This document shows, piece by piece, positions 1-64,000 of a DNA stretch of 64,000 nucleotides. Position 1 is the first letter of the stretch. Each line of letters opens with the position of its first letter. Both the position numbers and the translations under genes were made by a program. The notes beneath the pieces were generated by a model, which was not told where the DNA came from, searched no databases, and worked only from the letters and a program-made list of their open reading frames with translations. Origin of the DNA: Rhodanobacter thiooxydans (GTDB lineage Bacteria > Pseudomonadota > Gammaproteobacteria > Xanthomonadales > Rhodanobacteraceae); assembly GCF_021545845.1 (NCBI RefSeq), contig NZ_CP088923.1, forward strand, positions 744,001-808,000. Direction: 5' to 3'.

Positions 1-486
1 TACCTGCTGCTGGATCGTCGCCACCCGCTGTACTTCGCCGACCGCACGCCCGACCCGGCGCGGCGCCGGCGCATCGACGCGCTGCTGGCGCAGGCCGGCA
101 TCGATCAGGCGGCGGGCCTGGTCGACTACGCCAGCCTGTACGCCGGCGCCTCGCCGCTGGACGACGAGATCTTCACCTACTTGATCTCGGTGCCGGGGCT
201 GAGCTTCGACGTGCTCGAACGGGCCTGGCCGATCGTCGCCCACCTGCGCGGCGTGCGCGGCCCGGCGCTGTTCGAGCGGATGGTCGCCAACACGCGCACC
301 GGCATCGTGCATTTCCACGAGATTCCCGGCGAGGGCACGCTGGACCTGGCCGCCAGTTTCCGGGCGCTGAACGCGCACGGCTTCGACGGCTTCGGCTCGG
401 TCGAGCTCTATCACCACGTCGATGGCTGGCAGCAGGCGCTCGACCAAAGCTACCGCCACCTGGCCGCCATCGCGCAGCCGACATGA
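1..486 (+). CDS. TIM-barrel sugar isomerase/epimerase, C-terminal part (EboE-like?)
   Basis: Open from the window edge in frame 1 to TGA at 484-486, so only the last 161 residues are visible. The tail has the look of the AP-endonuclease-2/xylose-isomerase-like TIM-barrel family: a metal-site-like HFHEIPGEGTLD stretch followed by GFDGFGSVELYHH near the C-terminus, the usual last beta-strand of that fold. These enzymes isomerise or epimerise sugars or sugar phosphates using a divalent metal. It is the first visible gene of an operon with a LuxS-like enzyme and an EboD/EboC-like pair, so it could be the EboE-type member. That assignment is by context only; the N-terminal half is outside the window. 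Confidence 0.6.
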   Translation, partial: YLLLDRRHPLYFADRTPDPARRRRIDALLAQAGIDQAAGLVDYASLYAGASPLDDEIFTYLISVPGLSFDVLERAWPIVAHLRGVRGPALFERMVANTRTGIVHFHEIPGEGTLDLAASFRALNAHGFDGFGSVELYHHVDGWQQALDQSYRHLAAIAQPT

Positions 487-517
487 GCGCGTCCGGCCGT
501 TCCACCGAGCAACCATC

Positions 518-1000
518 ATGATCGACTTCGAGGCATTGGGCTGGCGCAGCGATACCGTCGGCGAACTGGACCACCGCCTGCTCAAGGCGCCCAGCGTCAA
601 GCTGCGCGGCGCCCGTGCGGGCGCCGCGGGCGACGTCGTCTACAGCATCGACCTGCGCCTGCGCCGGCCGAACGCCGACGCCTGCCTGTCCAGCACCGAG
701 CTGCATTCGATCGAGCACTTCCTGCTCGAAGGCTACGGCCGCCTGCTGCCACGGCATTTCATCGGCGTCGGCGTGATGGGTTGCCAGACCGGCTTCTACC
801 TCACCCTGCTCGGCGAAGGCCGCCGCGCGGTCGTCGAGGGCGCGCTTGAGGCCATCCTCGAAGGCGTGCTCGCGGCCGACGCGGTGCCGTATGCGCGCAT
901 CGACCAGTGCGGCCACTGGCGCCACCACGACCTGGCGCAGGCGCAGGCCGTGGCGCGCGAGGTACTGGCGCAACGCGCGGCGTGGCAGGACATCACATGA
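518..1000 (+). CDS. LuxS-like protein (S-ribosylhomocysteine lyase family)
   Basis: A 160-residue protein, the usual LuxS length (about 155-170). The LuxS signature residues are all present: HSIEH at 63-67 (the HxxEH zinc site and its Glu), MGCQTGFYL with the catalytic-type Cys at 89, and QCG with the third zinc ligand Cys at 131, followed by the HDLAQAQ helix. The N-terminal ELDHRLLKAPSVKL resembles the VDHxxMxAPAVR start of known LuxS. Authentic LuxS cleaves S-ribosylhomocysteine to homocysteine and the AI-2 precursor. The start ATG at 518 follows the upstream stop by 31 nt; the stop overlaps the next ATG (ATGA). Sitting in an ebo-like operon rather than with methionine-cycle genes, it may act on another sugar-derived substrate. 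The family call is strong; the substrate is unknown. Confidence 0.8.
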   Translation: MIDFEALGWRSDTVGELDHRLLKAPSVKLRGARAGAAGDVVYSIDLRLRRPNADACLSSTELHSIEHFLLEGYGRLLPRHFIGVGVMGCQTGFYLTLLGEGRRAVVEGALEAILEGVLAADAVPYARIDQCGHWRHHDLAQAQAVAREVLAQRAAWQDIT

Positions 1001-2148
1001 GCGCGGCGAAGGGCGCGCGCTGGCAGGTCAGCGCCACGCGTCGGATCGAATACGACCTGCTCAACGTGGCCGACGTGTTCGATCCGCGCAGCGATGCGCT
1101 GCTGTCGATGGGCCGCGTGCGGGACGGGCGCCGCTTCGTGGTGGTCGACGAATGCGTGCACGCGCATCACGGCGCACGCATCCGCGCCTATTTCGCCCAG
1201 CACCAGGTCGATGCGCGCATCATCACCCTGCCGGGCGGCGAGGGCGGCAAGACGCTGGACGCGTGGCTTTCGGTACTGCGCGAGCTGGACGGCTTCCCGA
1301 TCCATCGCCGCGACGAGCCGGTGATCGCCATCGGCGGCGGCGTGCTGACCGACGTAGTCGGCTACGCGGCGGCCAGCTACCGGCGCGGCGTGCCGCACAT
1401 CAAGGTGCCGACCACGCTGATGGGCTACGTCGACGCGGCGGTCGGGATCAAGACCGGGATCAACTTCAACGACCACAAGAACCGTCTGGGCAACTTCGAG
1501 CCGCCGCGCCGGGTACTGCTGGACCGCAGCCTGCTGCGCAGCCTGCCGCCGCGACACCTGCGCAACGGCGTGTGCGAGATCGTCAAGCTGGCGGTGATCC
1601 GTGACGCCACGCTGTTCGGTCTGCTGGAACGCCACGGTGCCGCATCGCTGGCGAGCGCCTTCCAGGATGCGCGCGGCGGGGAGATCCTCGACCGCGCCAT
1701 CGGCGGCATGCTGGAAGAGCTGGCGCCGAACCTGCACGAGGAAGAGCTGGCGCGCAAGGTCGACTTCGGCCATACCTTCAGCTACGGCCTGGAAACCCGC
1801 TACGGGGACGACCTGCTGCACGGCGAGGCGGTGCTGCTGGACATCCTGGTGTCGACCGCGATCGCGCTTCGGCGCGGCCTGCTCGACGCGGCCGCGGCCG
1901 GCCGCATCTTCGCCCTGGTCGAGCGCCTGCAGCTCGCCCCCGAGCTCGCCCTGCTCGACGCCGAACTGATGTGGCAGTCGCTGCTCGATCGCGTCGAGCA
2001 CCGCAACGGCCTGCAGCGCGTGCCGTTGCCTGCGGGGCTGGGCGAGTGCGTGTTCGTCAACGACATCGCGCGCGCGGAAATCGAAGCCTCCATCCATACC
2101 TTGAACCAGCGGACCACGAGCAGCCATGACCGAATCGCCGAATGTTGA
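997..2148 (+). CDS. eboD: Sugar-phosphate cyclase, EboD / 2-epi-5-epi-valiolone synthase type
   Basis: 383 residues of the 3-dehydroquinate synthase fold. The NAD-binding IGGGVLTDVVG is at 112-122, followed by KVPTTLMGYVDAAVGIKTG and the RNGVCEIVKLAVIRD segment. HKNRLGNF and LRNG in place of the aroB forms look more like sedoheptulose-7-phosphate cyclases (EEVS) or EboD than like housekeeping dehydroquinate synthase. Such enzymes cyclise a phosphorylated ketose to a cyclitol using NAD and a divalent metal. The ATG overlaps the LuxS-like stop by 4 nt, and its 3' end overlaps ubiG by 23 nt, so expression is likely coupled. The exact substrate cannot be read from sequence alone. Confidence 0.75.
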   Translation: MSAAKGARWQVSATRRIEYDLLNVADVFDPRSDALLSMGRVRDGRRFVVVDECVHAHHGARIRAYFAQHQVDARIITLPGGEGGKTLDAWLSVLRELDGFPIHRRDEPVIAIGGGVLTDVVGYAAASYRRGVPHIKVPTTLMGYVDAAVGIKTGINFNDHKNRLGNFEPPRRVLLDRSLLRSLPPRHLRNGVCEIVKLAVIRDATLFGLLERHGAASLASAFQDARGGEILDRAIGGMLEELAPNLHEEELARKVDFGHTFSYGLETRYGDDLLHGEAVLLDILVSTAIALRRGLLDAAAAGRIFALVERLQLAPELALLDAELMWQSLLDRVEHRNGLQRVPLPAGLGECVFVNDIARAEIEASIHTLNQRTTSSHDRIAEC

Positions 2149-2836
2149 CGCCGGGGAAATCGCCCACTTCAACCGCATCGCCCAGCTGTGGTGGGACCCG
2201 CACGGCAAGATGGGGCAACTGCACGCGATCAACGACCTGCGCCTGCGCTTCATCACCGACCGCATCGGCGCACCGGCGCCGCGTATCGTCGACGTGGGCT
2301 GCGGCGGCGGCATCCTGGCCGAGGCGCTGGCCAAAACCGGCGCACGGGTGACCGGCATCGACCTGTCGCGGCTGTCGCTGGACATCGCCCGCCAGCATGC
2401 CGAACGCGGCGGGCTGGCCATCGACTACCGCGAGCTCAATGCGGAGATCCTCGCGCGCGATGAGCCCGGCAGCTTCGACGCCGTCACCTGCATGGAGATG
2501 CTCGAGCACGTGCCGCATCCGGAGCAGGTCATCGCCGCCTGCGCGGCCCTGCTCAAGCCGGGCGGCGTGGCGTTCTTCTCCACCATCAACCGCACGTTCA
2601 AGGCGTTCGCCTTCGCCATCGTGGCCGGCGAGTACATTCTCGGCCTGCTGCCGCGCGGCACGCACCACTACAGCAAGCTGATCCGGCCGGTGGAGATGCG
2701 CGCGTGGGCCGGTGCGGCGGGGCTCGAATTCAGGGCGGTGGACAGCCTCATGTACAACCCGCTGACGCGCCGCTTCCGGGTCGCGCCGAACCGCGAAGAC
2801 ATCAACTACATGGCCTGCTTCGTCAGGAAGGGCTGA
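2126..2836 (+). CDS. ubiG: UbiG-type SAM-dependent O-methyltransferase
   Basis: 236 residues closely resembling UbiG, the enzyme that makes both O-methylations of ubiquinone. It has the N-terminal FNRIAQLWWDPHGKM block, the SAM-binding motif VDVGCGGGILAEAL at 55-68, CMEMLEHVPHPE, and the UbiG-typical AEYILGLLPRGTHHY-like and MYNPLT segments. The ATG lies inside the end of the cyclase gene. It could be the cell's true ubiG captured in this operon, or a paralog that methylates the cluster's own product; the prenyltransferase next door fits either view. Finding a second ubiG elsewhere in the genome would favour the second. Confidence 0.85.
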   Translation: MTESPNVDAGEIAHFNRIAQLWWDPHGKMGQLHAINDLRLRFITDRIGAPAPRIVDVGCGGGILAEALAKTGARVTGIDLSRLSLDIARQHAERGGLAIDYRELNAEILARDEPGSFDAVTCMEMLEHVPHPEQVIAACAALLKPGGVAFFSTINRTFKAFAFAIVAGEYILGLLPRGTHHYSKLIRPVEMRAWAGAAGLEFRAVDSLMYNPLTRRFRVAPNREDINYMACFVRKG

Positions 2837-2841
2837 AACCC

Positions 2842-3735
2842 ATGCGGCGCTTTCTCGCCTTGTCGCGCTCCTTCCACGGCGTGCTCGACATCGCCATGCC
2901 CGGCTTCGTCGCGCTGCTGTGGCTGGGGCACTTCCCCTCGTGGCGGGTGCTGGCGCTGTCCCTGGCGACCGCGCTGGCCGGCTATACGGCCATCTACGCA
3001 CTGAACGACCTGATCGGGGTGAAGGACGACAAGGAAAAGGTCGCCGGCGGGATCACCCCGGGCTACGCGGTCGAGGCTTCCGCCATGCGCTACCCGCTGG
3101 CGCAGAACCTGATCAGCATGAAGGGCGCGCTGGCGTGGTTCGGCTGCTGGTTCGCGCTGGCCGTGCTCGGCACCTGGCTGCTGAACCCGCGGATCCTCGT
3201 CATCGTGTTCGCCGCCGCGGCGCTGGAAGTGGTCTACGTCAAGCTGCTCAAGGTCACCTGGTGGCGCACCGTGGTCAGCGGCCTGGTCAAGTCGGCCGGG
3301 CCGATCGCCGCGGTGTTCGCGGTCATTCCCGAGCCGTCGTGGTCTGGGCTGCTGGGTTTGCTGGCGTGGCTGATGCTGTGGGAGATCGGCGGGCAGAACA
3401 TTCCGGCCGACTGGAACGACATCGAAGAGGACCGCCGCATCGGCGCGCGCACCATTCCGCTGGTGTTCGACCTGCGCACGGCGGGCGTGCTGGTGGTGGT
3501 CTGCCTGGGCCTGGCCGTGCTCGCCAGTGCGCTGCTGCCGCGTCTGTCGCCGCTCGATGGCGGCTGGCCGTTCCAGTTGGCCATCGTCGCCGCCGGCGCC
3601 GGCCTGCTGCTGCTGCCGGCGATCCGCCTCGCGCGCACGCTGGACGGCCGCCAGGCGGCGCGCCTGTTCGACCGCGCCAGCCTGTATCCGCTGGCGCTGC
3701 TGGCGATCGTCACGGTGTTCGTGTTGATCCGCTGA
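2842..3735 (+). CDS. eboC: UbiA-family prenyltransferase, EboC-like
   Basis: A 297-residue polytopic membrane protein starting 6 nt after the ubiG stop. It has the two Asp-rich sites of the UbiA superfamily: NDLIGVKDDKE at 55-65 (first, degenerate) and DWNDIEEDRRIGARTIPL from 190 (second), separated by several hydrophobic helices. UbiA-type enzymes join a polyprenyl diphosphate to an aromatic or other acceptor at the inner membrane. Next to an EboD-like cyclase this is best read as the EboC-type member. In cyanobacteria ebo genes have been tied to export of the scytonemin precursor and in Pseudomonas (edb) to nematode repellence; the reaction here is unknown. Confidence 0.75.
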   Translation: MRRFLALSRSFHGVLDIAMPGFVALLWLGHFPSWRVLALSLATALAGYTAIYALNDLIGVKDDKEKVAGGITPGYAVEASAMRYPLAQNLISMKGALAWFGCWFALAVLGTWLLNPRILVIVFAAAALEVVYVKLLKVTWWRTVVSGLVKSAGPIAAVFAVIPEPSWSGLLGLLAWLMLWEIGGQNIPADWNDIEEDRRIGARTIPLVFDLRTAGVLVVVCLGLAVLASALLPRLSPLDGGWPFQLAIVAAGAGLLLLPAIRLARTLDGRQAARLFDRASLYPLALLAIVTVFVLIR

Positions 3736-3844
3736 GGCGGCACGGCGGCTTCGGCAGCGAACTGCCGACGCGCTTTACTTCTCAAGACAACTGCATGGCG
3801 CAACTGTCGTAGGTTTTTTGTCCGGCCGCAGTGACCCGGGTGGT

Positions 3845-4124
3845 TCAAGAGCAAGAGCTTTCGTCCTCCTGCGGAGGCCGAGGTACTTCTCTTTTGCTTG
3901 TCCAAAAGAGAAGTACCCAAGAGAAAACGACACCCCGCTTCCGCGCCTTGCGGACATCCTGTCCGCAAGGTCCGCGTTCGGGCTCCGGGGTTTGTCGACA
4001 GGGCATCCTGCCCTGACGCCAAACTGGTCGGCATCCATGCCGACCACCCTGCGGGCTGATCCTCCACCCGCCCGCCGCTGCAGAGGGGCCCCGGTAGAGC
4101 AGCGCGCCATCCTGGCGCGCACTC
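3845..4124 (+). repeat. Composite multi-hairpin repeat, copy 1
   Basis: A run of short perfect palindromes, several with ATCC or ATCCA in the loop: CCTCCTGCGGAGG; a TTTTGCTTGTCCAAAAG box with flanking arms; GCGGACATCCTGTCCGC; AGGGCATCCTGCCCT; GTCGGCATCCATGCCGAC; GCGCGCCATCCTGGCGCGC. The same order occurs in reverse complement at 7019-8628. Two further hairpins follow at about 4126-4150 and 4171-4192 that are not in copy 2. There is no convincing ORF between the eboC stop (3735) and the ATG at 4314. It may be a REP/BIME-like cassette; a transcribed structured RNA cannot be excluded. Confidence 0.75.
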
Positions 4125-4313
4125 GGTGCGCGACCGCTGCGCGGTCGCGAAAGCCGTAAAACCAGAAGCGAAAGAGTCCCGCCGCAAGCGGGACTTTTCA
4201 ATGCGGCAAATGTCTCGGTTCGGCCAAAAGCGGACAACCGAGCGGTAAGGCTCGTCGGCGGCATAATCGCCCCGACTACAAGACCGCCTTCAGCGCGTCG
4301 TCAAGAGACCTTC

Positions 4314-6431
4314 ATGGATACAGCTGCGCCCAAGCCCAATCTCAACGAGTTGCGACAACTGATCGAAGACTTTGACCGGTTGCACGGCGGCAAGGACACC
4401 CCGGAGCAACTTCGCGCCATCGACATCACGCCCGAAGGCATGGGCACGTCCCAGTGCAGTCAGAAGATCCAGCAGCACTTAGAGGCCTTGTCGGCGCCGG
4501 ATTCCCGCGGAGTAAGAACCCACCTCGTCTCTCTTCGCACGCAGCTAATCCACGCCAGCCTGATCTTTGACACGCCACTCGATTGGCTATTCGACGTCAT
4601 CGACGGGTACATGTACTGCATGCCGGCCGCGACCGGACGCAAGACGGGTGCCGCGATCGACTGGCAGGCGCTGGCCGCGGCAATCTGCGTCAAAGCGCGC
4701 TTCGCGCACCCACGCGATGATCTGGAGCGACACTACCCACGCGAGTTCGGCGTCGGCAAGGCGGCCCGCCGACTGCGGGAGCGCGGATACGCTATAGAGC
4801 AGCACGGGGACCGGTTGGGTGTGTCGAACGCCGATGACGATCGGCTGGTCGCACGTATCGAAGAGCTGGTCCGTGCTTTGGGCGGGCTGAGCGTAGCCCG
4901 CAAGATATTCCAGACCGTGCAATCGACATACGACGCCCCGCTCGCGCGCTACTTGATCACGCGCAAGATTCACGTGGGTCGCCCGATGTCGCTGGACGTT
5001 CCGTGGGGCTACCTGCTGGCGTTGGCGGGCAAGCACCTGTATGAAAAGGCCCGCTCGACCGACCCGCAGGTTGCCTGGGACGAACTGGTCGCCCTGGCGA
5101 CAGACTATGCGGCCCTGCACGATGTGCAGGACTACTCGCCGCCGATCTTCGAATCCCTGACGACGGACGAGTTGCCTGACTCGCTCGCACGTCGGGCGCT
5201 GTATGACACGATTTATACCTTTCCCCAGCTCCGTCCCACGGACGTGGTCCGCATCCTACGGCCGTTGCTATACAAGATTCCGTCCGACAGACCCTACGGC
5301 GCCGGCTGGACCTTAAGCGACGTCTACGCGGTGATTGAGCGCATCTACCAGTGCATCGGCGACCGGTGCGGCCCGGTTACCTTAGACGTCGGTGACGTCA
5401 GCCGGTCGGTGCCAGGCGTAACCAGGGCGGTTGCCAAGGACATCATCCTCAGCGTCCTGTCCCATCCGCCGGGGGGTCCTAGCCGCCTGTTCTCCCGGCC
5501 CACGGGTCGAACGGCCAAGCAGTCCGACGGCGGACCGGATACGGGAAACAACCTGTACTTCAAACCGTTGCTGCCATTGAACGGCGGCAAGTTCGTCGTT
5601 CTTGATAAGTCCGTGGCTGGTGTCGCCTTCGTCGAGGCCGTCATTTCCGCGTTGCGCGATATCGAGAAGGGACAGTTCCAAAGCGAGATCGTCGGCAGGG
5701 GGTTGGAAAATCTTGTGCGGCATGAGTTGGCTGCCCACGGCATCACCACCTACACCGGGCAGTACGTCACCCAAGCGGGCATCGACGGCGAATGCGACCA
5801 GGTGATCGACGAAGCCGGGCATCTAGTGTTTCTTGAGTCCAAGGCCAAGCCCCTGACGCGAAACGCCAACGCCGGCAGTGACGTGGACGTCATTGTCTCG
5901 CTCGCGGCCAGTGCCATCGCTGCGCAAGAGCAAGCCATGGGCCATGAGGTGCAATTGCGGCGGGACAAGAAACTCCACCTGGCCGAATCCAACCACGACT
6001 TGACGTGGCAGGAACAGGACGTCGACCGTATCGCCGTAGCCTTGTTCGACTTTGGCGTTTTCCAGGACCGTACGGCACTAAGCAAGCTGCTTCAGCAGAT
6101 CCTTCCAGCGCGGTACAACGCGATCGACAGCGAGGCGCAGAAGCTGCACAAGAAGACGCTTAAGGATTTGAACTACAAGACGCTGCCAGCGTTGATCGAT
6201 CATTTGGGCTCGTGGAACGACTTGGGCCTCGAGAAGCGGAACCCGTTCTTCGCCTGCTGGTTCTTGAGTGCGCCGCAGCTGCTCGTCCTGCTTGATGGCG
6301 TGAGCGAGCCGACGGAATTCTTGTCTCGGCTTAGTTTTCTAAGAAGGGCGAGCTACCAGACCTACAACTTCTACGCTGAGGTCAAGCACGGCCTGACGCT
6401 GCGGGCGCAGATGGCCCAAACGTCGCACTAG
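4314..6431 (+). CDS. Orphan large protein with PD-(D/E)XK-like nuclease signature
   Basis: 705 residues, not recognised as a named family. The N-terminal two thirds look mostly helical and soluble with no signal peptide or membrane segment. The C-terminal third has a pattern typical of restriction-endonuclease-like folds: GRGLENLVRHEL, then an ECDQVID (acidic Asp near residue 494), then LVFLESKAK (ExK near 508-510), and a helix with SAIAAQEQ. Codon use is visibly less GC-rich than in its neighbours. It stands alone between two inverted copies of a hairpin repeat and next to an IS4 element, which suggests horizontal acquisition. A defence or DNA-processing role is an inference only. The start ATG lacks a strong Shine-Dalgarno. 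Confidence 0.7.
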   Translation: MDTAAPKPNLNELRQLIEDFDRLHGGKDTPEQLRAIDITPEGMGTSQCSQKIQQHLEALSAPDSRGVRTHLVSLRTQLIHASLIFDTPLDWLFDVIDGYMYCMPAATGRKTGAAIDWQALAAAICVKARFAHPRDDLERHYPREFGVGKAARRLRERGYAIEQHGDRLGVSNADDDRLVARIEELVRALGGLSVARKIFQTVQSTYDAPLARYLITRKIHVGRPMSLDVPWGYLLALAGKHLYEKARSTDPQVAWDELVALATDYAALHDVQDYSPPIFESLTTDELPDSLARRALYDTIYTFPQLRPTDVVRILRPLLYKIPSDRPYGAGWTLSDVYAVIERIYQCIGDRCGPVTLDVGDVSRSVPGVTRAVAKDIILSVLSHPPGGPSRLFSRPTGRTAKQSDGGPDTGNNLYFKPLLPLNGGKFVVLDKSVAGVAFVEAVISALRDIEKGQFQSEIVGRGLENLVRHELAAHGITTYTGQYVTQAGIDGECDQVIDEAGHLVFLESKAKPLTRNANAGSDVDVIVSLAASAIAAQEQAMGHEVQLRRDKKLHLAESNHDLTWQEQDVDRIAVALFDFGVFQDRTALSKLLQQILPARYNAIDSEAQKLHKKTLKDLNYKTLPALIDHLGSWNDLGLEKRNPFFACWFLSAPQLLVLLDGVSEPTEFLSRLSFLRRASYQTYNFYAEVKHGLTLRAQMAQTSH

Positions 6432-7018
6432 CGCGCTCAATGGGGTAGGAAATCCTGAGGCCCGGTTGCGTCACCGCGGTGCAGGCAACGTGGTTGGCCA
6501 GTGGGATCGTGGTGCTGCAGGGGGAGACAGGTGCTCCGATTCACCGCCGCTTCCCTCCACCCCACGTGGCACTCTTGCACGCGGTGGCCGCTTCCGTGGC
6601 ATTCCGAGGGACCTCGGCTTGGTTTGTGGGGGCGTCGCTAGTCGCACTTCTCGAAACCTGAGGCGCGCGGAAGCAGGCCTCCACGGCTTGAGTCGCACTA
6701 GCGTGGCTGGTTGGCAAGAGGCCACGAATCGTGCCAATTCCGGGCGACGCAGATCGCACGCAAGCTCGAAAGCACCGGCGCCCCCTTTCCGACTTAGGAG
6801 TAACTTACGCCGCCGATCAGAGCCGCAGCAGTCCGCTTTGGGTCGAGAGCAGACCCTTTGGGCCGATCAAGTCAGTACTGTGGCGGATCTCCTGCAAGCC
6901 GGTCCTGAGGTCGACTCAAGGTGCGCAGCGCGAGACGTTTTTCGCACGCGTGACGTGAAGGGCGGCAACTGCCAACTGCATCAAAGGCGCAGGTGGCGAG
7001 GTTTTGGATCTTCTGAAG
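6432..7018. other. Intergenic stretch without a supportable gene
   Basis: Between the orphan nuclease-like gene and the second hairpin repeat. I see no ORF with coding-like sequence; a 60-codon frame at 6479-6661 starts with GTG and has no recognisable start context or homology. A GTCCGCTTTGGGTCGAGAGC hairpin-like piece near 6832 resembles scattered intergenic debris. Probably decayed sequence left by the insertion history of this segment. Confidence 0.4.
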
Positions 7019-7247
7019 AGTGCGGGCCACGATGGCCCGCTGCTCTACCCGGGGCCCCTCTGCAGCGGCGGGCGGGTGGAGGATCAGCCCGCAGGGTGGT
7101 CGGCATGGATGCCGACCAGTTTGGCGTCAGGGCAGGATGCCCTGTCGACAAACCCCGGAGCCCGAACGCGGACCTTGCGGACAGGATGTCCGCAAGGCGC
7201 GGAAGCGGGGGGGCGTTTTCTCTTGGGTACTTCTCTTTTGGACAAGC
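7019..7247 (-). repeat. Composite multi-hairpin repeat, copy 2, left part
   Basis: Reverse complement of 3845-4124, with the same palindromes in reverse order (GTCGGCATGGATGCCGAC, AGGGCAGGATGCCCT, GCGGACAGGATGTCCGC). It is interrupted at 7247 by the IS4-family element; the rest is at 8578-8628. GGACAAGC at 7240-7247 is the left copy of the target-site duplication. Confidence 0.8.
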
Positions 7248-8569
7248 CAGTACTGTCCGGTTAATCCGGAAATAGAATCAGTTGGTTAGCGTCGTCGTCG
7301 GCAGAAAGCTGTGGTTCCTGCCGCCGCAAGGCGCATTCCAGCGGGGTTTGCTCGAACAACGTCACACTCAGAATCTGTAGAAGTTCATAGAGTGAAGTCG
7401 TCAGCTGGAGACGCTTGCGCACGATGGCGATCAGCACGTAGACGGCGACGGCGATCCAGACCTGCGTCTTCACTGCGTTGGGCGAGGTGCCGAAGAACGC
7501 CTTGATGCGCAGGTGCTGCTTGATCCATTTGAAGAAAATTTCGATCTGCCAACGGTGGCGATACAGGGCACTGATGGTCGCCGCAGGAAGCACAAAGTGA
7601 TTGGTCAGCAAGACGATGGACTGACCGCTGTCGGTGTCACGCACGCGTACACGGCGTAGCGGGCCAGGGTATTTCTTGCGGACGACGTCCCGTGTCAACA
7701 CGACGGTCTGATCGCAACCGATGAGCGTGCGATCAGACACCGGATGGGAGTAGCGTCGCCGCACTCGGAGGTTCTTCTTGGTGCGCATCAGGAAGAAGGA
7801 ACCTTCGCAGTGGAATCGATAGAGCCGCTCGAAATCGAGATAGGCGCGGTCCATCAGATAGATCGCGCCAGGTTCAGGCACGAGCTCGTCGAGCATGTGG
7901 ACATCGTGCTGGCGGGACTCGGAAAAGCTGATGACCGTAGGGATTGCGCCGCGAATGTCGAGCAGCGTATGTACCTTCAATCCACCGCGGCCGGGATGCA
8001 TCGCCCGCGCCCACGGGAACACCGACAGGCACAACTCGATCGTGGTGGAGTCGAGCGCATAGGCAGTGTGTGCCAATTCGACGTCGAGCGGTTCGTTGAC
8101 GTAGAGACGGCGCGCCGTGGCGATCAGGGTTTGCGCGAACTCGGCATAGATGCGCCAGTCACGTTGTTCATTGGCATCGGCCAGTGTGCTGCGTGCTACA
8201 TGCCCACGAATGCCCAAGTGATAGAGCTTGGCCTGATGAGCGCGCAAACAGATCTCGATATCGCGCAGGCTTTCGCGTCCGGTGAGTTGAGCAAAGGCCA
8301 TACACAGGAACTGATCGAGGCACGCGAATCGCTTCACATAACGATTGCCATCGAACTTGGCAACGAGGCGACGAAACGTATGCATCGGCAGATGCTGCAT
8401 GAGCTGCGTAAACACAAAGCGCCCTTCATGCATGACGACGTCCTCCGAGGTGACGTCGTCCAGCCTGAGGCAAACCGGGTTGAAATCGCTAACACCCGGA
8501 AAGCGTCGGTTACTGCCCTCAGATCAACCGTTTACCAAGCTCCGCGTGCGCTTTCCCCGGACAGTACTG
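7248..8569 (-). mobile_element. Intact IS4-family insertion sequence (1322 bp)
   Basis: The ends are perfect 13-bp inverted repeats, CAGTACTGTCCGG at 7248-7260 and its complement at 8557-8569. The element is flanked by an 8-bp direct repeat GGACAAGC (7240-7247 and 8570-8577). The uninterrupted target is seen in copy 1 of the hairpin repeat (its complement GCTTGTCC near 3897-3904), which proves the insertion boundaries. One transposase gene fills the element. The size, the 8-bp duplication and the YREK signature point to the IS4 family, possibly the ISPepr1 or IS4Sa subgroup. With intact ends and ORF it may still be active. Confidence 0.95.
7261..8433 (-). CDS. IS4-family DDE transposase
   Basis: 390 residues, full length. 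The protein has an N-terminal DUF4372-like segment (FTQLMQHLPMHTFRRLV), the DDE catalytic core with ALDSTTIELCLS and IYLMDRAYLDFERLY around the first two Asp residues, and the IS4 hallmark YRHRWQIEIFFKWIK, which fits Y-x2-R-x3-E-x6-K exactly. It cuts and pastes the element carrying it. The stop codon lies just inside the left inverted repeat. No frameshift or internal stop is visible. Confidence 0.95.
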   Translation of the reverse strand: MHEGRFVFTQLMQHLPMHTFRRLVAKFDGNRYVKRFACLDQFLCMAFAQLTGRESLRDIEICLRAHQAKLYHLGIRGHVARSTLADANEQRDWRIYAEFAQTLIATARRLYVNEPLDVELAHTAYALDSTTIELCLSVFPWARAMHPGRGGLKVHTLLDIRGAIPTVISFSESRQHDVHMLDELVPEPGAIYLMDRAYLDFERLYRFHCEGSFFLMRTKKNLRVRRRYSHPVSDRTLIGCDQTVVLTRDVVRKKYPGPLRRVRVRDTDSGQSIVLLTNHFVLPAATISALYRHRWQIEIFFKWIKQHLRIKAFFGTSPNAVKTQVWIAVAVYVLIAIVRKRLQLTTSLYELLQILSVTLFEQTPLECALRRQEPQLSADDDANQLILFPD

Positions 8570-8628
8570 GGACAAGCAAAAGAGAAGAACCTCGGCCTCC
8601 GCAGGAGGACGAAAGCTCTTGCTCTTGA
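8570..8628 (-). repeat. Composite multi-hairpin repeat, copy 2, right part
   Basis: Begins with the second GGACAAGC target duplication (8570-8577) and continues with the CCTCCGCAGGAGG palindrome and GCTCTTGCTCTTGA end that match the start of copy 1 (3845). Together with 7019-7247 it reconstitutes one complete inverted copy, with a few point differences (for example AAGAACC against AAGTACC). Confidence 0.85.
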
Positions 8629-8659
8629 TGCGTTGCGGCACTCAGCAGAAAGCCAGGGC

Positions 8660-8676
8660 GGCGGGCAGTGCCCGCC
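8660..8676. repeat. Hairpin downstream of cpdB
   Basis: GGCGGGCAGTGCCCGCC is a perfect 8-bp stem around one base, 18 nt past the cpdB stop on the minus strand. It belongs to the TAGGGCGGGCACTGCCCGCC type of dispersed hairpin. The minus strand has no T-run after it, so intrinsic termination is doubtful; it may protect the 3' end of the cpdB message. Confidence 0.45.
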
Positions 8677-8693
8677 CTACAAAAACGCATCGT

Positions 8694-10691
8694 TCAACGC
8701 GACAGGTCGATGGCATACGTCGCCGTGCCGTCACCGTGATCCTTCAACTGGCGGATGTTGTCGAGCCCGGCGGCGCGCGCCACATCCTGCTTGCCGCTGG
8801 CGCCGGTGAACACCACCGGGCCGCGGGTCTTCAGCGGGGCGAAGGTCCATGACATCGGTTCGAGGTCCTTCGCGCCGATCCGCTGCCTGCTCTCCAGCCA
8901 CTTCGCCAGTATCTGGCGGGTGCCGTCCGGCGCGGCCAGCACGATGTTGCTGCCGTCGAGGCTGGGGAAGTGGCCGCCGCCGCTGGCGCGGTAGTTGTTG
9001 GTGACCACGATGAACGGCTGGGTCGGCTCGATCGGCTTGCCCTGGAAGGTCAGCGTGGTGATGCGCTGGCCGGCCGGCTTGGAGACGTCGATGACGTAGT
9101 GGATGCCGCCCTGGATCTGGTCGAAGTTGTAGCCGGTGAAGCGGCTGTTGATCAGCGCCTGCTCGCCGCTTTTCGCCGGGTCGATGCGGTTGAAGCGCTT
9201 GGCGGATTCTTCCAGCCACGCCTTCACTCCCGCGCCGTCGGTTTTCACCGCGGCCAGCGTGTTCGGGTAGAAGTACAGGTCGGCGGCGCTGCGCATGGTG
9301 AGCGGGCCGGGGGCGACGTCGGTGTAGTCGTCGGGGCCGCCAAAGCCGGTGCGGAAGGCGGCGGCGGCGCCCAGCACCGGCAGATTCGCCAGCTCGGGGT
9401 GCGTGCGCGGCAGTTCGCGGCGCACGTAGTCGATCTGCGCGGCGTTGACCGGCGCCAGCGCGGTCATGTTGCCCTCGTCGGCGAAGTAGCTGCTCAGGCG
9501 CAGCGCGCTTTCGCCGATCGGCGTGTTGACATAGGCGATGGTCGCCTCGTGCGCCTGCCGCACCAGCGGCGCGATCGCGGGGTCGGCCGGCACGCAATCG
9601 TGCTTCGTCTTGCAGATCGGGCGCACCTCGCTGTGGGTGTTGTCCAGGTCGACCACCCAGCGGCCGCCCTTGCGGTTCAGCACCAGCTGGATCACGCCGA
9701 GGTCCTTGCCGAAGAAACCGCCCATCACCGCGGGTACGTTGCGCACGAAACCGAGCCGTGCGTCGACGTCCTTCATGCCGGCGTAGTACGGGCCGGGGAA
9801 TTCCGTGTGCGAGTGGCCGAGCAGCAGCGCGTCGATGCCGGGTACGCCGGCCAGATACCAGCCGGCGTTTTCCATGTCCGGGGTGTACGGCGCGGTGTTC
9901 AGGCCGCCGTGCAGGATCGCCACCACCAGGTCCGGGTGCTGCGCCTGCAGCTCGGGCAGGTACTTTCGCGCGGCCTCGACCACGCCGCTGACGGTGACCT
10001 TGCCGGCCAACTTCTGCTTGTCCCAGTCCATGATCGGCGGCGGGGTGAAGCCGATGATGCCGACTTTCAGCGGCACCTTGATCTTGCTGCCGTCGGGCGT
10101 GTAGGCCTCGATCTGCCGGGTGACCACCGTCCACGGCTGGAAGATCGGCTTGCCGTCGCGCGCGCTGTACACGTTGGCCAGCACCAGCGGGAAGCGCGGG
10201 CCGGCGCAACGGTCGTGGTGGCCGCCGTCCACGTTCATCGGCGTGCCGGTGACCTGCGACAGGAAGCGCAGGCCGTAGTTGAACTCGTGGTTGCCGGCGG
10301 TGCCGCCGTCGTAGCCCATCGCGTCCATCGCCTGGTAGATGGCCAGCTCCTGGTCGCAGGCGACCGGCTTCACCAACGCCTGGTAGTCCGCCAGCACGCT
10401 GCCCTGGATGGTGTCGCCGCTGTCGAACAGGAAGGTGTTGGGAAACTCGGTGCGGGCGCGGCGGATCAGCGTGGCGGTGCGCTCGTAGCCTAGCGAGGGG
10501 TCCGGCTTCAGCTTGTAGTAGTCGTAGCTGAGCACGTTCGCGTGCACGTCGGTGGTTTCCAGGATCGCCACGCTCGCGCGGGCGCCGTCGGGCGTCTTGC
10601 CGGCCGCCCAGGGCAGGCTGGAACAGCCGGCGAGCAGGGCGGCGCCGAGGACGAGCAGCGGGGTGGCGAGCGGCAACGGGCGAGGCGACAT
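8694..10691 (-). CDS. cpdB: 2',3'-cyclic-nucleotide 2'-phosphodiesterase / 3'-nucleotidase lipoprotein
   Basis: 665 residues. The N-terminus is a lipoprotein signal with the lipobox LLAGC (Cys23). The metallophosphoesterase motifs follow: ETTDVHAN at 45-52, DSGDTIQGSVLADY, GNHEFNYGL, ILHGG and LGHSHTEFPG. The C-terminal substrate domain ends with NNYRASGGGHFP and SWTF, as in CpdB. The enzyme removes phosphate from extracytoplasmic nucleotides, feeding phosphate and nucleosides to the cell. The start at 10691 was chosen because it gives the lipobox and follows the upstream frame's unlikely sequence. It is divergent from the LtaS-like gene, with a Pho-box-like site between them. Confidence 0.92.
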   Translation of the reverse strand: MSPRPLPLATPLLVLGAALLAGCSSLPWAAGKTPDGARASVAILETTDVHANVLSYDYYKLKPDPSLGYERTATLIRRARTEFPNTFLFDSGDTIQGSVLADYQALVKPVACDQELAIYQAMDAMGYDGGTAGNHEFNYGLRFLSQVTGTPMNVDGGHHDRCAGPRFPLVLANVYSARDGKPIFQPWTVVTRQIEAYTPDGSKIKVPLKVGIIGFTPPPIMDWDKQKLAGKVTVSGVVEAARKYLPELQAQHPDLVVAILHGGLNTAPYTPDMENAGWYLAGVPGIDALLLGHSHTEFPGPYYAGMKDVDARLGFVRNVPAVMGGFFGKDLGVIQLVLNRKGGRWVVDLDNTHSEVRPICKTKHDCVPADPAIAPLVRQAHEATIAYVNTPIGESALRLSSYFADEGNMTALAPVNAAQIDYVRRELPRTHPELANLPVLGAAAAFRTGFGGPDDYTDVAPGPLTMRSAADLYFYPNTLAAVKTDGAGVKAWLEESAKRFNRIDPAKSGEQALINSRFTGYNFDQIQGGIHYVIDVSKPAGQRITTLTFQGKPIEPTQPFIVVTNNYRASGGGHFPSLDGSNIVLAAPDGTRQILAKWLESRQRIGAKDLEPMSWTFAPLKTRGPVVFTGASGKQDVARAAGLDNIRQLKDHGDGTATYAIDLSR

Positions 10692-10860
10692 GGGAGTCCG
10701 TGGGAAAGGCGGGTTCGGATCGCGGAAATTAGCAGATCGGGGTGACCGGGTGCTTGCGCATTGCTCCGGTCGCGGCCCTGGCCCCGGCCACGCCGCCAAG
10801 CTCAACGCCCGTGGAACGGCGCGCCGGCGCCGCAGCGCGTGACACCTGCAAGACCGTAAG

Positions 10861-10878
10861 ATGTCACCAGGATGACAG
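10861..10878 (-). promoter_or_regulatory. Pho-box-like PhoB site between cpdB and the LtaS-like gene
   Basis: Read on the minus strand the site is CTGTCAT-CCTG-GTGACAT: two PhoB half-sites with the canonical 11-bp period, the first a perfect match. It lies 170 nt upstream of cpdB in the direction of that gene and 26 nt from the ATG of the divergent LtaS-like gene. The assignment is by consensus match and by the phosphoester genes around it. Confidence 0.5.
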
Positions 10879-10903
10879 CGGTCCCGCGGGGGGACTTCCA
10901 GCC

Positions 10904-12616
10904 ATGCGTCGAATCTCGTTGCACCCCACACGGGCAGTTGCGGTGGTGCTGTGCGCGCTGGTTTTCTTCGCCGCCTGCATCGCGCTCACGGCGTGGCAGG
11001 AGCCGTTGCCGCTGCAGCGCGGCTTCATCCTCGGGCTGATGCTGTGCACGTTCGGCGTGCTGCTGTTCGCGTTCGGCCGCTTTGGCATGGCGCTGCTGGT
11101 CGGCGGCGGGTTGTTCCTGCTGCTGAAGTCGGTGGCGGTGCTGAAGCTGCGCTATCTCGACTCGCAGCTGATGCCGTCGGACTTCATCTATTACGTGCAC
11201 AGCAGCCTGCTGGATACGCTGCGCCACTATCCGCACCTGTATACGGTGGGGCTCGTCTTGGGCGTGCTGCTGCCGCCGCTGTTGTATCTGGTATGGCGTT
11301 GGGACTGGCGGGTGCTGGAGCGGCCGCCGCCGCGGCGCGGCGCCGGCATGCGCCTCGGCGGTGCCGCGTTGAGCGCGCTGGCGCTGTGGCTGTGCATGCT
11401 GCCCGCCGGGCCGTTCGCGCAGGTGCACTCGCGCAACGCCTGGCAGAAGATGTCCGACGATGCGCAGCTGACCAACTTCTTCGTCAACCTGCACGACGCC
11501 GACGTGGAGCTGCCGGCGATGGCCGACGACGCGGTGGCCGAGCCGGACTGGGGCGCCACCGCCACCGGTGCGCCCGGCCGCATGCCGCCACCGTACCCGG
11601 ACATCGTGCAGGTGCTGGAAGAAAGTACGTTCGACCCGTCGGTCTACGACGCCTGCAGCGTGCCGCCGTGCCGGGCCGCGATGTTCCGTGCCGATGCGCG
11701 CACCCGCGCGCACGGCATGCTGCGCGTGCATACCTTCGGTGGCGGCACCTGGGTCAGCGAGTTCGCCGCGCTCACCGGCATGCCGCAGGACATCTTCGGC
11801 CCCGGCGGCATGTACGCGCCGTACGTGCTGGCGCCGAACGTGCACGATGCGCTGGCGCTGCAGCTGCGCCGGCTCGGCTACCTCACCATCGGCATCTACC
11901 CGACCAATGCCGACTTCATCAACGGCCGCAACGCGTACCAGGCCTACGGTTTCGACCACCTGTACGGCGCCGACGAGTTGGGCCTGGAGGAGTGGGAGGA
12001 GAGTGACGCGCAGATGTTCGCGGCCGCCAGGCGCATCTACGACAAGGTGAAGAAACCGGGGCAGCCGGTATTCCTGATGATCCTGACGCTGAACCAGCAC
12101 GGCCCGCACGACCACCAGCCGATGGCGAGGCTGCCGCGGCCGTACCGCAACCTGCTGCGCGGACTGCCGCCCGACACGGCGCTGAACTTCGACACCTATC
12201 TCGCGCGCCTGCATGCCTCCGACCTGGCCATGCGTGCGCTGGAGCACAGCTTCCTCGACCGCCCGCAGGCCACCGTGCTGCTGCACTTCGGCGACCACCA
12301 GCCGTCGTTCAACGGCCTGATCCGCGACCTGCCGCGCCGGCTGCCGCCCGCGCTGCGGCCCTACCGCGATTACCTCACCTACTACATGCTGAAAAGCAAC
12401 TTCGCCGGACCGCCATTGCCGCAGTACCCGCTGCTCGACATCGCGTTCCTGCCCAGCATGGTGCTACAGGCCGCCGGCGTACCCACCGACGCCTACTTCA
12501 CCGCGGCCATCGAGCTGCGCGAACGCTGCCACGGCCTGTACGACGACTGCGCCGTGCCGGGCCTGCTCGCGTCCTACCACGCCTGGACCATCGGCCGGCT
12601 GCACGTGTACGAGTAG
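10904..12616 (+). CDS. LtaS-like membrane sulfatase-fold enzyme (phosphoglycerol/phosphoethanolamine transferase type)
   Basis: 570 residues. About four to five N-terminal membrane helices (roughly residues 8-28, 38-60, 60-75, 100-120, 145-165) precede an extracytoplasmic alkaline-phosphatase-fold domain. The domain has DIVQVLEESTFDPSVY (metal Glu), HTFGGGTWVSEFAALTG, which is where LtaS-type enzymes carry the nucleophile Thr, NQHGPHDHQ, and HFGDHQPSF (metal Asp-His). Relatives move phosphoglycerol or phosphoethanolamine onto glycans or lipids. A Pho-box-like site lies 26 nt upstream, so it may take part in envelope remodelling during phosphate limitation. The acceptor is unknown. Confidence 0.75.
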   Translation: MRRISLHPTRAVAVVLCALVFFAACIALTAWQEPLPLQRGFILGLMLCTFGVLLFAFGRFGMALLVGGGLFLLLKSVAVLKLRYLDSQLMPSDFIYYVHSSLLDTLRHYPHLYTVGLVLGVLLPPLLYLVWRWDWRVLERPPPRRGAGMRLGGAALSALALWLCMLPAGPFAQVHSRNAWQKMSDDAQLTNFFVNLHDADVELPAMADDAVAEPDWGATATGAPGRMPPPYPDIVQVLEESTFDPSVYDACSVPPCRAAMFRADARTRAHGMLRVHTFGGGTWVSEFAALTGMPQDIFGPGGMYAPYVLAPNVHDALALQLRRLGYLTIGIYPTNADFINGRNAYQAYGFDHLYGADELGLEEWEESDAQMFAAARRIYDKVKKPGQPVFLMILTLNQHGPHDHQPMARLPRPYRNLLRGLPPDTALNFDTYLARLHASDLAMRALEHSFLDRPQATVLLHFGDHQPSFNGLIRDLPRRLPPALRPYRDYLTYYMLKSNFAGPPLPQYPLLDIAFLPSMVLQAAGVPTDAYFTAAIELRERCHGLYDDCAVPGLLASYHAWTIGRLHVYE

Positions 12617-12747
12617 GCGCGCTGGCCGCGGCTGACCGGCAGCGGCAGTTTGCGCCCCGATCGGCCGTGAAGACGCCCAGGCGCGGGGCACGGGCCGCGT
12701 ACCGGCGGGCCTGACGGCACTGGCAGGTGTCTTGCTTTGCCCGACAT

Positions 12748-12978
12748 ATGAACGCGCGCAAGCCGCCACCCCCGGAAAAAGCCGGCGCCAGCCTGGAGCG
12801 GCAGATGGCCGACTGCGGCCTGTCGAGCGACGACCGCCGGTTCCTGCGCGACCTGCATGCCGCCGAGAAGCAGCTCAACGAAGCGTTCGAGCAGGCTCAG
12901 CAAGGCGGCGCGCTGGAACAGCGGGTGAGCGCGGTGTACCGCCGGATGTACGGCAAGCGGGCGCATCGCAGGGATTGA
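12748..12978 (+). CDS. Small hypothetical protein, 76 aa
   Basis: Starts at ATG 12748 (GTG at 12727 is an alternative, adding 7 residues). The product is hydrophilic with a helical, charged middle (DDRRFLRDLHAAEKQLNEAFEQAQ) and a basic tail (YRRMYGKRAHRRD). No signal peptide, membrane segment or known domain. Position-specific amino-acid bias looks coding. It is followed within 10 nt by a foldback element. Function unknown. Confidence 0.55.
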   Translation: MNARKPPPPEKAGASLERQMADCGLSSDDRRFLRDLHAAEKQLNEAFEQAQQGGALEQRVSAVYRRMYGKRAHRRD

Positions 12979-12985
12979 GGCGTGC

Positions 12986-13154
12986 CCTAGGAGCGTGGGC
13001 GGTAGAAACCAAGCAGGCGAGGCAAAGCCGTTTTGAGCCAGCTTGCGTGACGGTTTGCCGGCCCATAGTGGTTCTATGGCCAAAAATCGGCGCGGAAGGT
13101 GGCCAAAACGGCGCAGCCGCAGCCGCTTGTGTTTCTGCCGCCCACGCTCCTAGG
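12986..13154. repeat. Foldback (MITE-like) element of 169 bp
   Basis: The outer 24 bp at 12986-13009 and 13131-13154 are inverted repeats with one mismatch, both beginning CCTAGGAGCGTGGGCGG when read inward. Complementarity continues imperfectly inward through the CAAGC and GCCGTTTTG blocks, giving arms of about 70 nt around a loop near the palindromic CCATAGTGGTTCTATGG. There is no ORF. It could be a mobilised miniature element, a bidirectional terminator, or a structured RNA. Confidence 0.75.
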
Positions 13155-13250
13155 CGCGACCGCGCCGTTGCCACGAAACGTTCGCATGCTCCGGCTAGGA
13201 TCCCAGGCCATCCGCGTGGACGCCCGCACGGAACAGCCCGGAAGATCCCT

Positions 13251-15008
13251 ATGCCCCGTTTCCCGTTCGCCGCGCGCCCGATTCTGCTGGGCGCCATGCT
13301 TTCCGCGCTAGGCGCCTGCGCCAGCCAGCTGCCATCCGTGGCACCCGCCGCCACGTCGTCGATCGCGGTGCCCGCTATCCAGCGCCCGCAGGGCGAGACG
13401 CCGTCGTGGTGGTTCCGTAGCGGCGCGGCGCAGGCGGCGCTGGCTTCCGCCCAGGCGAAGGCGGGCGGCCAGCGCGCGAAGAACGTGATCGTGTTCCTCG
13501 GCGACGGCATGAGCATCCCCACCATCGCCGCCGCGCACGTGCTGGCCGGCGAGCGTGCCGGCGTGGACGGCGAGAGCTACCGGCTGAGCTTCGAGAAGTT
13601 TCCGTTCAGTGCGCTGAGCCGCACCTACGAGACCGACCAGCAGACGCCCGACTCGGCCGGCACCATGACCGCGATCATGAGCGGGGTGAAGACCCGCGCC
13701 GGCTACATCGGCGTGTCGCAGCTGCCGAAGCGGCAGGACTGCGCCGGCAGCCGCGGACAGGAGCTGGTCACCGCGCTGGAGCTGGCGGCCTCGGCCGGCA
13801 TGGCCACCGGCGCGGTCACCACCACGCGGATCACCCACGCCACCCCGGCCGCCACCTACGGCCACCTGCCCGAGCGCAACTGGGAGGTGGACGCCGACCT
13901 CAGCGAGGCGGCGAAGGCCGCCGGCTGCAAGGACTTCGCCGCGCAGCTGATCGATTTCCCGGTCGCCGGCGGCCTCACTGTGGCGATGGGCGGTGGCCGC
14001 ACCGAGTTCATGCCGGCCGGCGCGGACGATCCGGAATACGCCACCAGCGTGGGCCAGCGCCTCGACGGCCGCGACCTGATCGGCGAATGGACGTCCAGGC
14101 ATCCGGACGGCAAGTACGTGTGGAACGCGGCGCAGCTGAAGGCGCTGGACCTGGCGAAAACGCCGCGCCTGCTCGGCCTGTTCGAGCCCTCGCACCTGAA
14201 CTACGAGCACGAGCGCGCGCACGACAAGGCCGGCGAGCCCAGCTTGGCCGAGATGACCGCCAGCGCGATCGAGGTGCTGAAGCGCAACCCGAACGGCTTC
14301 TTTCTGATGGTCGAGGGGGGCCGTATCGACCACGCGCTGCACGCCGGCAACGCGTACCGCGCGCTGGACGAGACGATCGCCTTCGCCGACGCGGTGCAGG
14401 CCGCGCTGCAGCACACCGACCCGGCCGAGACGCTGATCGTGGTCACCGCCGACCACAGCCACACCATGACCTTCGCCGGCTACCCGCGCCGCGGCAATCC
14501 GATCCTGGGCAAGGTGACCGGCCACACCGACAGCTACGACGACGAAAGCGCGCCGGGCCTGGCGCGCGACGCCACCGGCCTGCCGTACACCACGCTGGGC
14601 TTCGCCAACGGCCCTGGCTACACCGGCGCCAGCGAACGGCAGCCGGAAGGCAGCAAGCGCTACCCGCACAACCCGCGCGAGTACGAGGCGATCGGCAAGG
14701 GCCGGCCCGACCTGCGTCAGCTGGACACCACCGACCCCAACTACATGCAGGAAGCGACCGTGCCGCTGAAGGCCGAGACGCACGGCGGCGAGGACGTGGC
14801 GATCTTCGCCAGCGGCCCCGGCGCCGCGGCGTTCCACGGCGAGCTGGAGCAGAACGTGATCTTCCACGTGATGGTGCAGCACACGCCGCGGCTGCGCGCC
14901 GAACTGTGTCGGCTCGGCAGCTGCAACGCCGACGGCGTGCCGGTGGATCGACCGGACTGGCAGCAATGGCTGAAGCTCGGCTCCGCCGCGACCGCCACGG
15001 CGCTGTAA
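13251..15008 (+). CDS. Alkaline phosphatase (PhoA superfamily) lipoprotein
   Basis: 585 residues. The N-terminus is a signal peptide with a probable lipobox ALGAC (Cys23). The alkaline-phosphatase core is intact: FLGDGMS (metal Asp), TPDSAGTMTA with the nucleophile Ser135, VEGGRIDHALHAGN, VTADHSHTM, and ETHGGEDVAIFASGP with the last metal His. It hydrolyses phosphomonoesters outside the cytoplasm. It sits with CpdB, a glycerophosphodiesterase and an NPP enzyme, so phosphate acquisition is the likely role. The frame is open far upstream, but only ATG 13251, preceded by GGAAG, gives a signal peptide. No Pho box was seen directly upstream. Confidence 0.92.
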   Translation: MPRFPFAARPILLGAMLSALGACASQLPSVAPAATSSIAVPAIQRPQGETPSWWFRSGAAQAALASAQAKAGGQRAKNVIVFLGDGMSIPTIAAAHVLAGERAGVDGESYRLSFEKFPFSALSRTYETDQQTPDSAGTMTAIMSGVKTRAGYIGVSQLPKRQDCAGSRGQELVTALELAASAGMATGAVTTTRITHATPAATYGHLPERNWEVDADLSEAAKAAGCKDFAAQLIDFPVAGGLTVAMGGGRTEFMPAGADDPEYATSVGQRLDGRDLIGEWTSRHPDGKYVWNAAQLKALDLAKTPRLLGLFEPSHLNYEHERAHDKAGEPSLAEMTASAIEVLKRNPNGFFLMVEGGRIDHALHAGNAYRALDETIAFADAVQAALQHTDPAETLIVVTADHSHTMTFAGYPRRGNPILGKVTGHTDSYDDESAPGLARDATGLPYTTLGFANGPGYTGASERQPEGSKRYPHNPREYEAIGKGRPDLRQLDTTDPNYMQEATVPLKAETHGGEDVAIFASGPGAAAFHGELEQNVIFHVMVQHTPRLRAELCRLGSCNADGVPVDRPDWQQWLKLGSAATATAL

Positions 15009-15050
15009 AAACCGTTACACATGCGGCCGGCAGAGTCGGCGCCTCGCCCG

Positions 15051-15417
15051 TGCCGCCGCCGGCGGACGGCTGACCTGCGGCGGGATGTGCACGCCGGCCG
15101 GGCTGCGCGCGATCGCGACCCATGCCGACGCGATCGGTCCGAACATCCGCGCGATCATCCCGTTGGCGAAGGACGGCACGTTAGGTGCGCCGACGCCGCT
15201 GGTGCACGACGCGCACGCGGCGAAGCTGGAACTGCACCCCTACACGTTCCGCCCGGAGAACCATTTCCAGGCGAAGAACTTCTGGCAGGGCAGCGATCCG
15301 AAGACATTCAACGAGGCGGGCTCGATCACCGAGATCCGCGCCTACCTCGATGCCGGCATCGACGCGTTTTTCACCGACGATCCGGCGATCGGGCGCAAGG
15401 CGCCCGACGGGCGCTGA
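15051..15417 (+). pseudogene. Glycerophosphodiester phosphodiesterase, C-terminal remnant 1
   Basis: About 115 codons that match the last third of the full-length gene at 18157-19257 almost word for word (MCTPAGLRAIATHADAIGP, FWQGSDPKTFNEAG, DAFFTDDPAIGRKA). The catalytic N-terminal HRGA and ExD motifs are absent and no signal peptide precedes it, so it cannot be an active enzyme. Similarity begins abruptly about 40 nt after the alkaline phosphatase stop. It stands in front of TonB receptor 1 as the intact gene group stands in front of TonB receptor 2, which suggests a tandem duplication followed by deletion. Confidence 0.85.
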
Positions 15418-15490
15418 GCGTCAGCCCGCGCGGGTTCGCGTGCACGCGGCGCCGAGTTCGCGCCGACCGTATGGACGTTCATCCGAAAAA

Positions 15491-15508
15491 CTGACATTCG
15501 GCTGTAAG
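15491..15508 (+). promoter_or_regulatory. Pho-box-like site upstream of TonB receptor 1
   Basis: CTGACAT-TCGG-CTGTAAG, two half-sites 11 bp apart, 125 nt before the receptor ATG. The same arrangement (ATGACAT-GTCG-TCGTAAG) is found before the paralogous receptor at 20742-20759, so the site is conserved between duplicates. Match to the CTGTCAT consensus is 6/7 and 5/7. Confidence 0.45.
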
Positions 15509-15632
15509 GCTCCCTACACAAAGCACGTCCATGCTTGTGCGTACGGTCGCTCAGGGCGGCCATTCTCCCATTCCCCACATTGATGCCGTGGCTCCCCGCG
15601 ATCGCGGGAGGCTGCGCAGAGGATGCACGCGC

Positions 15633-17975
15633 ATGTCCGTCAGCGAACGCTCTTGCCGCAGAACCGGTCTCGCCCTGGCGCTGTTCGCCGCGCTCAACGG
15701 CGTGGCGATCGCCGCACCGCTCGACAACACCACGCCAGCGGCAGGGCCGGATGCCACCGCCGACCAGGCCCGCACGCTGGAATCGGTGTCGGTGATCGGC
15801 CAGGGCGAGACGCGCCAGGTGCAGCGTGTCACCGCGAAGGACGTGGCCGTGCTGCCGGCCGGTACCAGCATCCAGAAGGTGTTGAACCGGATGCCTGGCG
15901 TGAACGTGCAGTCGAATGATGCGTTCGGCGCGAACGAGGAGTCGCAGACGATCAGCCTGCGCGGCTTCAACACCACCCGCCTCGGCTACACGCTGGACGG
16001 CCTGCCGCTCGGCGACAATGCCTACGGCAACTACAACGGCCTCAACATCAGCCGCGCGCTGATCGCCGAGAATTTCGGCGGCGCCGAGCTGGCGCAGGGC
16101 ATTGGCGGGCTCGGCACGGCATCCACCAGCAACCTCGGCGGTTCGATCCAGTACTACTCGGACGATCCGGCGACGACATTCGGCGGCCGCTTCGGCCAGA
16201 CCGTCGGCAGCGACAACAATCGCCGCACCTATCTGCGCCTGGATACCGGCGACTGGCACGGCTTCTCGATGTATCTGTCCGGCATCCGCGCCACTGCGGA
16301 CATGTGGGCACCGCCGAGTTCGCCGACCACAACGAAACAGTTCAACGCGAAGGCGGTGTACCAGTTCGACGGCGGCCGGATCACCGCATTCGCGGATACC
16401 TCGCGCACCTCGCAGGCCGATTACGCCTATCTCTCGAAGAGCGGCATGGCACGCGGGCTGGGCTGGGACTGGAACCTGTATGCGCCGGACTGGAAGCGCG
16501 CGCTGGCCGCGGCGTACTGTGCACCGGCGTACACCATCAAGGGCGTGAAGGATCCACGCTGCGCGTTTTCCGGCGGCGTCGACAACATCGACGATGCGTA
16601 TTACCAGAGCCGTGCGCTGCGCAACGACGACCTGTACTACCTCGCCGGCGACTTCTTCCCCAGCGACGGCGTAACCGTGCATGCGCAGGTCTACCACCAC
16701 GAGGACGCCGGCCAGGGCCACTGGTGGTCGCCGGGGCAGAAGTCGTATCCGGGCACGCCGCAGGAGCTGCCGATCTCGATCCGCAGCACCAACTACACGA
16801 TCAACCGCACCGGCGGCATCGCCTCGCTGGCCTGGGAGCTGGGTGCGCATCATCTCGAAGGCGGCGTGTGGTACGAGCGGAACAACCACCACGTGGAACG
16901 CAATTTCTACTGGATCGGCGGCCCGATCAACGACGACACCTTCCTGCCCAACCCGAACCGCCGCCTGTTCAGCCAGGACTACGTGATCACCACCCGCCAG
17001 GCCTATCTGCAGGACAGCTTCAAGCTGTTCGACGACCGGCTCAGTGTGGACGTGGGCGTGAAGAGCCCGCACACCACGATGAGCGCGGGCGAGACGGTCG
17101 GTGTGGCGGTCGAGGCGCCGGTGGCGAACGGTGCGCTGAAGGCGGGCAAGTCGCTGCTGCCGCAGCTCGGCCTCGGCTACAAGCTGGCCGCCGGGCAGGA
17201 AGTGTTCCTTTCGTATGCGAAGAACATCGCCGCCTTCCAGGGCGGTGGCGCCGGCGGCCCGCTGCAGGTGACGCAGGCCTCGTTCGACGCCAGCCGCGGC
17301 AACCTCAAGCCCGAGCAGTCGCGTACGATCGAGGGCGGCTATCGCATCACCCAGCAGGCGTTCGAGGCCTCCGTCGCGCTGTACGACGTGAAGTTCGACA
17401 ACCGCCTGCTCTCGCTCAACCCGTGTTCGAGCATCCAGCAGGGCACCACCCCGGCCTGCACCACGCGCTTCTACAACGTCGGCGGCGTGAGCAGCCACGG
17501 TGCTGAGCTCACCTTCATCTGGAAACCGTTCGATCACGTCCAGTGGTACAACTCGGCCTCGTTCAACCGCTCCACCTACGACAACAACTACACGCAGAAC
17601 GGTGCGCTGGTGCCTACCCGCGGCAAGATCACCGTCGATACGCCGCAGAAGATGCTGGCCAGCGAGATCAGCTGGCACGACGGCCCGTGGAACCTGAGCC
17701 TGCGCGGCAAGTACACCGGCCGCCGCTACTACACGTATACCAACGACCAGGGCTTCGGCGGCTATACCGCGTTCGACTTCGGCGCCGGCTACGACTTCGG
17801 CCCGGCCTGGTTCGCGAAGGACGTGCGGCTGTCGCTCAACGTCACCAACCTGACGGACCGCCGCTACGAGTCGAACCTCAGCGCGTTCGCCAATGGCGAT
17901 CCGACGGGTCGCCGGCTGGCGTTCCATGCCAGCGCGCCGCGGCAGGGCTTTCTCACGCTGGACGTGAAGTTCTGA
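15633..17975 (+). CDS. TonB-dependent outer-membrane receptor 1
   Basis: 780 residues. A signal peptide (about 1-30, RTGLALALFAALNGVAIAA) is followed by a plug domain with SVSVIGQGETRQVQRVTAKD, SLRGFNTTRLGYTLDGLPLG and NLGGSIQYYS, then a 22-strand-type beta-barrel with NVTNLTDRRYESNL and a terminal Phe (LDVKF). These proteins import scarce substrates across the outer membrane using TonB energy. It is a close paralog of the receptor at 20885. The surrounding phosphoesterases and the upstream Pho-box-like site suggest uptake of a phosphorylated compound, but the ligand cannot be read from the sequence. The start was chosen for the signal peptide. Confidence 0.9.
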   Translation: MSVSERSCRRTGLALALFAALNGVAIAAPLDNTTPAAGPDATADQARTLESVSVIGQGETRQVQRVTAKDVAVLPAGTSIQKVLNRMPGVNVQSNDAFGANEESQTISLRGFNTTRLGYTLDGLPLGDNAYGNYNGLNISRALIAENFGGAELAQGIGGLGTASTSNLGGSIQYYSDDPATTFGGRFGQTVGSDNNRRTYLRLDTGDWHGFSMYLSGIRATADMWAPPSSPTTTKQFNAKAVYQFDGGRITAFADTSRTSQADYAYLSKSGMARGLGWDWNLYAPDWKRALAAAYCAPAYTIKGVKDPRCAFSGGVDNIDDAYYQSRALRNDDLYYLAGDFFPSDGVTVHAQVYHHEDAGQGHWWSPGQKSYPGTPQELPISIRSTNYTINRTGGIASLAWELGAHHLEGGVWYERNNHHVERNFYWIGGPINDDTFLPNPNRRLFSQDYVITTRQAYLQDSFKLFDDRLSVDVGVKSPHTTMSAGETVGVAVEAPVANGALKAGKSLLPQLGLGYKLAAGQEVFLSYAKNIAAFQGGGAGGPLQVTQASFDASRGNLKPEQSRTIEGGYRITQQAFEASVALYDVKFDNRLLSLNPCSSIQQGTTPACTTRFYNVGGVSSHGAELTFIWKPFDHVQWYNSASFNRSTYDNNYTQNGALVPTRGKITVDTPQKMLASEISWHDGPWNLSLRGKYTGRRYYTYTNDQGFGGYTAFDFGAGYDFGPAWFAKDVRLSLNVTNLTDRRYESNLSAFANGDPTGRRLAFHASAPRQGFLTLDVKF

Positions 17976-18156
17976 TGCGCAGCAGCCTACATGCTGGCCT
18001 GGCGTTGTTCTCCAGCGCCTGCATCCAGGGGTTGCTGTCCGATCTACTGTCCCGGCAGGCGCAAGGCTGCGCCTGCCTGACGACCCCTCCGCCACCGGAA
18101 TCCGCACCCACTCCCGCTCCGTCATGGAACGTGGGCATGCAGGAAGGAATGCATCC

Positions 18157-19257
18157 ATGAAAGTCTTATGCTGGCTCGTCTCCCTGCTGGTGGCCGGAAC
18201 GCTGGCTATGCCTCTCGCCGTGCACGCGAATGAAAAACCGCTGGCCACGAAGGTGCTGGTGATCGGCCACCGCGGCGCCAGCGCGCTGCGGCCGGAGCAC
18301 ACGCTGGCCTCCTACGGCAAGGCGATCGCCGACGGCGCCGACTTCATCGAACCGGACCTGGTGATGACGAAGGACGGCGTGCCGGTGGCGCGCCACGAGA
18401 ACGAGATCGGCGGTACCACCGACGTGGCGGCGCATCCCGAGTTCGCCGCGCGCAAGACCACGAAGACGGTCGATGGCCAGGCTGTCACCGGCTGGTTCAC
18501 CGAGGACTTCACGCTGGCCGAGCTGAAGACGCTGCGCGCACGCGAGCGCCTGCCGGAGCTGCGCAGCACGCAGTACGACGGCGCGTTCCAGATCCCCACT
18601 CTGGACGAGATCATCGATTTCGTCGCCGCCGAGTCGGCGACGCGGGGGCGGCTAATCGGCATCATCCCGGAGATCAAGCACGGCACCTATTTCCAGCGCG
18701 CCGGCCTGCCGCTGGAGGACCGCGTGCTGGCGATCCTCGCCGCACACGCGTACACCCGCACGGCGCCGGTGGAGATCCAGTCGTTCGAGATCGCCAACCT
18801 CAGGTATCTGCGCGGCAAGCTCGGCAACGGTCACCGCAACATCCGCCTGCTGCAGCTGATCGACGACGCCGACCAGCGGCCGTACGACGTGGTTGCCGCC
18901 GGCGGGCGGCTGACCTACGGCGAAATGTGCACGCCGGCCGGCCTGCGCGCGATCGCGACCTATGCCGATGCGATCGGTCCGAACATCCGCGCGATCATCC
19001 CGCTGGCGAAGGACGGTACGCTCGGCCGACCGACGCCGCTGGTGCACGACGCCCACGCGGCGAAGCTGGAGCTGCATCCCTACACGTTCCGTCCGGAGAA
19101 CCAGTTTCAGGCGAGAAACTTCTGGCAGGGCAGCGATCCGAAGGCGTTCAACGCGGCCGGCTCGATCGCCGAGATCCGCGCCTATCTCGATGCCGGTATC
19201 GATGCGTTCTTCACCGACGATCCGGCACTCGGCCGCAAGGCGCTCGACGCCCGTTGA
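18157..19257 (+). CDS. glpQ: Periplasmic glycerophosphodiester phosphodiesterase
   Basis: 366 residues. A Sec signal peptide (cleavage about residue 24, AVHA/NEK) is followed by the GDPD TIM-barrel: IGHRGASALRPEHT (His38), FIEPDLVMTKDGVPVARHE (metal Glu-x-Asp), EIKHG, and DAFFTDDPALG at the end. It splits glycerophosphodiesters to glycerol-3-phosphate and an alcohol. Length fits periplasmic GlpQ. It lies 181 nt after TonB receptor 1 and before an NPP-type enzyme. Two C-terminal fragments of the same gene exist in this window (15051-15417 and 40541-41054). Confidence 0.93.
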   Translation: MKVLCWLVSLLVAGTLAMPLAVHANEKPLATKVLVIGHRGASALRPEHTLASYGKAIADGADFIEPDLVMTKDGVPVARHENEIGGTTDVAAHPEFAARKTTKTVDGQAVTGWFTEDFTLAELKTLRARERLPELRSTQYDGAFQIPTLDEIIDFVAAESATRGRLIGIIPEIKHGTYFQRAGLPLEDRVLAILAAHAYTRTAPVEIQSFEIANLRYLRGKLGNGHRNIRLLQLIDDADQRPYDVVAAGGRLTYGEMCTPAGLRAIATYADAIGPNIRAIIPLAKDGTLGRPTPLVHDAHAAKLELHPYTFRPENQFQARNFWQGSDPKAFNAAGSIAEIRAYLDAGIDAFFTDDPALGRKALDAR

Positions 19258-19340
19258 GCGAACCCGCCGCGGCGCTGTCATGCGGATGCAGTGGTGCGGG
19301 CCGAGCATGCATGGCTCCTTCGCCGCCTTCTGGAACCTGC

Positions 19341-20678
19341 ATGCGCCGTCTGCTGTTTGCGTTGTCCTTCGTGCTGCTCGCCTGGCTGCCCGCCATGCGC
19401 GCGGTGGCGGCACCACTGCTGCTGATCTCGATCGACGGCCTGCGCCCGATCGACGTGCTGCAGGCGCACCAGCGCGGACTCGAGCTGCCGAATCTCGGAG
19501 CGTTCCTGCAGCGCGGCGCCCATGCCGAAGGCGTGCGCGGCGTGCTGCCCACGCTGACCTATCCCAGCCACACCACCTTGATCACCGGCGTGTCGCCGAA
19601 TCAGCATGGCATCGGCGGCAATCTCACCTTCGACCCCATCAACAAGAATCAGCAGGGTTGGTACTGGTACGCCAGCGACATCCGCGTAGCGACGTTGTGG
19701 GATGCCGCTCACGCCGCAGGCCTGACCACCGCGAACGTGCACTGGCCGGTGAGCGTGGGTGCGCCGGTGGACTGGAACCTGCCGCAGATCTGGCGCACCG
19801 GCACGGCCGATGACCGCAAGTTGCTGGGTGCGCTGGCCACGCCCGGCCTGCTGCCGGCGATGGAGCAGGAGCTCGGTCCCTATGCCGACGGCATCGACGA
19901 GAGTGTGGCTGGCGACGAGACGCGCACGCGCTTCGCGGTGAAGTTGCTGGAAACGCACAAGCCGGATTTCATGACGGTGTATCTGGCGGCGCTCGATCAC
20001 GAACAGCACGCCAGCGGGCCGGACACGCCGGCGTCGCGGGCGGTGCTGGAACGCATCGACGGCCTGGTTGGCGAACTGGTGGCCGCGGCGCAACAGGTGC
20101 ATCCGGATGGCGTGGTGGCGGTGGTCTCCGATCACGGATTCCTGCCCGTGCAGCAGGACGTGAATCTGTACCGGCCCTTCATCGAGGCGGGCCTGGTCAC
20201 GTTCAAGAATGGTGCGGTGACGGACTGGCAGGCCATGCCATGGAATGACGGTGGCAGTGCGGCGATCGTGCTGCACGATCCCGCCAACGCGGGCGTCAAG
20301 GCACGGGTGGCGGCGCTGCTCGACCAGCTGCGGCACGACCCCGCATATGGCATCGATCACGTGCTTGGGCATCCGCAGCTGGTTGCGCAGGGCGGCACCG
20401 CGCAAGCCGAATGGTTCGTGCTGTTCAAACCGGGCTACAAGATGGCGAGCACGCCGGAGACGCCGCTGCCTGCCGCCAGTCATTATCGTGGCATGCATGG
20501 TTACGACGCGGCGCTGCCGCAGATGCGCTCGACCTTCCTGCTGGCCGGCAAGGACGTGCCTGCGGGCAGGAACCTCGGCGAGATCGACATGCGCGACATC
20601 GCGCCGACGCTGGCGCGCCTGCTGGGCGCACGTCTGCCCCAGGCGCAGGGCAAGGCACTGCCGGTCGCCACGCGCTGA
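19341..20678 (+). CDS. NPP-type nucleotide pyrophosphatase/phosphodiesterase, secreted
   Basis: 445 residues. A signal peptide of about 23 residues is followed by the alkaline-phosphatase-superfamily NPP core: LLISIDGLRP (metal Asp32), PTLTYPSHTTLITG with the nucleophile Thr73, DHEQHASGPDT, VVSDHGFLP (Asp-His), and HYRGMHGYD with the last His. Such enzymes cleave phosphodiester or pyrophosphate bonds of nucleotides and lipids outside the cell. Downstream of glpQ by 83 nt and upstream of TonB receptor 2, it fits the phosphoester-scavenging theme. The frame is open upstream, but ATG 19341 gives the signal peptide. Confidence 0.9.
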   Translation: MRRLLFALSFVLLAWLPAMRAVAAPLLLISIDGLRPIDVLQAHQRGLELPNLGAFLQRGAHAEGVRGVLPTLTYPSHTTLITGVSPNQHGIGGNLTFDPINKNQQGWYWYASDIRVATLWDAAHAAGLTTANVHWPVSVGAPVDWNLPQIWRTGTADDRKLLGALATPGLLPAMEQELGPYADGIDESVAGDETRTRFAVKLLETHKPDFMTVYLAALDHEQHASGPDTPASRAVLERIDGLVGELVAAAQQVHPDGVVAVVSDHGFLPVQQDVNLYRPFIEAGLVTFKNGAVTDWQAMPWNDGGSAAIVLHDPANAGVKARVAALLDQLRHDPAYGIDHVLGHPQLVAQGGTAQAEWFVLFKPGYKMASTPETPLPAASHYRGMHGYDAALPQMRSTFLLAGKDVPAGRNLGEIDMRDIAPTLARLLGARLPQAQGKALPVATR

Positions 20679-20741
20679 TGCGATTCCGGTTGCCTTGAAG
20701 CGCCCGTTTTGTGTCGTTTCAAACGGCCATCCAAATGACGA

Positions 20742-20759
20742 ATGACATGTCGTCGTAAG
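20742..20759 (+). promoter_or_regulatory. Pho-box-like site upstream of TonB receptor 2
   Basis: ATGACAT-GTCG-TCGTAAG, 11-bp period, 126 nt before the receptor ATG, almost the same distance as the equivalent site before receptor 1 (125 nt). The half-sites are weak one by one; the conserved spacing and position are the main support. Confidence 0.45.
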
Positions 20760-20884
20760 ACGGGCTTCATGAAGTGCGTTCACGCTTGCATGGACTGCCG
20801 CCTGGGTGGGATGCGGGCGGTTTCCTCAACGACGATGTCGTGGCGCTCCGCGCAGGCGGACTGCTGCGCGAAGGATATTCACGC

Positions 20885-23176
20885 ATGTCCGTACCAATGA
20901 TCTCGACCCGCAAGACCAGTCTCGTGCTGGCACTGCTTGCGGTGCTGCATGGCGGTGCCGCATGGGCCACCAGTGCGGATGCGCCGGCGCCGGCCGCCGC
21001 CACCCCGGCCGCGACGGCGGGGGCGGCGGAATCAGACAGCACCAGGACGCTGGAGGCCGTCTCGGTGATTGGCCAGGGCGAGTCGCGCCAGGTGCAGCGC
21101 ATCACCGTGCAGGACGTGAAGGTGCTGCCGCCGGGGTCCAGCCCGCTGAAGGTGCTGGCGAAGTTGCCCGGCGTGCATTTCGAGTCGGCCGATTCGTTCG
21201 GCAACTACGAGTGGTCCACCCGCATCAGCCTGCGCGGCTTCAACCAGACCCGGCTTGGCTTCACGCTGGATGGCATCCCGCTCGGCGACATGAGCTACGG
21301 CAACAACAACGGCCTGCACATCAGTCGCGCGCTGATCGCCGAGAACCTCGGCGGCGCCGAACTGGCCGCCGGCATCGGCGCGCTGGGCACCGCCTCCACC
21401 GGCAACCTCGGCGGCACCGTACAGTTCTACTCGGCCGACCCGTCCAGCACCTACGGCGTGACGCTGGCGCAGAGCGCCGGCAGCGACAGCGCGCTGCGCA
21501 CCTACGCGCGGCTGGACACCGGCGACCACAACGGCTTCGCGATGTACCTGTCCGGCGCCTACGCCGACAGCGACAAGTGGAAGGGCAAGGGTGCGCAGAA
21601 GCAGCAGCAGTTCAACGGCAAGGCGGTGTACGACTTCGGCGACAACCACGTCGCCGCGATGCTGAACACCTCCAGCCGCAACGAGACCGACTACCAGGAC
21701 CTGTCGCTGGACATGCAGAAGCGGCTGGGCTGGAACTGGGACAACTACGCGCCGGACTGGCAGCGCGCGGTGAACGCGGCGAAGGGCATCTTCACCGGCG
21801 GCGTCAACAACATGGACGATGCGTACTACGCCGGCCGCGGCCTGCGCGACGACAGCCTGGCCGGCCTGTTCGGCGACTTCGGCCTGGCCGAGGGCGTACG
21901 CCTGAAGGCCACCGGCTACTACCACAGCAACCGTGGCCAGGGTCACTGGTTCACGCCGTACCAGACCTCGTTCGCCGGCACGCCGCAGGAGACGCCGATC
22001 GCGATCCGCACCACCGAGTACGGCATCGATCGCTGGGGCACGATCGCCTCGCTGGGCTGGGACCTCGGCAACCACCACCTCGAAGGCGGCTTCTGGTACG
22101 AGAACAGCCACCACACGGTGCAGCGCAACTTCTACTTCATCGCCGGCCCGGTGGACGACCAGTACTTCCTGCACAACCCGAGCATCCGCAAGTTCTACCA
22201 GCGCTACGAAACCGAGACGCACCAGCTCTACCTGCAGGACACCATCAGCCTGCTCGACGGCAGGCTGCACCTCGACGTCGGCGTCAAGAGCCCGCAGACG
22301 CGCACCCGCACGCACGCCGTGGTGGGCAGCTACGCGAACGGCGAGCTGACCGCGGACAAGTCGCTGCTGCCGCAGCTCGGCGCCAGCTACAAGCTGGACG
22401 GCCAGAACGAACTGTTCGCCTCCTACGCGCAGAACATCGCCGCGTTCCAGGCCGGCATCAGCGGCCCGTTCGCCACCACCCAGGCCGCGTTCGACGTGAT
22501 CCGCGGCAAGCTCAGGCCGGAGGAGTCGCGCACCGTCGAGGCCGGCGTGCGCCATGCCGAGGAACTGTTCGAAGGCTCGCTGGCGCTGTACGACGTGAAG
22601 TTCGACCACCGCCTGCTGGCGATCCAGCAGTGCTCGTCCGGCATCCAGGGTTGCCCGTCGGCGTACGCCAACGTCGGCTCGGTGACCAGCCGCGGCGCCG
22701 AGCTGACCTTCATCCTGAAGCCGACCAGCGAGCTGCGCTGGTACAACGCGCTGTCGTACAACCGCTCGCGCTACGACAGCGACTACCTCAACGGCGCCAC
22801 CGTGGTGGCGACCCGGGGCAAGACCGTGGTCGACAGCCCGAAGCAGTTGTTCTCCTCGGAGATCGCCTGGACGCCGGGCGCGTGGGACCTGCGCCTGTCC
22901 GCCAATTACACCGGCAAGCGCTACTACACCTACGTCAACGACGGGGCAGTACCGTCGTACTGGCTGTTCAACGCCGCCGCGGCGTACGACTTCGGCAAGC
23001 TCGGCGTGGCCGAGGACCTGAAGCTGGCGCTCAACGTCACCAACCTCGCCGGCAAGCACTACTACGGCACGATCGGTTCCAACGGCTTCACCGCGACGGA
23101 CCCGACCGGCGAGTACGCCACCCTGCAGGTGGGCGCGCCGCGTGCGGCGATGCTGACCGCCACCGTGCGCTTCTGA
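20885..23176 (+). CDS. TonB-dependent outer-membrane receptor 2
   Basis: 763 residues, paralogous to the receptor at 15633 along its whole length. Shared landmarks: SVIGQGESRQVQRITVQD, SLRGFNQTRLGFTLDGIPLG, NLGGTVQFYSADPSSTYG, KSLLPQLGASYKL, RYYTYVNDG, and a terminal Phe. The signal peptide is about residues 1-33. The start MSVPMIS aligns with MSVSERS of receptor 1, and the 100 nt before both starts are also similar. Ligand unknown; neighbouring phosphodiesterases and the Pho-box-like site suggest a phosphate-containing nutrient. Confidence 0.9.
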   Translation: MSVPMISTRKTSLVLALLAVLHGGAAWATSADAPAPAAATPAATAGAAESDSTRTLEAVSVIGQGESRQVQRITVQDVKVLPPGSSPLKVLAKLPGVHFESADSFGNYEWSTRISLRGFNQTRLGFTLDGIPLGDMSYGNNNGLHISRALIAENLGGAELAAGIGALGTASTGNLGGTVQFYSADPSSTYGVTLAQSAGSDSALRTYARLDTGDHNGFAMYLSGAYADSDKWKGKGAQKQQQFNGKAVYDFGDNHVAAMLNTSSRNETDYQDLSLDMQKRLGWNWDNYAPDWQRAVNAAKGIFTGGVNNMDDAYYAGRGLRDDSLAGLFGDFGLAEGVRLKATGYYHSNRGQGHWFTPYQTSFAGTPQETPIAIRTTEYGIDRWGTIASLGWDLGNHHLEGGFWYENSHHTVQRNFYFIAGPVDDQYFLHNPSIRKFYQRYETETHQLYLQDTISLLDGRLHLDVGVKSPQTRTRTHAVVGSYANGELTADKSLLPQLGASYKLDGQNELFASYAQNIAAFQAGISGPFATTQAAFDVIRGKLRPEESRTVEAGVRHAEELFEGSLALYDVKFDHRLLAIQQCSSGIQGCPSAYANVGSVTSRGAELTFILKPTSELRWYNALSYNRSRYDSDYLNGATVVATRGKTVVDSPKQLFSSEIAWTPGAWDLRLSANYTGKRYYTYVNDGAVPSYWLFNAAAAYDFGKLGVAEDLKLALNVTNLAGKHYYGTIGSNGFTATDPTGEYATLQVGAPRAAMLTATVRF

Positions 23177-23230
23177 CCGGCCGCCGCTGACGCCGGGCGC
23201 CGCCGTCGCCACGACGGCGGCGCCTTGGCT

Positions 23231-23986
23231 ATGATCGGCCGGGTGTCCTCCACGGTGCCCCGCATGGTCGCGATGGTCTTCCGTTCTCCGTTGCCCGCCG
23301 GCGTACGCCGGCTCGCGTTCGCCACCGCGGCTACGGCGACTGCGGCCATCGTCGGCGCGCTGCTGGTGGCGGGCGAGGCGGGCCACGGCTGGCTGTGGCT
23401 GCACTGGATCGCCAAGCCGCTGGCCACCGCGCTGATCTTCCTGCTGGCCTGGCAGGCGCGACCGTCGCCGTCGCCGCGCTATCGACGCTGGATACTCGCC
23501 GGCATCGCCGCCTCGCTGGCGGGCGACGTACTGCTGATGCTGCCGGGCGACCTGTTCGTGCCGGGGCTGGTGGCGTTCCTCGTTGCCCACGCCTGCTTCA
23601 TCGCGGCGTTCCTCGCCGACAGCCGCTTCGCCGCGCCGGCGTGGCCGCTGGCGGCGTGCCTGGCGTATGGCGCGGCGAACCTCGCGCTGCTGTGGAGCGC
23701 GATCGGCGCGTCGCTGCGCGTGCCGGTGATCGTCTACGTGGCGGTGCTGGCCACGATGGGCGGACAGGCATGGGCGCGGGCGCGGACGAGACGTAGCGAT
23801 GCGGCTGCGCAACTGGCGGCGCGCGGCGCGCTGGTGTTCATACTGAGCGACAGCGTGCTGGCCTGGGGCCGCTTCCGCGGCCCCGTGCCGCTGGCCAGCC
23901 TGTGGGTGCTGGCGGCGTATTATCTGGCATTGTGGTGGATCGCCTGCTCGGTGCAGGGCGTACCGGTCGAACACGAGGCGGCATGA
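23231..23986 (+). CDS. YhhN/TMEM86-family membrane protein (lysoplasmalogenase-like)
   Basis: 251 residues, about eight hydrophobic segments covering most of the protein. KPLATALIFLLAW, LAGDVLLMLPGDLFVPGLVAFLVAH and GALVFILSDSVLAWGRF are the family blocks of YhhN, whose eukaryotic relatives TMEM86A/B hydrolyse the vinyl-ether bond of lysoplasmalogens. The conserved Asp residues in GDVLLML and SDSVLA are present. Its stop overlaps the next ATG by 4 nt, so it is translationally coupled to an AGMO-like hydroxylase. An internal ATG at 23264 is an alternative start. Confidence 0.8.
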   Translation: MIGRVSSTVPRMVAMVFRSPLPAGVRRLAFATAATATAAIVGALLVAGEAGHGWLWLHWIAKPLATALIFLLAWQARPSPSPRYRRWILAGIAASLAGDVLLMLPGDLFVPGLVAFLVAHACFIAAFLADSRFAAPAWPLAACLAYGAANLALLWSAIGASLRVPVIVYVAVLATMGGQAWARARTRRSDAAAQLAARGALVFILSDSVLAWGRFRGPVPLASLWVLAAYYLALWWIACSVQGVPVEHEAA

Positions 23987-25251
23987 ACACGCAGGAACTC
24001 ATCATCACCTGGGCCACCCCGGTGTTCTTTCTGCTGATCGGGATCGAGCTGCTGGTGGCGAAGCTGCGCGGACGCGACGCCTACGCCAGCAACGACGCGA
24101 TCAACAGCATCGGGCTGGGGGTGATCTCGCAGCTGGTCGGCGTGTTCAGCAAGCTGCTGACGATCGGCATCTACGCGTGGTGCGTCGAGCACCTGGCACT
24201 GTTCACGTTGCCTGAAAACAGCCTGGGGGTCTGGATCGGCGCGTTGCTGCTGTACGACTTCTGCTACTACTGGCTGCACCGCATGGGCCACCAGGTGAAC
24301 ATCCTGTGGGCCGCCCACGTGGTGCACCACCAGAGCGAGCGCTACAACCTGTCCACCGCGCTGCGCCAGACCGGCAGCGGCGCGCTGCTGGGCTGGCTGT
24401 TCTACCTGCCGCTGGCGCTGCTCGGCGTGCCGCTGAAGGTATTCGTGGTGGTGGCGCTGATCGACTTGTTGTACCAGTTCTGGGTGCACACCGAGCAGAT
24501 CGGCAAGCTGGGCTGGTTCGATCGCGTGTTCTGCTCGCCGTCCAATCACCGTGCCCACCACGCAGTGAACGACCGCTACCTCGACCGCAACTACGGCGGC
24601 ATCCTGATCGTGTGGGACCGCCTGTTCGGCAGCTTCGTCGAGGAAGACGCCAACGACCCGCCGGTATACGGCACGCGCTCGCCGCTGCGCAGCTGGAATC
24701 CGCTGTGGGCGAACGCCGAGGTGTACTGGAAGACCGCGCAGGACGCATGGCGCGCGCGGCGCTGGCGCGACAAGCTGCTGGTGTGGCTGAAGCCGCCGGG
24801 CTGGCGTCCCGCCGACGTGGCGGCGCGCTACCCGAGGCCGGACTTCGTGATGCCCGGCGAACGCTTCGACCCGCCGCTGTCGCGGCCACTGAAGCTTTAC
24901 GTGCTGGCGCAGTTCGCACTGCTGCTGGGCATGACCACGCAGTTTCTCGGCATGGCCGGTGCGGCCAGCCTGCCGACGCTGCTGCTTTACGCGCTCTACC
25001 TGGTCGCCAGCCTGTGCGTGATCGGTGCGCTGATGGAGGGCCGTCGTTGGGCGTGGTGGGCGGAAGGCATCCGCGTGCTGGCGACCGCCACGGTGCCACT
25101 GCTCAGCGGGCGCTGGTTCGGACTTGCCCATCTGGATGGCCATGTCGCGCTGGCGATCGCGGTGGTGTTCGGGCTCAGTGCGGTGGCCTTGCCGTGGCTG
25201 GGTGGCATGCGCCGGCCGTCTTCGTTGCGTCACGACGTCGCGACAGGCTGA
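23983..25251 (+). CDS. Alkylglycerol monooxygenase-like sterol desaturase/fatty acid hydroxylase
   Basis: 422 residues with N- and C-terminal membrane helices. The di-iron histidine clusters of the fatty acid hydroxylase superfamily are intact: HRMGH at 99-103, HVVHH at 112-116, HRAHH at 189-193. Around them YWLHRMGH, WAAHVVHHQSERYNLSTALRQ, WVHTEQIG and NYGGILIVWDRLFGSF are the pattern of TMEM195/AGMO, which oxidises the ether bond of alkylglycerols. Two C-terminal hydrophobic segments extend the protein beyond the catalytic part. Starts in ATGA overlap with the YhhN-like gene. Pterin dependence is known for animal AGMO and is not provable here. Confidence 0.8.
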   Translation: MNTQELIITWATPVFFLLIGIELLVAKLRGRDAYASNDAINSIGLGVISQLVGVFSKLLTIGIYAWCVEHLALFTLPENSLGVWIGALLLYDFCYYWLHRMGHQVNILWAAHVVHHQSERYNLSTALRQTGSGALLGWLFYLPLALLGVPLKVFVVVALIDLLYQFWVHTEQIGKLGWFDRVFCSPSNHRAHHAVNDRYLDRNYGGILIVWDRLFGSFVEEDANDPPVYGTRSPLRSWNPLWANAEVYWKTAQDAWRARRWRDKLLVWLKPPGWRPADVAARYPRPDFVMPGERFDPPLSRPLKLYVLAQFALLLGMTTQFLGMAGAASLPTLLLYALYLVASLCVIGALMEGRRWAWWAEGIRVLATATVPLLSGRWFGLAHLDGHVALAIAVVFGLSAVALPWLGGMRRPSSLRHDVATG

Positions 25252-25332
25252 CGCCAGTCTTCGATCGGGATCAGGAGCCCCCTCGGTCCCGCGGGCAGCT
25301 CCCCCGCGAGTGGGGGAGCTGCAGAGGATGGG

Positions 25333-27837
25333 TCAGAACTTCACGCGGGCTTCCACGCCCCACATCCTTGGTGGGGTGACGTAGGCGTACGGCGTACCCA
25401 GCACCGACTGCGAGATCGTGCCCAGCCCGCTGACGTACCGCTTGTCGAACAGGTTCTGCACGTACGCACCGAGGCCCCAGCGACCGTTCGCCGCGTTCCA
25501 GTCGACGCGCAGGTCAGTGCGCTGCTGCGGCTGGCCCAGATCGAAGTTGGTCGGCAACGCGCACTTGCCCTGGTAGATCGAGGCGTCGTTGCAGCGCGTG
25601 CGGCCGCGGTAGCCGTAGTTGGCATGGAAGCTCAGATCGCCACCGGCGACGCCGTGCAAGGTGTAGTCACCGCTGAGGCTGTAGGAGAACTTCGGTTCGT
25701 CCACCGGCTGCCCGGAGACGTCCAGATAGAGCGCATTGCCCTGGGCGTCGAGTCCGGCCGGCACGCGCGCGGTGGAGTATTTCGAATCGATGTAGCTGCC
25801 GTTGAAGCCCAGCCGCAGGTCGTCCACCGGTATCCATTGCACCTGCAGGTCCACGCCGGTGGCGTCCTGGCTGGTATTGCTGACCTGATAGGTCGGCACG
25901 CCGAGGCCGTCGGTGGAGGGCACCACCACCAGGGTCTGCTTGTCGGTGTAGCGGTAGTGGTAGACCGAGGCATTCAGCAGCAGGTGCTGGTCGGGGAAGG
26001 TGCTCTTGATGCCGAGCTCGGCATTCCAGACTTTCTCCGGCGCGAACTGCGATCCGGGCTCGGTGCCGTTGTAGCCGCCGGCCTTGTAGCCCCTGGCGAG
26101 TGACACGTAACCCATCGTGTGCGGCGTGAACTTGTAGTCGGCGACCAGGCGCGGGCTCAGGTCGTTCCAGCTTTTGTCCTTGCTGACCAGTTGTCCCACC
26201 GCATTGGGGAAGATCTGGTTCCGGGTGAGGATGGCGCGCAGGGCATCGGTACTGAGCGCACCGCCGGTGAGCAGCGGCGCGAGAGCCAGAATGCCGGCGG
26301 CGTCGAGCTGGCTGACCGTCGCATCGAGCTGCGGCGCGTAGCGGACCGGCGTGTACCAGTCGAAATATTTGCGGTCATGGGTATAACGCAGGCCGGTGGT
26401 GATGTTGAGCTTGTCGGTGACATGCCAGATCGCATCACCGTAGATGGCGCGGGAGTTGAAGTGGCCGTTGTTGCTGATCGTCTCGGTCCACGGGTCGCCG
26501 AGCAGCCGGTAGGGCAGGCCGAACGCCTGCAGCAGCGAGTCGAAGTAGTGGAACAGCGTGCCGTCTGGGGTGAAGTTGGCGCCGAGGCCGCTGTTGATCG
26601 CCAGCGTGTCGTAGGTGTCGGTGTTGACCGTGGCCAGGCTGGTCTGTTTGGCGCGCTCCATGTAATAGCTGGCGCCGGTGACCCAGTCGACCAGCTCGTT
26701 GCTGCCGTTGAGCTTGAACTCCTGGTACAGCGTGCGCCCCTCGCTGATCACGCCGGTGTCGAGGTGGGTGGTGATGTGGTTGGTGCCGTCGCCGTCCTCG
26801 ACATGCGAGATGTTGTAGGCGGCGTAGTTGGTGGTCGAGGTGAAGCTGCCCCAGTCGAAGCCGTGGTCGAAAGCCAGGGTCCAGCCGTTGTACTGGCGTC
26901 GTTCGCGGCCGCCGTTGCTGTCGTTGAAGAACGGTGCGTGGCGCGGGTCGTAGTAGCTCGACGGATCGGCCGGGAACGGCGCGCGCTGATACAGGTTGGT
27001 GGGCGACAGCGGGATCAGGCCCACGTCCATGCGCGAGGGCTGCTTCAGACGATCGTGGTCCCATGACAGATGCACGGTGCTGTCGGGCGTGACCTGCCAG
27101 CGCGCCACCATGCGTGCGCCCCATTCGTCGTCCTTGCCGTAGTGCTGGCCGGTGACGGCATCCTTGAGGTAGCCATGGCTCTGGTTGTCCAGGAAGCTCA
27201 TCCGCACGGCCAGGTCCTGGTTCACCGGCACGTTGAGCAGGGCATCGCCGTAGCGCCTGCCGTACTCGCCGTAGCGGACGCGCGCGTTGCCTTCGAGTTT
27301 GTCGGTGGGTTCGTTGGTGACGATCGAGATCGCGCCAGCGGCAGTGTTGCGACCGAACAGGGTGCCCTGCGGGCCCTTCAGCACCTCGACCCGGGCCACG
27401 TCGTTGAGCGCCATCAGCGCGCCGCCGGAGCGCGTCTGGTAGACGCCATTGACGTAGACGCCCACGGCCGAGTCGGTGCCGATGCCGAAGTCGTTGGTCT
27501 CGATGCCGCGCATCCGGTAGGTCGGCTGGGTCGGGTCGCTGCCATCGACCACCACGCCGGGCACGAACAGGTTGGTCTGGCTGAGGTCGGTGGCGGCGAT
27601 GATGTCGAGTTGCCTGGCGGTGACGATGTTCATCGCGATCGGCACGTCCTGCACTTCCTGCGTGCGGCTCTGCGCGGTCACCGTAATCTTGCCCAGTTCA
27701 GTGGCGTTGGCGGCGGAGCGGGCCGGCGCCGGCGGCTGGCCGGTGTCCTGCGCGGAAGCGGTGGATGAAACGCCGAGCGTGCCGGCAAGCAGTGCACCGG
27801 CGATGCCGGCAGCCAGTCGATGGGTGCGGATGAGCAT
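25333..27837 (-). CDS. TonB-dependent receptor (iron-complex receptor type)
   Basis: 834 residues. A signal peptide ending near STASA/QD precedes a plug with LGKITVTAQSRTQEVQDVP, RMRGIETNDFGIGTDSAVGV, EVLKGPQGTLFGRNTAAGA and SIVTNEP, then a beta-barrel ending VEARVKF. This is the FyuA/iron-complex type common in oligotrophic Gammaproteobacteria; the barrel contains long inserts (for example a Thr/Asp-rich loop around THLDTGVISEG). The ligand is unknown and no transporter or sigma-factor neighbours give a hint. The amino-acid permease is divergent, 183 nt away. Confidence 0.9.
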   Translation of the reverse strand: MLIRTHRLAAGIAGALLAGTLGVSSTASAQDTGQPPAPARSAANATELGKITVTAQSRTQEVQDVPIAMNIVTARQLDIIAATDLSQTNLFVPGVVVDGSDPTQPTYRMRGIETNDFGIGTDSAVGVYVNGVYQTRSGGALMALNDVARVEVLKGPQGTLFGRNTAAGAISIVTNEPTDKLEGNARVRYGEYGRRYGDALLNVPVNQDLAVRMSFLDNQSHGYLKDAVTGQHYGKDDEWGARMVARWQVTPDSTVHLSWDHDRLKQPSRMDVGLIPLSPTNLYQRAPFPADPSSYYDPRHAPFFNDSNGGRERRQYNGWTLAFDHGFDWGSFTSTTNYAAYNISHVEDGDGTNHITTHLDTGVISEGRTLYQEFKLNGSNELVDWVTGASYYMERAKQTSLATVNTDTYDTLAINSGLGANFTPDGTLFHYFDSLLQAFGLPYRLLGDPWTETISNNGHFNSRAIYGDAIWHVTDKLNITTGLRYTHDRKYFDWYTPVRYAPQLDATVSQLDAAGILALAPLLTGGALSTDALRAILTRNQIFPNAVGQLVSKDKSWNDLSPRLVADYKFTPHTMGYVSLARGYKAGGYNGTEPGSQFAPEKVWNAELGIKSTFPDQHLLLNASVYHYRYTDKQTLVVVPSTDGLGVPTYQVSNTSQDATGVDLQVQWIPVDDLRLGFNGSYIDSKYSTARVPAGLDAQGNALYLDVSGQPVDEPKFSYSLSGDYTLHGVAGGDLSFHANYGYRGRTRCNDASIYQGKCALPTNFDLGQPQQRTDLRVDWNAANGRWGLGAYVQNLFDKRYVSGLGTISQSVLGTPYAYVTPPRMWGVEARVKF

Positions 27838-28020
27838 GGATGTATTCCCCTGGTCATGGTCGTGTCCAGCGCCGCCCGCTTGCCGGACGGGTCGTGGATA
27901 CGTGGACGTATGTTCGCCCGCCTCGCGCGCGGGTGTACAGGTGCGGCGCAACATGCGCACGCGCCAACACGGCAGCAGGTATTCGTTATGATCGCCGCTT
28001 GTTTGACTCAGGGGCAGGCG

Positions 28021-29532
28021 ATGGGATTCCTCGGCAAGCTGGTGCGCCACAAGACGGTCGAGCAACTGCAGGCGGAGGCCGGCACGCGCGGCGACTTCCG
28101 CCGCGTGCTGGGCCTGTGGCAGCTCACCGCGATCGGCATCGGCGGCATCATCGGCGTCGGCATCTTCGTGCTGGCCGGCCAGCAGGCGGCAATGAACGCC
28201 GGCCCGGCGGTGGCGCTCAGCTTCCTCATTGCCGGCGTCGGCAGTGCGTGTGCGGCGCTGTGCTACGCCGAGTTCGCCGGGCTGATCCCGGTCACCGGCA
28301 GCGCCTATACCTACGGCTACGCGGTGCTCGGTGAGCTCGCCGCGTGGATCATCGGCTGGGACCTGCTGCTGGAATACGCGCTGGTGGTCGCGGTGGTGGC
28401 GATCGGCTGGTCCGGCTACGTGCAGGTGCTCTTGGCCTCGGCCGACGTGCACCTGCCGGAGTGGGCGCAGCAGAGCATGAGCGCACAGACCATGCAGTAC
28501 TACCTGCAGCAGCTGTTCGGCCTGCACGGTTCGACGGCGATCGCCGGGCCCAGCGACGGCCATCGCTTCAACGTGATCGCTGCCGGCGTGTCGCTGGCGG
28601 TCGCCGTGCTGCTGACCGTGCGCACCGAGTGGGGCGCGCGCTTCAACACCGCGGTGGTGGCGATCAAGGTGATCGGCGTGCTGCTGGTGGTCGGCGTGGG
28701 CGTGTTCTACATCGACGCGGCGAACTGGCACCCGTTCGTGCCGCCGCGGGTGGTCGATGCCGCCACCGGCGTCGGCCGCTTCGGCTGGCAAGGTGTGCTG
28801 ACCGGCGCCAGCGTGGTGTTCTTCGCGGTGTTCGGCTACGACACGCTGACCACCGCGGCGGAGGAGTCGCGTAACCCGCAGCGCGACCTGCCGCGCGCGG
28901 TGCTGCTGTCGCTGGCGATCGCGATGGTGCTGTACCTGGCGGTGTCGCTGGTGCTCACCGGCATCGCCCACTACAGCACGCTCGGCGGCGAGGCCTCGGT
29001 GTCCGACGCGTTCGAGCAGATCGGCCTGCACTGGCTCAGCGTGACCATCGCGGCGGCCGCGGTGATCGGCGTCACCAGCGTGCTGTTCGCGTTCATGCTG
29101 GGCGCGGCGCGGATCTGGTTCGCGCTGGCCCGCGACGGCCTGCTGCCGGGCTGGTTCGCCAGGGTCAGCCCGCGCTTCGGCACGCCGGCACGGCCGACCC
29201 TGATCCTGGGCGCGTTCACCGCGCTGGTGGCCGGGCTGCTGCCGATCGGCGAGGTGGCCGAGCTGGTCAACATCGGCACGCTCAGCGCCTTCATCGTCAT
29301 CTGCGCCTCGATCATGCTGCTGCGCGTGCGTCGGCCCGACCTGCGCCGCAATTTCCGTACGCCGGCGGTGTGGTTCACCGCGCCGCTGGGCATCGTGTTC
29401 TCCGCCGTGCTGATCTACGGCCTGCCGCAGAAAACCTACGAGCGTTTCATCTGGTGGATGGCGCTGGGTTGCCTGATCTATTTCGCCTACGGCATCCGGC
29501 ACAGCAAGCTGGCGCAGCGCGGGCGGACGTAA
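28021..29532 (+). CDS. Cationic amino-acid transporter-type APC permease
   Basis: 503 residues with about 12 to 14 membrane segments. The first helix has the APC substrate motif AIGIGGIIGVGIFVLAGQQA; later blocks FFAVFGYDTLTTAAEESRNPQRDLP and FALARDGLLPGWFARVSPRFGTPARP are typical of the bacterial CAT/YfnA group. It imports amino acids with an ion gradient. ATG 28021 is preferred over 27988 because GGGGCAG precedes it and the protein then begins MGFLGKLVRHKTVEQL, as in relatives. Confidence 0.9.
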   Translation: MGFLGKLVRHKTVEQLQAEAGTRGDFRRVLGLWQLTAIGIGGIIGVGIFVLAGQQAAMNAGPAVALSFLIAGVGSACAALCYAEFAGLIPVTGSAYTYGYAVLGELAAWIIGWDLLLEYALVVAVVAIGWSGYVQVLLASADVHLPEWAQQSMSAQTMQYYLQQLFGLHGSTAIAGPSDGHRFNVIAAGVSLAVAVLLTVRTEWGARFNTAVVAIKVIGVLLVVGVGVFYIDAANWHPFVPPRVVDAATGVGRFGWQGVLTGASVVFFAVFGYDTLTTAAEESRNPQRDLPRAVLLSLAIAMVLYLAVSLVLTGIAHYSTLGGEASVSDAFEQIGLHWLSVTIAAAAVIGVTSVLFAFMLGAARIWFALARDGLLPGWFARVSPRFGTPARPTLILGAFTALVAGLLPIGEVAELVNIGTLSAFIVICASIMLLRVRRPDLRRNFRTPAVWFTAPLGIVFSAVLIYGLPQKTYERFIWWMALGCLIYFAYGIRHSKLAQRGRT

Positions 29533-29544
29533 CGCCAGCGGCTT

Positions 29545-30627
29545 TCAGCAGTCGTCGGGGCTGCACACCACGCGGTCGCGCCCGGCGTTCTTGGCCTGGC
29601 GCATGGCCTGGTCGGCGCGCGCCAGCAGGGTCTGGATGTCGTCGCGGCAGCGCGGCGAACAGGCGACGCCGATGCTGGTGGTGAGCGGGCCGTCGGGGCG
29701 CTGGATCTCGTGCATCGACTGGCGCAGCTGCTCGGCGCGCCGGCACCCCTGTTCCAGGCTGTTGCCGGGCAGCAGCATGGCGAACTCCTCGCCGCCGATG
29801 CGGCCGATCAGGTCGCCCGCGCGGGTCTGCCCACGCAGCGTCGCGGCCAGCGCGACCAGCGCCGCGTCGCCAGCGGCGTGGCCGTACTGGTCGTTGAGCT
29901 GCTTGAAGCGGTCGGCATCGACGAACAGCATGCAGGCCGGCTGCCGTTGCCGGTGCAACTCGGCCAGCGCGGAGCGCGTCAGCTCCAGGAAGCGGTTGCG
30001 CACCAGCAGGCCGGTGAGGCCGTCGGTGTTGGCCTGCTCGCGCAGCTGGCGTTCCAGGCGGAACTGCTCGAACAAGGTGCGCGCCATGAATGCGCGCAGC
30101 ACCGTCGACAGCACGATCGCGATCGCCATGTAGACCAGGTACTGGAATACCAGCGCACTGTCGATGTTGCCGGACAGCAGCATCGGCAGCGGCCCCAGCG
30201 CGCACAGCAGCATGGCGGCGATGAAGTCCCAGCGGCCCAGCCAGATCACCGAGGACGCCACCGGCAGCAGCAGCCCGGGCAGCACCACCGACTGCCGGTG
30301 CAGGTCGTCCGCGCCGTTGAGGTTGATGCCGATCTCCAGCAGCGCGACGCACAGCAGGGTCAGCGTGCTGAGCAGGCCGGGCTGGCGCACCCGCCGCGTC
30401 GAGGCGGCAATCAGCAGCAGCGGCGGCAGCGGAGCAAGGCGCAGCCACAGCGGCAACGGCGAAGGGTGCACCAGGGTGCCGGCGATCACCGCCACCAGGT
30501 AGGCCAGCGTGCCCACCAGCATCAGGGCATGGATCATCGGCCCCATCTGCTGCGCCAGATAACGGCTGTACTCGCGACGTTGCCCGTCGTCGCGGACCTG
30601 TCGCAGATGCTTGAACAAGGCGTACAT
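29545..30627 (-). CDS. Membrane-anchored diguanylate cyclase (GGDEF)
   Basis: 360 residues. An N-terminal membrane region of about five to six helices (residues 30-190) is followed by a GGDEF domain. The active site reads GGEEF at 278-282, with FVDADRFKQLNDQYGH (metal Asp) ahead of it and an intact inhibitory I-site RAGD five residues before the motif. It makes c-di-GMP from two GTP and is probably feedback-inhibited. In xanthomonads c-di-GMP acts on the regulator Clp; a Clp-type operator and a polysaccharide synthase operon lie 3 kb away, which may be a functional link or coincidence. Confidence 0.93.
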   Translation of the reverse strand: MYALFKHLRQVRDDGQRREYSRYLAQQMGPMIHALMLVGTLAYLVAVIAGTLVHPSPLPLWLRLAPLPPLLLIAASTRRVRQPGLLSTLTLLCVALLEIGINLNGADDLHRQSVVLPGLLLPVASSVIWLGRWDFIAAMLLCALGPLPMLLSGNIDSALVFQYLVYMAIAIVLSTVLRAFMARTLFEQFRLERQLREQANTDGLTGLLVRNRFLELTRSALAELHRQRQPACMLFVDADRFKQLNDQYGHAAGDAALVALAATLRGQTRAGDLIGRIGGEEFAMLLPGNSLEQGCRRAEQLRQSMHEIQRPDGPLTTSIGVACSPRCRDDIQTLLARADQAMRQAKNAGRDRVVCSPDDC

Positions 30628-30871
30628 GCGGGTTCTGCCGGAAGGGAGGCCGGGAGCCTTTGCCCCAGACCGAGCAAGATGGATGCCAGGCCGCGGCCTG
30701 CGGTCGCTGCGGATTCATGCGCGGCTAAGTTCGTGACCTTCGGCAGGGGTGAAGCCCGCCGCCGCCGGTCTAGCATCGACCGCTCGCATGCCTGCCGCGG
30801 CAGCTTCTGGGCCCGTCCGGGCGGCCTCCCGCCGCCGGTCCGGCGCGCGCCTTTTTTCACCGGAGACCACC

Positions 30872-32770
30872 TTGAAAGCCACCCGCCTCGCCATCGCCCT
30901 CGCCGCCACCGCTCTCGGCCCGGCCAGTTTCGCCGCCCTTGCCGATGTCCCGGCGCCGCAGGATGTGCCCTACCAGGGCACCTTGAAGATCAAGCTGGAC
31001 GCCACCGACGTGGCGCGCCGGATCTTCCGCGTGCACGAGACGATTTCGGCGCAGCCGGGGCCGTTGACCCTGCTGTACCCGCAGTGGCTGCCGGGGCACC
31101 ACTCGCCCAGCGGCCCGATCGACAAGCTGGCCGGCCTGGTGGTGACCGCCAACGGCAAGACCCTGCCGTGGAAGCGCGACACCCTGAACGTCTACGCCTT
31201 CCACGTCGAGGTGCCCGCAGACGCCAGCAGCGTCGAGGTGTCGTTCCAGTTCCTGTCGCCGCAGAACATCCGCCAGGGCCGCGTGGTGATGACGCCGGAA
31301 ATGCTGAACCTGCAGTGGAACGCCAACACGGTGTATCCGGCCGGCTATTTCAGCAAGCGCATCATGACCGAGGCCAGCGTGACCTTCCCCGCCGGCTGGC
31401 AGTTCGGCAGCGCGCTGGAAGTGGCCTCGCGCGACGGCGACACGGTGCACTTCAAGCCGCTCGCGTACAACGAGCTGGTCGACTCGCCGATCTACGCCGG
31501 CAAGTACTTCAAGCGCGTCGACCTGGACCCGGGCGCGAAGGCGCCGGTGTACCTCGACATCGTGGCCGACGCGCCCAAGTACCTGGAGATCACCCCGCAG
31601 CAGCTGAAGCTGCACCAGAACCTGGTGCAGCAGATGTACAAGCTGTACGGCGCGCACCACTACGACCACTACGACTTCCTGCTTTCGCTCAGCGACAAGA
31701 TGAGCGGCAACGGCCTGGAGCACCACCGCTCCAGCGAGAACGGCGTGAGCACCGGCTACTTCACCGAGTGGGACAAGAATGCACTGAGCCGCGACCTGCT
31801 GCCGCACGAGTTCAACCATTCGTGGGACGGCAAGTACCGCCGCGGCGCCGACCTCACCACGCCGAACTTCAACGTGCCGATGGAAGACTCGCTGCTGTGG
31901 GTGTACGAGGGCCAGACCCAGTTCTGGGGCCAGGTGATGGCGGCGCGCTCGGGCCTGTGGAGCGGCGAGCAGACGCGCGACATGCTCGCCTTCGTCGCCG
32001 CCACCTACGACCGCGGCCGGCCCGGCCTGGCCAGCTGGCGCAACGTGCAGGACACCACCAATGACCCGATCATCGCCCAGCGCGCGCCGCTGCCGTACCG
32101 CAACTACCAGGCCAGCGAGGACTACTACTCGGCCGGCCAGATGATCTGGCTCGACGTCGACGCCAAGCTGCGCGAGCTGAGCCGCGGCAAGCATTCCATC
32201 GACGATTTCGGCAAGGTGTTCTTCGGCATGGGCAACGGCCAGTGGAACGTCAACACCTACACCTTCGAGGACGTGGTGAAGACGCTCGACCAGTTCCAGC
32301 CGTTCGACTGGGCCAGCTACCTGCGCACGCGCCTGGACGGCCACGGCCCGATGACCGGCGGCATCGCGGCGCACGGCTGGAAGCTGGTCTACACCGACCA
32401 GCCGTCCGCCGCGGTGAAGGCGATCGAGGCACGCCGGCACTCCGCCGACCTCACCTACTCGCTCGGCCTCTCGATCGGCAAGGGCGGCGACATCGCCGAC
32501 GTGCTGTGGGACGGCCCCGCGTTCAAGGCCGGCATCTCGCCGGGCATGACCTTGGTCGCGGTCAACAGCCGTGACTACGACGCCGACGCGCTGAAGGACG
32601 CCGTCACCGCCGCGGCCAAGGACAAGAGCCAGCCGGTCGAGCTGCTGGTGAAGAACTTCGACCAGTACCAGACCGTGCGCATCGACTACCACGATGGCCT
32701 GAAGTATCCGCACCTGGTCCGCGACAACAGCAAGCCCGACACCCTGGGCGAGCTGCTCAAGGCACGCTGA
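30872..32770 (+). CDS. M61 (glycyl aminopeptidase-like) metallopeptidase with C-terminal PDZ-like domain
   Basis: 632 residues from a TTG start at 30872. TTG is preferred because GGAGA lies 5 nt before it and the product begins with a clean signal peptide (LKATRLAIALAATALGPASF). The zinc site is HEFNH at 312-316 with the third ligand candidate Glu346 in WVYEGQTQFWG. The N-terminal beta-sandwich (YPQWLPGHHSP) and the C-terminal PDZ-like part (VLWDGPAFKAGISPGMTLVAVN) fit the M61 family, which releases N-terminal residues from peptides in the periplasm. ATG codons upstream would give no signal peptide. Confidence 0.88.
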   Translation: MKATRLAIALAATALGPASFAALADVPAPQDVPYQGTLKIKLDATDVARRIFRVHETISAQPGPLTLLYPQWLPGHHSPSGPIDKLAGLVVTANGKTLPWKRDTLNVYAFHVEVPADASSVEVSFQFLSPQNIRQGRVVMTPEMLNLQWNANTVYPAGYFSKRIMTEASVTFPAGWQFGSALEVASRDGDTVHFKPLAYNELVDSPIYAGKYFKRVDLDPGAKAPVYLDIVADAPKYLEITPQQLKLHQNLVQQMYKLYGAHHYDHYDFLLSLSDKMSGNGLEHHRSSENGVSTGYFTEWDKNALSRDLLPHEFNHSWDGKYRRGADLTTPNFNVPMEDSLLWVYEGQTQFWGQVMAARSGLWSGEQTRDMLAFVAATYDRGRPGLASWRNVQDTTNDPIIAQRAPLPYRNYQASEDYYSAGQMIWLDVDAKLRELSRGKHSIDDFGKVFFGMGNGQWNVNTYTFEDVVKTLDQFQPFDWASYLRTRLDGHGPMTGGIAAHGWKLVYTDQPSAAVKAIEARRHSADLTYSLGLSIGKGGDIADVLWDGPAFKAGISPGMTLVAVNSRDYDADALKDAVTAAAKDKSQPVELLVKNFDQYQTVRIDYHDGLKYPHLVRDNSKPDTLGELLKAR

Positions 32771-32892
32771 GGCCGCCGCTCCTGCCCCGTTCCGCGCGGG
32801 CGGGCGGGAGCCATCCACCGCCATCGGCAACTCCGCTATACTGCGCTCCCCGCGGTAGCGGCCTCCGGCCTGCCTGCCGCGCGGCCTTGCAT

Positions 32893-32969
32893 GCGCCCGT
32901 AGCTCAGCTGGATAGAGTACTGCCCTCCGAAGGCAGGGGTCGTGGGTTCGAATCCCGCCGGGCGCACCA
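32893..32969 (+). tRNA. tRNA-Arg (anticodon CCG)
   Basis: 77 nt including an encoded CCA. Acceptor stem GCGCCCG/CGGGCGC, D-arm AGCTCAGCTGGATAGAGTA, anticodon stem-loop CTGCC-CTCCGAA-GGCAG with anticodon CCG (reads CGG), T-arm GTGGGTTCGAATCCCGC. No integrase gene or flanking repeat of its 3' end was seen, so there is no sign of an element integrated here. Confidence 0.97.
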
Positions 32970-33373
32970 TTCCAGAATCCACCGCAGCCGGCCTTGTCCC
33001 GCGAGACCTCGGGAGATCCGGCGATGGTTTGCTGCCTAACACGTTCGATCCGGAAATAACAGTCCGGTGAGTGCCTTTATCTTGGCCTAGATCTACATTA
33101 ATGTGATCCAAGTCACAAAATAGTTACATGGCGATCGGCCATGCCTTCCATGGGAACAGGGGCCCATGTCCCGAGCGCATGCAATTTCCTGCCGCGTGCA
33201 GGACCCACGTTGTTGTCCACGCCCCGGCCTCGGGCCGGCACGCCGTGGCCGCGCCCCGCGTGGCCAGCCGGGTCGCGAGCTGCCGCGCCGCTGCCTCTGT
33301 TGGTGGAACGAATTGTGCATGGATCGGGCATGGGCTGGGCCACGTGCCGCAAAAGCGACCAAAGGGGACCGTG
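32970..33373 (+). other. Long leader/promoter region of the polysaccharide operon
   Basis: 404 nt between tRNA-Arg and the HEAT-protein ATG, less GC-rich near 33040-33125 than the surroundings. It holds the CRP/Clp-type operator at 33102-33117. The remaining 255 nt have no convincing ORF. The downstream frame is open through part of it, but the GGGG before 33371/33374 marks the real start. The AT-rich block just before the operator is the best place for a promoter; I could not fix a -35/-10 pair with confidence. Confidence 0.5.
33102..33117 (+). promoter_or_regulatory. CRP/Clp-type operator
   Basis: TGTGATCCAAGTCACA matches TGTGA-N6-TCACA perfectly, with AA on both flanks. In xanthomonads this sequence is bound by Clp, a CRP homologue whose binding is blocked by c-di-GMP, and Clp controls exopolysaccharide genes. 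It is 257 nt upstream of the first gene of the polysaccharide operon. Confidence 0.8.
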
Positions 33374-34435
33374 ATGGACAATCCTGTCAATGAGGCGACA
33401 CTGCTGATCGTGGCGTATTGGGTGGCGGTGCTCACCCTGGTGCTCGCCTTCAGCCTGTTGTCGGTCATTGTTTTCCTGCGTGCGCGTTCGCGCCGGCGCG
33501 AGCGGCGCGACCGGCATGCGCGGCTGCACTGGTCGCAGCTGATGCAGCGCATGCTGGCGGGCGAAGAGCTGCAGTTGCGCCCGCTGGGGCAGGATGAAGT
33601 CGCCGGCTTCATCGAAACCTGGAACGCGACCCACGAATCGCTGTCCCGCGCGGAGTCGGCGCGATTGCTGCCGCTGGGGCAGCGCGTGGGCCTGGCGGAT
33701 GCGGCGCGACGCATGCTGCGAGGCAACTACCACGATCGCGCGATGGCCATCATCGCGTTGGGGCACCTGCGTGAGCAGGACATGTTCGACGAGCTGGTGC
33801 CGTTCCTCAACGACCACAGCCCGATCGTCTCGCTGTGCGCGGCGCATGCGCTGGGACAGGTGGATCCGCCCCGGGCGATGGCGATATTCGTGCCGATGAT
33901 CCTGAAGCGCGACGACTGGATGCCGGGCAGCGTGGCACGCATTCTGGCCCGGAACGAGGACGGCAGCGCGGCGCGCGAACTCGACAGCGCCTTGCTGCAT
34001 GCCAATACCAGCACCATGGCGAAGCTGGTGCGGTTCCTGGCCGAGATCGATTCCGCGCGTGCCGCGGCGGTGATCCGGCAATTGCTCGACAGCTCGGTCG
34101 ACGACCATGCGATCTCGGTCTGCCTGCAGCTGGTGAACGACCGGCAGGACCGCGAGCGGGTGGCGGGGTTCCTCGATGCGTCGCGCTGGCACGTGCGCAT
34201 GCACGCAGCGTCGGCGCTGGGCCGCCTCGGCGAGGCGACCGACGCCGAGCGACTGGAGCCGATGCTGGCCGACAAGGTGTGGTGGGTGCGCTACCGCGCC
34301 GCGCAGGCGCTGCTGGCGCTGCCGGGCATGGGCACGGCCGCGCTGCGCCAGCTGCAGCAGCGGCAGGACGACGCCTACGGGCGGGACATCATCGACCAGG
34401 TGCTTTCCGAGCACGACATGGGAGTCGTGGCATGA
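33374..34435 (+). CDS. Membrane-anchored HEAT-repeat protein
   Basis: 353 residues. One N-terminal membrane helix (about 8-35, LLIVAYWVAVLTLVLAFSLLSVIVFL) is followed by a basic juxtamembrane stretch and a cytoplasmic helical-repeat domain of about seven HEAT-like units; the clearest is VRMHAASALGRLGEATDAE, with a further unit VRYRAAQALLALPG. No catalytic motif. HEAT scaffolds bind partners, and the ATGA overlap with the glycosyltransferase gene suggests it assembles or regulates that enzyme. Start at ATG 33374 (GTG at 33371 is equivalent), preceded by GGGG. Confidence 0.75.
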   Translation: MDNPVNEATLLIVAYWVAVLTLVLAFSLLSVIVFLRARSRRRERRDRHARLHWSQLMQRMLAGEELQLRPLGQDEVAGFIETWNATHESLSRAESARLLPLGQRVGLADAARRMLRGNYHDRAMAIIALGHLREQDMFDELVPFLNDHSPIVSLCAAHALGQVDPPRAMAIFVPMILKRDDWMPGSVARILARNEDGSAARELDSALLHANTSTMAKLVRFLAEIDSARAAAVIRQLLDSSVDDHAISVCLQLVNDRQDRERVAGFLDASRWHVRMHAASALGRLGEATDAERLEPMLADKVWWVRYRAAQALLALPGMGTAALRQLQQRQDDAYGRDIIDQVLSEHDMGVVA

Positions 34436-35943
34436 ACACGTACTGGAGCGCGGTCCCGGCCTTGCTGCAGCTGGGCTCCTGGGAGCATGTGCTGGTCTCG
34501 ATGCAGTGGATCTTCATGATCTACTTCGTGGCGATCAATCTGGCCTACCTGATCCTCAACTACATCTCCGCCTACCAGATTGTGCGCTACATGCGCGAGT
34601 ACCGGGCCAACTACCTGCCGCCCGGCCTGCGCGAATACCAGCCACCGGTGAGCATCGTGCTGCCCGCGCACAATGAGGAGAAGTCGGTGGTGGCCTCGGT
34701 GCACTCGCTGCTCAAGACCAACTACCCCGAGTTCGAGGTCGTCGTGGTCAACGACGGCTCCAGCGACCGCACCCGCCACGCGCTGATCGAGGCCTTCGGT
34801 CTGGTCAAGGTGCCCGAGGCCTATCGCGCGCGGCTGCACACCGAACAGGTCGAGGGCGTGTACGCGTCGGCGCGCTACCCGCACGTGCGCATGGTGGACA
34901 AGGCCAACGGCGGCAAGGCCGACGCGATCAACGCCGGCATCAACTGCGTGCGCTATCCGCTGTTCTGCGTGGTGGACGCCGACTGCATCCTGCAACCGGA
35001 GAGCCTTTCGCGGGTGGTGCGTCCGTTCCTGGAGGATCGGCGCGTGGCGGCCACCGGCGGCGTGGTGCGCGTGCTCAACGGCTGCAAGGTCGCCGACGGC
35101 ATGCTGTCCAGGGTCGGCCTACCTGATCGCTGGCTGCCCAGCTTCCAGGTGATCGAGTACCTGCGCGCGTTCCTGTTCGGGCGCATGGGGTGGTCGCCGA
35201 TGAACGCGCTGCTGATCATCTCCGGCGCCTTCGGCGTGTTCTACAAGGAGCGCGTGATCGCCATCGGCGGCTACCGTGACGACACGGTGGGCGAGGACAT
35301 GGACCTGGTGGTGCGCCTGCACCGCAACCTGCGCGAGGAGAAGCGCGACTACCGCATCGTGTTCGTACCGGACCCGGTGTGCTGGACCGAGGTGCCGACC
35401 GACGTCGCCTCGCTGGGCAACCAGCGCGTGCGCTGGCAGCGCGGCCTGGCCGAAAGTCTGTGGTCGAACATCGGCCTGATGTTCAACCGCCGCGGCGGCG
35501 TGGTCGGCTGGGTGGCGTTCCCGTTCATGCTGCTGTTCGAGTTCCTCGGCCCGATCATCGAGGTGGTCGGCTATGTCTCGATGATCGTGCTGGCCCTGGC
35601 CGGGCTGGTGCCGCTGAAGGTGTTCCTGGTGTTCCTGGCGGCGGCGATCGGCATGGGCGTGCTGCTGTCGGTCAACGCGATGCTGCTGGAGGAACTGTCC
35701 TTCGGCCTGTACGCGCGGCCGGTGCAGCAGCTGCGGCTGTTCGCGGTCGCGGTGCTGGAGAACTTCGGCTACCGGCAGATGAACTCCTGCTGGCGCTTCT
35801 ACGGCACGCTGCTGTGGCTGTTCGGACTGCGCAAGCACCATCGGTGGGGCCACATCCGGCGCGACGGCTCGTGGCACCACGGCCAGGCGGAGAACGAAAC
35901 GATGCCGATCGACCAGGTTTCCGAAGGGAGCAAGCAGGCATGA
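34432..35943 (+). CDS. Processive family-2 glycosyltransferase (polysaccharide synthase)
   Basis: 503 residues. An N-terminal membrane helix (about 22-45), a GT-A catalytic domain, then three to four C-terminal helices (about 355-455). The catalytic set of processive GT2 enzymes such as PgaC, hyaluronan and cellulose synthase is complete: VVVVNDGSSDRT, VDADC (Asp182, Asp184), GEDMDL (Asp289), and QRVRW at 331-335. It should polymerise a sugar from an NDP donor and push the chain through the inner membrane. No PilZ domain is present, so any c-di-GMP control must come from elsewhere. Starts in ATGA overlap with the HEAT gene; sugar specificity unknown. Confidence 0.9.
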   Translation: MNTYWSAVPALLQLGSWEHVLVSMQWIFMIYFVAINLAYLILNYISAYQIVRYMREYRANYLPPGLREYQPPVSIVLPAHNEEKSVVASVHSLLKTNYPEFEVVVVNDGSSDRTRHALIEAFGLVKVPEAYRARLHTEQVEGVYASARYPHVRMVDKANGGKADAINAGINCVRYPLFCVVDADCILQPESLSRVVRPFLEDRRVAATGGVVRVLNGCKVADGMLSRVGLPDRWLPSFQVIEYLRAFLFGRMGWSPMNALLIISGAFGVFYKERVIAIGGYRDDTVGEDMDLVVRLHRNLREEKRDYRIVFVPDPVCWTEVPTDVASLGNQRVRWQRGLAESLWSNIGLMFNRRGGVVGWVAFPFMLLFEFLGPIIEVVGYVSMIVLALAGLVPLKVFLVFLAAAIGMGVLLSVNAMLLEELSFGLYARPVQQLRLFAVAVLENFGYRQMNSCWRFYGTLLWLFGLRKHHRWGHIRRDGSWHHGQAENETMPIDQVSEGSKQA

Positions 35944-37199
35944 AGCGCAGGAACCCCTCCCGCAGGTCGCGTATCCGCTGGCCGCTGCTGCTGGCCCTGG
36001 CGGCGTCTTCGCCCTGCCTCATGGCGCAGACCGCCGCCGACGCGCTGACGACCCAGCTGGTGCAGATACGCCAGCTCGCCACCGGCGGCCAGCGGCCGTT
36101 GGCCATCCAGCGCTACACCGCCCTGCTGGCCGAACACCCCGGCAACGGCGACCTGCTGCTGGCGCGCGGACGCACCTACGCCTGGGACGGGCAGTACGCA
36201 GCGGCCGAAGGCGACCTGCGCCAGGTGGTGCAGAAGAGTCCGGATTACGCCGACGCCTGGTCGGCGCTGGGCGACGCCTATCGCTGGAGCGGTCGCCCGC
36301 AGCAGGCCGCCGACGCCTATGCACACTGGATGACGCTGGCGCCGAACGATCCGGCGGCGCGCATGGCGCATGGCGCCGCCCTGCGCGATGCCGGCCAGCC
36401 CGCGGCCGCCCGTGCCAATTTCGACGCTGCCGCGGCACTGGGGGCGAACCCCGACGAGATCGCCGGTCTGCAGCAAAGCCTGCTGCCGCGTGCGGTCTAT
36501 GCCAGCCGGGGCTATCGCTGGGGCGTCACCGCCGGCTGGGCCTATACCGGGTTCAGTGGCGGCCGGCAGGACTGGAACGATAACGACCTGTCGCTGCGGC
36601 GCTACTTCGACCGCGGCTCGCTTGCCTTGGAACTGCTGCGTGCCGACCATTTCGGCCGCAGCGACACGGCCTGGGCACTGGACGGCTACGTGTCGCTGTG
36701 GTCGCGCGCCTACGCCAACCTGCGCTACCAGCAGGGCCCGGCCAGCGGCATCCTGCCGAAGCAGGCGTGGCGCGTGGAAGTGTTCCAGGGCGTGGGCAGC
36801 GGCTGGGAGTTGTCGGCCAGCATCGACCAGCTGCGCTTCAGCGGCAACACCGACTTCTACGGCATCGGCGTGGGCCGCTACGTCGGCAACTGGTACGCCC
36901 GCTACAAGCTGCAGTATGTGCCGGGTGTCGGCTCCGGCAGCTGGAGCAACCGCTTCGTGCTGCGCAACTACTACCGCGGCGATGCCGACGACTACCTGGA
37001 GCTGAGCGCCAGCAGCGGCCGCAGCACCGACATGGATCGCTTCGGCACCCTGGTGCGCAACAGCAATGCCGCCATCGGCGTGTCCTGGGCGCACTACCTT
37101 TCGCCGCACTGGGGATTCAAGCTGGGTGCGGGCTACGCCAGCGACGACGACGGCTACGACGAACGGCGACTGTGGCTGACGCTGTATGCGCGCTGGTGA
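35940..37199 (+). CDS. TPR protein with YaiO-like outer-membrane beta-barrel
   Basis: 419 residues: signal peptide (about 1-30, ending LMAQ), a periplasmic TPR segment (about 35-180, with ALLAEHPGNGDLLLARGRTYAW and DAWSALGDAYRWSGRPQQAA), and a C-terminal barrel (about 190-419) with alternating strands ending LTLYARW. TPR-plus-barrel proteins such as BcsC, PgaA and AlgK/E guide polysaccharide out of the cell; the barrel type is closest to YaiO, which in E. coli lies beside a GT2 gene (yaiP). ATG overlaps the synthase stop (ATGA). Likely the secretion part of this operon. Confidence 0.82.
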   Translation: MKRRNPSRRSRIRWPLLLALAASSPCLMAQTAADALTTQLVQIRQLATGGQRPLAIQRYTALLAEHPGNGDLLLARGRTYAWDGQYAAAEGDLRQVVQKSPDYADAWSALGDAYRWSGRPQQAADAYAHWMTLAPNDPAARMAHGAALRDAGQPAAARANFDAAAALGANPDEIAGLQQSLLPRAVYASRGYRWGVTAGWAYTGFSGGRQDWNDNDLSLRRYFDRGSLALELLRADHFGRSDTAWALDGYVSLWSRAYANLRYQQGPASGILPKQAWRVEVFQGVGSGWELSASIDQLRFSGNTDFYGIGVGRYVGNWYARYKLQYVPGVGSGSWSNRFVLRNYYRGDADDYLELSASSGRSTDMDRFGTLVRNSNAAIGVSWAHYLSPHWGFKLGAGYASDDDGYDERRLWLTLYARW

Positions 37200-37212
37200 G
37201 CGCGCCGCGTCG

Positions 37213-39591
37213 ATGAGCGCCGCGCGTCACGGCCAGGCCTGGTCCCGCTTTTCCGCCGTGTTCCCCGCCTTGCTGCCCGCGCAGTTCGTGCTGGCGGCAG
37301 GCGCGGTCGCCCACGGCGTCGCCGGCATCGCGCGCGGCGACAGCCAGCAGTGGGTGGTGGCCGGCGTCACGCTTGCGCAGGCAGCCCTGGCGCTGCTGCG
37401 CGCGGCGCCGATCCTGCTGCTGCTGTCGCTGCCGCTGCTGGCCTTGAAGCGGCCGCGGTTGCGCGTCGCGGCGGTGGCCGTACTTTGGTCGTTGTTCATC
37501 GCGATGCAGGTCGCGCTCGACCAGTATTTCCAGGTGGCGCGGGTACCGCTGGGCGCGGACCTGTTCGGCTACAGCGTCGCGGAAATCCGCACCACGCTGT
37601 CCGGCGGCCTGCCGTCCGATCCGCGCAGCGTGCTGGCCTACGCCCTGCCGCTGCTTGTGTTGTGGGGCAGCCTGCACGCGTGTGCGCGCTGGTGGGCAGG
37701 CGGCTCCGGGCGGTGGACGACGTGGCTGTTGACGGCAGGCCTGCTGGCATGGCTGTTGCCGCTGCCGACGGGTGCGCGCGTGCTGAGGGACGACGCGGCA
37801 CGCGACCTGGCCAGCAACAAGCTGGCGTGGTTCTGTGCCGATGTCTGGCGCTGGTCCCGACGCGGCGCCGAGGTGGTGCCGGCCACCGGCGCCGCAACCG
37901 CCGTCGCCGGTGCGGACGAGCCGTCGCTGGATCCGCAGTTCCCGTTCCTGCATGCGGAGCAGACGCCGGACACGCTCGGCCCGTACTTCGCGCCCACCAC
38001 CGACGGCCGCCCGCCCAACCTGGTGGTGATCGTGGTCGAGGGGCTGGGGCGTTCGTTCTCCGGTCCGCAGGCGTCGCTGGGCAGCTTCACGCCGTTCCTC
38101 GACGAGCTGGCGGCGCGCAGCCTGTACTTCGACAACTTCCTGGCCAACCAGGGCCGCACCTTCGGCGTGCTGCCCAGCCTGTTCAACTCGGCGCCGTTCG
38201 CCAGGGCAGGTTTCACCGCGCTGGGCGCGCGCATGCCGCCGGGCCCGGGCCTGTTCAGCCTGCTGCGGCGGCAGGGCTACCACACCGCGTTCTACAACGG
38301 CACCGATACCCGCTTCGACAACGAGCGCGCGTTCCTGCAGCTGCAGGGCGTGCAGCATCTGGTGGACCTGCACGGCTTCGGCGCCGGCTACCAGCGCAAC
38401 CCCTTCAGCGAATGGGGCTACCCGGACCGCGAGCTGGTGTCGCGCGTGCTGGCCGACAGCGCGCAGCTGCAGACGCCGTTCCTGCTGGCGATGCAGACCA
38501 TCTCCATGCATACCGCCTACCAATTTCCCGGACAGGACGCCTACCTCGCGCGCTTCGAACGACGCCTGCGCGAGCTGCGCATCGACGACGCACGGCTCGC
38601 GGCCTACCGGGCCGACGCCAACATCTACAGCACCATCCTCTACACCGACGAGCAGCTGCGCCGCTATTTCGACGCGGTGGCCAAGCTGCCGTGGTACGCG
38701 AACACGCTTTTCGTGATCACCGGCGACCATCGCCTGCCGGAACTCCCGATGGGCGAGCACCTCGACCGCTACCACGTGCCGCTGATCATCTACTCGCCAC
38801 TGCTCAGGCAGGCCAGGCGCATCCGCGCGGTGTCCTCGCAACTGGACGTCACGCCGTCCTTGCTGGCGCTGCTGTCGCATGCCTACGGGCTGCAGCGACC
38901 GGCGCGCACGCCGTGGCTGGGCACCGGCCTGGACCTGGACGACCGCTTCCGCAACACGCATCAACTGCCCTTGCAGCAGACCAAAACCAGCTCGCCGGAC
39001 TACCTGGCCGGCCGCTGGTGGCTGCATGAGGGAAAGCTGTTCGAACTGCAGGAGGGCATGCATCTGGCGCCGGTCGACGATGCACGGACGCGCGACTGGG
39101 TGGTACGCCGCCTGCAACGCTACGAGCAGGCCAATGCGATCTTCCTGCAACAGATGAAGCTCGCCCCCGACGGCGCCACGCCGCCGCTGGTGGCTTATCG
39201 GGAGGCCGCGCAGGAAGCGCAGCCCGTTGGCGAGGCACCGGTCATGCGCGGCCTGTCGACGGCTTCGGCCGAGATGGCCATTGCCGGCGACGGCGTACAG
39301 CTGACGGCCACCTTCAGCAACGGCGATGCGCAAGCGAGCCGCACCTTCGTGCCGCTGGCGGTGCTCACTGCCGAGGATGGCCGCGAACTGCAGGAAGTCT
39401 CCGGTCGCGCGCTGCAGCTTCCGGCGGGCGGACAGCAGCAGGTGCGGCTGACCCTGCAGCGACCCGGCGCCTGCGGCAGCCGCTGCTACGTTTCGGTGTT
39501 CCCGTCCGATCCGCAAACCGGCCGGGCGATCGGGCAGGGGCGATACCATGTGCCGCTGGATGTCCACGCCACGGCAGGAAACGCGCCATGA
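37213..39591 (+). CDS. LtaS/BcsG-like membrane transferase (alkaline phosphatase fold)
   Basis: 792 residues from ATG 37213 (ATG 37186, overlapping yaiO-like by 14 nt, is an alternative; neither has a strong Shine-Dalgarno). Four to five N-terminal membrane helices (about 20-190) precede a periplasmic catalytic domain: NLVVIVVEGLGRSF (metal Glu276), NQGRTFGVLPSLF with the likely nucleophile Thr316, and VITGDHRLPE (Asp505-His506). A long C-terminal extension (about 600-792) ends in a beta-rich domain. In cellulose systems BcsG of this fold adds phosphoethanolamine to the glycan; here a phosphoglycerol or phosphoethanolamine decoration of the operon's polymer is a fair guess. Confidence 0.75.
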   Translation: MSAARHGQAWSRFSAVFPALLPAQFVLAAGAVAHGVAGIARGDSQQWVVAGVTLAQAALALLRAAPILLLLSLPLLALKRPRLRVAAVAVLWSLFIAMQVALDQYFQVARVPLGADLFGYSVAEIRTTLSGGLPSDPRSVLAYALPLLVLWGSLHACARWWAGGSGRWTTWLLTAGLLAWLLPLPTGARVLRDDAARDLASNKLAWFCADVWRWSRRGAEVVPATGAATAVAGADEPSLDPQFPFLHAEQTPDTLGPYFAPTTDGRPPNLVVIVVEGLGRSFSGPQASLGSFTPFLDELAARSLYFDNFLANQGRTFGVLPSLFNSAPFARAGFTALGARMPPGPGLFSLLRRQGYHTAFYNGTDTRFDNERAFLQLQGVQHLVDLHGFGAGYQRNPFSEWGYPDRELVSRVLADSAQLQTPFLLAMQTISMHTAYQFPGQDAYLARFERRLRELRIDDARLAAYRADANIYSTILYTDEQLRRYFDAVAKLPWYANTLFVITGDHRLPELPMGEHLDRYHVPLIIYSPLLRQARRIRAVSSQLDVTPSLLALLSHAYGLQRPARTPWLGTGLDLDDRFRNTHQLPLQQTKTSSPDYLAGRWWLHEGKLFELQEGMHLAPVDDARTRDWVVRRLQRYEQANAIFLQQMKLAPDGATPPLVAYREAAQEAQPVGEAPVMRGLSTASAEMAIAGDGVQLTATFSNGDAQASRTFVPLAVLTAEDGRELQEVSGRALQLPAGGQQQVRLTLQRPGACGSRCYVSVFPSDPQTGRAIGQGRYHVPLDVHATAGNAP

Positions 39592-40523
39592 TCCGCCTCT
39601 CTCGCCTGTGCCTGCTGCTGGCGCTGTGCACGTTGCCGATCGACGCCATGGCTCAGGCCAGCCGCGCCGTGTGGACCTGGGAGGCGGAGTCCTACGCCAT
39701 GGTCGAGGATCCGGCCGTCGCGCAGGAAGCGGTGCGCTACCTGCAGTCGCAGCACATCGACACGGTGTATCTCTATGCCGATGCGTACCGGGGCCACAAC
39801 CTGATCGTCGAGCGGCCCGAGTTGTATCGCGCTTTCATCGAGCGGCTGCACCGTCGGCACATGAAGGTGTACGCGCTGCTGGGTTCGGCCTACCTGCACA
39901 CCGAGAACTACGTGCTGCCCGCCTATCGCGAGCAGGCCGAGGAGATGTTCCGTCGCGTGCTGCAGTACAACGCCGTCGTGCCGGCGCAGGCGCGATTCGA
40001 CGGCGTCAACCTGGACATCGAGCCGCACATCCTCGACGAGTGGAACGAGCACAGCCGCGAGCGCCTGCTGACCGGTTTCCTGGACATGGGCGACGCGCTG
40101 ATGAAGCTCAAGCGCGCGCACCACGCCAGCCTGGTCGTGGGGCCGGCCATCCCGTTCTGGCTGGACGGCATCGAGCTGGAATGGAAAGGCGTCCGGCGCC
40201 CGGCGAGCGAGCATGCCATCGAGCTGTTCGATTACGTCGCCCTGATGGACTACCGCCACAGGGCCGCGGGCAGCGACAGCATCCTCTCGCACGCCGCCAG
40301 CGAGATCGCCTATGCCGACCGCGTCGGCAAGAAGGTGGTGATCGGGCTGGAGGTCTCGCCCAACGAGCTGGACAAGGTCACCTTCGACCGGGTCGGGCCG
40401 AAAGTATTCGAGCAGGCGCTGGGCACGGTGGAACAGGCCCTGCGCGCCGACCCGTCGTTCGCCGGTTTCGCCATCCACCATTACCGCACGTACCGCAACT
40501 GGATCGAACGGCATCGGGAGTGA
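39588..40523 (+). CDS. Secreted TIM-barrel glycoside hydrolase-like protein
   Basis: 311 residues with a signal peptide (about 1-23, ending DAMA/QA). The barrel has TVYLYADAYRG, KVYALLGSAYL, FDGVNLDIEPHILDEW, where an Asp-x-Glu pair at a strand end looks like a glycosidase acid/base site, FDYVALMDYRH, and VVIGLEVS. That DxE and YxxxMDYR pattern recalls GH18/PgaB-like barrels, but I cannot assign a CAZy family. ATG overlaps the transferase stop (ATGA). By analogy with BcsZ and PgaB it may trim or process the exported polymer. Confidence 0.65.
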   Translation: MIRLSRLCLLLALCTLPIDAMAQASRAVWTWEAESYAMVEDPAVAQEAVRYLQSQHIDTVYLYADAYRGHNLIVERPELYRAFIERLHRRHMKVYALLGSAYLHTENYVLPAYREQAEEMFRRVLQYNAVVPAQARFDGVNLDIEPHILDEWNEHSRERLLTGFLDMGDALMKLKRAHHASLVVGPAIPFWLDGIELEWKGVRRPASEHAIELFDYVALMDYRHRAAGSDSILSHAASEIAYADRVGKKVVIGLEVSPNELDKVTFDRVGPKVFEQALGTVEQALRADPSFAGFAIHHYRTYRNWIERHRE

Positions 40524-40540
40524 AGGCGGGGCGCATCGCC

Positions 40541-41054
40541 AGCGTGTGCTCCGGCAGGTGCGCACGCTGGCGGCGTATGCGCGGCCACCTCGCCGACGGC
40601 ACGCACGGCAACATCCGCCTGCTGCGTTTGCTGGGCGACGCCGGCGAGCGGCCGTACGACATGGCCGTACGACGTTGCCGCCGCGGGCGGCACCCTCGAC
40701 TACGCGCAGATGATGGTGCCGGCCGGGCTGCCCGCCATCGCCACCTATGCGGACGCGATCGGCCCGAACGTGCGCGCGATCATTCCGCTGGCGCCGGACG
40801 GCCAGCTCGGCACGCCCACCGCGCTGGTGTGCGACGCGCATGTCGCCGGCCTGGAAGTGCACCCGTACACGTTCCGCCGCGAAAACTGCTTCCTACCGCG
40901 GAGCCTGTGGCAAGGCAGTGACCTGCACGGTGTCAGCGAGGCCGGCTCGATCGCCGAGATCCGCGCCTATCTCGCCGCCGGCATCGATGCGTTCTTCACC
41001 GACGATCCGGCAATCGGGCGCAAGGCGCTGGAGGGAGGCCGAGCCGCGGCGTAA
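40541..41054 (+). pseudogene. Glycerophosphodiester phosphodiesterase, C-terminal remnant 2 (frameshifted)
   Basis: Encodes the same C-terminal third as the intact gene at 18157-19257 but more diverged: HGNIRLLRLLGDAGERPYD, then in another frame AAAGGTLDYAQMMVPAGLPA through DAFFTDDPAIGRKALEG. The frame change is caused by a 13-bp tandem duplication: GGCCGTACGAC is at 40649-40659 and again at 40662-40672. No signal peptide or HRGA motif upstream. It directly follows the polysaccharide operon, and no functional product is expected. Confidence 0.85.
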
Positions 41055-41096
41055 AAAGGCACCCGCCGGCGCCTTCGCGATGCCGGCTGCGCCAGC

Positions 41097-41668
41097 TCAG
41101 CTCTTGCCGATCTGGAAATCCTGCTTGGCCACCGGCTTGCCGTCGAGCGAGATCTCGACCCTGTACTTGCCTGCCGGCCACAGGTCGGGGTTCTGCACCT
41201 TGAACGTGGTGATGGCGGGGCCGTCGGTGGCGATCGACTGGCTGATGCTGCTGACCAGCTGGCCCTCGCCTTCCAGGTAGCTCCACTTCGCGTTGAGCGT
41301 GGCGCCCTGGGTGCTGCCCTCGGTGGCGACGGTGGCGTAGAGCGTCTTGTCGCTGGTGGCGAAGCTGTCGCTGGCGCGCACCACCTGGTGCTCGGCGTTG
41401 ACCGCGCTGCCCAGGGTCAGCTTGGCGACCGTGAACGGCACGACCGGCGGCGCGGCCACCGAGGTTGCGCTGGCCGTGCCGACCGTGCCGGCAGCCGGCG
41501 GCACCGCCGTGCTGGCGGCGGGCGGGGCGCGGACGTGGTGGCAGCCGTTGCGGTGCTGGCCGGGGCCGGCGCACTGGCGGGGGCCGGTGTGTTCTTGCCG
41601 CAGCCGCCGAGCAGCAGGCCGGTCAGGAGGGTGCCGTACAGCGCGACGGAATACATGGATCGGGTCAT
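41097..41668 (-). pseudogene. Lipoprotein gene with a frameshift
   Basis: The first part, from ATG 41668, encodes a lipoprotein signal (SVALYGTLLTGLLLGGC, Cys at 23) and a Pro/Ala/Thr linker, then runs into poor sequence. The second part, in another frame from about 41540 to the stop at 41097, encodes a compact beta-rich domain (VPFTVAKLTLGSAV, TTFKVQNPDLWPAGKYRVEI, DGKPVAKQDFQIGKS). Adding one C in the CCCGCCCGCCGCC tract near 41540-41560 would join them into one about 190-residue lipoprotein with an Ig-like domain. Either a real mutation or a base-calling error in a GC-rich run. Confidence 0.7.
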
Positions 41669-41796
41669 GGGAACTCCGCTGTCGATGCCGGCCCGTGGCC
41701 GGTGGTCAAAAACGAGGCTAGCGCGGCCGATCTGAAGCGACGATTACCGGCGGCGCCGGCCACGGCGCCCACGCGGCGTCAGCGCGCGCTGACGGC

Positions 41797-42621
41797 CTAC
41801 TGCCGCACCGTGCGCGGGTTGCCGGGGGTGGCCGGTGCGCTGCTGCGGAACGGGTTGATGTCCAGCCCGCCGCGGCGGGTGTAGCGTGCGTAGACGGTGA
41901 GCTGCCGCGGCGCACAGCGCTGGGTCAGGTCGACGAAGATGCGTTCCACGCACTGCTCGTGGAATTCGTTGTGGGTGCGGAACGAGACCAGGTAGCGCAG
42001 CAGTCCGGCATGGTCGATCGGCGCGCCGCGATAGGCGATCTGCACGCTGCCCCAGTCGGGTTGGCCGGTGACCGGGCAGTTCGAGCGCAACAGGTGCGAG
42101 AGCAGGGTCTCCGCCACCGGCGTCGCGGCGCTGTCGGCCTGCAGGAAATCGGCATCCGGCGGGCCGTAGCGGTCGATCGCGATGTCCTGGTCGTCGAGCA
42201 GATGGCCGTCCAGATCGACCACCGGCAACGCGTCGGCACGCGCGTCGCGCAAGTGCACGCCGACCACCGCGCCGGCTGCCGCGGACAGGTCGTGCGTCAG
42301 GATGGCGACCAGCGTGGCGGCGTCGGCGAGGCGCTCCTGTGCGAATCCGTTGAGGTACAGCTTGAACGACTTCGACTCAATGATGTGCGGCGACGCCGCC
42401 GGCACGCGGAACTCGGCCATCGCCACCTGCGGCTTGCCGCGCAGGTCCAGCCACGACAACTCGTAGGCGTTCCAGACATCCACGCCGTGGAACGGCAGCG
42501 ATTCGGCAATGCCGATCTCCGCGCGCTTGTCCGCGCGCGGGATCGGAAACAGCAGGCGCGGGTCGTAACGGTCGGCGTAGATGGTGTCCTTGCCGAGCGG
42601 GGAGTGTTCGGGGGTGCTCAT
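41797..42621 (-). CDS. queF: NADPH-dependent 7-cyano-7-deazaguanine reductase
   Basis: 274 residues, the long (YqfB/two-domain) QueF type. [15 protein letters not shown] carries the catalytic Cys, [12 protein letters not shown] is the QueF motif binding the substrate, and [13 protein letters not shown] the second conserved segment. It reduces preQ0 to preQ1 in queuosine synthesis for tRNA modification. Complete, from ATG 42621 to TAG. Confidence 0.96.
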
Positions 42622-42657
42622 ACGGCGGAGTTTAGCTGTTCTTCCGCTTCGGTCTTT

Positions 42658-42774
42658 GCCCCTCCCCCGGCATGCAGGGGGAGGTCGGGAGGGGGTTGCC
42701 CCGGATCACCGTAAAGTCAAAAGCACCCCACCCCCAACCCTCCCCTGTGTGCAGAGCAGGGGAGGGAGCAGGGC
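42658..42774. repeat. GC-rich cruciform repeat, copy 1
   Basis: About 117 bp that begins CCCCTCCCCCGGCATGCAGGG and ends CCCTCCCCTGTGTGCAGAGC plus GGGGAGGG. Both ends are hairpins and the inner arms (GGGAGGGGGTT / CCCCACCCCCAACC) can also pair. The same layout recurs at 43861-43977. It lies between queF and the 3' end of the aldo/keto reductase gene. Confidence 0.7.
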
Positions 42775-42778
42775 GGCA

Positions 42779-43771
42779 TCACACGTTCACCATGTGCATC
42801 CCCGCTTCGACGTAGCGCCCGCCGCTAGCGGCGTCGAGCGGGAACACCGCGTCGATCGCCTCCAGCTCGGCGGCGCTGAGTCGCACGTCGAGCGCGCCCA
42901 GGTTCTCGTCCAGCCGGCTGCGCTTGCGCGTGCCGGGGATCGCCAGCACATCGTCGCCCTGCGCCAGCACCCAGGCCAGCGCCAGCTGCGCGGGCGAGCA
43001 GCCCTTGCCGGTGGCGAGCGTCTTCACTTGCTCGACCAGCCGCAGGTTGCGCGCGAAGTTGTCGCCCATGAAGCGCGGGCTGTGGCGCCGGTAGTCGTCG
43101 GCGTCGAAGTCGTCCGGCGAGCGGATCGCGCCGGTGAGGAAACCGCGGCCCAGCGGCGAGTAGGCGACCAGGCTGACGCCGAGTCGGCGGCAGGCGTCGA
43201 GCATGCCGTTGCTCTGCGGGTCGCGCGTCCACAGCGAGAACTCACTCTGCAGCGCGGCGATCGGCTGCACCTTGCAGACGCGCTCCAGCGTGGCGCCAGA
43301 GGCCTCGCTCAGGCCGAGGTAACGCACCTTGCCGGCGGCGACCAGTTCGGCCATCGCGCCGACGGTTTCCTCGATCGGCACGTCCGGGTCCACGCGGTGC
43401 TGGTAATACAGGTCGATGGTGTCGATGCCAAGGCGCTTCAGGCTCGCATCGCAGGCGGCGTGCACGTAGGCTGGGCGGCCGTTGACACCACGCGTGGCCG
43501 GGTCGTTCGGGTCGAGCACGATGCCGAACTTGGTGGCCACGAAGGCCCGCTCGCGCCGCCCCTTGAGCGCCTTGCCCAGCAGCACTTCGTTGGTGTGCGG
43601 GCCGTACATGTCGGCGGTGTCGAGCAGGGTGAGGCCGCGGTCGAGTGCGTGGTGGAGGGTGGCGATGGATTCGGCGTCATCGTGGGCGCCGTAGAACGCG
43701 CTCATGCCCATGCAGCCGAGGCCGAGGGCGGAAACCTTGGGACCATTGTTGCCGAGCGCTCGGGTCTGCAT
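42779..43771 (-). CDS. Aldo/keto reductase
   Basis: 330 residues, full length. The AKR (beta/alpha)8 landmarks are present: [34 protein letters not shown] with the catalytic Asp and Tyr, ATKFG with the Lys, [11 protein letters not shown] with the His, and [14 protein letters not shown] for NADP. These enzymes reduce aldehydes and ketones with NADPH; substrate unknown. No operon partner is evident; it is followed at its 3' side by a GC-rich cruciform repeat. Confidence 0.93.
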
Positions 43772-43860
43772 GGGGTGGCTCCGGTGGGTAAAGGTGGACG
43801 CATGGTGCGCGGTGACGGCGGTCGGATAAATGCTTGCGAACTCTCGGGCTTGCGAACTTT

Positions 43861-43977
43861 CCGCTCCTCCCCCTGCGCGCAGGGGGAGGTCGGGTGGGGG
43901 TTGCTCCGGTGTGCGGGAGGCGGAAGATCAAGAGCGAACCCCACCCCGGCCCTCCCCTGTTTCACAGGGGAGGGAGT
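43861..43977. repeat. GC-rich cruciform repeat, copy 2
   Basis: The same 117-bp layout as 42658-42774: CCTCCCCCTGCGCGCAGGGG, GGGTGGGGGTTGCTCCGG, then AACCCCACCCC and CCCTCCCCTGTTTCACAGGG. It sits directly past the GST gene's 3' end and upstream of the aldo/keto reductase gene, so both copies abut gene 3' ends. Confidence 0.7.
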
Positions 43978-43979
43978 CA

Positions 43980-44732
43980 TCACGACGCGCGCGGCGGGCC
44001 GGGGCGTGGCGCGCTGGTGCCGAGGGTGTCGCTGGTCAGCGGCGCGCCGGCGGTGAGCAGGGCGCCGCGCTGTTCGGCCAGCGGCAGGCGCAGCATGCAG
44101 TCCTCCAGGGCGGCCAGCTTCTGGAACACCGGCAGCGCCTGCACCTGCGCCACCAGCGCGGCGGTCAGCGGCCAGCGTGCGGCGTCGATCGCGTAGCGCA
44201 CGAACGCGGCGGTGCGGAAGAAGCTGGCGATGCTGATGTCGGCGATCGACAGCGAGCCGAACACGAAGCCGTCCTCGGGCAGTTGCTGTTCCAGGTAGTC
44301 GAGCGCGGCGGGGATCTCCACCTCGCGCGCATGCTGCACCACCGCCTCGTTGGGCGTCTCGCCGAAGACGTGGCGCTTGATCGCCAGCTGGTTGAACAGC
44401 CGCCAGACCAGCCCATCGGCCAGCCGCGTGTCGGCGTATTCCTCCAGCCAGCGGGCGCGGGCGCGGTCGGCGATGTCGCGTGGGTAGAGCGAGGGCGTGG
44501 GTTGCCGATCCTCCAGGTACTGGCAGATCACCGAGGAGTCGTTGAGCTCCAGTCCGCCGTCGATCAGCACCGGGATGCGGCGCAGCGGGCTGAGCCGGGT
44601 GAATTCGTCGTTGCCGACGAACGGCGCGATCGGGTCGATCTCGTATTCCAGCCCCTTCAGCTCCAGGCACACCAGCACCTTGCGCACGTAGGGTGAGAGG
44701 TAGTTGCCGATGACTCTGAGGCGCTGCGGCAT
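43980..44732 (-). CDS. Glutathione S-transferase family protein
   Basis: 250 residues. The thioredoxin-like N-terminal domain has LSPYVRKVLVCLELKGL, IPVLIDGG and ELNDSSVICQYLED (glutathione gamma-glutamyl site); a helical C-terminal domain follows with SIADISIASFFRTA. Likely conjugates glutathione to electrophiles or acts as a peroxidase. The substrate is not readable. The last 30 residues (from about LTAGAPLTSDT) are a Pro/Ala-rich tail extending beyond the usual fold. Confidence 0.88.
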   Translation of the reverse strand: MPQRLRVIGNYLSPYVRKVLVCLELKGLEYEIDPIAPFVGNDEFTRLSPLRRIPVLIDGGLELNDSSVICQYLEDRQPTPSLYPRDIADRARARWLEEYADTRLADGLVWRLFNQLAIKRHVFGETPNEAVVQHAREVEIPAALDYLEQQLPEDGFVFGSLSIADISIASFFRTAAFVRYAIDAARWPLTAALVAQVQALPVFQKLAALEDCMLRLPLAEQRGALLTAGAPLTSDTLGTSAPRPGPPRAS

Positions 44733-44948
44733 GACGCGACTCCGGGAACACGGAGGGCGCAGCGTGCGATGGCCGGCGCCTGCGCGTCAAGCGCAGGGCG
44801 CGGTCGTCCATGCGTCGGCGTATCGGACCGGATCGGGACCAATGGCAGGGGTGCCATTGGTCATGCCCGCGCTAGCATCGGGTGTCCGAGTGAAGTCCGC
44901 GCCAGGGCCGGCAACCGCAGAAATACGCTTTCGCAGGGGAAACGCAGC

Positions 44949-47285
44949 ATGAGTTTGAAAACCGGCAGTTCGCGCGTGCTTGGCGCGCTGGTCCTGGGCG
45001 TCTTGTCGGCCGGCGTCGCGGCGCAGACGCGCACGCTGAGCGCCGACGACTACGCGCGGGCGGAGCGCTTCATGAGCTACAACACCGTGCCGCTGGTCGA
45101 CCACGCGGTGCAGAAGGTCACGTGGCTGGACGACGGCCACTTCTGGTACGTCGACCACGACGCCAATGGCGACCACTTCATGCGGATGGACACGGCCAGC
45201 GGCAAGACCACGCCACTGTTCGACCAGGCGAAGCTGGCCGCCGCGCTGGGCAAGGCCGGCGGCAAGCTGGTCGATGCGGCGAAACTGCCGGTCACCGGCT
45301 ACGAGGCGCGGCCGGACGGGAAGATCGATGTCGCCGTGCGCAGCAAGCATTATGTATGCGACCTCGCCGCGGTCGAGGCGAGCTGCGTCGATCGCGCCAC
45401 GCTGGTGAAGACCGGCAAGGAGCCGGGCGCGCTGTCGCCGGACAAGCAGAGCGAGGCGTTCATCCGCGACTGGAACCTGTGGCTGCGCGACGTCGCCAGC
45501 GGCAAGGAGACCCAGCTCACCACCGACGGCGTGGAGGACTTCGGCTACGCCACCGACAACGCCGGCTGGAAGCACACCGACAACGCGATCGTGGAGTGGT
45601 CGCCGGATTCGAAGCAGATCGCCACGTTCCAGCAGGACCAGCGCAAGACCGGCGAGATGTACCTGGTTAGCACCAACGTCGGCCATCCGAAGCTGGAGAA
45701 GTGGAAGTACCCGCTGGTCGGCGACAAGGACGTGACGATGATCGAGCGCGTGATCATCGACGTCGCCGCGAAGAAGGTCACGCGCCTCAAGATGCCGCCC
45801 GACCAGCATCGCTCCAGCCTGTGCGATGACGTCAGCTGCGGCCCCGACGGTGGCTGGGACGACGTGAAGTGGGCGGCGGATGGCAAGACGCTGGCCTTCG
45901 TCTCTACCTCGCGCGACCACAAGCACGAGTGGTTCCGCATCGCCGATGCCGCCACCGGCAAGGTGCGCACGGTGTTCGAGGAAGTGGTGCCGACGTATTA
46001 CGAAAGCGGCAACGGCGCGGTGAACTGGCGCTACCTGCCGGAAACCCAAGAGGCGATCTGGTTCTCCGAGCGCACCAACTGGGGCCATCTGTATCTGTAC
46101 GATCTCACTACCGGCAAGCTCAAGCGCGCGATCACCAGTGGTGACGGCAATGTCACCGAGGTACTGAAGCTCGATCCGAAGATGCGCACCGTGTGGTTCC
46201 GCGGCGTCGGCCGCACCGCGGGTGTGAACCCGTACTACCAGCAGTTCTTCAAGGTGGGCCTGGACGGCGGCAAGCCGGTGCTGCTGACGCCGGAGGCGGC
46301 CGACCACGCGGTGACGCTGTCGCCGGACGGCAAGGCCTTCGTCGATGTGTACTCCACCCCGACCACGCCGCCGGTCACCGTGCTGCGCAGCTCGGACGAC
46401 GGCCGCCAACTGGCCAGCGTGGCCACTGCCGACATCTCGCGCCTGAAGGCCGCCGGCTGGGTGCCGCCGATCCCGTTCACGGTGAAGGGCCGCGACGGCA
46501 AGACCGATCTGTACGGCATGATGTTCAAGCCGACGCACTTCGACCCTGCGAAGAAATACCCGATCATCGACTACATCTATCCTGGCCCGCAGACCGGTTC
46601 GGTGCGCGGGCGCAGCTTCTCCTCCGCGCGTGCCGACCACCAGGCGATGGCCGAGCTGGGCTTCATCGTGATCGCGCTTGACGGCATGGGCACGCCGTGG
46701 CGCTCCAAGGCGTTCCACGACGCTTACTTCGAGCACGTCCAGGACAACACCCTGCCTGACCAGGTGCTTGGTCTGAAAGAACTCGGCAGGAAGTACTCGT
46801 GGATCGATCTCGACCGAGTGGGCATCTGGGGCCACTCCGGCGGCGGCAACGCCACCGCGGCGGCGATGTTCCACTACCCCGACTTCTTCAAGGTCGGCTG
46901 GGCCGAGAGCGGCAATCACGACAACCGCAACTACGAGGACGACTGGGCCGAGAAGTGGCAGGGCCTGCTGGTCACCGACAAGGACGGCAAGACCAACTAC
47001 GACCTCCAGGCCAACCAGAGCTTCGCCAAGAACCTCAAGGGCCGGCTGATGCTGGTGCACGGCACCATGGACGACAACGTGCCGCCCTACCAGACCCTGC
47101 TGGTGGCCGACGCGCTGATCAAGGCGAACAAGGATTTCGACCTGCTGCTGATCCCCAACGCCCACCACGGCTACGCCGAAGCCACCCCGTACGCCACCCG
47201 CCGACGCTGGGACTACTTCGTGCAGTACCTCGCCGGCAGCACCCCGCCACACGAGTACCAGCTGAAGGCGTGGCCCTGGCGCTGA
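44949..47285 (+). CDS. Dipeptidyl peptidase IV-type serine peptidase (S9 family)
   Basis: 778 residues. A signal peptide (about 1-25, ending GVAAQT) precedes an eight-bladed propeller-type domain (about 40-480, with WSPDSKQIATFQQDQRKTGE), then an alpha/beta-hydrolase domain with GIWGHSGGGNAT (nucleophile Ser630), MLVHGTMDDNVP (Asp) and IPNAHHGYAE (His). S9B peptidases take dipeptides from protein N-termini, usually after proline, in the periplasm. Length and motif order fit the family. Start at ATG 44949 for the signal peptide. Confidence 0.93.
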   Translation: MSLKTGSSRVLGALVLGVLSAGVAAQTRTLSADDYARAERFMSYNTVPLVDHAVQKVTWLDDGHFWYVDHDANGDHFMRMDTASGKTTPLFDQAKLAAALGKAGGKLVDAAKLPVTGYEARPDGKIDVAVRSKHYVCDLAAVEASCVDRATLVKTGKEPGALSPDKQSEAFIRDWNLWLRDVASGKETQLTTDGVEDFGYATDNAGWKHTDNAIVEWSPDSKQIATFQQDQRKTGEMYLVSTNVGHPKLEKWKYPLVGDKDVTMIERVIIDVAAKKVTRLKMPPDQHRSSLCDDVSCGPDGGWDDVKWAADGKTLAFVSTSRDHKHEWFRIADAATGKVRTVFEEVVPTYYESGNGAVNWRYLPETQEAIWFSERTNWGHLYLYDLTTGKLKRAITSGDGNVTEVLKLDPKMRTVWFRGVGRTAGVNPYYQQFFKVGLDGGKPVLLTPEAADHAVTLSPDGKAFVDVYSTPTTPPVTVLRSSDDGRQLASVATADISRLKAAGWVPPIPFTVKGRDGKTDLYGMMFKPTHFDPAKKYPIIDYIYPGPQTGSVRGRSFSSARADHQAMAELGFIVIALDGMGTPWRSKAFHDAYFEHVQDNTLPDQVLGLKELGRKYSWIDLDRVGIWGHSGGGNATAAAMFHYPDFFKVGWAESGNHDNRNYEDDWAEKWQGLLVTDKDGKTNYDLQANQSFAKNLKGRLMLVHGTMDDNVPPYQTLLVADALIKANKDFDLLLIPNAHHGYAEATPYATRRRWDYFVQYLAGSTPPHEYQLKAWPWR

Positions 47286-47613
47286 GCGTTATGCCCGGTT
47301 CTTGCTGGAGGCAGCCCGGTGGGACACCTTGGTCTCGCTTGTGGCGCTGGGCGCCGCACCCGGTTCCTCCCCCTGCGCAGCAGGGGGAGGTCAGGAGGGG
47401 GTAACGCTCTTGATCTCGACTTGACGAAGAGCGACCCCGCGACCTTGGCGTGTTGCACGTAGGCGGGGTCGTCGATCAGGTAAGCCTTGCCGCCTCGGCA
47501 GAACCACATCGTAGGCTTGCCATCCCGTCGGCGGCGGCACGGTCCTGCCTTGGTCCGAAAAAAAGCCGGCGCCATCGAGGCGCCGGCTGTTCGTGCCGCG
47601 TGTTGCGGGTCGC
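47286..47613. other. Intergenic region with repeat pieces and a gene scrap
   Basis: 328 nt between two convergent genes. It holds a CCTCCCCCTGCGCAGCAGGG hairpin with GGTCAGGAGGGGGT at 47366-47403, a relative of the 42658 and 43861 repeats without the second half. On the minus strand at about 47430-47540 a short open stretch reads KPTMWFCRGGKAYLIDDPAY, which looks like a scrap of a small coding region but has no start or stop context. The TonB-receptor terminator is at 47558-47588. Confidence 0.45.
47558..47588 (-). terminator. Rho-independent terminator of the Oar-like receptor gene
   Basis: On the minus strand: a perfect 10-bp stem AGCCGGCGCC / GGCGCCGGCT around TCGAT, followed by a run of seven T. 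It is 25 nt past the stop of the receptor gene at 47614. Confidence 0.93.
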
Positions 47614-50600
47614 TCAGAACTTGTAGCGCAGCGTCAGCATGGCCGACCAGCGCGACACCACGCGGCTGGGGTCGTAGAAGCCGCCGTCGTAGGTCTGCAG
47701 CTGCTGTGGCTGGTAATTGCCGCTCTTGTCGGTGGGCAGCGTGTACACGTACTGACCCTGCGCATTCACGCCGGCGTAGCTGGCGAGCGTGCGGGTCGGG
47801 TAGATGCCGGTGTTGCGCTGCTGTCCCCAGCCCTTGTTGAGCAGGTTGAGCATGTTGTAGACGTCCAGCCGCAGCTCGCCCTTGTTGCCCTTGAAGATGC
47901 CGGGCACTTCCTGCGAGAAGCTCATGTCCAGCTCGTTCACCCAGGCGGTGCGCGTGCCGTTGCGGCCGGCGATCTGGCCGCGGTGGTCCTTCAGGTATTT
48001 CTCGCTGGCCAGGAAGGCCTGGAACTGGTCGATCACCTGCTGGCTGGTGCCGGGCGCGTAGGCCACCTTCGGGTCGTTGGCCGACGGGATGTAGGCCGGA
48101 TCCCAGCCGGAGACGCTGTCGCCGTTGGCATCGTTCTGGAACACCCAGGTGTAGGGCAGGCCGGTGTGGCCGCTGTAGAACGCCGACACCTGCGTCTGGT
48201 AGTCGCCGAAGAACGCGTGCTGCCAGGTCAGCGAGGCCTTCAGCACCTTGGCCACGTTGTAGTTGGAGGTGGCCAGCAGGTTGCTGTTGGGGTTGAGTCG
48301 CGCCACGCGCTGGTAGCCGTTGTAGGCGATGGTATCGGTGCCCGGATCGACGTCGGTGGCATGGTTGAAGGTGAGGCTGACATTGCCGGACCAGCTGTCC
48401 GAGAACGGCTTGGCCAGCGCCAGCGTCAGGCTGTCGGACTTGCCGCGATGGGTGTTGGTGAGCAAGGTGGAAGCGGTGCTGAAGGCGCGGTTCTGATTGG
48501 CCAGCGCATCCTTGGACGTGGGTGCTTCGCCCGGCGTCTTCCAGAACTGCAGGCGGCCGTCCGGCAGCGTGCCGGTGGGGTCGCCATAGTTCACCGCCTC
48601 GTACAGGATGCCGTCGCGCACCTTGATGTGCTGGTATTCGGCCGAGGCCAGCATGCCCCACCACGGCAGCTCGCGATCCAGCGCCAGGCTCATCTTCCAC
48701 ACGCTGGGCAGGCGGAAGTTCGGGTCGATGGTGTCGATCGAGCCCGCGCCGCCGCCGGCAGGGATGTTCTGGTGCAGCGGGTCGGGGCTGAACGGCGCGC
48801 TGGCCGGGTTGAACGAGGTGTAGTTGCGCAGGGTGACACCGTTGTTCTGGAACGGGTTGGTCATCCACACCGTCGGCGGGTTGGTCTGGAACAGGCCCAC
48901 GCCGCCGCGCAGCTGGGTCTTGTAGCTGCTGTCGAACAGGTAGTTGAACGACAGGCGCGGCTCCACGATGCGGTTGGAGGAGCCGACCGTGTAGTTGTTG
49001 GCGAAACCGAAAGCCTGCGCGAAAGCCGCGTTGTAGACCGGCTTGTCGCTGGTATGCGGAATGTCCACGCGCACGCCGTACTGCACCGACAGCGCGTCGT
49101 TGACCTGCCAGGTGTCCTGCAGGAACGGGCTGTACTGGCTGTAGGTCCACTTGCCGGCGATGTCGTTCAACGCGTAGCCCGGCGCCGGGTGATACAGCTC
49201 GTACTTGTTGTAGTTGCCGGCGGCGAAGTTGGTCAGGCCCCAGAAGGTGTAGACGCCGAACTCGGCCTGGCCGAACAGGTTGTTGATCTTGTTGCGCTGG
49301 TAGTCGATGCCGCCCTTGACCGCGTGGTCACCCAGGACATAGGTGCCGGCCAGGAAGACCGAGGTCTTCTTGGTGTCGATGTGGTTGTAGTGGCGGTAGC
49401 GCTCCTCGCCCAGGTTCACCGACGGGCCTTTGCCGGTGGGCGACAGGTTGACGTTCACCGCCGGCTGCTGGAACGGTGCGGTGGTGTCCTGCACGTACTT
49501 CTGGTAGCCGACCTTGGCCTCGGTGGAGAAGTTGTCGGTCCAGTCGTCGAACACGTGCGCGACGTAATTGTCGGTGGTGATCGCCTTGGTGTAGGTGTAG
49601 CTGGTCAGGCCCACGCTGGACGGGCTGTTGCCGCCTACCGCCGGCAGCATCTCCTTGGTGCGCTGGTAGGTGAAGCTGGCGCGGTGGTTGTTGGAGATGT
49701 TCCAGTCGATCTTGCCCAGGTAGCGCTTGTCGTCGTAGGTCAGCCCGGTGGGGCCGCCGAAGCCGCCGGGCGTGAGGCCCAGCTGTTTGGCCGTGTCGAT
49801 GATCTTCTGCAGGTCGCCCGGCGACACCTTGTTGCTGGTGGACGGGCCGTTGCCCAGCGAGTCGTCCAGGCCGTTGGCCGAATCGGCGCCGATGCCGGTG
49901 GTCTTCTCATGCTCGGCGGAGACGAAGAAGAACAGCTTGTCCTTGACGATCGGGCCGCCCACGTTGAAGCCGTAGGTGGCGTCCTTCCGGTAGCCCTTGT
50001 AGTGGTAGCCGGGGTTGCCGCCGGGCAGCCAGCCGGCATCGCCCACCAGGTGGTTGGCGTTGCGGTAGCTGTAGTAGACCGCGCCGTGGAAGTCGTTGGT
50101 GCCGGACTTGGTCACCGCGTTGACGTCGGCACCGACCACGTCGGAGACGACGTCATAGTTCGCCGTGGAGATGTTGTACTCGGCGATGGTCTCCGGCGAG
50201 ATCGGCGATTTCTGGTAGGGCAGGCCGTTCGCGTTCAGGCCGAACGGATCACCCTGGGTCACGCCGTCCACCGCGATGTTGTTGTAGCGGTTGTTCATGC
50301 CGGCGGCGGAGATCGCGCCGGTGCCCTGGTCGGTCACGCTCACGCGTGGGTCCAGCCGCACCACGTCGTCGATCGAGCGGTTGCCCTGCGGGGTGGCCTG
50401 CAGCTGGCGCTGCGAGATGTTGGTGGAGAGACCCTTGTTCTCGGACGTGAAGGTCTGCGCCAGCGTCGAGGCGCTCACCGTCACCGCACCCAGCGTGCGC
50501 GCCGATTCGCTGCCGCCGCCCAGCGCCAGGTTGATCGCGGAGGGCTGGCCCAGCTGCAGGTAGACGTTGTCCTGCTCGGCGCCCGCCTCGCCCGGCCTCG

Positions 50601-50859
50601 ACGCGGTAATCGTATACGGGCCGCCGGCGCGCAGGCCCTGTGCCGCATAGCGGCCGTCGGCGTCGGTGCTCACTGCCTTGGTGGTGCCCGAAGGCACGTG
50701 CACGATGGTCACGGTGGCGTCGGCCACCGGCTTGCCCTGCGCATCGAGCACGCGGCCGATGGCGCCGGAGGTGGTGATGTTCTGCGCGAAGACGGGAGAG
50801 ATCGCCAGCAGCGAGGCGACGGCGAGCGGAAGCGTGCGGACGCGGATCATGGAAGCCAT
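47614..50859 (-). CDS. Oar-like TonB-dependent receptor with N-terminal carboxypeptidase-regulatory domain
   Basis: 1081 residues. Signal peptide (about 1-28, ending PVFAQN), a CarboxypepD_reg-type beta-sandwich (about 30-115, GRVLDAQGKPVADATVTIVH), a plug with RSIDDVVRLDPRVSVTDQG and NNRYNNIAVDGVTQGDPFGL, and a very large barrel ending LTLRYKF. This is the Oar/OmpA-related group often linked to peptide or protein export or uptake. It is convergent with a DPP-IV peptidase gene, so a peptide-related role is possible but unproven. Start at ATG 50859, preceded by GAGGGAA; ATG 50850 is second choice. A terminator follows. Confidence 0.9.
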   Translation of the reverse strand: MASMIRVRTLPLAVASLLAISPVFAQNITTSGAIGRVLDAQGKPVADATVTIVHVPSGTTKAVSTDADGRYAAQGLRAGGPYTITASRPGEAGAEQDNVYLQLGQPSAINLALGGGSESARTLGAVTVSASTLAQTFTSENKGLSTNISQRQLQATPQGNRSIDDVVRLDPRVSVTDQGTGAISAAGMNNRYNNIAVDGVTQGDPFGLNANGLPYQKSPISPETIAEYNISTANYDVVSDVVGADVNAVTKSGTNDFHGAVYYSYRNANHLVGDAGWLPGGNPGYHYKGYRKDATYGFNVGGPIVKDKLFFFVSAEHEKTTGIGADSANGLDDSLGNGPSTSNKVSPGDLQKIIDTAKQLGLTPGGFGGPTGLTYDDKRYLGKIDWNISNNHRASFTYQRTKEMLPAVGGNSPSSVGLTSYTYTKAITTDNYVAHVFDDWTDNFSTEAKVGYQKYVQDTTAPFQQPAVNVNLSPTGKGPSVNLGEERYRHYNHIDTKKTSVFLAGTYVLGDHAVKGGIDYQRNKINNLFGQAEFGVYTFWGLTNFAAGNYNKYELYHPAPGYALNDIAGKWTYSQYSPFLQDTWQVNDALSVQYGVRVDIPHTSDKPVYNAAFAQAFGFANNYTVGSSNRIVEPRLSFNYLFDSSYKTQLRGGVGLFQTNPPTVWMTNPFQNNGVTLRNYTSFNPASAPFSPDPLHQNIPAGGGAGSIDTIDPNFRLPSVWKMSLALDRELPWWGMLASAEYQHIKVRDGILYEAVNYGDPTGTLPDGRLQFWKTPGEAPTSKDALANQNRAFSTASTLLTNTHRGKSDSLTLALAKPFSDSWSGNVSLTFNHATDVDPGTDTIAYNGYQRVARLNPNSNLLATSNYNVAKVLKASLTWQHAFFGDYQTQVSAFYSGHTGLPYTWVFQNDANGDSVSGWDPAYIPSANDPKVAYAPGTSQQVIDQFQAFLASEKYLKDHRGQIAGRNGTRTAWVNELDMSFSQEVPGIFKGNKGELRLDVYNMLNLLNKGWGQQRNTGIYPTRTLASYAGVNAQGQYVYTLPTDKSGNYQPQQLQTYDGGFYDPSRVVSRWSAMLTLRYKF

Positions 50860-51030
50860 GGTTCCCTCGTAATGGTTTTTGTGTGTGTCCCCCGGAACGA
50901 CAACGCCTCCCACGGAGGGAGGCGGTCGATGACGATGCGCCGGCTGCCGCCAGCGGCGAGGCGCATCTTAGGGTACGGATTGTGACAACCGCATGCGAGG
51001 GAGGCAAGTCGCGGGCCAGTCCCGCAGGCG

Positions 51031-52239
51031 TCAGAACGCCAGGTCGAACGCCACCTCACCCTGCACGCCGACCTGGTAGGCGGACACGCGGCGCTCGAAG
51101 AAGTTGGCCAGCTCCTGCACGTCCTGCAGGTCCATGAAGTCGAATGGGTTCTTAGCGCCGTACTGCTTCGGCAGGTCGAGCTGGGCCAGGCGCTGGTCGG
51201 CGCAGTATTCGAGGTACTGGCGCATGTCCTTCACCGACATGCCGGCTACGCCGCCCGACAGCACGTCCTTGGCAAATTGCGTTTCGCAGGCGATCGCCTC
51301 TTCCATCATCGCCTCGACCTGCGCACGCATGGCGTCGTCGAACAGCTCCGGTTCCTGCGCGCGCACCGTGCGTACCACCTCGAAGACGAACGCCATGTGC
51401 CCGCTCTCGTCGCGGAACACCCAGTTGGTGCCGGCCGCCAGCCCATGCAGCAGCCCGCGCGAGCGCAGGTAGTAGACGTAGGCGAACGCGGCGTAGAAGA
51501 ACAGCCCCTCGATGCAGGCGGCGAAGCAGATCAGGTTGAGCAGGAACTGGCGACGATGCTCGCGCGTCTGCAGCCGGCGCAGGTCCTGGATCGAGTCGAT
51601 CCACTTGAAGCAGAACGCACCCTTCTGCCGGATCGACGGGATCGTCTCGATCGCCAGCCGCTTTTGCGGATGACGCAGCAGGTAGCGGTCGTACACCGTG
51701 CGCAGGCCGAAGTATTCGAAGCGGCGGGTGGCCAGCGGGTCGATCGCGTCATTGAGCTTGCGCGCGTTGGCGCCCACGAAATCGCGCAGGCGGTCGTTGA
51801 GGATGCCCAACTCCGCGCCGCGTGCGATCGACTGCGAGTAGCTCTGGATCTCCTGGCCGCTGACTTCCTTGTCGATGTACGCGCCGAGCAGCCGCGCGGC
51901 CAGTTGGCCGTACTCGGGTTCCTCGGCGGTGAGTGCGGCGGCGGTGCGGATCGACAGCTGGTCCAGCTCGGCCGTAGTGGCGCCGTCGTACAGGCCGCCG
52001 ATGGTCTTCAGGACGACCCGCAGCGGGTCGACACCGTGCAGGCCTTCGGCGCTGCGCGTCACCGCGCGCACGATCTTGTTGACGTCGACGGCTTCCTGGC
52101 CGCCATTGCGCTTGGTCACGTGCATGGAGGCCGCGCTGTGCGGCGGGGTCAGTGCGAACGTGGTGTCGGCTTCGCTGGCGACGGGGGATTCGGCGGGCGC
52201 GACGGCGCGCTCGCGTTCGGCGGTATCGAGGGCTTGCAT
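51031..52239 (-). pseudogene. nrdA-nrdB: Chimeric ribonucleotide reductase: NrdA N-terminus joined in frame to NrdB C-terminal half
   Basis: 402 residues. Residues 41-200 are the start of a class I large subunit: ATP-cone VTKRNGGQEAVDVNKIVRAV, KTIGGLYDGATTAELDQLSI, AEEPEYGQLAARLLGAYIDKE, and RFEYFGLRTVYDRYLLRHPQ. From about residue 201 the sequence is the second half of a small subunit: PSIRQKGAFCFKWIDSIQDL, ACIEGLFFYAAFAY, VFRDESGHMAF (Glu278, His281), NPFDFMDLQDVQELANFFE and the NrdB tail. All NrdA catalytic cysteines and the NrdB radical Tyr and first metal ligands are missing, so it cannot reduce ribonucleotides. Best explained by a roughly 2-3 kb in-frame deletion in an nrdAB operon, or by misassembly. 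A cobalamin riboswitch precedes it. Confidence 0.85.
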
Positions 52240-52404
52240 GGCAGGTGGCTCCGGCTGGACATCAAACGCCTGCTCCCGCGCGCAGGGCCTGATAGCGACG
52301 GAGTCCGGAGGCGACGCGCCAGCCGTTGGCCCGACGGCGACCGGCTTCACGACGCACTTCCCCGCGGAAGCCGTCACTACGCAGCAGGACACGTTCGTCC
52401 CGCT

Positions 52405-52595
52405 GTGCCGGCAGGTCTTCGGACTTGCGGACGTGGATCGAGGCGATCCGCCTACTTGCTCCTGCTTCCCAGCCGCCGAGGGCCAGTGCATGTGGGTGCG
52501 TTCGTTTCCGCTTTACCGCTGCGGGGCAGTTCCGGAGTTACACCGGGATTCCCTTTTAAGCCCGACCGATGTCGCATCTGGTCGGGCACCGACAG
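52405..52595 (-). promoter_or_regulatory. Cobalamin (B12) riboswitch upstream of the nrdA-nrdB chimera
   Basis: Read on the minus strand from 52595: CGGTGCCCGACC, paired to GGTCGGGC, then TTAAAAGGGAATCCCGGTG, CTCCGG, CTGCCCCGCAGCGGTAA, GCACTGGCC, GGGAAG and AAGTCCGAAGACCTGCC. These are the ordered conserved blocks of the Cbl aptamer, including the B12-box core. About 165 nt separate the aptamer from the ATG at 52239; a CGGCTTC/GAAGCCG hairpin there may be the expression platform. B12 riboswitches that shut off B12-independent class I reductase are known in other bacteria. Confidence 0.93.
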
Positions 52596-52694
52596 GCACA
52601 ACATATCGGGTGACCAGAGCAGGGTCGACCCAACAACTTGTGCATAAGTCGAATGCGTGCCGCCTGCGGCGAGTGCCTGCGCAGGCGGCGTGGG

Positions 52695-53129
<435 letters not shown>

Positions 53130-53213
53130 CTACAGTTTTTGATGGAGCATACCGATGGCGCGTCCAATTTCTGTTCACCTAGTATTTACCTCGACGAGTT
53201 CGAGGCGCTATCC

Positions 53214-53474
53214 ATGATGGATAGGCAGGATATCGACAAGATTGCCCTGCGACTTGTGTCGTTGGTACCGCCAGGGGTGGCACAGGCGCATCAGGATTTG
53301 CGAACCAACTTCCAGGATGTTCTGGCGCAAGGACTGCGCCGCCTCGACCTGGTCACCCGCGAAGAATTCGAAGTCCAGTCCCAGGTGCTGGCGCGTACCC
53401 GCGCCAAGGTCGACGAATTGGAGCGATGCGTGGCCGAATTGGAGGCCACGCTGGCTGCCCGCGCGGGTCAGTGA
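53214..53474 (+). CDS. ubiK: Ubiquinone biosynthesis accessory factor (YqiC/BMFP family)
   Basis: 86 residues. An amphipathic N-terminal helix (IDKIALRLVSLVPPGVAQ) is followed by NFQDVLAQGLRRLDLVTREEFEVQSQVLARTRAKVDELE, the coiled-coil region typical of UbiK, which partners UbiJ in the aerobic ubiquinone complex. Two adjacent ATGs (53214 and 53217) are possible. It lies between glnB (divergent) and comM. UbiJ and UbiB are encoded at the far end of this window. Confidence 0.9.
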   Translation: MMDRQDIDKIALRLVSLVPPGVAQAHQDLRTNFQDVLAQGLRRLDLVTREEFEVQSQVLARTRAKVDELERCVAELEATLAARAGQ

Positions 53475-53622
53475 CTACCGCCTCCCGGGAGCCGCCTCCG
53501 ATCCGTCACCCTCACCCCGAGAACGATCGGAGGCGGTTATTTATTCAGCGCTGCTGATGGAGCCGCCAGATGCCCGTGCCTGTCAGCGACCGATCCCCCA
53601 TGCAATGCCAGTCCGGGGTTGC

Positions 53623-55116
53623 ATGAGTCTTGCCGTCACCCTCAGTCGCGCCCAGGAAGGGATCGCCGCACCGCAGGTGATGGTTGAGGTACACCTTTCC
53701 GGCGGCCTGCCAAGCACCAGCATCGTCGGCCTGCCCGAGGCCGCAGTGCGCGAGGCGCGCGACCGCGTGCGGGTGGCGATCCAGAACACCGCCTTCGAAT
53801 ATCCCGGCCGTCGCGTCACGGTGAACCTCGCGCCGGCCGAGCTGCCGAAGGATGGCGGCCGTTTCGACCTGCCGATCGCGCTGGGCATCCTCGCCGCCAG
53901 CGGACAGGTGCCGCGCGAGAAGCTGGACGATTGCGAGTTCCTCGGCGAGCTGGCCCTGACCGGCTCCCTGCGTGGCGTGTCCGGCGTGCTGCCGGCGCTG
54001 CTGCGCGCGCGCACGCGCGGCCGCCGCGTGGTGGTGCCGCGCGCAAACGCCAGCGAGGCGGCGCTGGTGTCCGACATGGACGTGCGCGTGGCCGACACGC
54101 TGGCCGAGGTGTGCGGCTGGCTGCGCGGCGCGCACGAGCTGTCGATGCCGGTGGGCATTCCCAGCGACGGCGGCGCCAACGGCGGCCCGGACCTGGCCGA
54201 CGTGCGCGGCCAGCTGCAGGCGCGCCGCGCGCTGGAGATCACCGCAGTGGGCGGCCATCATCTGCTGCTGATGGGGCCGCCCGGCACCGGCAAGACCATG
54301 CTGGCCGAGCGCCTGCCCGGCATCCTGCCGCCGCTGTCCGAATCGGAGGCGCTGGAAACCTGCGCCGTGCTGTCGGTGGCCGGCCAGGTCACCGATCCGG
54401 AGCACTGGCGGCGGCGGCCCTTCCGCGCGCCGCACCACACCGCGTCGGCGGTGGCGCTGGTTGGTGGCGGTCCGTATCCGCGCCCGGGCGAGATCTCGCT
54501 GGCGCACAACGGCGTGCTGTTCCTGGACGAGTTGCCGGAGTTCAGCCGGCACGTGCTGGAAGTGTTGCGCGAGCCGATGGAGTCGGGCCACATCGTGATC
54601 TCGCGGGCGGCGCGGCAGTCGACGTTTCCCGCCCAGTTCCAACTGGTGGCGGCGATGAATCCGTGCCCCTGCGGCTACGCCGGCGACCCGCGCTGCCAGT
54701 GCACGCCGGACCAGATCCAGCGCTACCGCGCGCGCATTTCCGGGCCATTGCTCGACCGCATCGACCTGTGCGTGGAAGTGCCGCCGGTACCGCTGGCCGA
54801 ACTGGGCACGCCGCGCAACCAACGCGACGAGGATTCCGCCACGGTGCGTGCGCGCGTGCTCAAGGCGCGCCGGCAGTCGCTGATGCGCGCGGGCCGGCCG
54901 AACGCCGAGATCAGCACGCGCGAGCTGGAGCGCGACTGCGCGCTGGGGCCGGCCGAGCGGCGCTGGTTCGAGTCGGCGCTGGAACGACTGGGCCTGTCCG
55001 CCCGTGCCTACCATCGCGTGCTGCGGGTGGCCCGCACCATCGCCGACCTCGATGGCGGCGCCGCCTTGCTGGAGCGCGAGCACCTGGCCGAGGCGCTGCA
55101 GTACCGGCGGTTCTAG
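53623..55116 (+). CDS. comM: YifB/ComM-type Mg-chelatase-like ATPase
   Basis: 497 residues. The N-terminal ChlI-like domain (VEVHLSGGLPSTSIVGLPEAAVRE) is followed by an AAA+ core with LLMGPPGTGKTMLAERLPG (Walker A), VLFLDELPEFSRHVLEVLREP (Walker B) and AAMNPCPCGYAGDPRCQC (zinc-like cysteines), then a C-terminal helical domain. ComM is a hexameric helicase that aids branch migration in natural transformation. Start at ATG 53623 (MSLAVTLSRAQEG), as in relatives; ATG 53605 would add six residues. Confidence 0.95.
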   Translation: MSLAVTLSRAQEGIAAPQVMVEVHLSGGLPSTSIVGLPEAAVREARDRVRVAIQNTAFEYPGRRVTVNLAPAELPKDGGRFDLPIALGILAASGQVPREKLDDCEFLGELALTGSLRGVSGVLPALLRARTRGRRVVVPRANASEAALVSDMDVRVADTLAEVCGWLRGAHELSMPVGIPSDGGANGGPDLADVRGQLQARRALEITAVGGHHLLLMGPPGTGKTMLAERLPGILPPLSESEALETCAVLSVAGQVTDPEHWRRRPFRAPHHTASAVALVGGGPYPRPGEISLAHNGVLFLDELPEFSRHVLEVLREPMESGHIVISRAARQSTFPAQFQLVAAMNPCPCGYAGDPRCQCTPDQIQRYRARISGPLLDRIDLCVEVPPVPLAELGTPRNQRDEDSATVRARVLKARRQSLMRAGRPNAEISTRELERDCALGPAERRWFESALERLGLSARAYHRVLRVARTIADLDGGAALLEREHLAEALQYRRF

Positions 55117-55135
55117 GTAAGGCCTGAACAAGCCC

Positions 55136-55187
55136 TCATCCCAGCTTGACCAGCCTCCGGCTGTTGAAAGGCGCCTCGCTGGGATGA
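55136..55187. repeat. Inverted repeat downstream of comM
   Basis: TCATCCCAGC at 55136-55145 pairs with GCTGGGATGA at 55178-55187, around a 32-nt loop with a weak inner CAGCCTCCGGCTG hairpin. It is 20 nt after the comM stop and belongs to the TCATCCC-type dispersed palindromes. No other gene is seen between comM and aceA (55117-55395). Confidence 0.6.
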
Positions 55188-55395
55188 CGAGCAGGAACTT
55201 GATCAGAGCATCCCTGGACGCGGTCGGTACCTAGCGGTGAGCAAAAGCAGGTACACGCCTTTCTCTCACTTCTCGTTCCTCTCCACTTGCTCCTGGTCTT
55301 TCGCGCCGGTACAGCAGGCAGGAGCGCGCCCTGTGCGCAAGCTTTCCGCCACGTGACGAAGAGCATCGTGCACAGAGTGCGCTCCCGCGCGCCCT

Positions 55396-56694
<1,299 letters not shown>

Positions 56695-56857
56695 GGCGTG
56701 GCTCCGGTTGTTTTAGGCCCCTCTCCCGCTGGGCGAGGGGTTGGGAGAGAGTTCGGGCGAAGCGTGCTGATTCGCTCCGTGCGTACCCTCATCTGCCCTT
56801 CGGGCACCTTCATTCGGCACATCCCTGTGCCTCATCCTTCGGGCGGCTTGCGCCGTG

Positions 56858-56881
56858 CAAATCGGCAGTCCTGCCGATTTG
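56858..56881. repeat. Hairpin between aceB and aceA
   Basis: CAAATCGGCAG and CTGCCGATTTG form an 11-bp perfect stem around TC, 26 nt after the aceB stop. No T-run follows on the minus strand. It may be a processing or attenuation structure that lowers aceA relative to aceB, or simply a dispersed palindrome. Confidence 0.5.
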
Positions 56882-56906
56882 TCTCCCGAGGGAGAAGGGG
56901 TAATCG

Positions 56907-58499
56907 TCAGAGTTGTTCGTAGGCGGGCACGGTGAGGAAGTCGCCGAGCTGGTCGGCATGGGTCATCGCGCCGAGTAGCGCGGCGGCGGCGTCGGCGCGC
57001 GCGGCGCCGGGGTGCCGGCTGTCGCGCAGGCGATGGGTGTGCGCGGCGACGGCGTGGTCGAACAGGGCGAAGTCGATCGGCGCGTGGTCGGGGAATTCGA
57101 GATCTCCGTGATGGAGCCACTGCCACAGCTGCGCGCGGGCGATCTCGGCAGTGGCAGCGTCCTCCATCAGGTGGTGGATCGGCACGCAGCCCAGGCCATC
57201 CAGCCAGGCGGCGGTATAGCGCAGGCAGACCTCGACGTTGTTGTCGAAGCCGGCGCGGGTGACCGTGCCGGCCGGCGCGGCGAGCAACTGCTCGCGGCTC
57301 ACCCGCACGTCCTCGCGCAGCACGCCGAGTTGGTTCGGCGCGGGCATGTATTCGTCGAACACCGCTTGCGCCACCGGCACCAGCGCGGGATGCGCCACCC
57401 AGGTGCCGTCGTGGCCGGCCTTGACCTCGCGCAGCTTGTCGGCGCGTACCTTGGCCAGCGCGGCCTCGTTCGCGGCCTCGTCGCCCTTGATCGGGATCTG
57501 CGCCGCCATGCCGCCCATCGCGAACGCGCCGCGGCGGTGGCAGGTCTGGATCAGCAGATCGGAATACGCCTTCAGGAATGGCACCGTCATCTGCACCTGG
57601 CCGCGCTCCGGCAGCAGACGGTCGCGGTGGCCGCGTAAAGTCTTCAGGTAGGAAAAGATGTAATCCCAGCGGCCGCAGTTGAGCCCGACCGCGCGGCGGC
57701 GCAGCGCGTGCAGGATCTCGTGCATCTGGAACGCCGCCGGCAAGGTCTCGATCAGCACGGTGGCCTTCATCGTGCCGACCGGCAGCTGCAGCTCGTCCTC
57801 GGCGACGGCCATCACCGCGTCCCACAGCGCGGCTTCCTCCATCGCTTCGAGTTTCGGCAGGTAGAAATACGGGCCGCGGTCGCTGCCGTGCAGCGCGCGG
57901 GCGTTGTGGAACGCGAACAGGCCGAAGTCGACCAGCGCGCCGGCCATCGGTTCGCCGGCCACGCTGAAGAACTTGTCGTGCAGGTGCCAGCCGCGCGGGC
58001 GCACCACCAGCACGGCCGGATTGTCGTTGACGCGGTAGCTCTTGCCCTCGGGCGAGGTGAAATCGATCGTGCCGTTCACCGCGTCGAGCAGGTTGAGCTG
58101 GCCGTCCAGCTGATTGGCGAAGGTGGGCGCCGAGGAATCCTCGAAGTCGGCCATGAACACCTTCGCGCCAGAGTTGAGCGCGTTGATGATCATCTTGCGC
58201 TCGACCGGGCCGGTAATCTCGACGCGGCGGTCCTGCAGCGCAGCCGGGATCGGTGCCACCGTCCACTCGGCTGCGCGGATCGACGCCGTGTCGGCACGAA
58301 AATCCGGCAGGCCGCCGGCGTCATAACCGGCCTGGCGCTCGCGCCGGGCCTGCAGCAACTGCTGCCGGGTGGGTTCGAAGCGGCGGTGCAACCGGGCCAG
58401 GAAGTCCAGCGCCGCGGGGGTCAGGATGCCTGCGTAACGTGCCGGATCGGCGTGGATCTCGACGGTGCCGAGGTCAAGCCGTTCCTGTGGGACTGCCAT
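56907..58499 (-). CDS. aceB: Malate synthase (A type)
   Basis: 530 residues, fitting malate synthase A. GPVERKMIINALNSGAKVFM and DFEDSSAPTFANQ are the acetyl-CoA/glyoxylate site (metal Glu/Asp), LNCGRWDYIFSYLKTLR is the family signature, and FAMGGMAAQIPIK and DGTWVAHPALVPVA follow. It condenses glyoxylate with acetyl-CoA to malate. The start MAVPQERL at 58499 is conserved and an upstream 24-codon extension is not. It is divergent from a LysR-type regulator gene with an AT-rich shared promoter. Confidence 0.97.
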   Translation of the reverse strand: MAVPQERLDLGTVEIHADPARYAGILTPAALDFLARLHRRFEPTRQQLLQARRERQAGYDAGGLPDFRADTASIRAAEWTVAPIPAALQDRRVEITGPVERKMIINALNSGAKVFMADFEDSSAPTFANQLDGQLNLLDAVNGTIDFTSPEGKSYRVNDNPAVLVVRPRGWHLHDKFFSVAGEPMAGALVDFGLFAFHNARALHGSDRGPYFYLPKLEAMEEAALWDAVMAVAEDELQLPVGTMKATVLIETLPAAFQMHEILHALRRRAVGLNCGRWDYIFSYLKTLRGHRDRLLPERGQVQMTVPFLKAYSDLLIQTCHRRGAFAMGGMAAQIPIKGDEAANEAALAKVRADKLREVKAGHDGTWVAHPALVPVAQAVFDEYMPAPNQLGVLREDVRVSREQLLAAPAGTVTRAGFDNNVEVCLRYTAAWLDGLGCVPIHHLMEDAATAEIARAQLWQWLHHGDLEFPDHAPIDFALFDHAVAAHTHRLRDSRHPGAARADAAAALLGAMTHADQLGDFLTVPAYEQL

Positions 58500-58568
58500 G
58501 GGTTTGCTCCGTGTCGTGGGTGACTCGAAGCTAGGCCAGCAATCATGTATTTGACAAAGTGAATGTTT

Positions 58569-58594
58569 CAATCATAAATATTGATAAATTCAAT
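58569..58594. promoter_or_regulatory. Probable LysR-type operator between aceB and its regulator
   Basis: Two overlapping inverted repeats: CAATCATAAATATTG (58569-58583) and ATTGATAAATTCAAT (58580-58594), in a strikingly AT-rich 120-nt gap within a GC-rich genome. LysR regulators usually bind interrupted palindromes in the promoter shared with their divergent target. Inferred from position and symmetry. Confidence 0.55.
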
Positions 58595-58622
58595 CTGTAA
58601 CACAATTGACTGAAATCATTCG

Positions 58623-59657
58623 ATGAAAAAGCACGCGGGCACGCCAAACAAGTCAAAAAAAATACACCGCAGCGCAGCAAAAAAGCGCGCTGGCGGCGAG
58701 CCCGCCGACGCGGGCCGCTTCTACTACAAGGGCAACCGCCACAAGCAGCTGCGCGCCTTCGTCAGCGTGGTGAAGCTGGGCACGCTGACCCGGGCCGCCG
58801 AGGCGCTGTTCCTGTCGCAACCCACCATCAGCCTGCAGTTGCAGGCGCTGGAGCGCGAACTGGGGGTGAGCCTGCTGGAACGCCGTCGGCGGCGCATCAA
58901 CCTCACCGACGCGGGCGAGGCGCTGTACGAGCTGGCGCGACCGCTGGTCGAGGGCTGGGATACGCTGGACCGTGACTTCCAGGCCCGGGTCAAGGGGTTG
59001 CAGGCCGGCCGGTTGACCATCGCTGCCGGCACCTCGACCATCCAGTACCTGCTGCCTGAGCTGGTACGCCGCTACCGCGAGCAGTACCCGGCCGTGCAAC
59101 TGCAGCTGGCCAACGTCACCGGCAAGGACGGCCTGGCGCTGCTGCGTGCGGACGAGGCCGACTTTGCGGTCGGCTCGATGCTGGACGTGCCCAACGACAT
59201 CGCCTGGGCGCCGGTGCAGCACTACGACCCGATGCTGATCATGCCGCCGGACCATCCGCTGGCGGCGAAGGAGAAGATCACGCTGGAGGACATCTCGCCG
59301 TACGGCCTGATCCTGCCGCCGCAGCGGCTGTCCACCTACCGCCTGGTCGACCTGGTGTTCCAGCAGCGCCAGGTTCCCTACCACGTGGCGATCGAGGTGG
59401 GCGGCTGGGACGTGATCAAGGAGTACGTGGCGATGGGCATGGGCATCTCGATCGTCACCGGCATCTGCATCACCGCCGCCGATCACGCGCAGCTCGCCGT
59501 ACGCAACATGAAGCAGTACTTCCCGCAACGCGGCTACGGCGTGGTGATGCGCAAGGGCAAGTTCCTCAGCGCCGAGGCGCGCGCCTTCGTCGACCTGATC
59601 CGCCCCGGCCTGCTGACCCACCGCGACTACGATGAGCCTGGGCATTCGGGGCGTTGA
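58623..59657 (+). CDS. LysR-family transcriptional regulator, likely of the glyoxylate shunt
   Basis: 344 residues. An unusual basic N-terminal extension (about 1-38, Lys/Ala/Arg-rich) precedes the winged helix-turn-helix (FVSVVKLGTLTRAAEALFLSQPTISLQLQALERELG) and a CysB-like effector domain (RLTIAAGTSTIQYLLPELVRRY to DLIRPGLLTHR). It is divergent from aceB with AT-rich palindromes between them, so it probably activates or represses aceBA in response to a small metabolite. The basic tail may strengthen DNA contact. Effector unknown. Confidence 0.88.
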   Translation: MKKHAGTPNKSKKIHRSAAKKRAGGEPADAGRFYYKGNRHKQLRAFVSVVKLGTLTRAAEALFLSQPTISLQLQALERELGVSLLERRRRRINLTDAGEALYELARPLVEGWDTLDRDFQARVKGLQAGRLTIAAGTSTIQYLLPELVRRYREQYPAVQLQLANVTGKDGLALLRADEADFAVGSMLDVPNDIAWAPVQHYDPMLIMPPDHPLAAKEKITLEDISPYGLILPPQRLSTYRLVDLVFQQRQVPYHVAIEVGGWDVIKEYVAMGMGISIVTGICITAADHAQLAVRNMKQYFPQRGYGVVMRKGKFLSAEARAFVDLIRPGLLTHRDYDEPGHSGR

Positions 59658-59720
59658 GCAACAACCCCGCGGCGTTGCGGAAACGCCAGTTCCAGTCCTG
59701 AACCGGTCGCCGCGTGGTGG

Positions 59721-60317
59721 TCAGATGTTGCGGTGCTTGCCCCGGAACGGCGCGTAGAACGCGCGCAGGCGGGCGAGGTCCGCTTCCATGTCGGCGCTGG
59801 TGTCGAACAGCGGACCGAGCTGGATGGTCTTGTCGGGGTAATGGAATGCCACCGGGAAGATCGGCACGCCGGCCTCGCGGGCGATGCGCCAGAAGCCGCT
59901 CTTCCAGCGCTTCACCGGCTTGCGCGTGCCTTCCGGCGCAATGCCCAGCCAGAGTTTTTCGCGCTGGCGGAACTGGTCGATCATCTGCTCGACCACGCCT
60001 CTGGCGGCGCCACGGTCGATCGCCATGCCGCCGAGCCGGCGCAGCAGGCCGCCGAGCGGTCCGCGGAACAGTTCCTGCTTGGCCATGAAGTGCACGTCGG
60101 CACCGATCGCCACCTTGAGCAGCAGGCCCCACACGCCGTCCCACCAGGACGAATGCGGCGCGACGATCAGCACCAGTTTCGGCACATCGGGAAACTCTCC
60201 GGCCAGGCTCCAGCCGCGCAGGCGCAGCACGGCGCGGCAGGTCTTGCGTTGCCAGCCGTCGCGCAACCTGGGCATTTGCGCCGGCAACTGGTCCGGCGTA
60301 AACAGGCGTCCCCTCAT
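59721..60317 (-). CDS. PlsC-like 1-acylglycerol-3-phosphate acyltransferase family protein
   Basis: 198 residues, short for PlsC. The acyltransferase motifs are HSSWWD at 55-60 (HX4D) and PEGTRK at 128-133, with KQELFRGPLGGLLRRLGGMAIDR between and VPIFPVAFHY after. It transfers an acyl chain to a lysophospholipid-like acceptor. No membrane helix is obvious. Its ATG overlaps the arfB stop (ATGA), so the two are co-translated although functionally unrelated. Confidence 0.85.
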   Translation of the reverse strand: MRGRLFTPDQLPAQMPRLRDGWQRKTCRAVLRLRGWSLAGEFPDVPKLVLIVAPHSSWWDGVWGLLLKVAIGADVHFMAKQELFRGPLGGLLRRLGGMAIDRGAARGVVEQMIDQFRQREKLWLGIAPEGTRKPVKRWKSGFWRIAREAGVPIFPVAFHYPDKTIQLGPLFDTSADMEADLARLRAFYAPFRGKHRNI

Positions 60318-60736
60318 TCGAGGTCCGGTTTGCGCGAACGCGTCTGCTTGATCTTGCCGCGCTGCTGCTTGCCGGCCAGGCGGCGCTCCCTGGAGGCGCG
60401 GGTCGGCTTGGTGGCCACGCGCTTCTTTGGCGGCAGCAGCGCGCCGCGGATCAGTTCGGCCAGCCGCTCGCGCACGTCATCGCGGTTGCGCCCCTGATCG
60501 CGGAAGCGGCGGCCCTGGATCACCAGCACGCCGTCGGCGGTGAGCCGGCGATCGCGCCGGGCCAGCAGCCGCTCGCGCACTTCGTCCGGCAGCGAGGGCG
60601 AGCTTGCCACGTCGAAGCGCAACTCCACCGCGCTTTCGGTGCGGTTCACGTGCTGCCCGCCGGGACCGTCCGCGCGCAGGAAGCGCTCGACCAGTTCGGA
60701 TTCGGGCAGGGTGAGGGTGCGGCTGATGGTCAGCAT
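60314..60736 (-). CDS. arfB: Alternative ribosome-rescue factor (peptidyl-tRNA hydrolase)
   Basis: 140 residues. RADGPGGQHVNRTES holds the catalytic GGQ (26-28) and the C-terminal tail KPTRASRERRLAGKQQRGKIKQTRSRKP is the basic ribosome-channel anchor of ArfB. It frees peptide from stalled ribosomes on broken mRNA. First gene of a two-gene unit with the acyltransferase. Confidence 0.95.
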   Translation of the reverse strand: MLTISRTLTLPESELVERFLRADGPGGQHVNRTESAVELRFDVASSPSLPDEVRERLLARRDRRLTADGVLVIQGRRFRDQGRNRDDVRERLAELIRGALLPPKKRVATKPTRASRERRLAGKQQRGKIKQTRSRKPDLE

Positions 60737-60791
60737 GCGGGAAGTGTAGGGGATCGAATCGGTGGGCCGAAACGGGGATGCCGCTGGTGCG

Positions 60792-60905
60792 GCAGGAGCC
60801 CGCTGGCGGGCGATGCGGTTGCCTTTGCGAATCCCGAATCCCGAATCCCGAATCCCGAATCCCGAATCCCGGCTTTCAAGGCATCGCCCGCCAACGGGCT
60901 CTTAC
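60792..60905 (+). repeat. Hairpin repeat with (GAATCCC)6 core, copy A
   Basis: 114 bp. Outer arms AGGAGCCCGCTGGCGGGCGA and its near complement ending GGGCTCTTAC, with GGTTGCCTTTGC and GGCTTTCAAGGCATCGCC inside, and six tandem GAATCCC units in the middle. The right arm supplies the truC stop codon (TAA, 60904-60902 on the minus strand). Copy B is at 61629-61728 in the opposite orientation. Confidence 0.85.
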
Positions 60906-61609
60906 GGATTTTTCAGCGCAGTCGACCAGTCGAAGCGCTCCAGCAAGGTGCGGTACTCGCCATCGAGCGGCGCCTGCAGCGACATCGACTCGCTCGTCTG
61001 TGGGTGGCGGAAGTCCAGCCGCCACGCGTGCAGCAGCATCCGGTGGCAGCCGAAGTGTTGCTTGTACAGCCGGTTGTGGTCGCCGCGGCCGTGCTGGCAG
61101 TCGCCGATCACCGGGTGGTGGATGTGCGCCAGGTGCTTGCGGATCTGGCGGAAGCGGCCACTTTCCGGCTCGGCCAGCAGCAGGGCGTAACGCTGTTGCG
61201 GGTAGCGGCCCAGCGCGATCGGCACCCCGACCGTGGCCAGCCGCCGGTAGTGCGTGCGCGCCTCGCGGCGCGGGCCGGTTTCGCGCGAACCGGGCAGCGG
61301 GTAGTCGATCACGCCTTCGGCTGGTTCCGGCCAGCCGCGCACCACGGCGAGGTACCGCTTGTGCATCAGGCGGCCCATGAACTGCCCGCCCAGCGCGGCG
61401 GCGACTTCTTTGCTGCGCGCCACCAGCAGCACGCCGCTGGTGGCGCGGTCGAGCCGGTGCGCCAGGTACACGCTGTCACCCACCTGTTCGCGCAGCAGGT
61501 CGATCAGGAACTCCTCCGCGTTGCCGACCATCTTCGAACGATGCACGGCAAGGTTCGCGGGCTTGTTCACCGCGATCAGCGCATCGTCCTGGTAGAGAAT
61601 GTCGAGCAT
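60902..61609 (-). CDS. truC: tRNA pseudouridine synthase, TruC-like (RluA family)
   Basis: 235 residues. YLAHRLDRATSGVLL has the catalytic Asp54; RFRQIRKHLAHIHHPVIGDCQHGRGDHNRLYK is the TruC-type C-terminal block. It should make pseudouridine 65 in tRNA. The last codons and stop fall in the arm of hairpin repeat copy A, and copy B lies 20 nt upstream of the ATG, so the gene is bracketed by the same element in opposite orientations. The C-terminus may have been remodelled by that insertion. Confidence 0.9.
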   Translation of the reverse strand: MLDILYQDDALIAVNKPANLAVHRSKMVGNAEEFLIDLLREQVGDSVYLAHRLDRATSGVLLVARSKEVAAALGGQFMGRLMHKRYLAVVRGWPEPAEGVIDYPLPGSRETGPRREARTHYRRLATVGVPIALGRYPQQRYALLLAEPESGRFRQIRKHLAHIHHPVIGDCQHGRGDHNRLYKQHFGCHRMLLHAWRLDFRHPQTSESMSLQAPLDGEYRTLLERFDWSTALKNP

Positions 61610-61628
61610 TTGCCTGAGCTTTTTGTGT

Positions 61629-61728
61629 GTAGGAGCCCGCTGGCGGGCGATGCCTTGAAAGCCGGGATTGGGGATTCGGGATTCGGGATTCGCAAAGGCA
61701 AGAGCATCGCCCGCCAGCGGGCTCCTAC
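61629..61728 (-). repeat. Hairpin repeat with (GAATCCC)4 core, copy B
   Basis: 100 bp, the reverse complement of copy A with four instead of six heptamers; the 14-bp length difference between copies equals exactly two units. Outer arms GTAGGAGCCCGCTGGCGGGC and GCCCGCCAGCGGGCTCCTAC are a perfect palindrome here. It fills the gap between truC and ubiB, ending 9 nt before the ubiB stop. Confidence 0.85.
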
Positions 61729-61736
61729 GGAAGCGG

Positions 61737-63386
61737 TCAGTGCGAGCGTGGCCAGCCGATCGCGAACGCGAGCAGGCCTGCGATGCCGGCGCCCAGCGGG
61801 AGCCAGATACCGTGTTGCGGCGCCAGTGTCCACAAGAGGGTCGAGCCGATCAGCAAGGCGCTGCCGAGCAGGCCGCAGGCGAGCAGCTTGTGCTGGCGGC
61901 GGGCGATGTCCAGGCTCAGCTTCAGCGCCAGCGGATCGCTCGCCACGCGTGGCTCGCCGCGTGCGAGCCGGCCCAGCGCGTCGCGCACCAGTCCGGGGAA
62001 TTGCGGCGCCTCGTGCAGCCATTCCGGCAGCCGCCTGCGCACCTCGCGCAAGGTGTGTCGCACGCTGTAGCGTTCGCGCAGGATGCGTTTCAGCACGGGA
62101 TGCGCCACCGCCCAGATGTCGATCTCCGGATCGAGCATGCGGCCGACGCCCTCGATGTTGAGCAGGGTCTTCTGCAGCAGGATCAGCTGCGGCTGCAGGG
62201 TCAGCTGGAAGCGGCGCGCGGTCTGGAACAGCTTCACCACCAGCTCGGCCAGCGAGATCTGTGCCAGCGGGCGGGTGAAGTACGGCTCGCACACCGTGCG
62301 CACCGCCGCTTCGAGCTCGTCCAGGCGCACGTCGGCGGGCATCCAGCCGGCGTCCACGTGCAGCTTGGCGATGCGCGCGTAGTCGCGTTCGAACAGCGCG
62401 ATGAAGTTCTGTGCCAGCCAGTACTGGTCGGCCTCGGGCAGCGAGCCCATGATGCCGAAGTCCAGCGCAATGAAGCGCGGTTCGCCGACGCGCGACGGGT
62501 CGACCCAGATGTTGCCGGGGTGGGCGTCGGCGTGGAAGAAGTTGTCGCGGAACACCTGCTCGTAGAACACCCGCACGCCCTTGGCGGCGAGCGCCTTGCG
62601 GTCCAGCCCGGCGGCGTCGATCGCGGCGATGTCGTCCGAGCTGATGCCGTGCACGCGCTCCAGCGTCAACACGCGCGCACTGGTCAGCTCCCAGTGCACC
62701 TCGGGCACGTAGAGGTCGGTGCCGCTGGCGAAATTGCGCTTGAGCAGGCTGGCGCTGGCGCCTTCGCGCTGCAGGTCCAGCTCGTTCTCCAGCATCTTCT
62801 CGACTTCGGCCACCACGTCCAGCGGGCGGATCTTGTCGGCGTTCGGGTGCCAGCGTTGGGCCAGCTCGCCCAGCGAGCGCAGCAGCTTCACGTCGCGGGC
62901 GATCTGCGCGTCGATACCAGGGCGCAGTACCTTCACCACTACCTCGCGGCCGTCGTGCAGGGTGGCGGCGTGCACCTGGGCGATCGAGGCGGAGGCCAGC
63001 GGCATTTCGTCGAATTGGGCGTATAGATGGCCAATCGGCAATTTCAGTTCACCCTCGACGATGGCCCGTGCTTCGCTGCCGGGGAACGGCGCGACCTGAT
63101 CCTGCAGCAGCGCCAGCTCGTCGGCGATGTCCGACGGCACCAGGTCGCGGCGGGTCGACAGCACCTGGCCGGCCTTGACGAAGATCGGCCCCAGCTCGGT
63201 CAACGCGTGGCGCAGGCGCGCGCCGCGCGGCAGGCCACGGATGTCGATGCGCGGACGCGCCACCAGCGGGCGCAGCAGCTTCAGCGGACGGTACAGGTGG
63301 GTGGCGTCGACCAGTTCGTCGAGCCGGTACGCCAGCAGCACCGAGGCGACCCGCAGCAGGCGCGGCACCACCTTCAGCGGCGTCAC
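61737..63386 (-). CDS. ubiB: ABC1/AarF-family atypical kinase of ubiquinone synthesis
   Basis: 549 residues from a GTG start at 63386 that overlaps the ubiJ stop (GTGA). The atypical kinase motifs are [14 protein letters not shown] (KxGQ), [13 protein letters not shown] (Ala-rich loop), VVVKVLRPG (Lys), [12 protein letters not shown] (catalytic) and ALDFGIMG (metal). The C-terminus has two hydrophobic segments ([18 protein letters not shown] and [11 protein letters not shown]) that anchor it to the membrane. UbiB helps extract or present ubiquinone precursors. Confidence 0.95.
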
Positions 63387-64000
63387 GCGGCGTGGTCCTG
63401 CAGGCGCTGCAAGAGGCGCTGCACGCGCGATTCCAGCCGTTCGCTGCGTTCGCGTACGTCGTCCACACCGTCGAGGAACCCTTCGACTTCGCCTGGCGCC
63501 ATGGCCACGCGAACCTCGTCGCGTAGCCAGTCGGCGCTGTCCTCGGTGAGATGGCTGGCGGTCTCGCGGGCGTGGGTGAGGCCCTTGCGCACGGCTGCCG
63601 CCAGCGGCACGCCGAGCACGTCGCCGAACGTGCGCGCGAACGCTTCCTCGAAATCCGGGGCGAACTTGCCGGCCAGCTTTTCCAGCCGGCGCGCCAGCTC
63701 GGCGTCGCCGGCGATCTCCACCTTGCCCGGCGCGACGCCGCCGTCGTCGCGGCGGAACATCATCGCCAGCAGGCTGCCCGGCGTGGCGGCCACCTTCAGC
63801 TGGCTGTCGTCTTGCGGCGGGCCGACTTTCAGGCGTGCGTCGTCGACCGTGACGGCCAGCGCGATTTCCGGCCCGCGCAGGTGCAGCTGCACGCTACGAC
63901 CGTTCAGCGTCGCCAGCCGTTGCTGTGTGTCGGGGTCCAGCGACAAGGTGTGATTCAGCGCGGTTTCCAGCGCGCGGCCGGCGAGCTTGCGCAGCGGCTG
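63383..64000 (-). CDS. ubiJ: Ubiquinone biosynthesis accessory protein UbiJ, 5' end outside window
   Basis: At least 205 residues; the frame is open to the window edge ([23 protein letters not shown] precedes the sequence as it continues upstream). The SCP2-like lipid-binding domain ([40 protein letters not shown]) is followed by a helical C-terminus with [17 protein letters not shown]. UbiJ binds ubiquinone intermediates and pairs with UbiK. Start not visible; stop overlaps ubiB. Confidence 0.9.

Follow-up and report, generated by a model that had tools for sequence, protein, structure and literature searches.

A LuxS-like protein of Rhodanobacter thiooxydans without the S-ribosylhomocysteine site residues belongs to a conserved five-gene cassette, probably for a cyclitol-type pathway

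The window, a 64,000-nucleotide stretch of the Rhodanobacter thiooxydans genome, encodes near its left edge a LuxS-like protein that keeps the metal and catalytic set of LuxS and has lost residues of the S-ribosylhomocysteine (SRH) site. Its gene is one of five in a compact cassette that recurs in distant bacteria. LuxS chemistry has probably been redirected here to a cyclitol-type pathway. We hold with high confidence that the protein is not an SRH lyase, and it very likely serves the pathway of its cassette. The LuxS family is generally credited with a single reaction, and finding a member is taken to predict AI-2 quorum sensing. A LuxS subfamily with the catalytic centre but without the substrate site, found in distant bacteria, would mean that this inference can fail.

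The cassette consists of the following genes, with chosen start positions.

1..486 (3' part), + strand: gene 1, xylose-isomerase-like TIM barrel with a ketose 3-epimerase fold and a large insert
518..1000, + strand: gene 2, LuxS-like protein, 160 aa, metal and catalytic set intact, SRH-site residues lost
997..2148, + strand: gene 3, EEVS-type sugar phosphate cyclase, 383 aa (PF01761/PF24621)
2126..2836, + strand: gene 4, UbiG-type SAM-dependent O-methyltransferase, 236 aa (TIGR01983)
2842..3735, + strand: gene 5, UbiA-type membrane prenyltransferase, 297 aa (PF01040, 92.1 bits)

Gene 1, a fifth member absent from the sequence-only reading, is cut by the window edge. The whole gene spans window positions -755 to 486 (413 aa) and lies directly upstream of the LuxS-like gene. 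The ATG at 518 was chosen as the start of the latter, the longest ORF in the same frame beginning at 422. The LuxS-like stop overlaps the chosen cyclase start by 4 bases (ATGA, 997-1000), as had been described for an EEVS-like cyclase gene; genes 3 and 4 overlap by 23 bases, and 5 bases separate genes 4 and 5. The UbiG-type and UbiA-type genes read downstream of the cyclase are likewise in place, and with the cyclase they form an adjoining gene set that does look like a cyclitol/meroterpenoid pathway.

The 160-aa protein scores 100.6 bits on the Pfam LuxS model (PF02664; cut-off, 27), which places it within the LuxS fold. It is the sole PF02664 match in the 4.2-Mb genome, so that the search for another luxS returned none. 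Residues 63-67 read HSIEH, Cys89 lies within MGCQTGFY and Cys131 within QCG, confirming the ORF and motifs first recognized from the letters. In the B. subtilis numbering used for LuxS residues below, the metal ligands His54, His58, and Cys126 and the catalytic residues Glu57, Cys84, His11, and Arg39 are present in 45/45 rows of the LuxS-like family, as they are in all 78 canonical rows and in 38/38 fusions of a TIM barrel with LuxS. The predicted LuxS fold, with an intact metal site and catalytic residues, is thus shown by sequence and structure prediction. All 45 family rows also share an extended N-terminus with GW and GE.

At E ≤ 0.001, 974 proteins match the LuxS-like query, relatives of all kinds included. 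Among the 120 matches listed, close homologues are named from Rhodanobacter or Rhodanobacteraceae and others from Castellaniella and Burkholderiaceae. The dN/dS ratio of the gene lies between 0.12 and 0.36 in 8/8 pairwise comparisons with genus-mates, indicating purifying selection. Together with the 974 matches and a gene order kept in 22/23 loci (see below), these ratios show that the gene is not a product of chance.

Losses concentrate in residues around the substrate. Asp78 occurs in 78/78 canonical rows and in none of the 45 family rows; Ala61, invariant in the 78 canonical rows, is gone from all 45; and Ser6, again present in every canonical row, is absent from 45/45 family rows on an ungapped reading. 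Arg65 is found in 78/78 canonical rows and in 8 of the 45 family rows, with Gly in the window protein. Phe7 is lost throughout the family, and Lys35 in at least 42 of its 45 rows. Published work ties Ser6, Arg65, and Asp78 to SRH binding or activity, and the SRH-site roles used here follow the available text of these two papers and not a substrate complex examined here (PMC2656534, PMC4618692).

Ten NCBIfam SRH-lyase models match the protein, all below cut-off, the best at 110 of 208 bits. In a quick tree of the 45 family rows and 48 of the 78 canonical rows, the two groups form the two sides of one branch (SH-aLRT, 100); because the canonical set was fetched with motif patterns taken from the LuxS-like family, other LuxS are under-sampled in it. 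The comparison with true LuxS suggested from the sequence thus sets the protein outside the canonical rows sampled.

The genomic setting agrees with this. The window genome carries sahH (492 bits), as had been predicted for a xanthomonad, and no Pfs/MTAN, the nucleosidase that supplies SRH, above the TIGR01704 cut-off: its match to that model, 22 bits, falls in the DeoD gene. Its three PNP_UDP_1 proteins find their best models in S-methyl-5'-thioinosine phosphorylase, AMP nucleosidase, and DeoD. Across the genomes collected with a LuxS-like gene, sahH is present in 23/23, and TIGR01704 exceeds its cut-off in one (G520), with weaker matches in 11 more. In contrast to canonical LuxS, the LuxS-like gene shares an operon with genes for a cyclase and a TIM barrel, and its hosts carry sahH. 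The protein is therefore very probably not the house AI-2 enzyme, as the sequence-only reading had argued. Among the points against the explanation preferred below are the Arg65 kept in 8/45 family rows and 7/38 fusions, and the MTAN matches of G520 and the 11 further genomes.

The cyclase finds its best PDB sequence match in ValA (4p53; 331 bits over 369 residues), followed by 5tpr (248 bits) and 3zok (155 bits), both labelled dehydroquinate synthase in the search output; 5tpr we take to be a DDGS. Its Asp256 and His335 are invariant in 23/23 sequences and presumably correspond to ValA Asp281 and His360, marks of EEVS. A function as dehydroquinate synthase is unlikely, since the cyclase is nearer to ValA and the host has a second homologue elsewhere (G000:C1:1309541; 36% identical), presumably AroB. 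ValA, its best solved relative, was assayed on sedoheptulose 7-phosphate and works in the validamycin pathway, whereas the partners of the cassette cyclase are a prenyltransferase and a methyltransferase (available text of PMC4426668).

Gene 4 scores 252.6 bits against the TIGR01983 cut-off of 102.95, which assigns it to UbiG. Elsewhere in the window genome a second protein exceeds this cut-off (G000:C1:1672696). Such a second copy lies outside the cassette in each of the 9 genus genomes, whereas no UbiG apart from the cassette's exceeds the cut-off in any of the 13 genomes made up of L013 (a Chloroflexi MAG) and the phylum set of L014 (an Anaerolineales MAG). Gene 5 matches named UbiA subfamilies in NCBIfam far below cut-off in every case, and no PDB sequence matched it at E ≤ 1. 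The TIM barrel of gene 1 has a ketose 3-epimerase-type fold with the metal-ligand acids and His present.

The order TIM barrel, LuxS-like, cyclase, UbiG-type, UbiA-type on one strand is kept in 22/23 loci (the window's own, 8 genus-mates, L013, L014, and 11 others drawn from the L014 phylum). The 23rd, from Desulforadius tongensis (L015), has a fused TIM barrel and LuxS part plus the cyclase. Within the genus, the LuxS-like gene is present in 9/36 genomes, the window's own included, and in 0/24 genomes representing the order's other families. These same 9 of the 60 relatives, and no others, have a cyclase copy at 67% identity or higher; among the other 51, 48 have a cyclase match of 29-38%, presumably AroB, and 3 have none at E ≤ 1e-20. 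Among 398 genomes of the window's phylum, a search at E ≤ 1e-25 returned the window genome and a single 110-bit match, whose locus groups with canonical LuxS rows (can_L093). By comparison, 400 genomes of the L014 phylum gave 12 matches, the L014 genome included, all of at least 251 bits. In a motif-pattern search of contigs, 3 of the 80 loci listed belong to the LuxS-like family. For the six loci with flanks listed, the genus has no flanking gene in common with the L014 phylum set, nor does any sixth gene recur across groups; at the genus locus L117, none of the listed flanking genes is common to other genus loci. This pattern suggests that the cassette spreads horizontally as a unit. Carriage on plasmids was considered and discarded, as the 28 matching plasmid records are all below 60% identity; the 10 of these 28 listed are annotated as S-ribosylhomocysteine lyase or carry no annotation. 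As a sharply bounded five-gene pathway, the cassette is small enough to rebuild in a laboratory strain.

In Desulforadius, a 592-aa ORF (580 aa as public cluster P0241) consists of a TIM barrel followed by a LuxS-like part and adjoins the cyclase. Within the 20 kb examined at this locus, no match to the cassette UbiG or UbiA was found; prenylation and methylation are therefore not obligatory partners of the LuxS step. Both Pfam domains occur in 38 of the 120 listed matches to the fusion query (Desulforadius and 37 further proteins), including proteins named from Zooshikella and Legionellales. A search of 299 genomes around Desulforadius with the fusion query (E ≤ 1e-40) returned that genome only. 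The fusions look less diverged than the LuxS-like family: Arg20 is present in 35/38 and Tyr18 in 31/38, as in canonical LuxS, and the LuxS part of Desulforadius, at 145 bits, comes nearer to the 208-bit cut-off of the best-scoring SRH-lyase model but stays below it. Asp78 and Ala61 occur in none of the 38. The natural fusion of two neighbors argues that the TIM barrel and the LuxS part belong to one pathway, in which they likely handle successive intermediates. Seven unfused TIM-barrel homologues (P0243, P0245-P0249, and P0255) are 57-82% identical to the Desulforadius barrel.

The cassette probably builds a sugar-derived, prenylated compound. Ketol-isomerase activity of the LuxS-like protein on a sugar is plausible, and we favor, as rather probable, a neofunctionalized metal-dependent ketol isomerase that is perhaps also a dehydratase. 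Its pathway would start from sedoheptulose 7-phosphate and lead to a cyclitol or quinol that is prenylated and O-methylated. By its likeness to ValA, the cyclase would convert sedoheptulose 7-phosphate, with loss of phosphate, into 2-epi-5-epi-valiolone or a close C7 cyclitol ketone. The TIM barrel and the LuxS-like enzyme would then act in consecutive steps, epimerizing the product and shifting its carbonyl. For its part, the LuxS-like enzyme may use metal-bound enediols to shift the carbonyl from one ring position to the next and may eliminate a beta substituent, probably water in place of the homocysteine thiolate. Together, these two reactions would bring the ring closer to a polyhydroxylated enone or a phenol. 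UbiA would prenylate this ring and UbiG would O-methylate one of its hydroxyls. All of these steps are drawn from protein families, and the sequence does not determine their order; for action of the LuxS-like enzyme after the cyclase we put the chances at even. A precedent for a prenylated 2-epi-5-epi-valiolone-derived ring is BE-40644, in which a UbiA-family (farnesyl)transferase presumably prenylates an EEVS-derived C7 ring; the likeness is one of description, and the available text of the source mentions no LuxS-like enzyme (PMC5133447).

The main alternative, which we consider unlikely, is that the TIM barrel and the LuxS-like enzyme act before the cyclase. They would epimerize and isomerize an open-chain ketose phosphate and so hand the cyclase an unusual substrate, different from sedoheptulose 7-phosphate. 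The gene order (TIM barrel, LuxS, cyclase) fits this, as does the set found in Desulforadius, a TIM::LuxS fusion plus cyclase, and the modelled TIM barrel most resembles the ketose 3-epimerases, which epimerize acyclic ketoses. LuxS itself naturally acts on an open-chain sugar. However, among PDB entries the cyclase is closest to ValA, the enzyme assayed on sedoheptulose 7-phosphate, and that sugar is a common metabolite that needs no preparation.

The genes had been labelled ebo/edb-type in the sequence-only reading, a label that the analysis does not support. The association is understandable, as ebo clusters share with the cassette the classes of a UbiA prenyltransferase, a cyclase near EEVS/DDGS, and a xylose-isomerase-like TIM barrel (available text of PMC5133447). 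A variant ebo/edb cluster, in which the LuxS-like enzyme replaces a missing Ebo function, could draw on these same broad classes occurring together; nevertheless, we judge it improbable. At E ≤ 1, the EboE model NF035939 matched neither window gene 1 nor the Desulforadius barrel, and the L013 barrel reaches 15.8 bits against a cut-off of 250. By Pfam, none of the five genes encodes a TatD-type hydrolase domain (EboB) or a phosphodiesterase domain (EboF), and there is no short unassigned protein among them comparable to EboA or EboG. No EboC-named model appears among the NCBIfam matches of the UbiA-type protein, in a library that may not contain one. The cassette differs further in its LuxS-like and UbiG-type members; the words methyltransferase and UbiG are absent from the main text of one ebo paper (PMC5133447), and the word methyltransferase is absent from another (PMC6282210). 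Membership in an ebo cluster is thus not claimed, given the unmatched EboE model and the missing EboB- and EboF-type domains.

Slightly less credible again is a carbon-sulfur lyase acting on another thio-sugar, in a pathway that adds or removes sulfur: the thiol-eliminating catalytic set is unchanged in 45/45 family rows, but no sulfur-handling domain occurs among the five genes. An ordinary SRH lyase for SAH recycling or AI-2, whether it came into the operon by chance or serves the UbiG-type methyltransferase, is the least credible of all and is rejected, for although the LuxS fold and complete catalytic set speak for it, as do the several sources that name members S-ribosylhomocysteine lyase among the matches listed, the lost site residues (Ser6, Asp78, Ala61, and mostly Arg65), the scores below all ten matched NCBIfam cut-offs, the separation from the canonical rows sampled, the 22/23 genomes without MTAN over cut-off, the three PNP_UDP_1 proteins that best match other enzymes, and the sahH in every genome stand against it. 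Local SAH recycling for the UbiG-type enzyme in particular was rejected because of the lack of an MTAN over cut-off. The loss of substrate-holding residues in a conserved five-gene set indicates that the public name S-ribosylhomocysteine lyase is probably wrong for this family. A separate, possible naming problem concerns L030, whose record bears the title Bacillus subtilis strain DE0224. Its LuxS is clearly unlike the B. subtilis LuxS in the PDB, and a misnamed record or a mixed genome may be the reason.

Returning to the favored isomerase or dehydratase of a cyclitol-type pathway, a more specific and doubtful version is that the cassette is a compact sugar route to a ubiquinone-like prenylated methoxy-quinol, with the LuxS-like enzyme and the TIM barrel aromatizing a C7 cyclitol. 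If this were true, a quinone-type electron carrier or redox-active lipid would be made from sugar and not from chorismate, and the carrier would be common to distant bacteria. The context for such a route includes cytochromes c near most genus loci and nirS nearby in one published MAG. In our literature search, for which subscription papers and preprints were out of scope, the texts available included none that places a relative of LuxS in this kind of pathway. Table A1 of a 2022 paper on Chloroflexi nitrite reductases lists five neighbors of nirS in SURF MAG 42, entered as 'Xylose isomerase-like, LuxS, EEVS, UbiG, UbiA' (RJP53741-RJP53745), which match the cassette gene for gene and in order (PMC8756737). 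In the available text, they are given in the appendix as nirS neighbors and are not discussed as a unit; they lie beside a fused cytochrome-nirS gene (PMC8756737). There is a hint here that the cassette is linked with denitrifiers. The available text of a 2016 LuxS survey records no LuxS in Chloroflexi (PMC5029033).

Several features surround the cassette. Just upstream of it in the window genome, two ORFs with cytochrome c domains (6581-7699 and 7087-8982 of locus L002, approximately -3419 to -1018 in window coordinates) were noted, the second of which is kept in 7/8 genus-mate loci, the exception being L117. A redox link between these genes and the cassette product is possible. In L013, three genes resembling aroA, aroE, and aroC, recognized by eye, directly precede the cassette (965-4326). 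Downstream in the window, a 705-aa ORF at 4314-6431 (+ strand) matches no Pfam family at 1e-5 and lacks a counterpart in the other cassette loci compared. It is followed by a transposase with DUF4372 and DDE_Tnp_1 domains (7261-8433, - strand), approximately 3.5 kb downstream of the cassette, and by a protein with a 5'-nucleotidase C-terminal domain (8694-10931, - strand).
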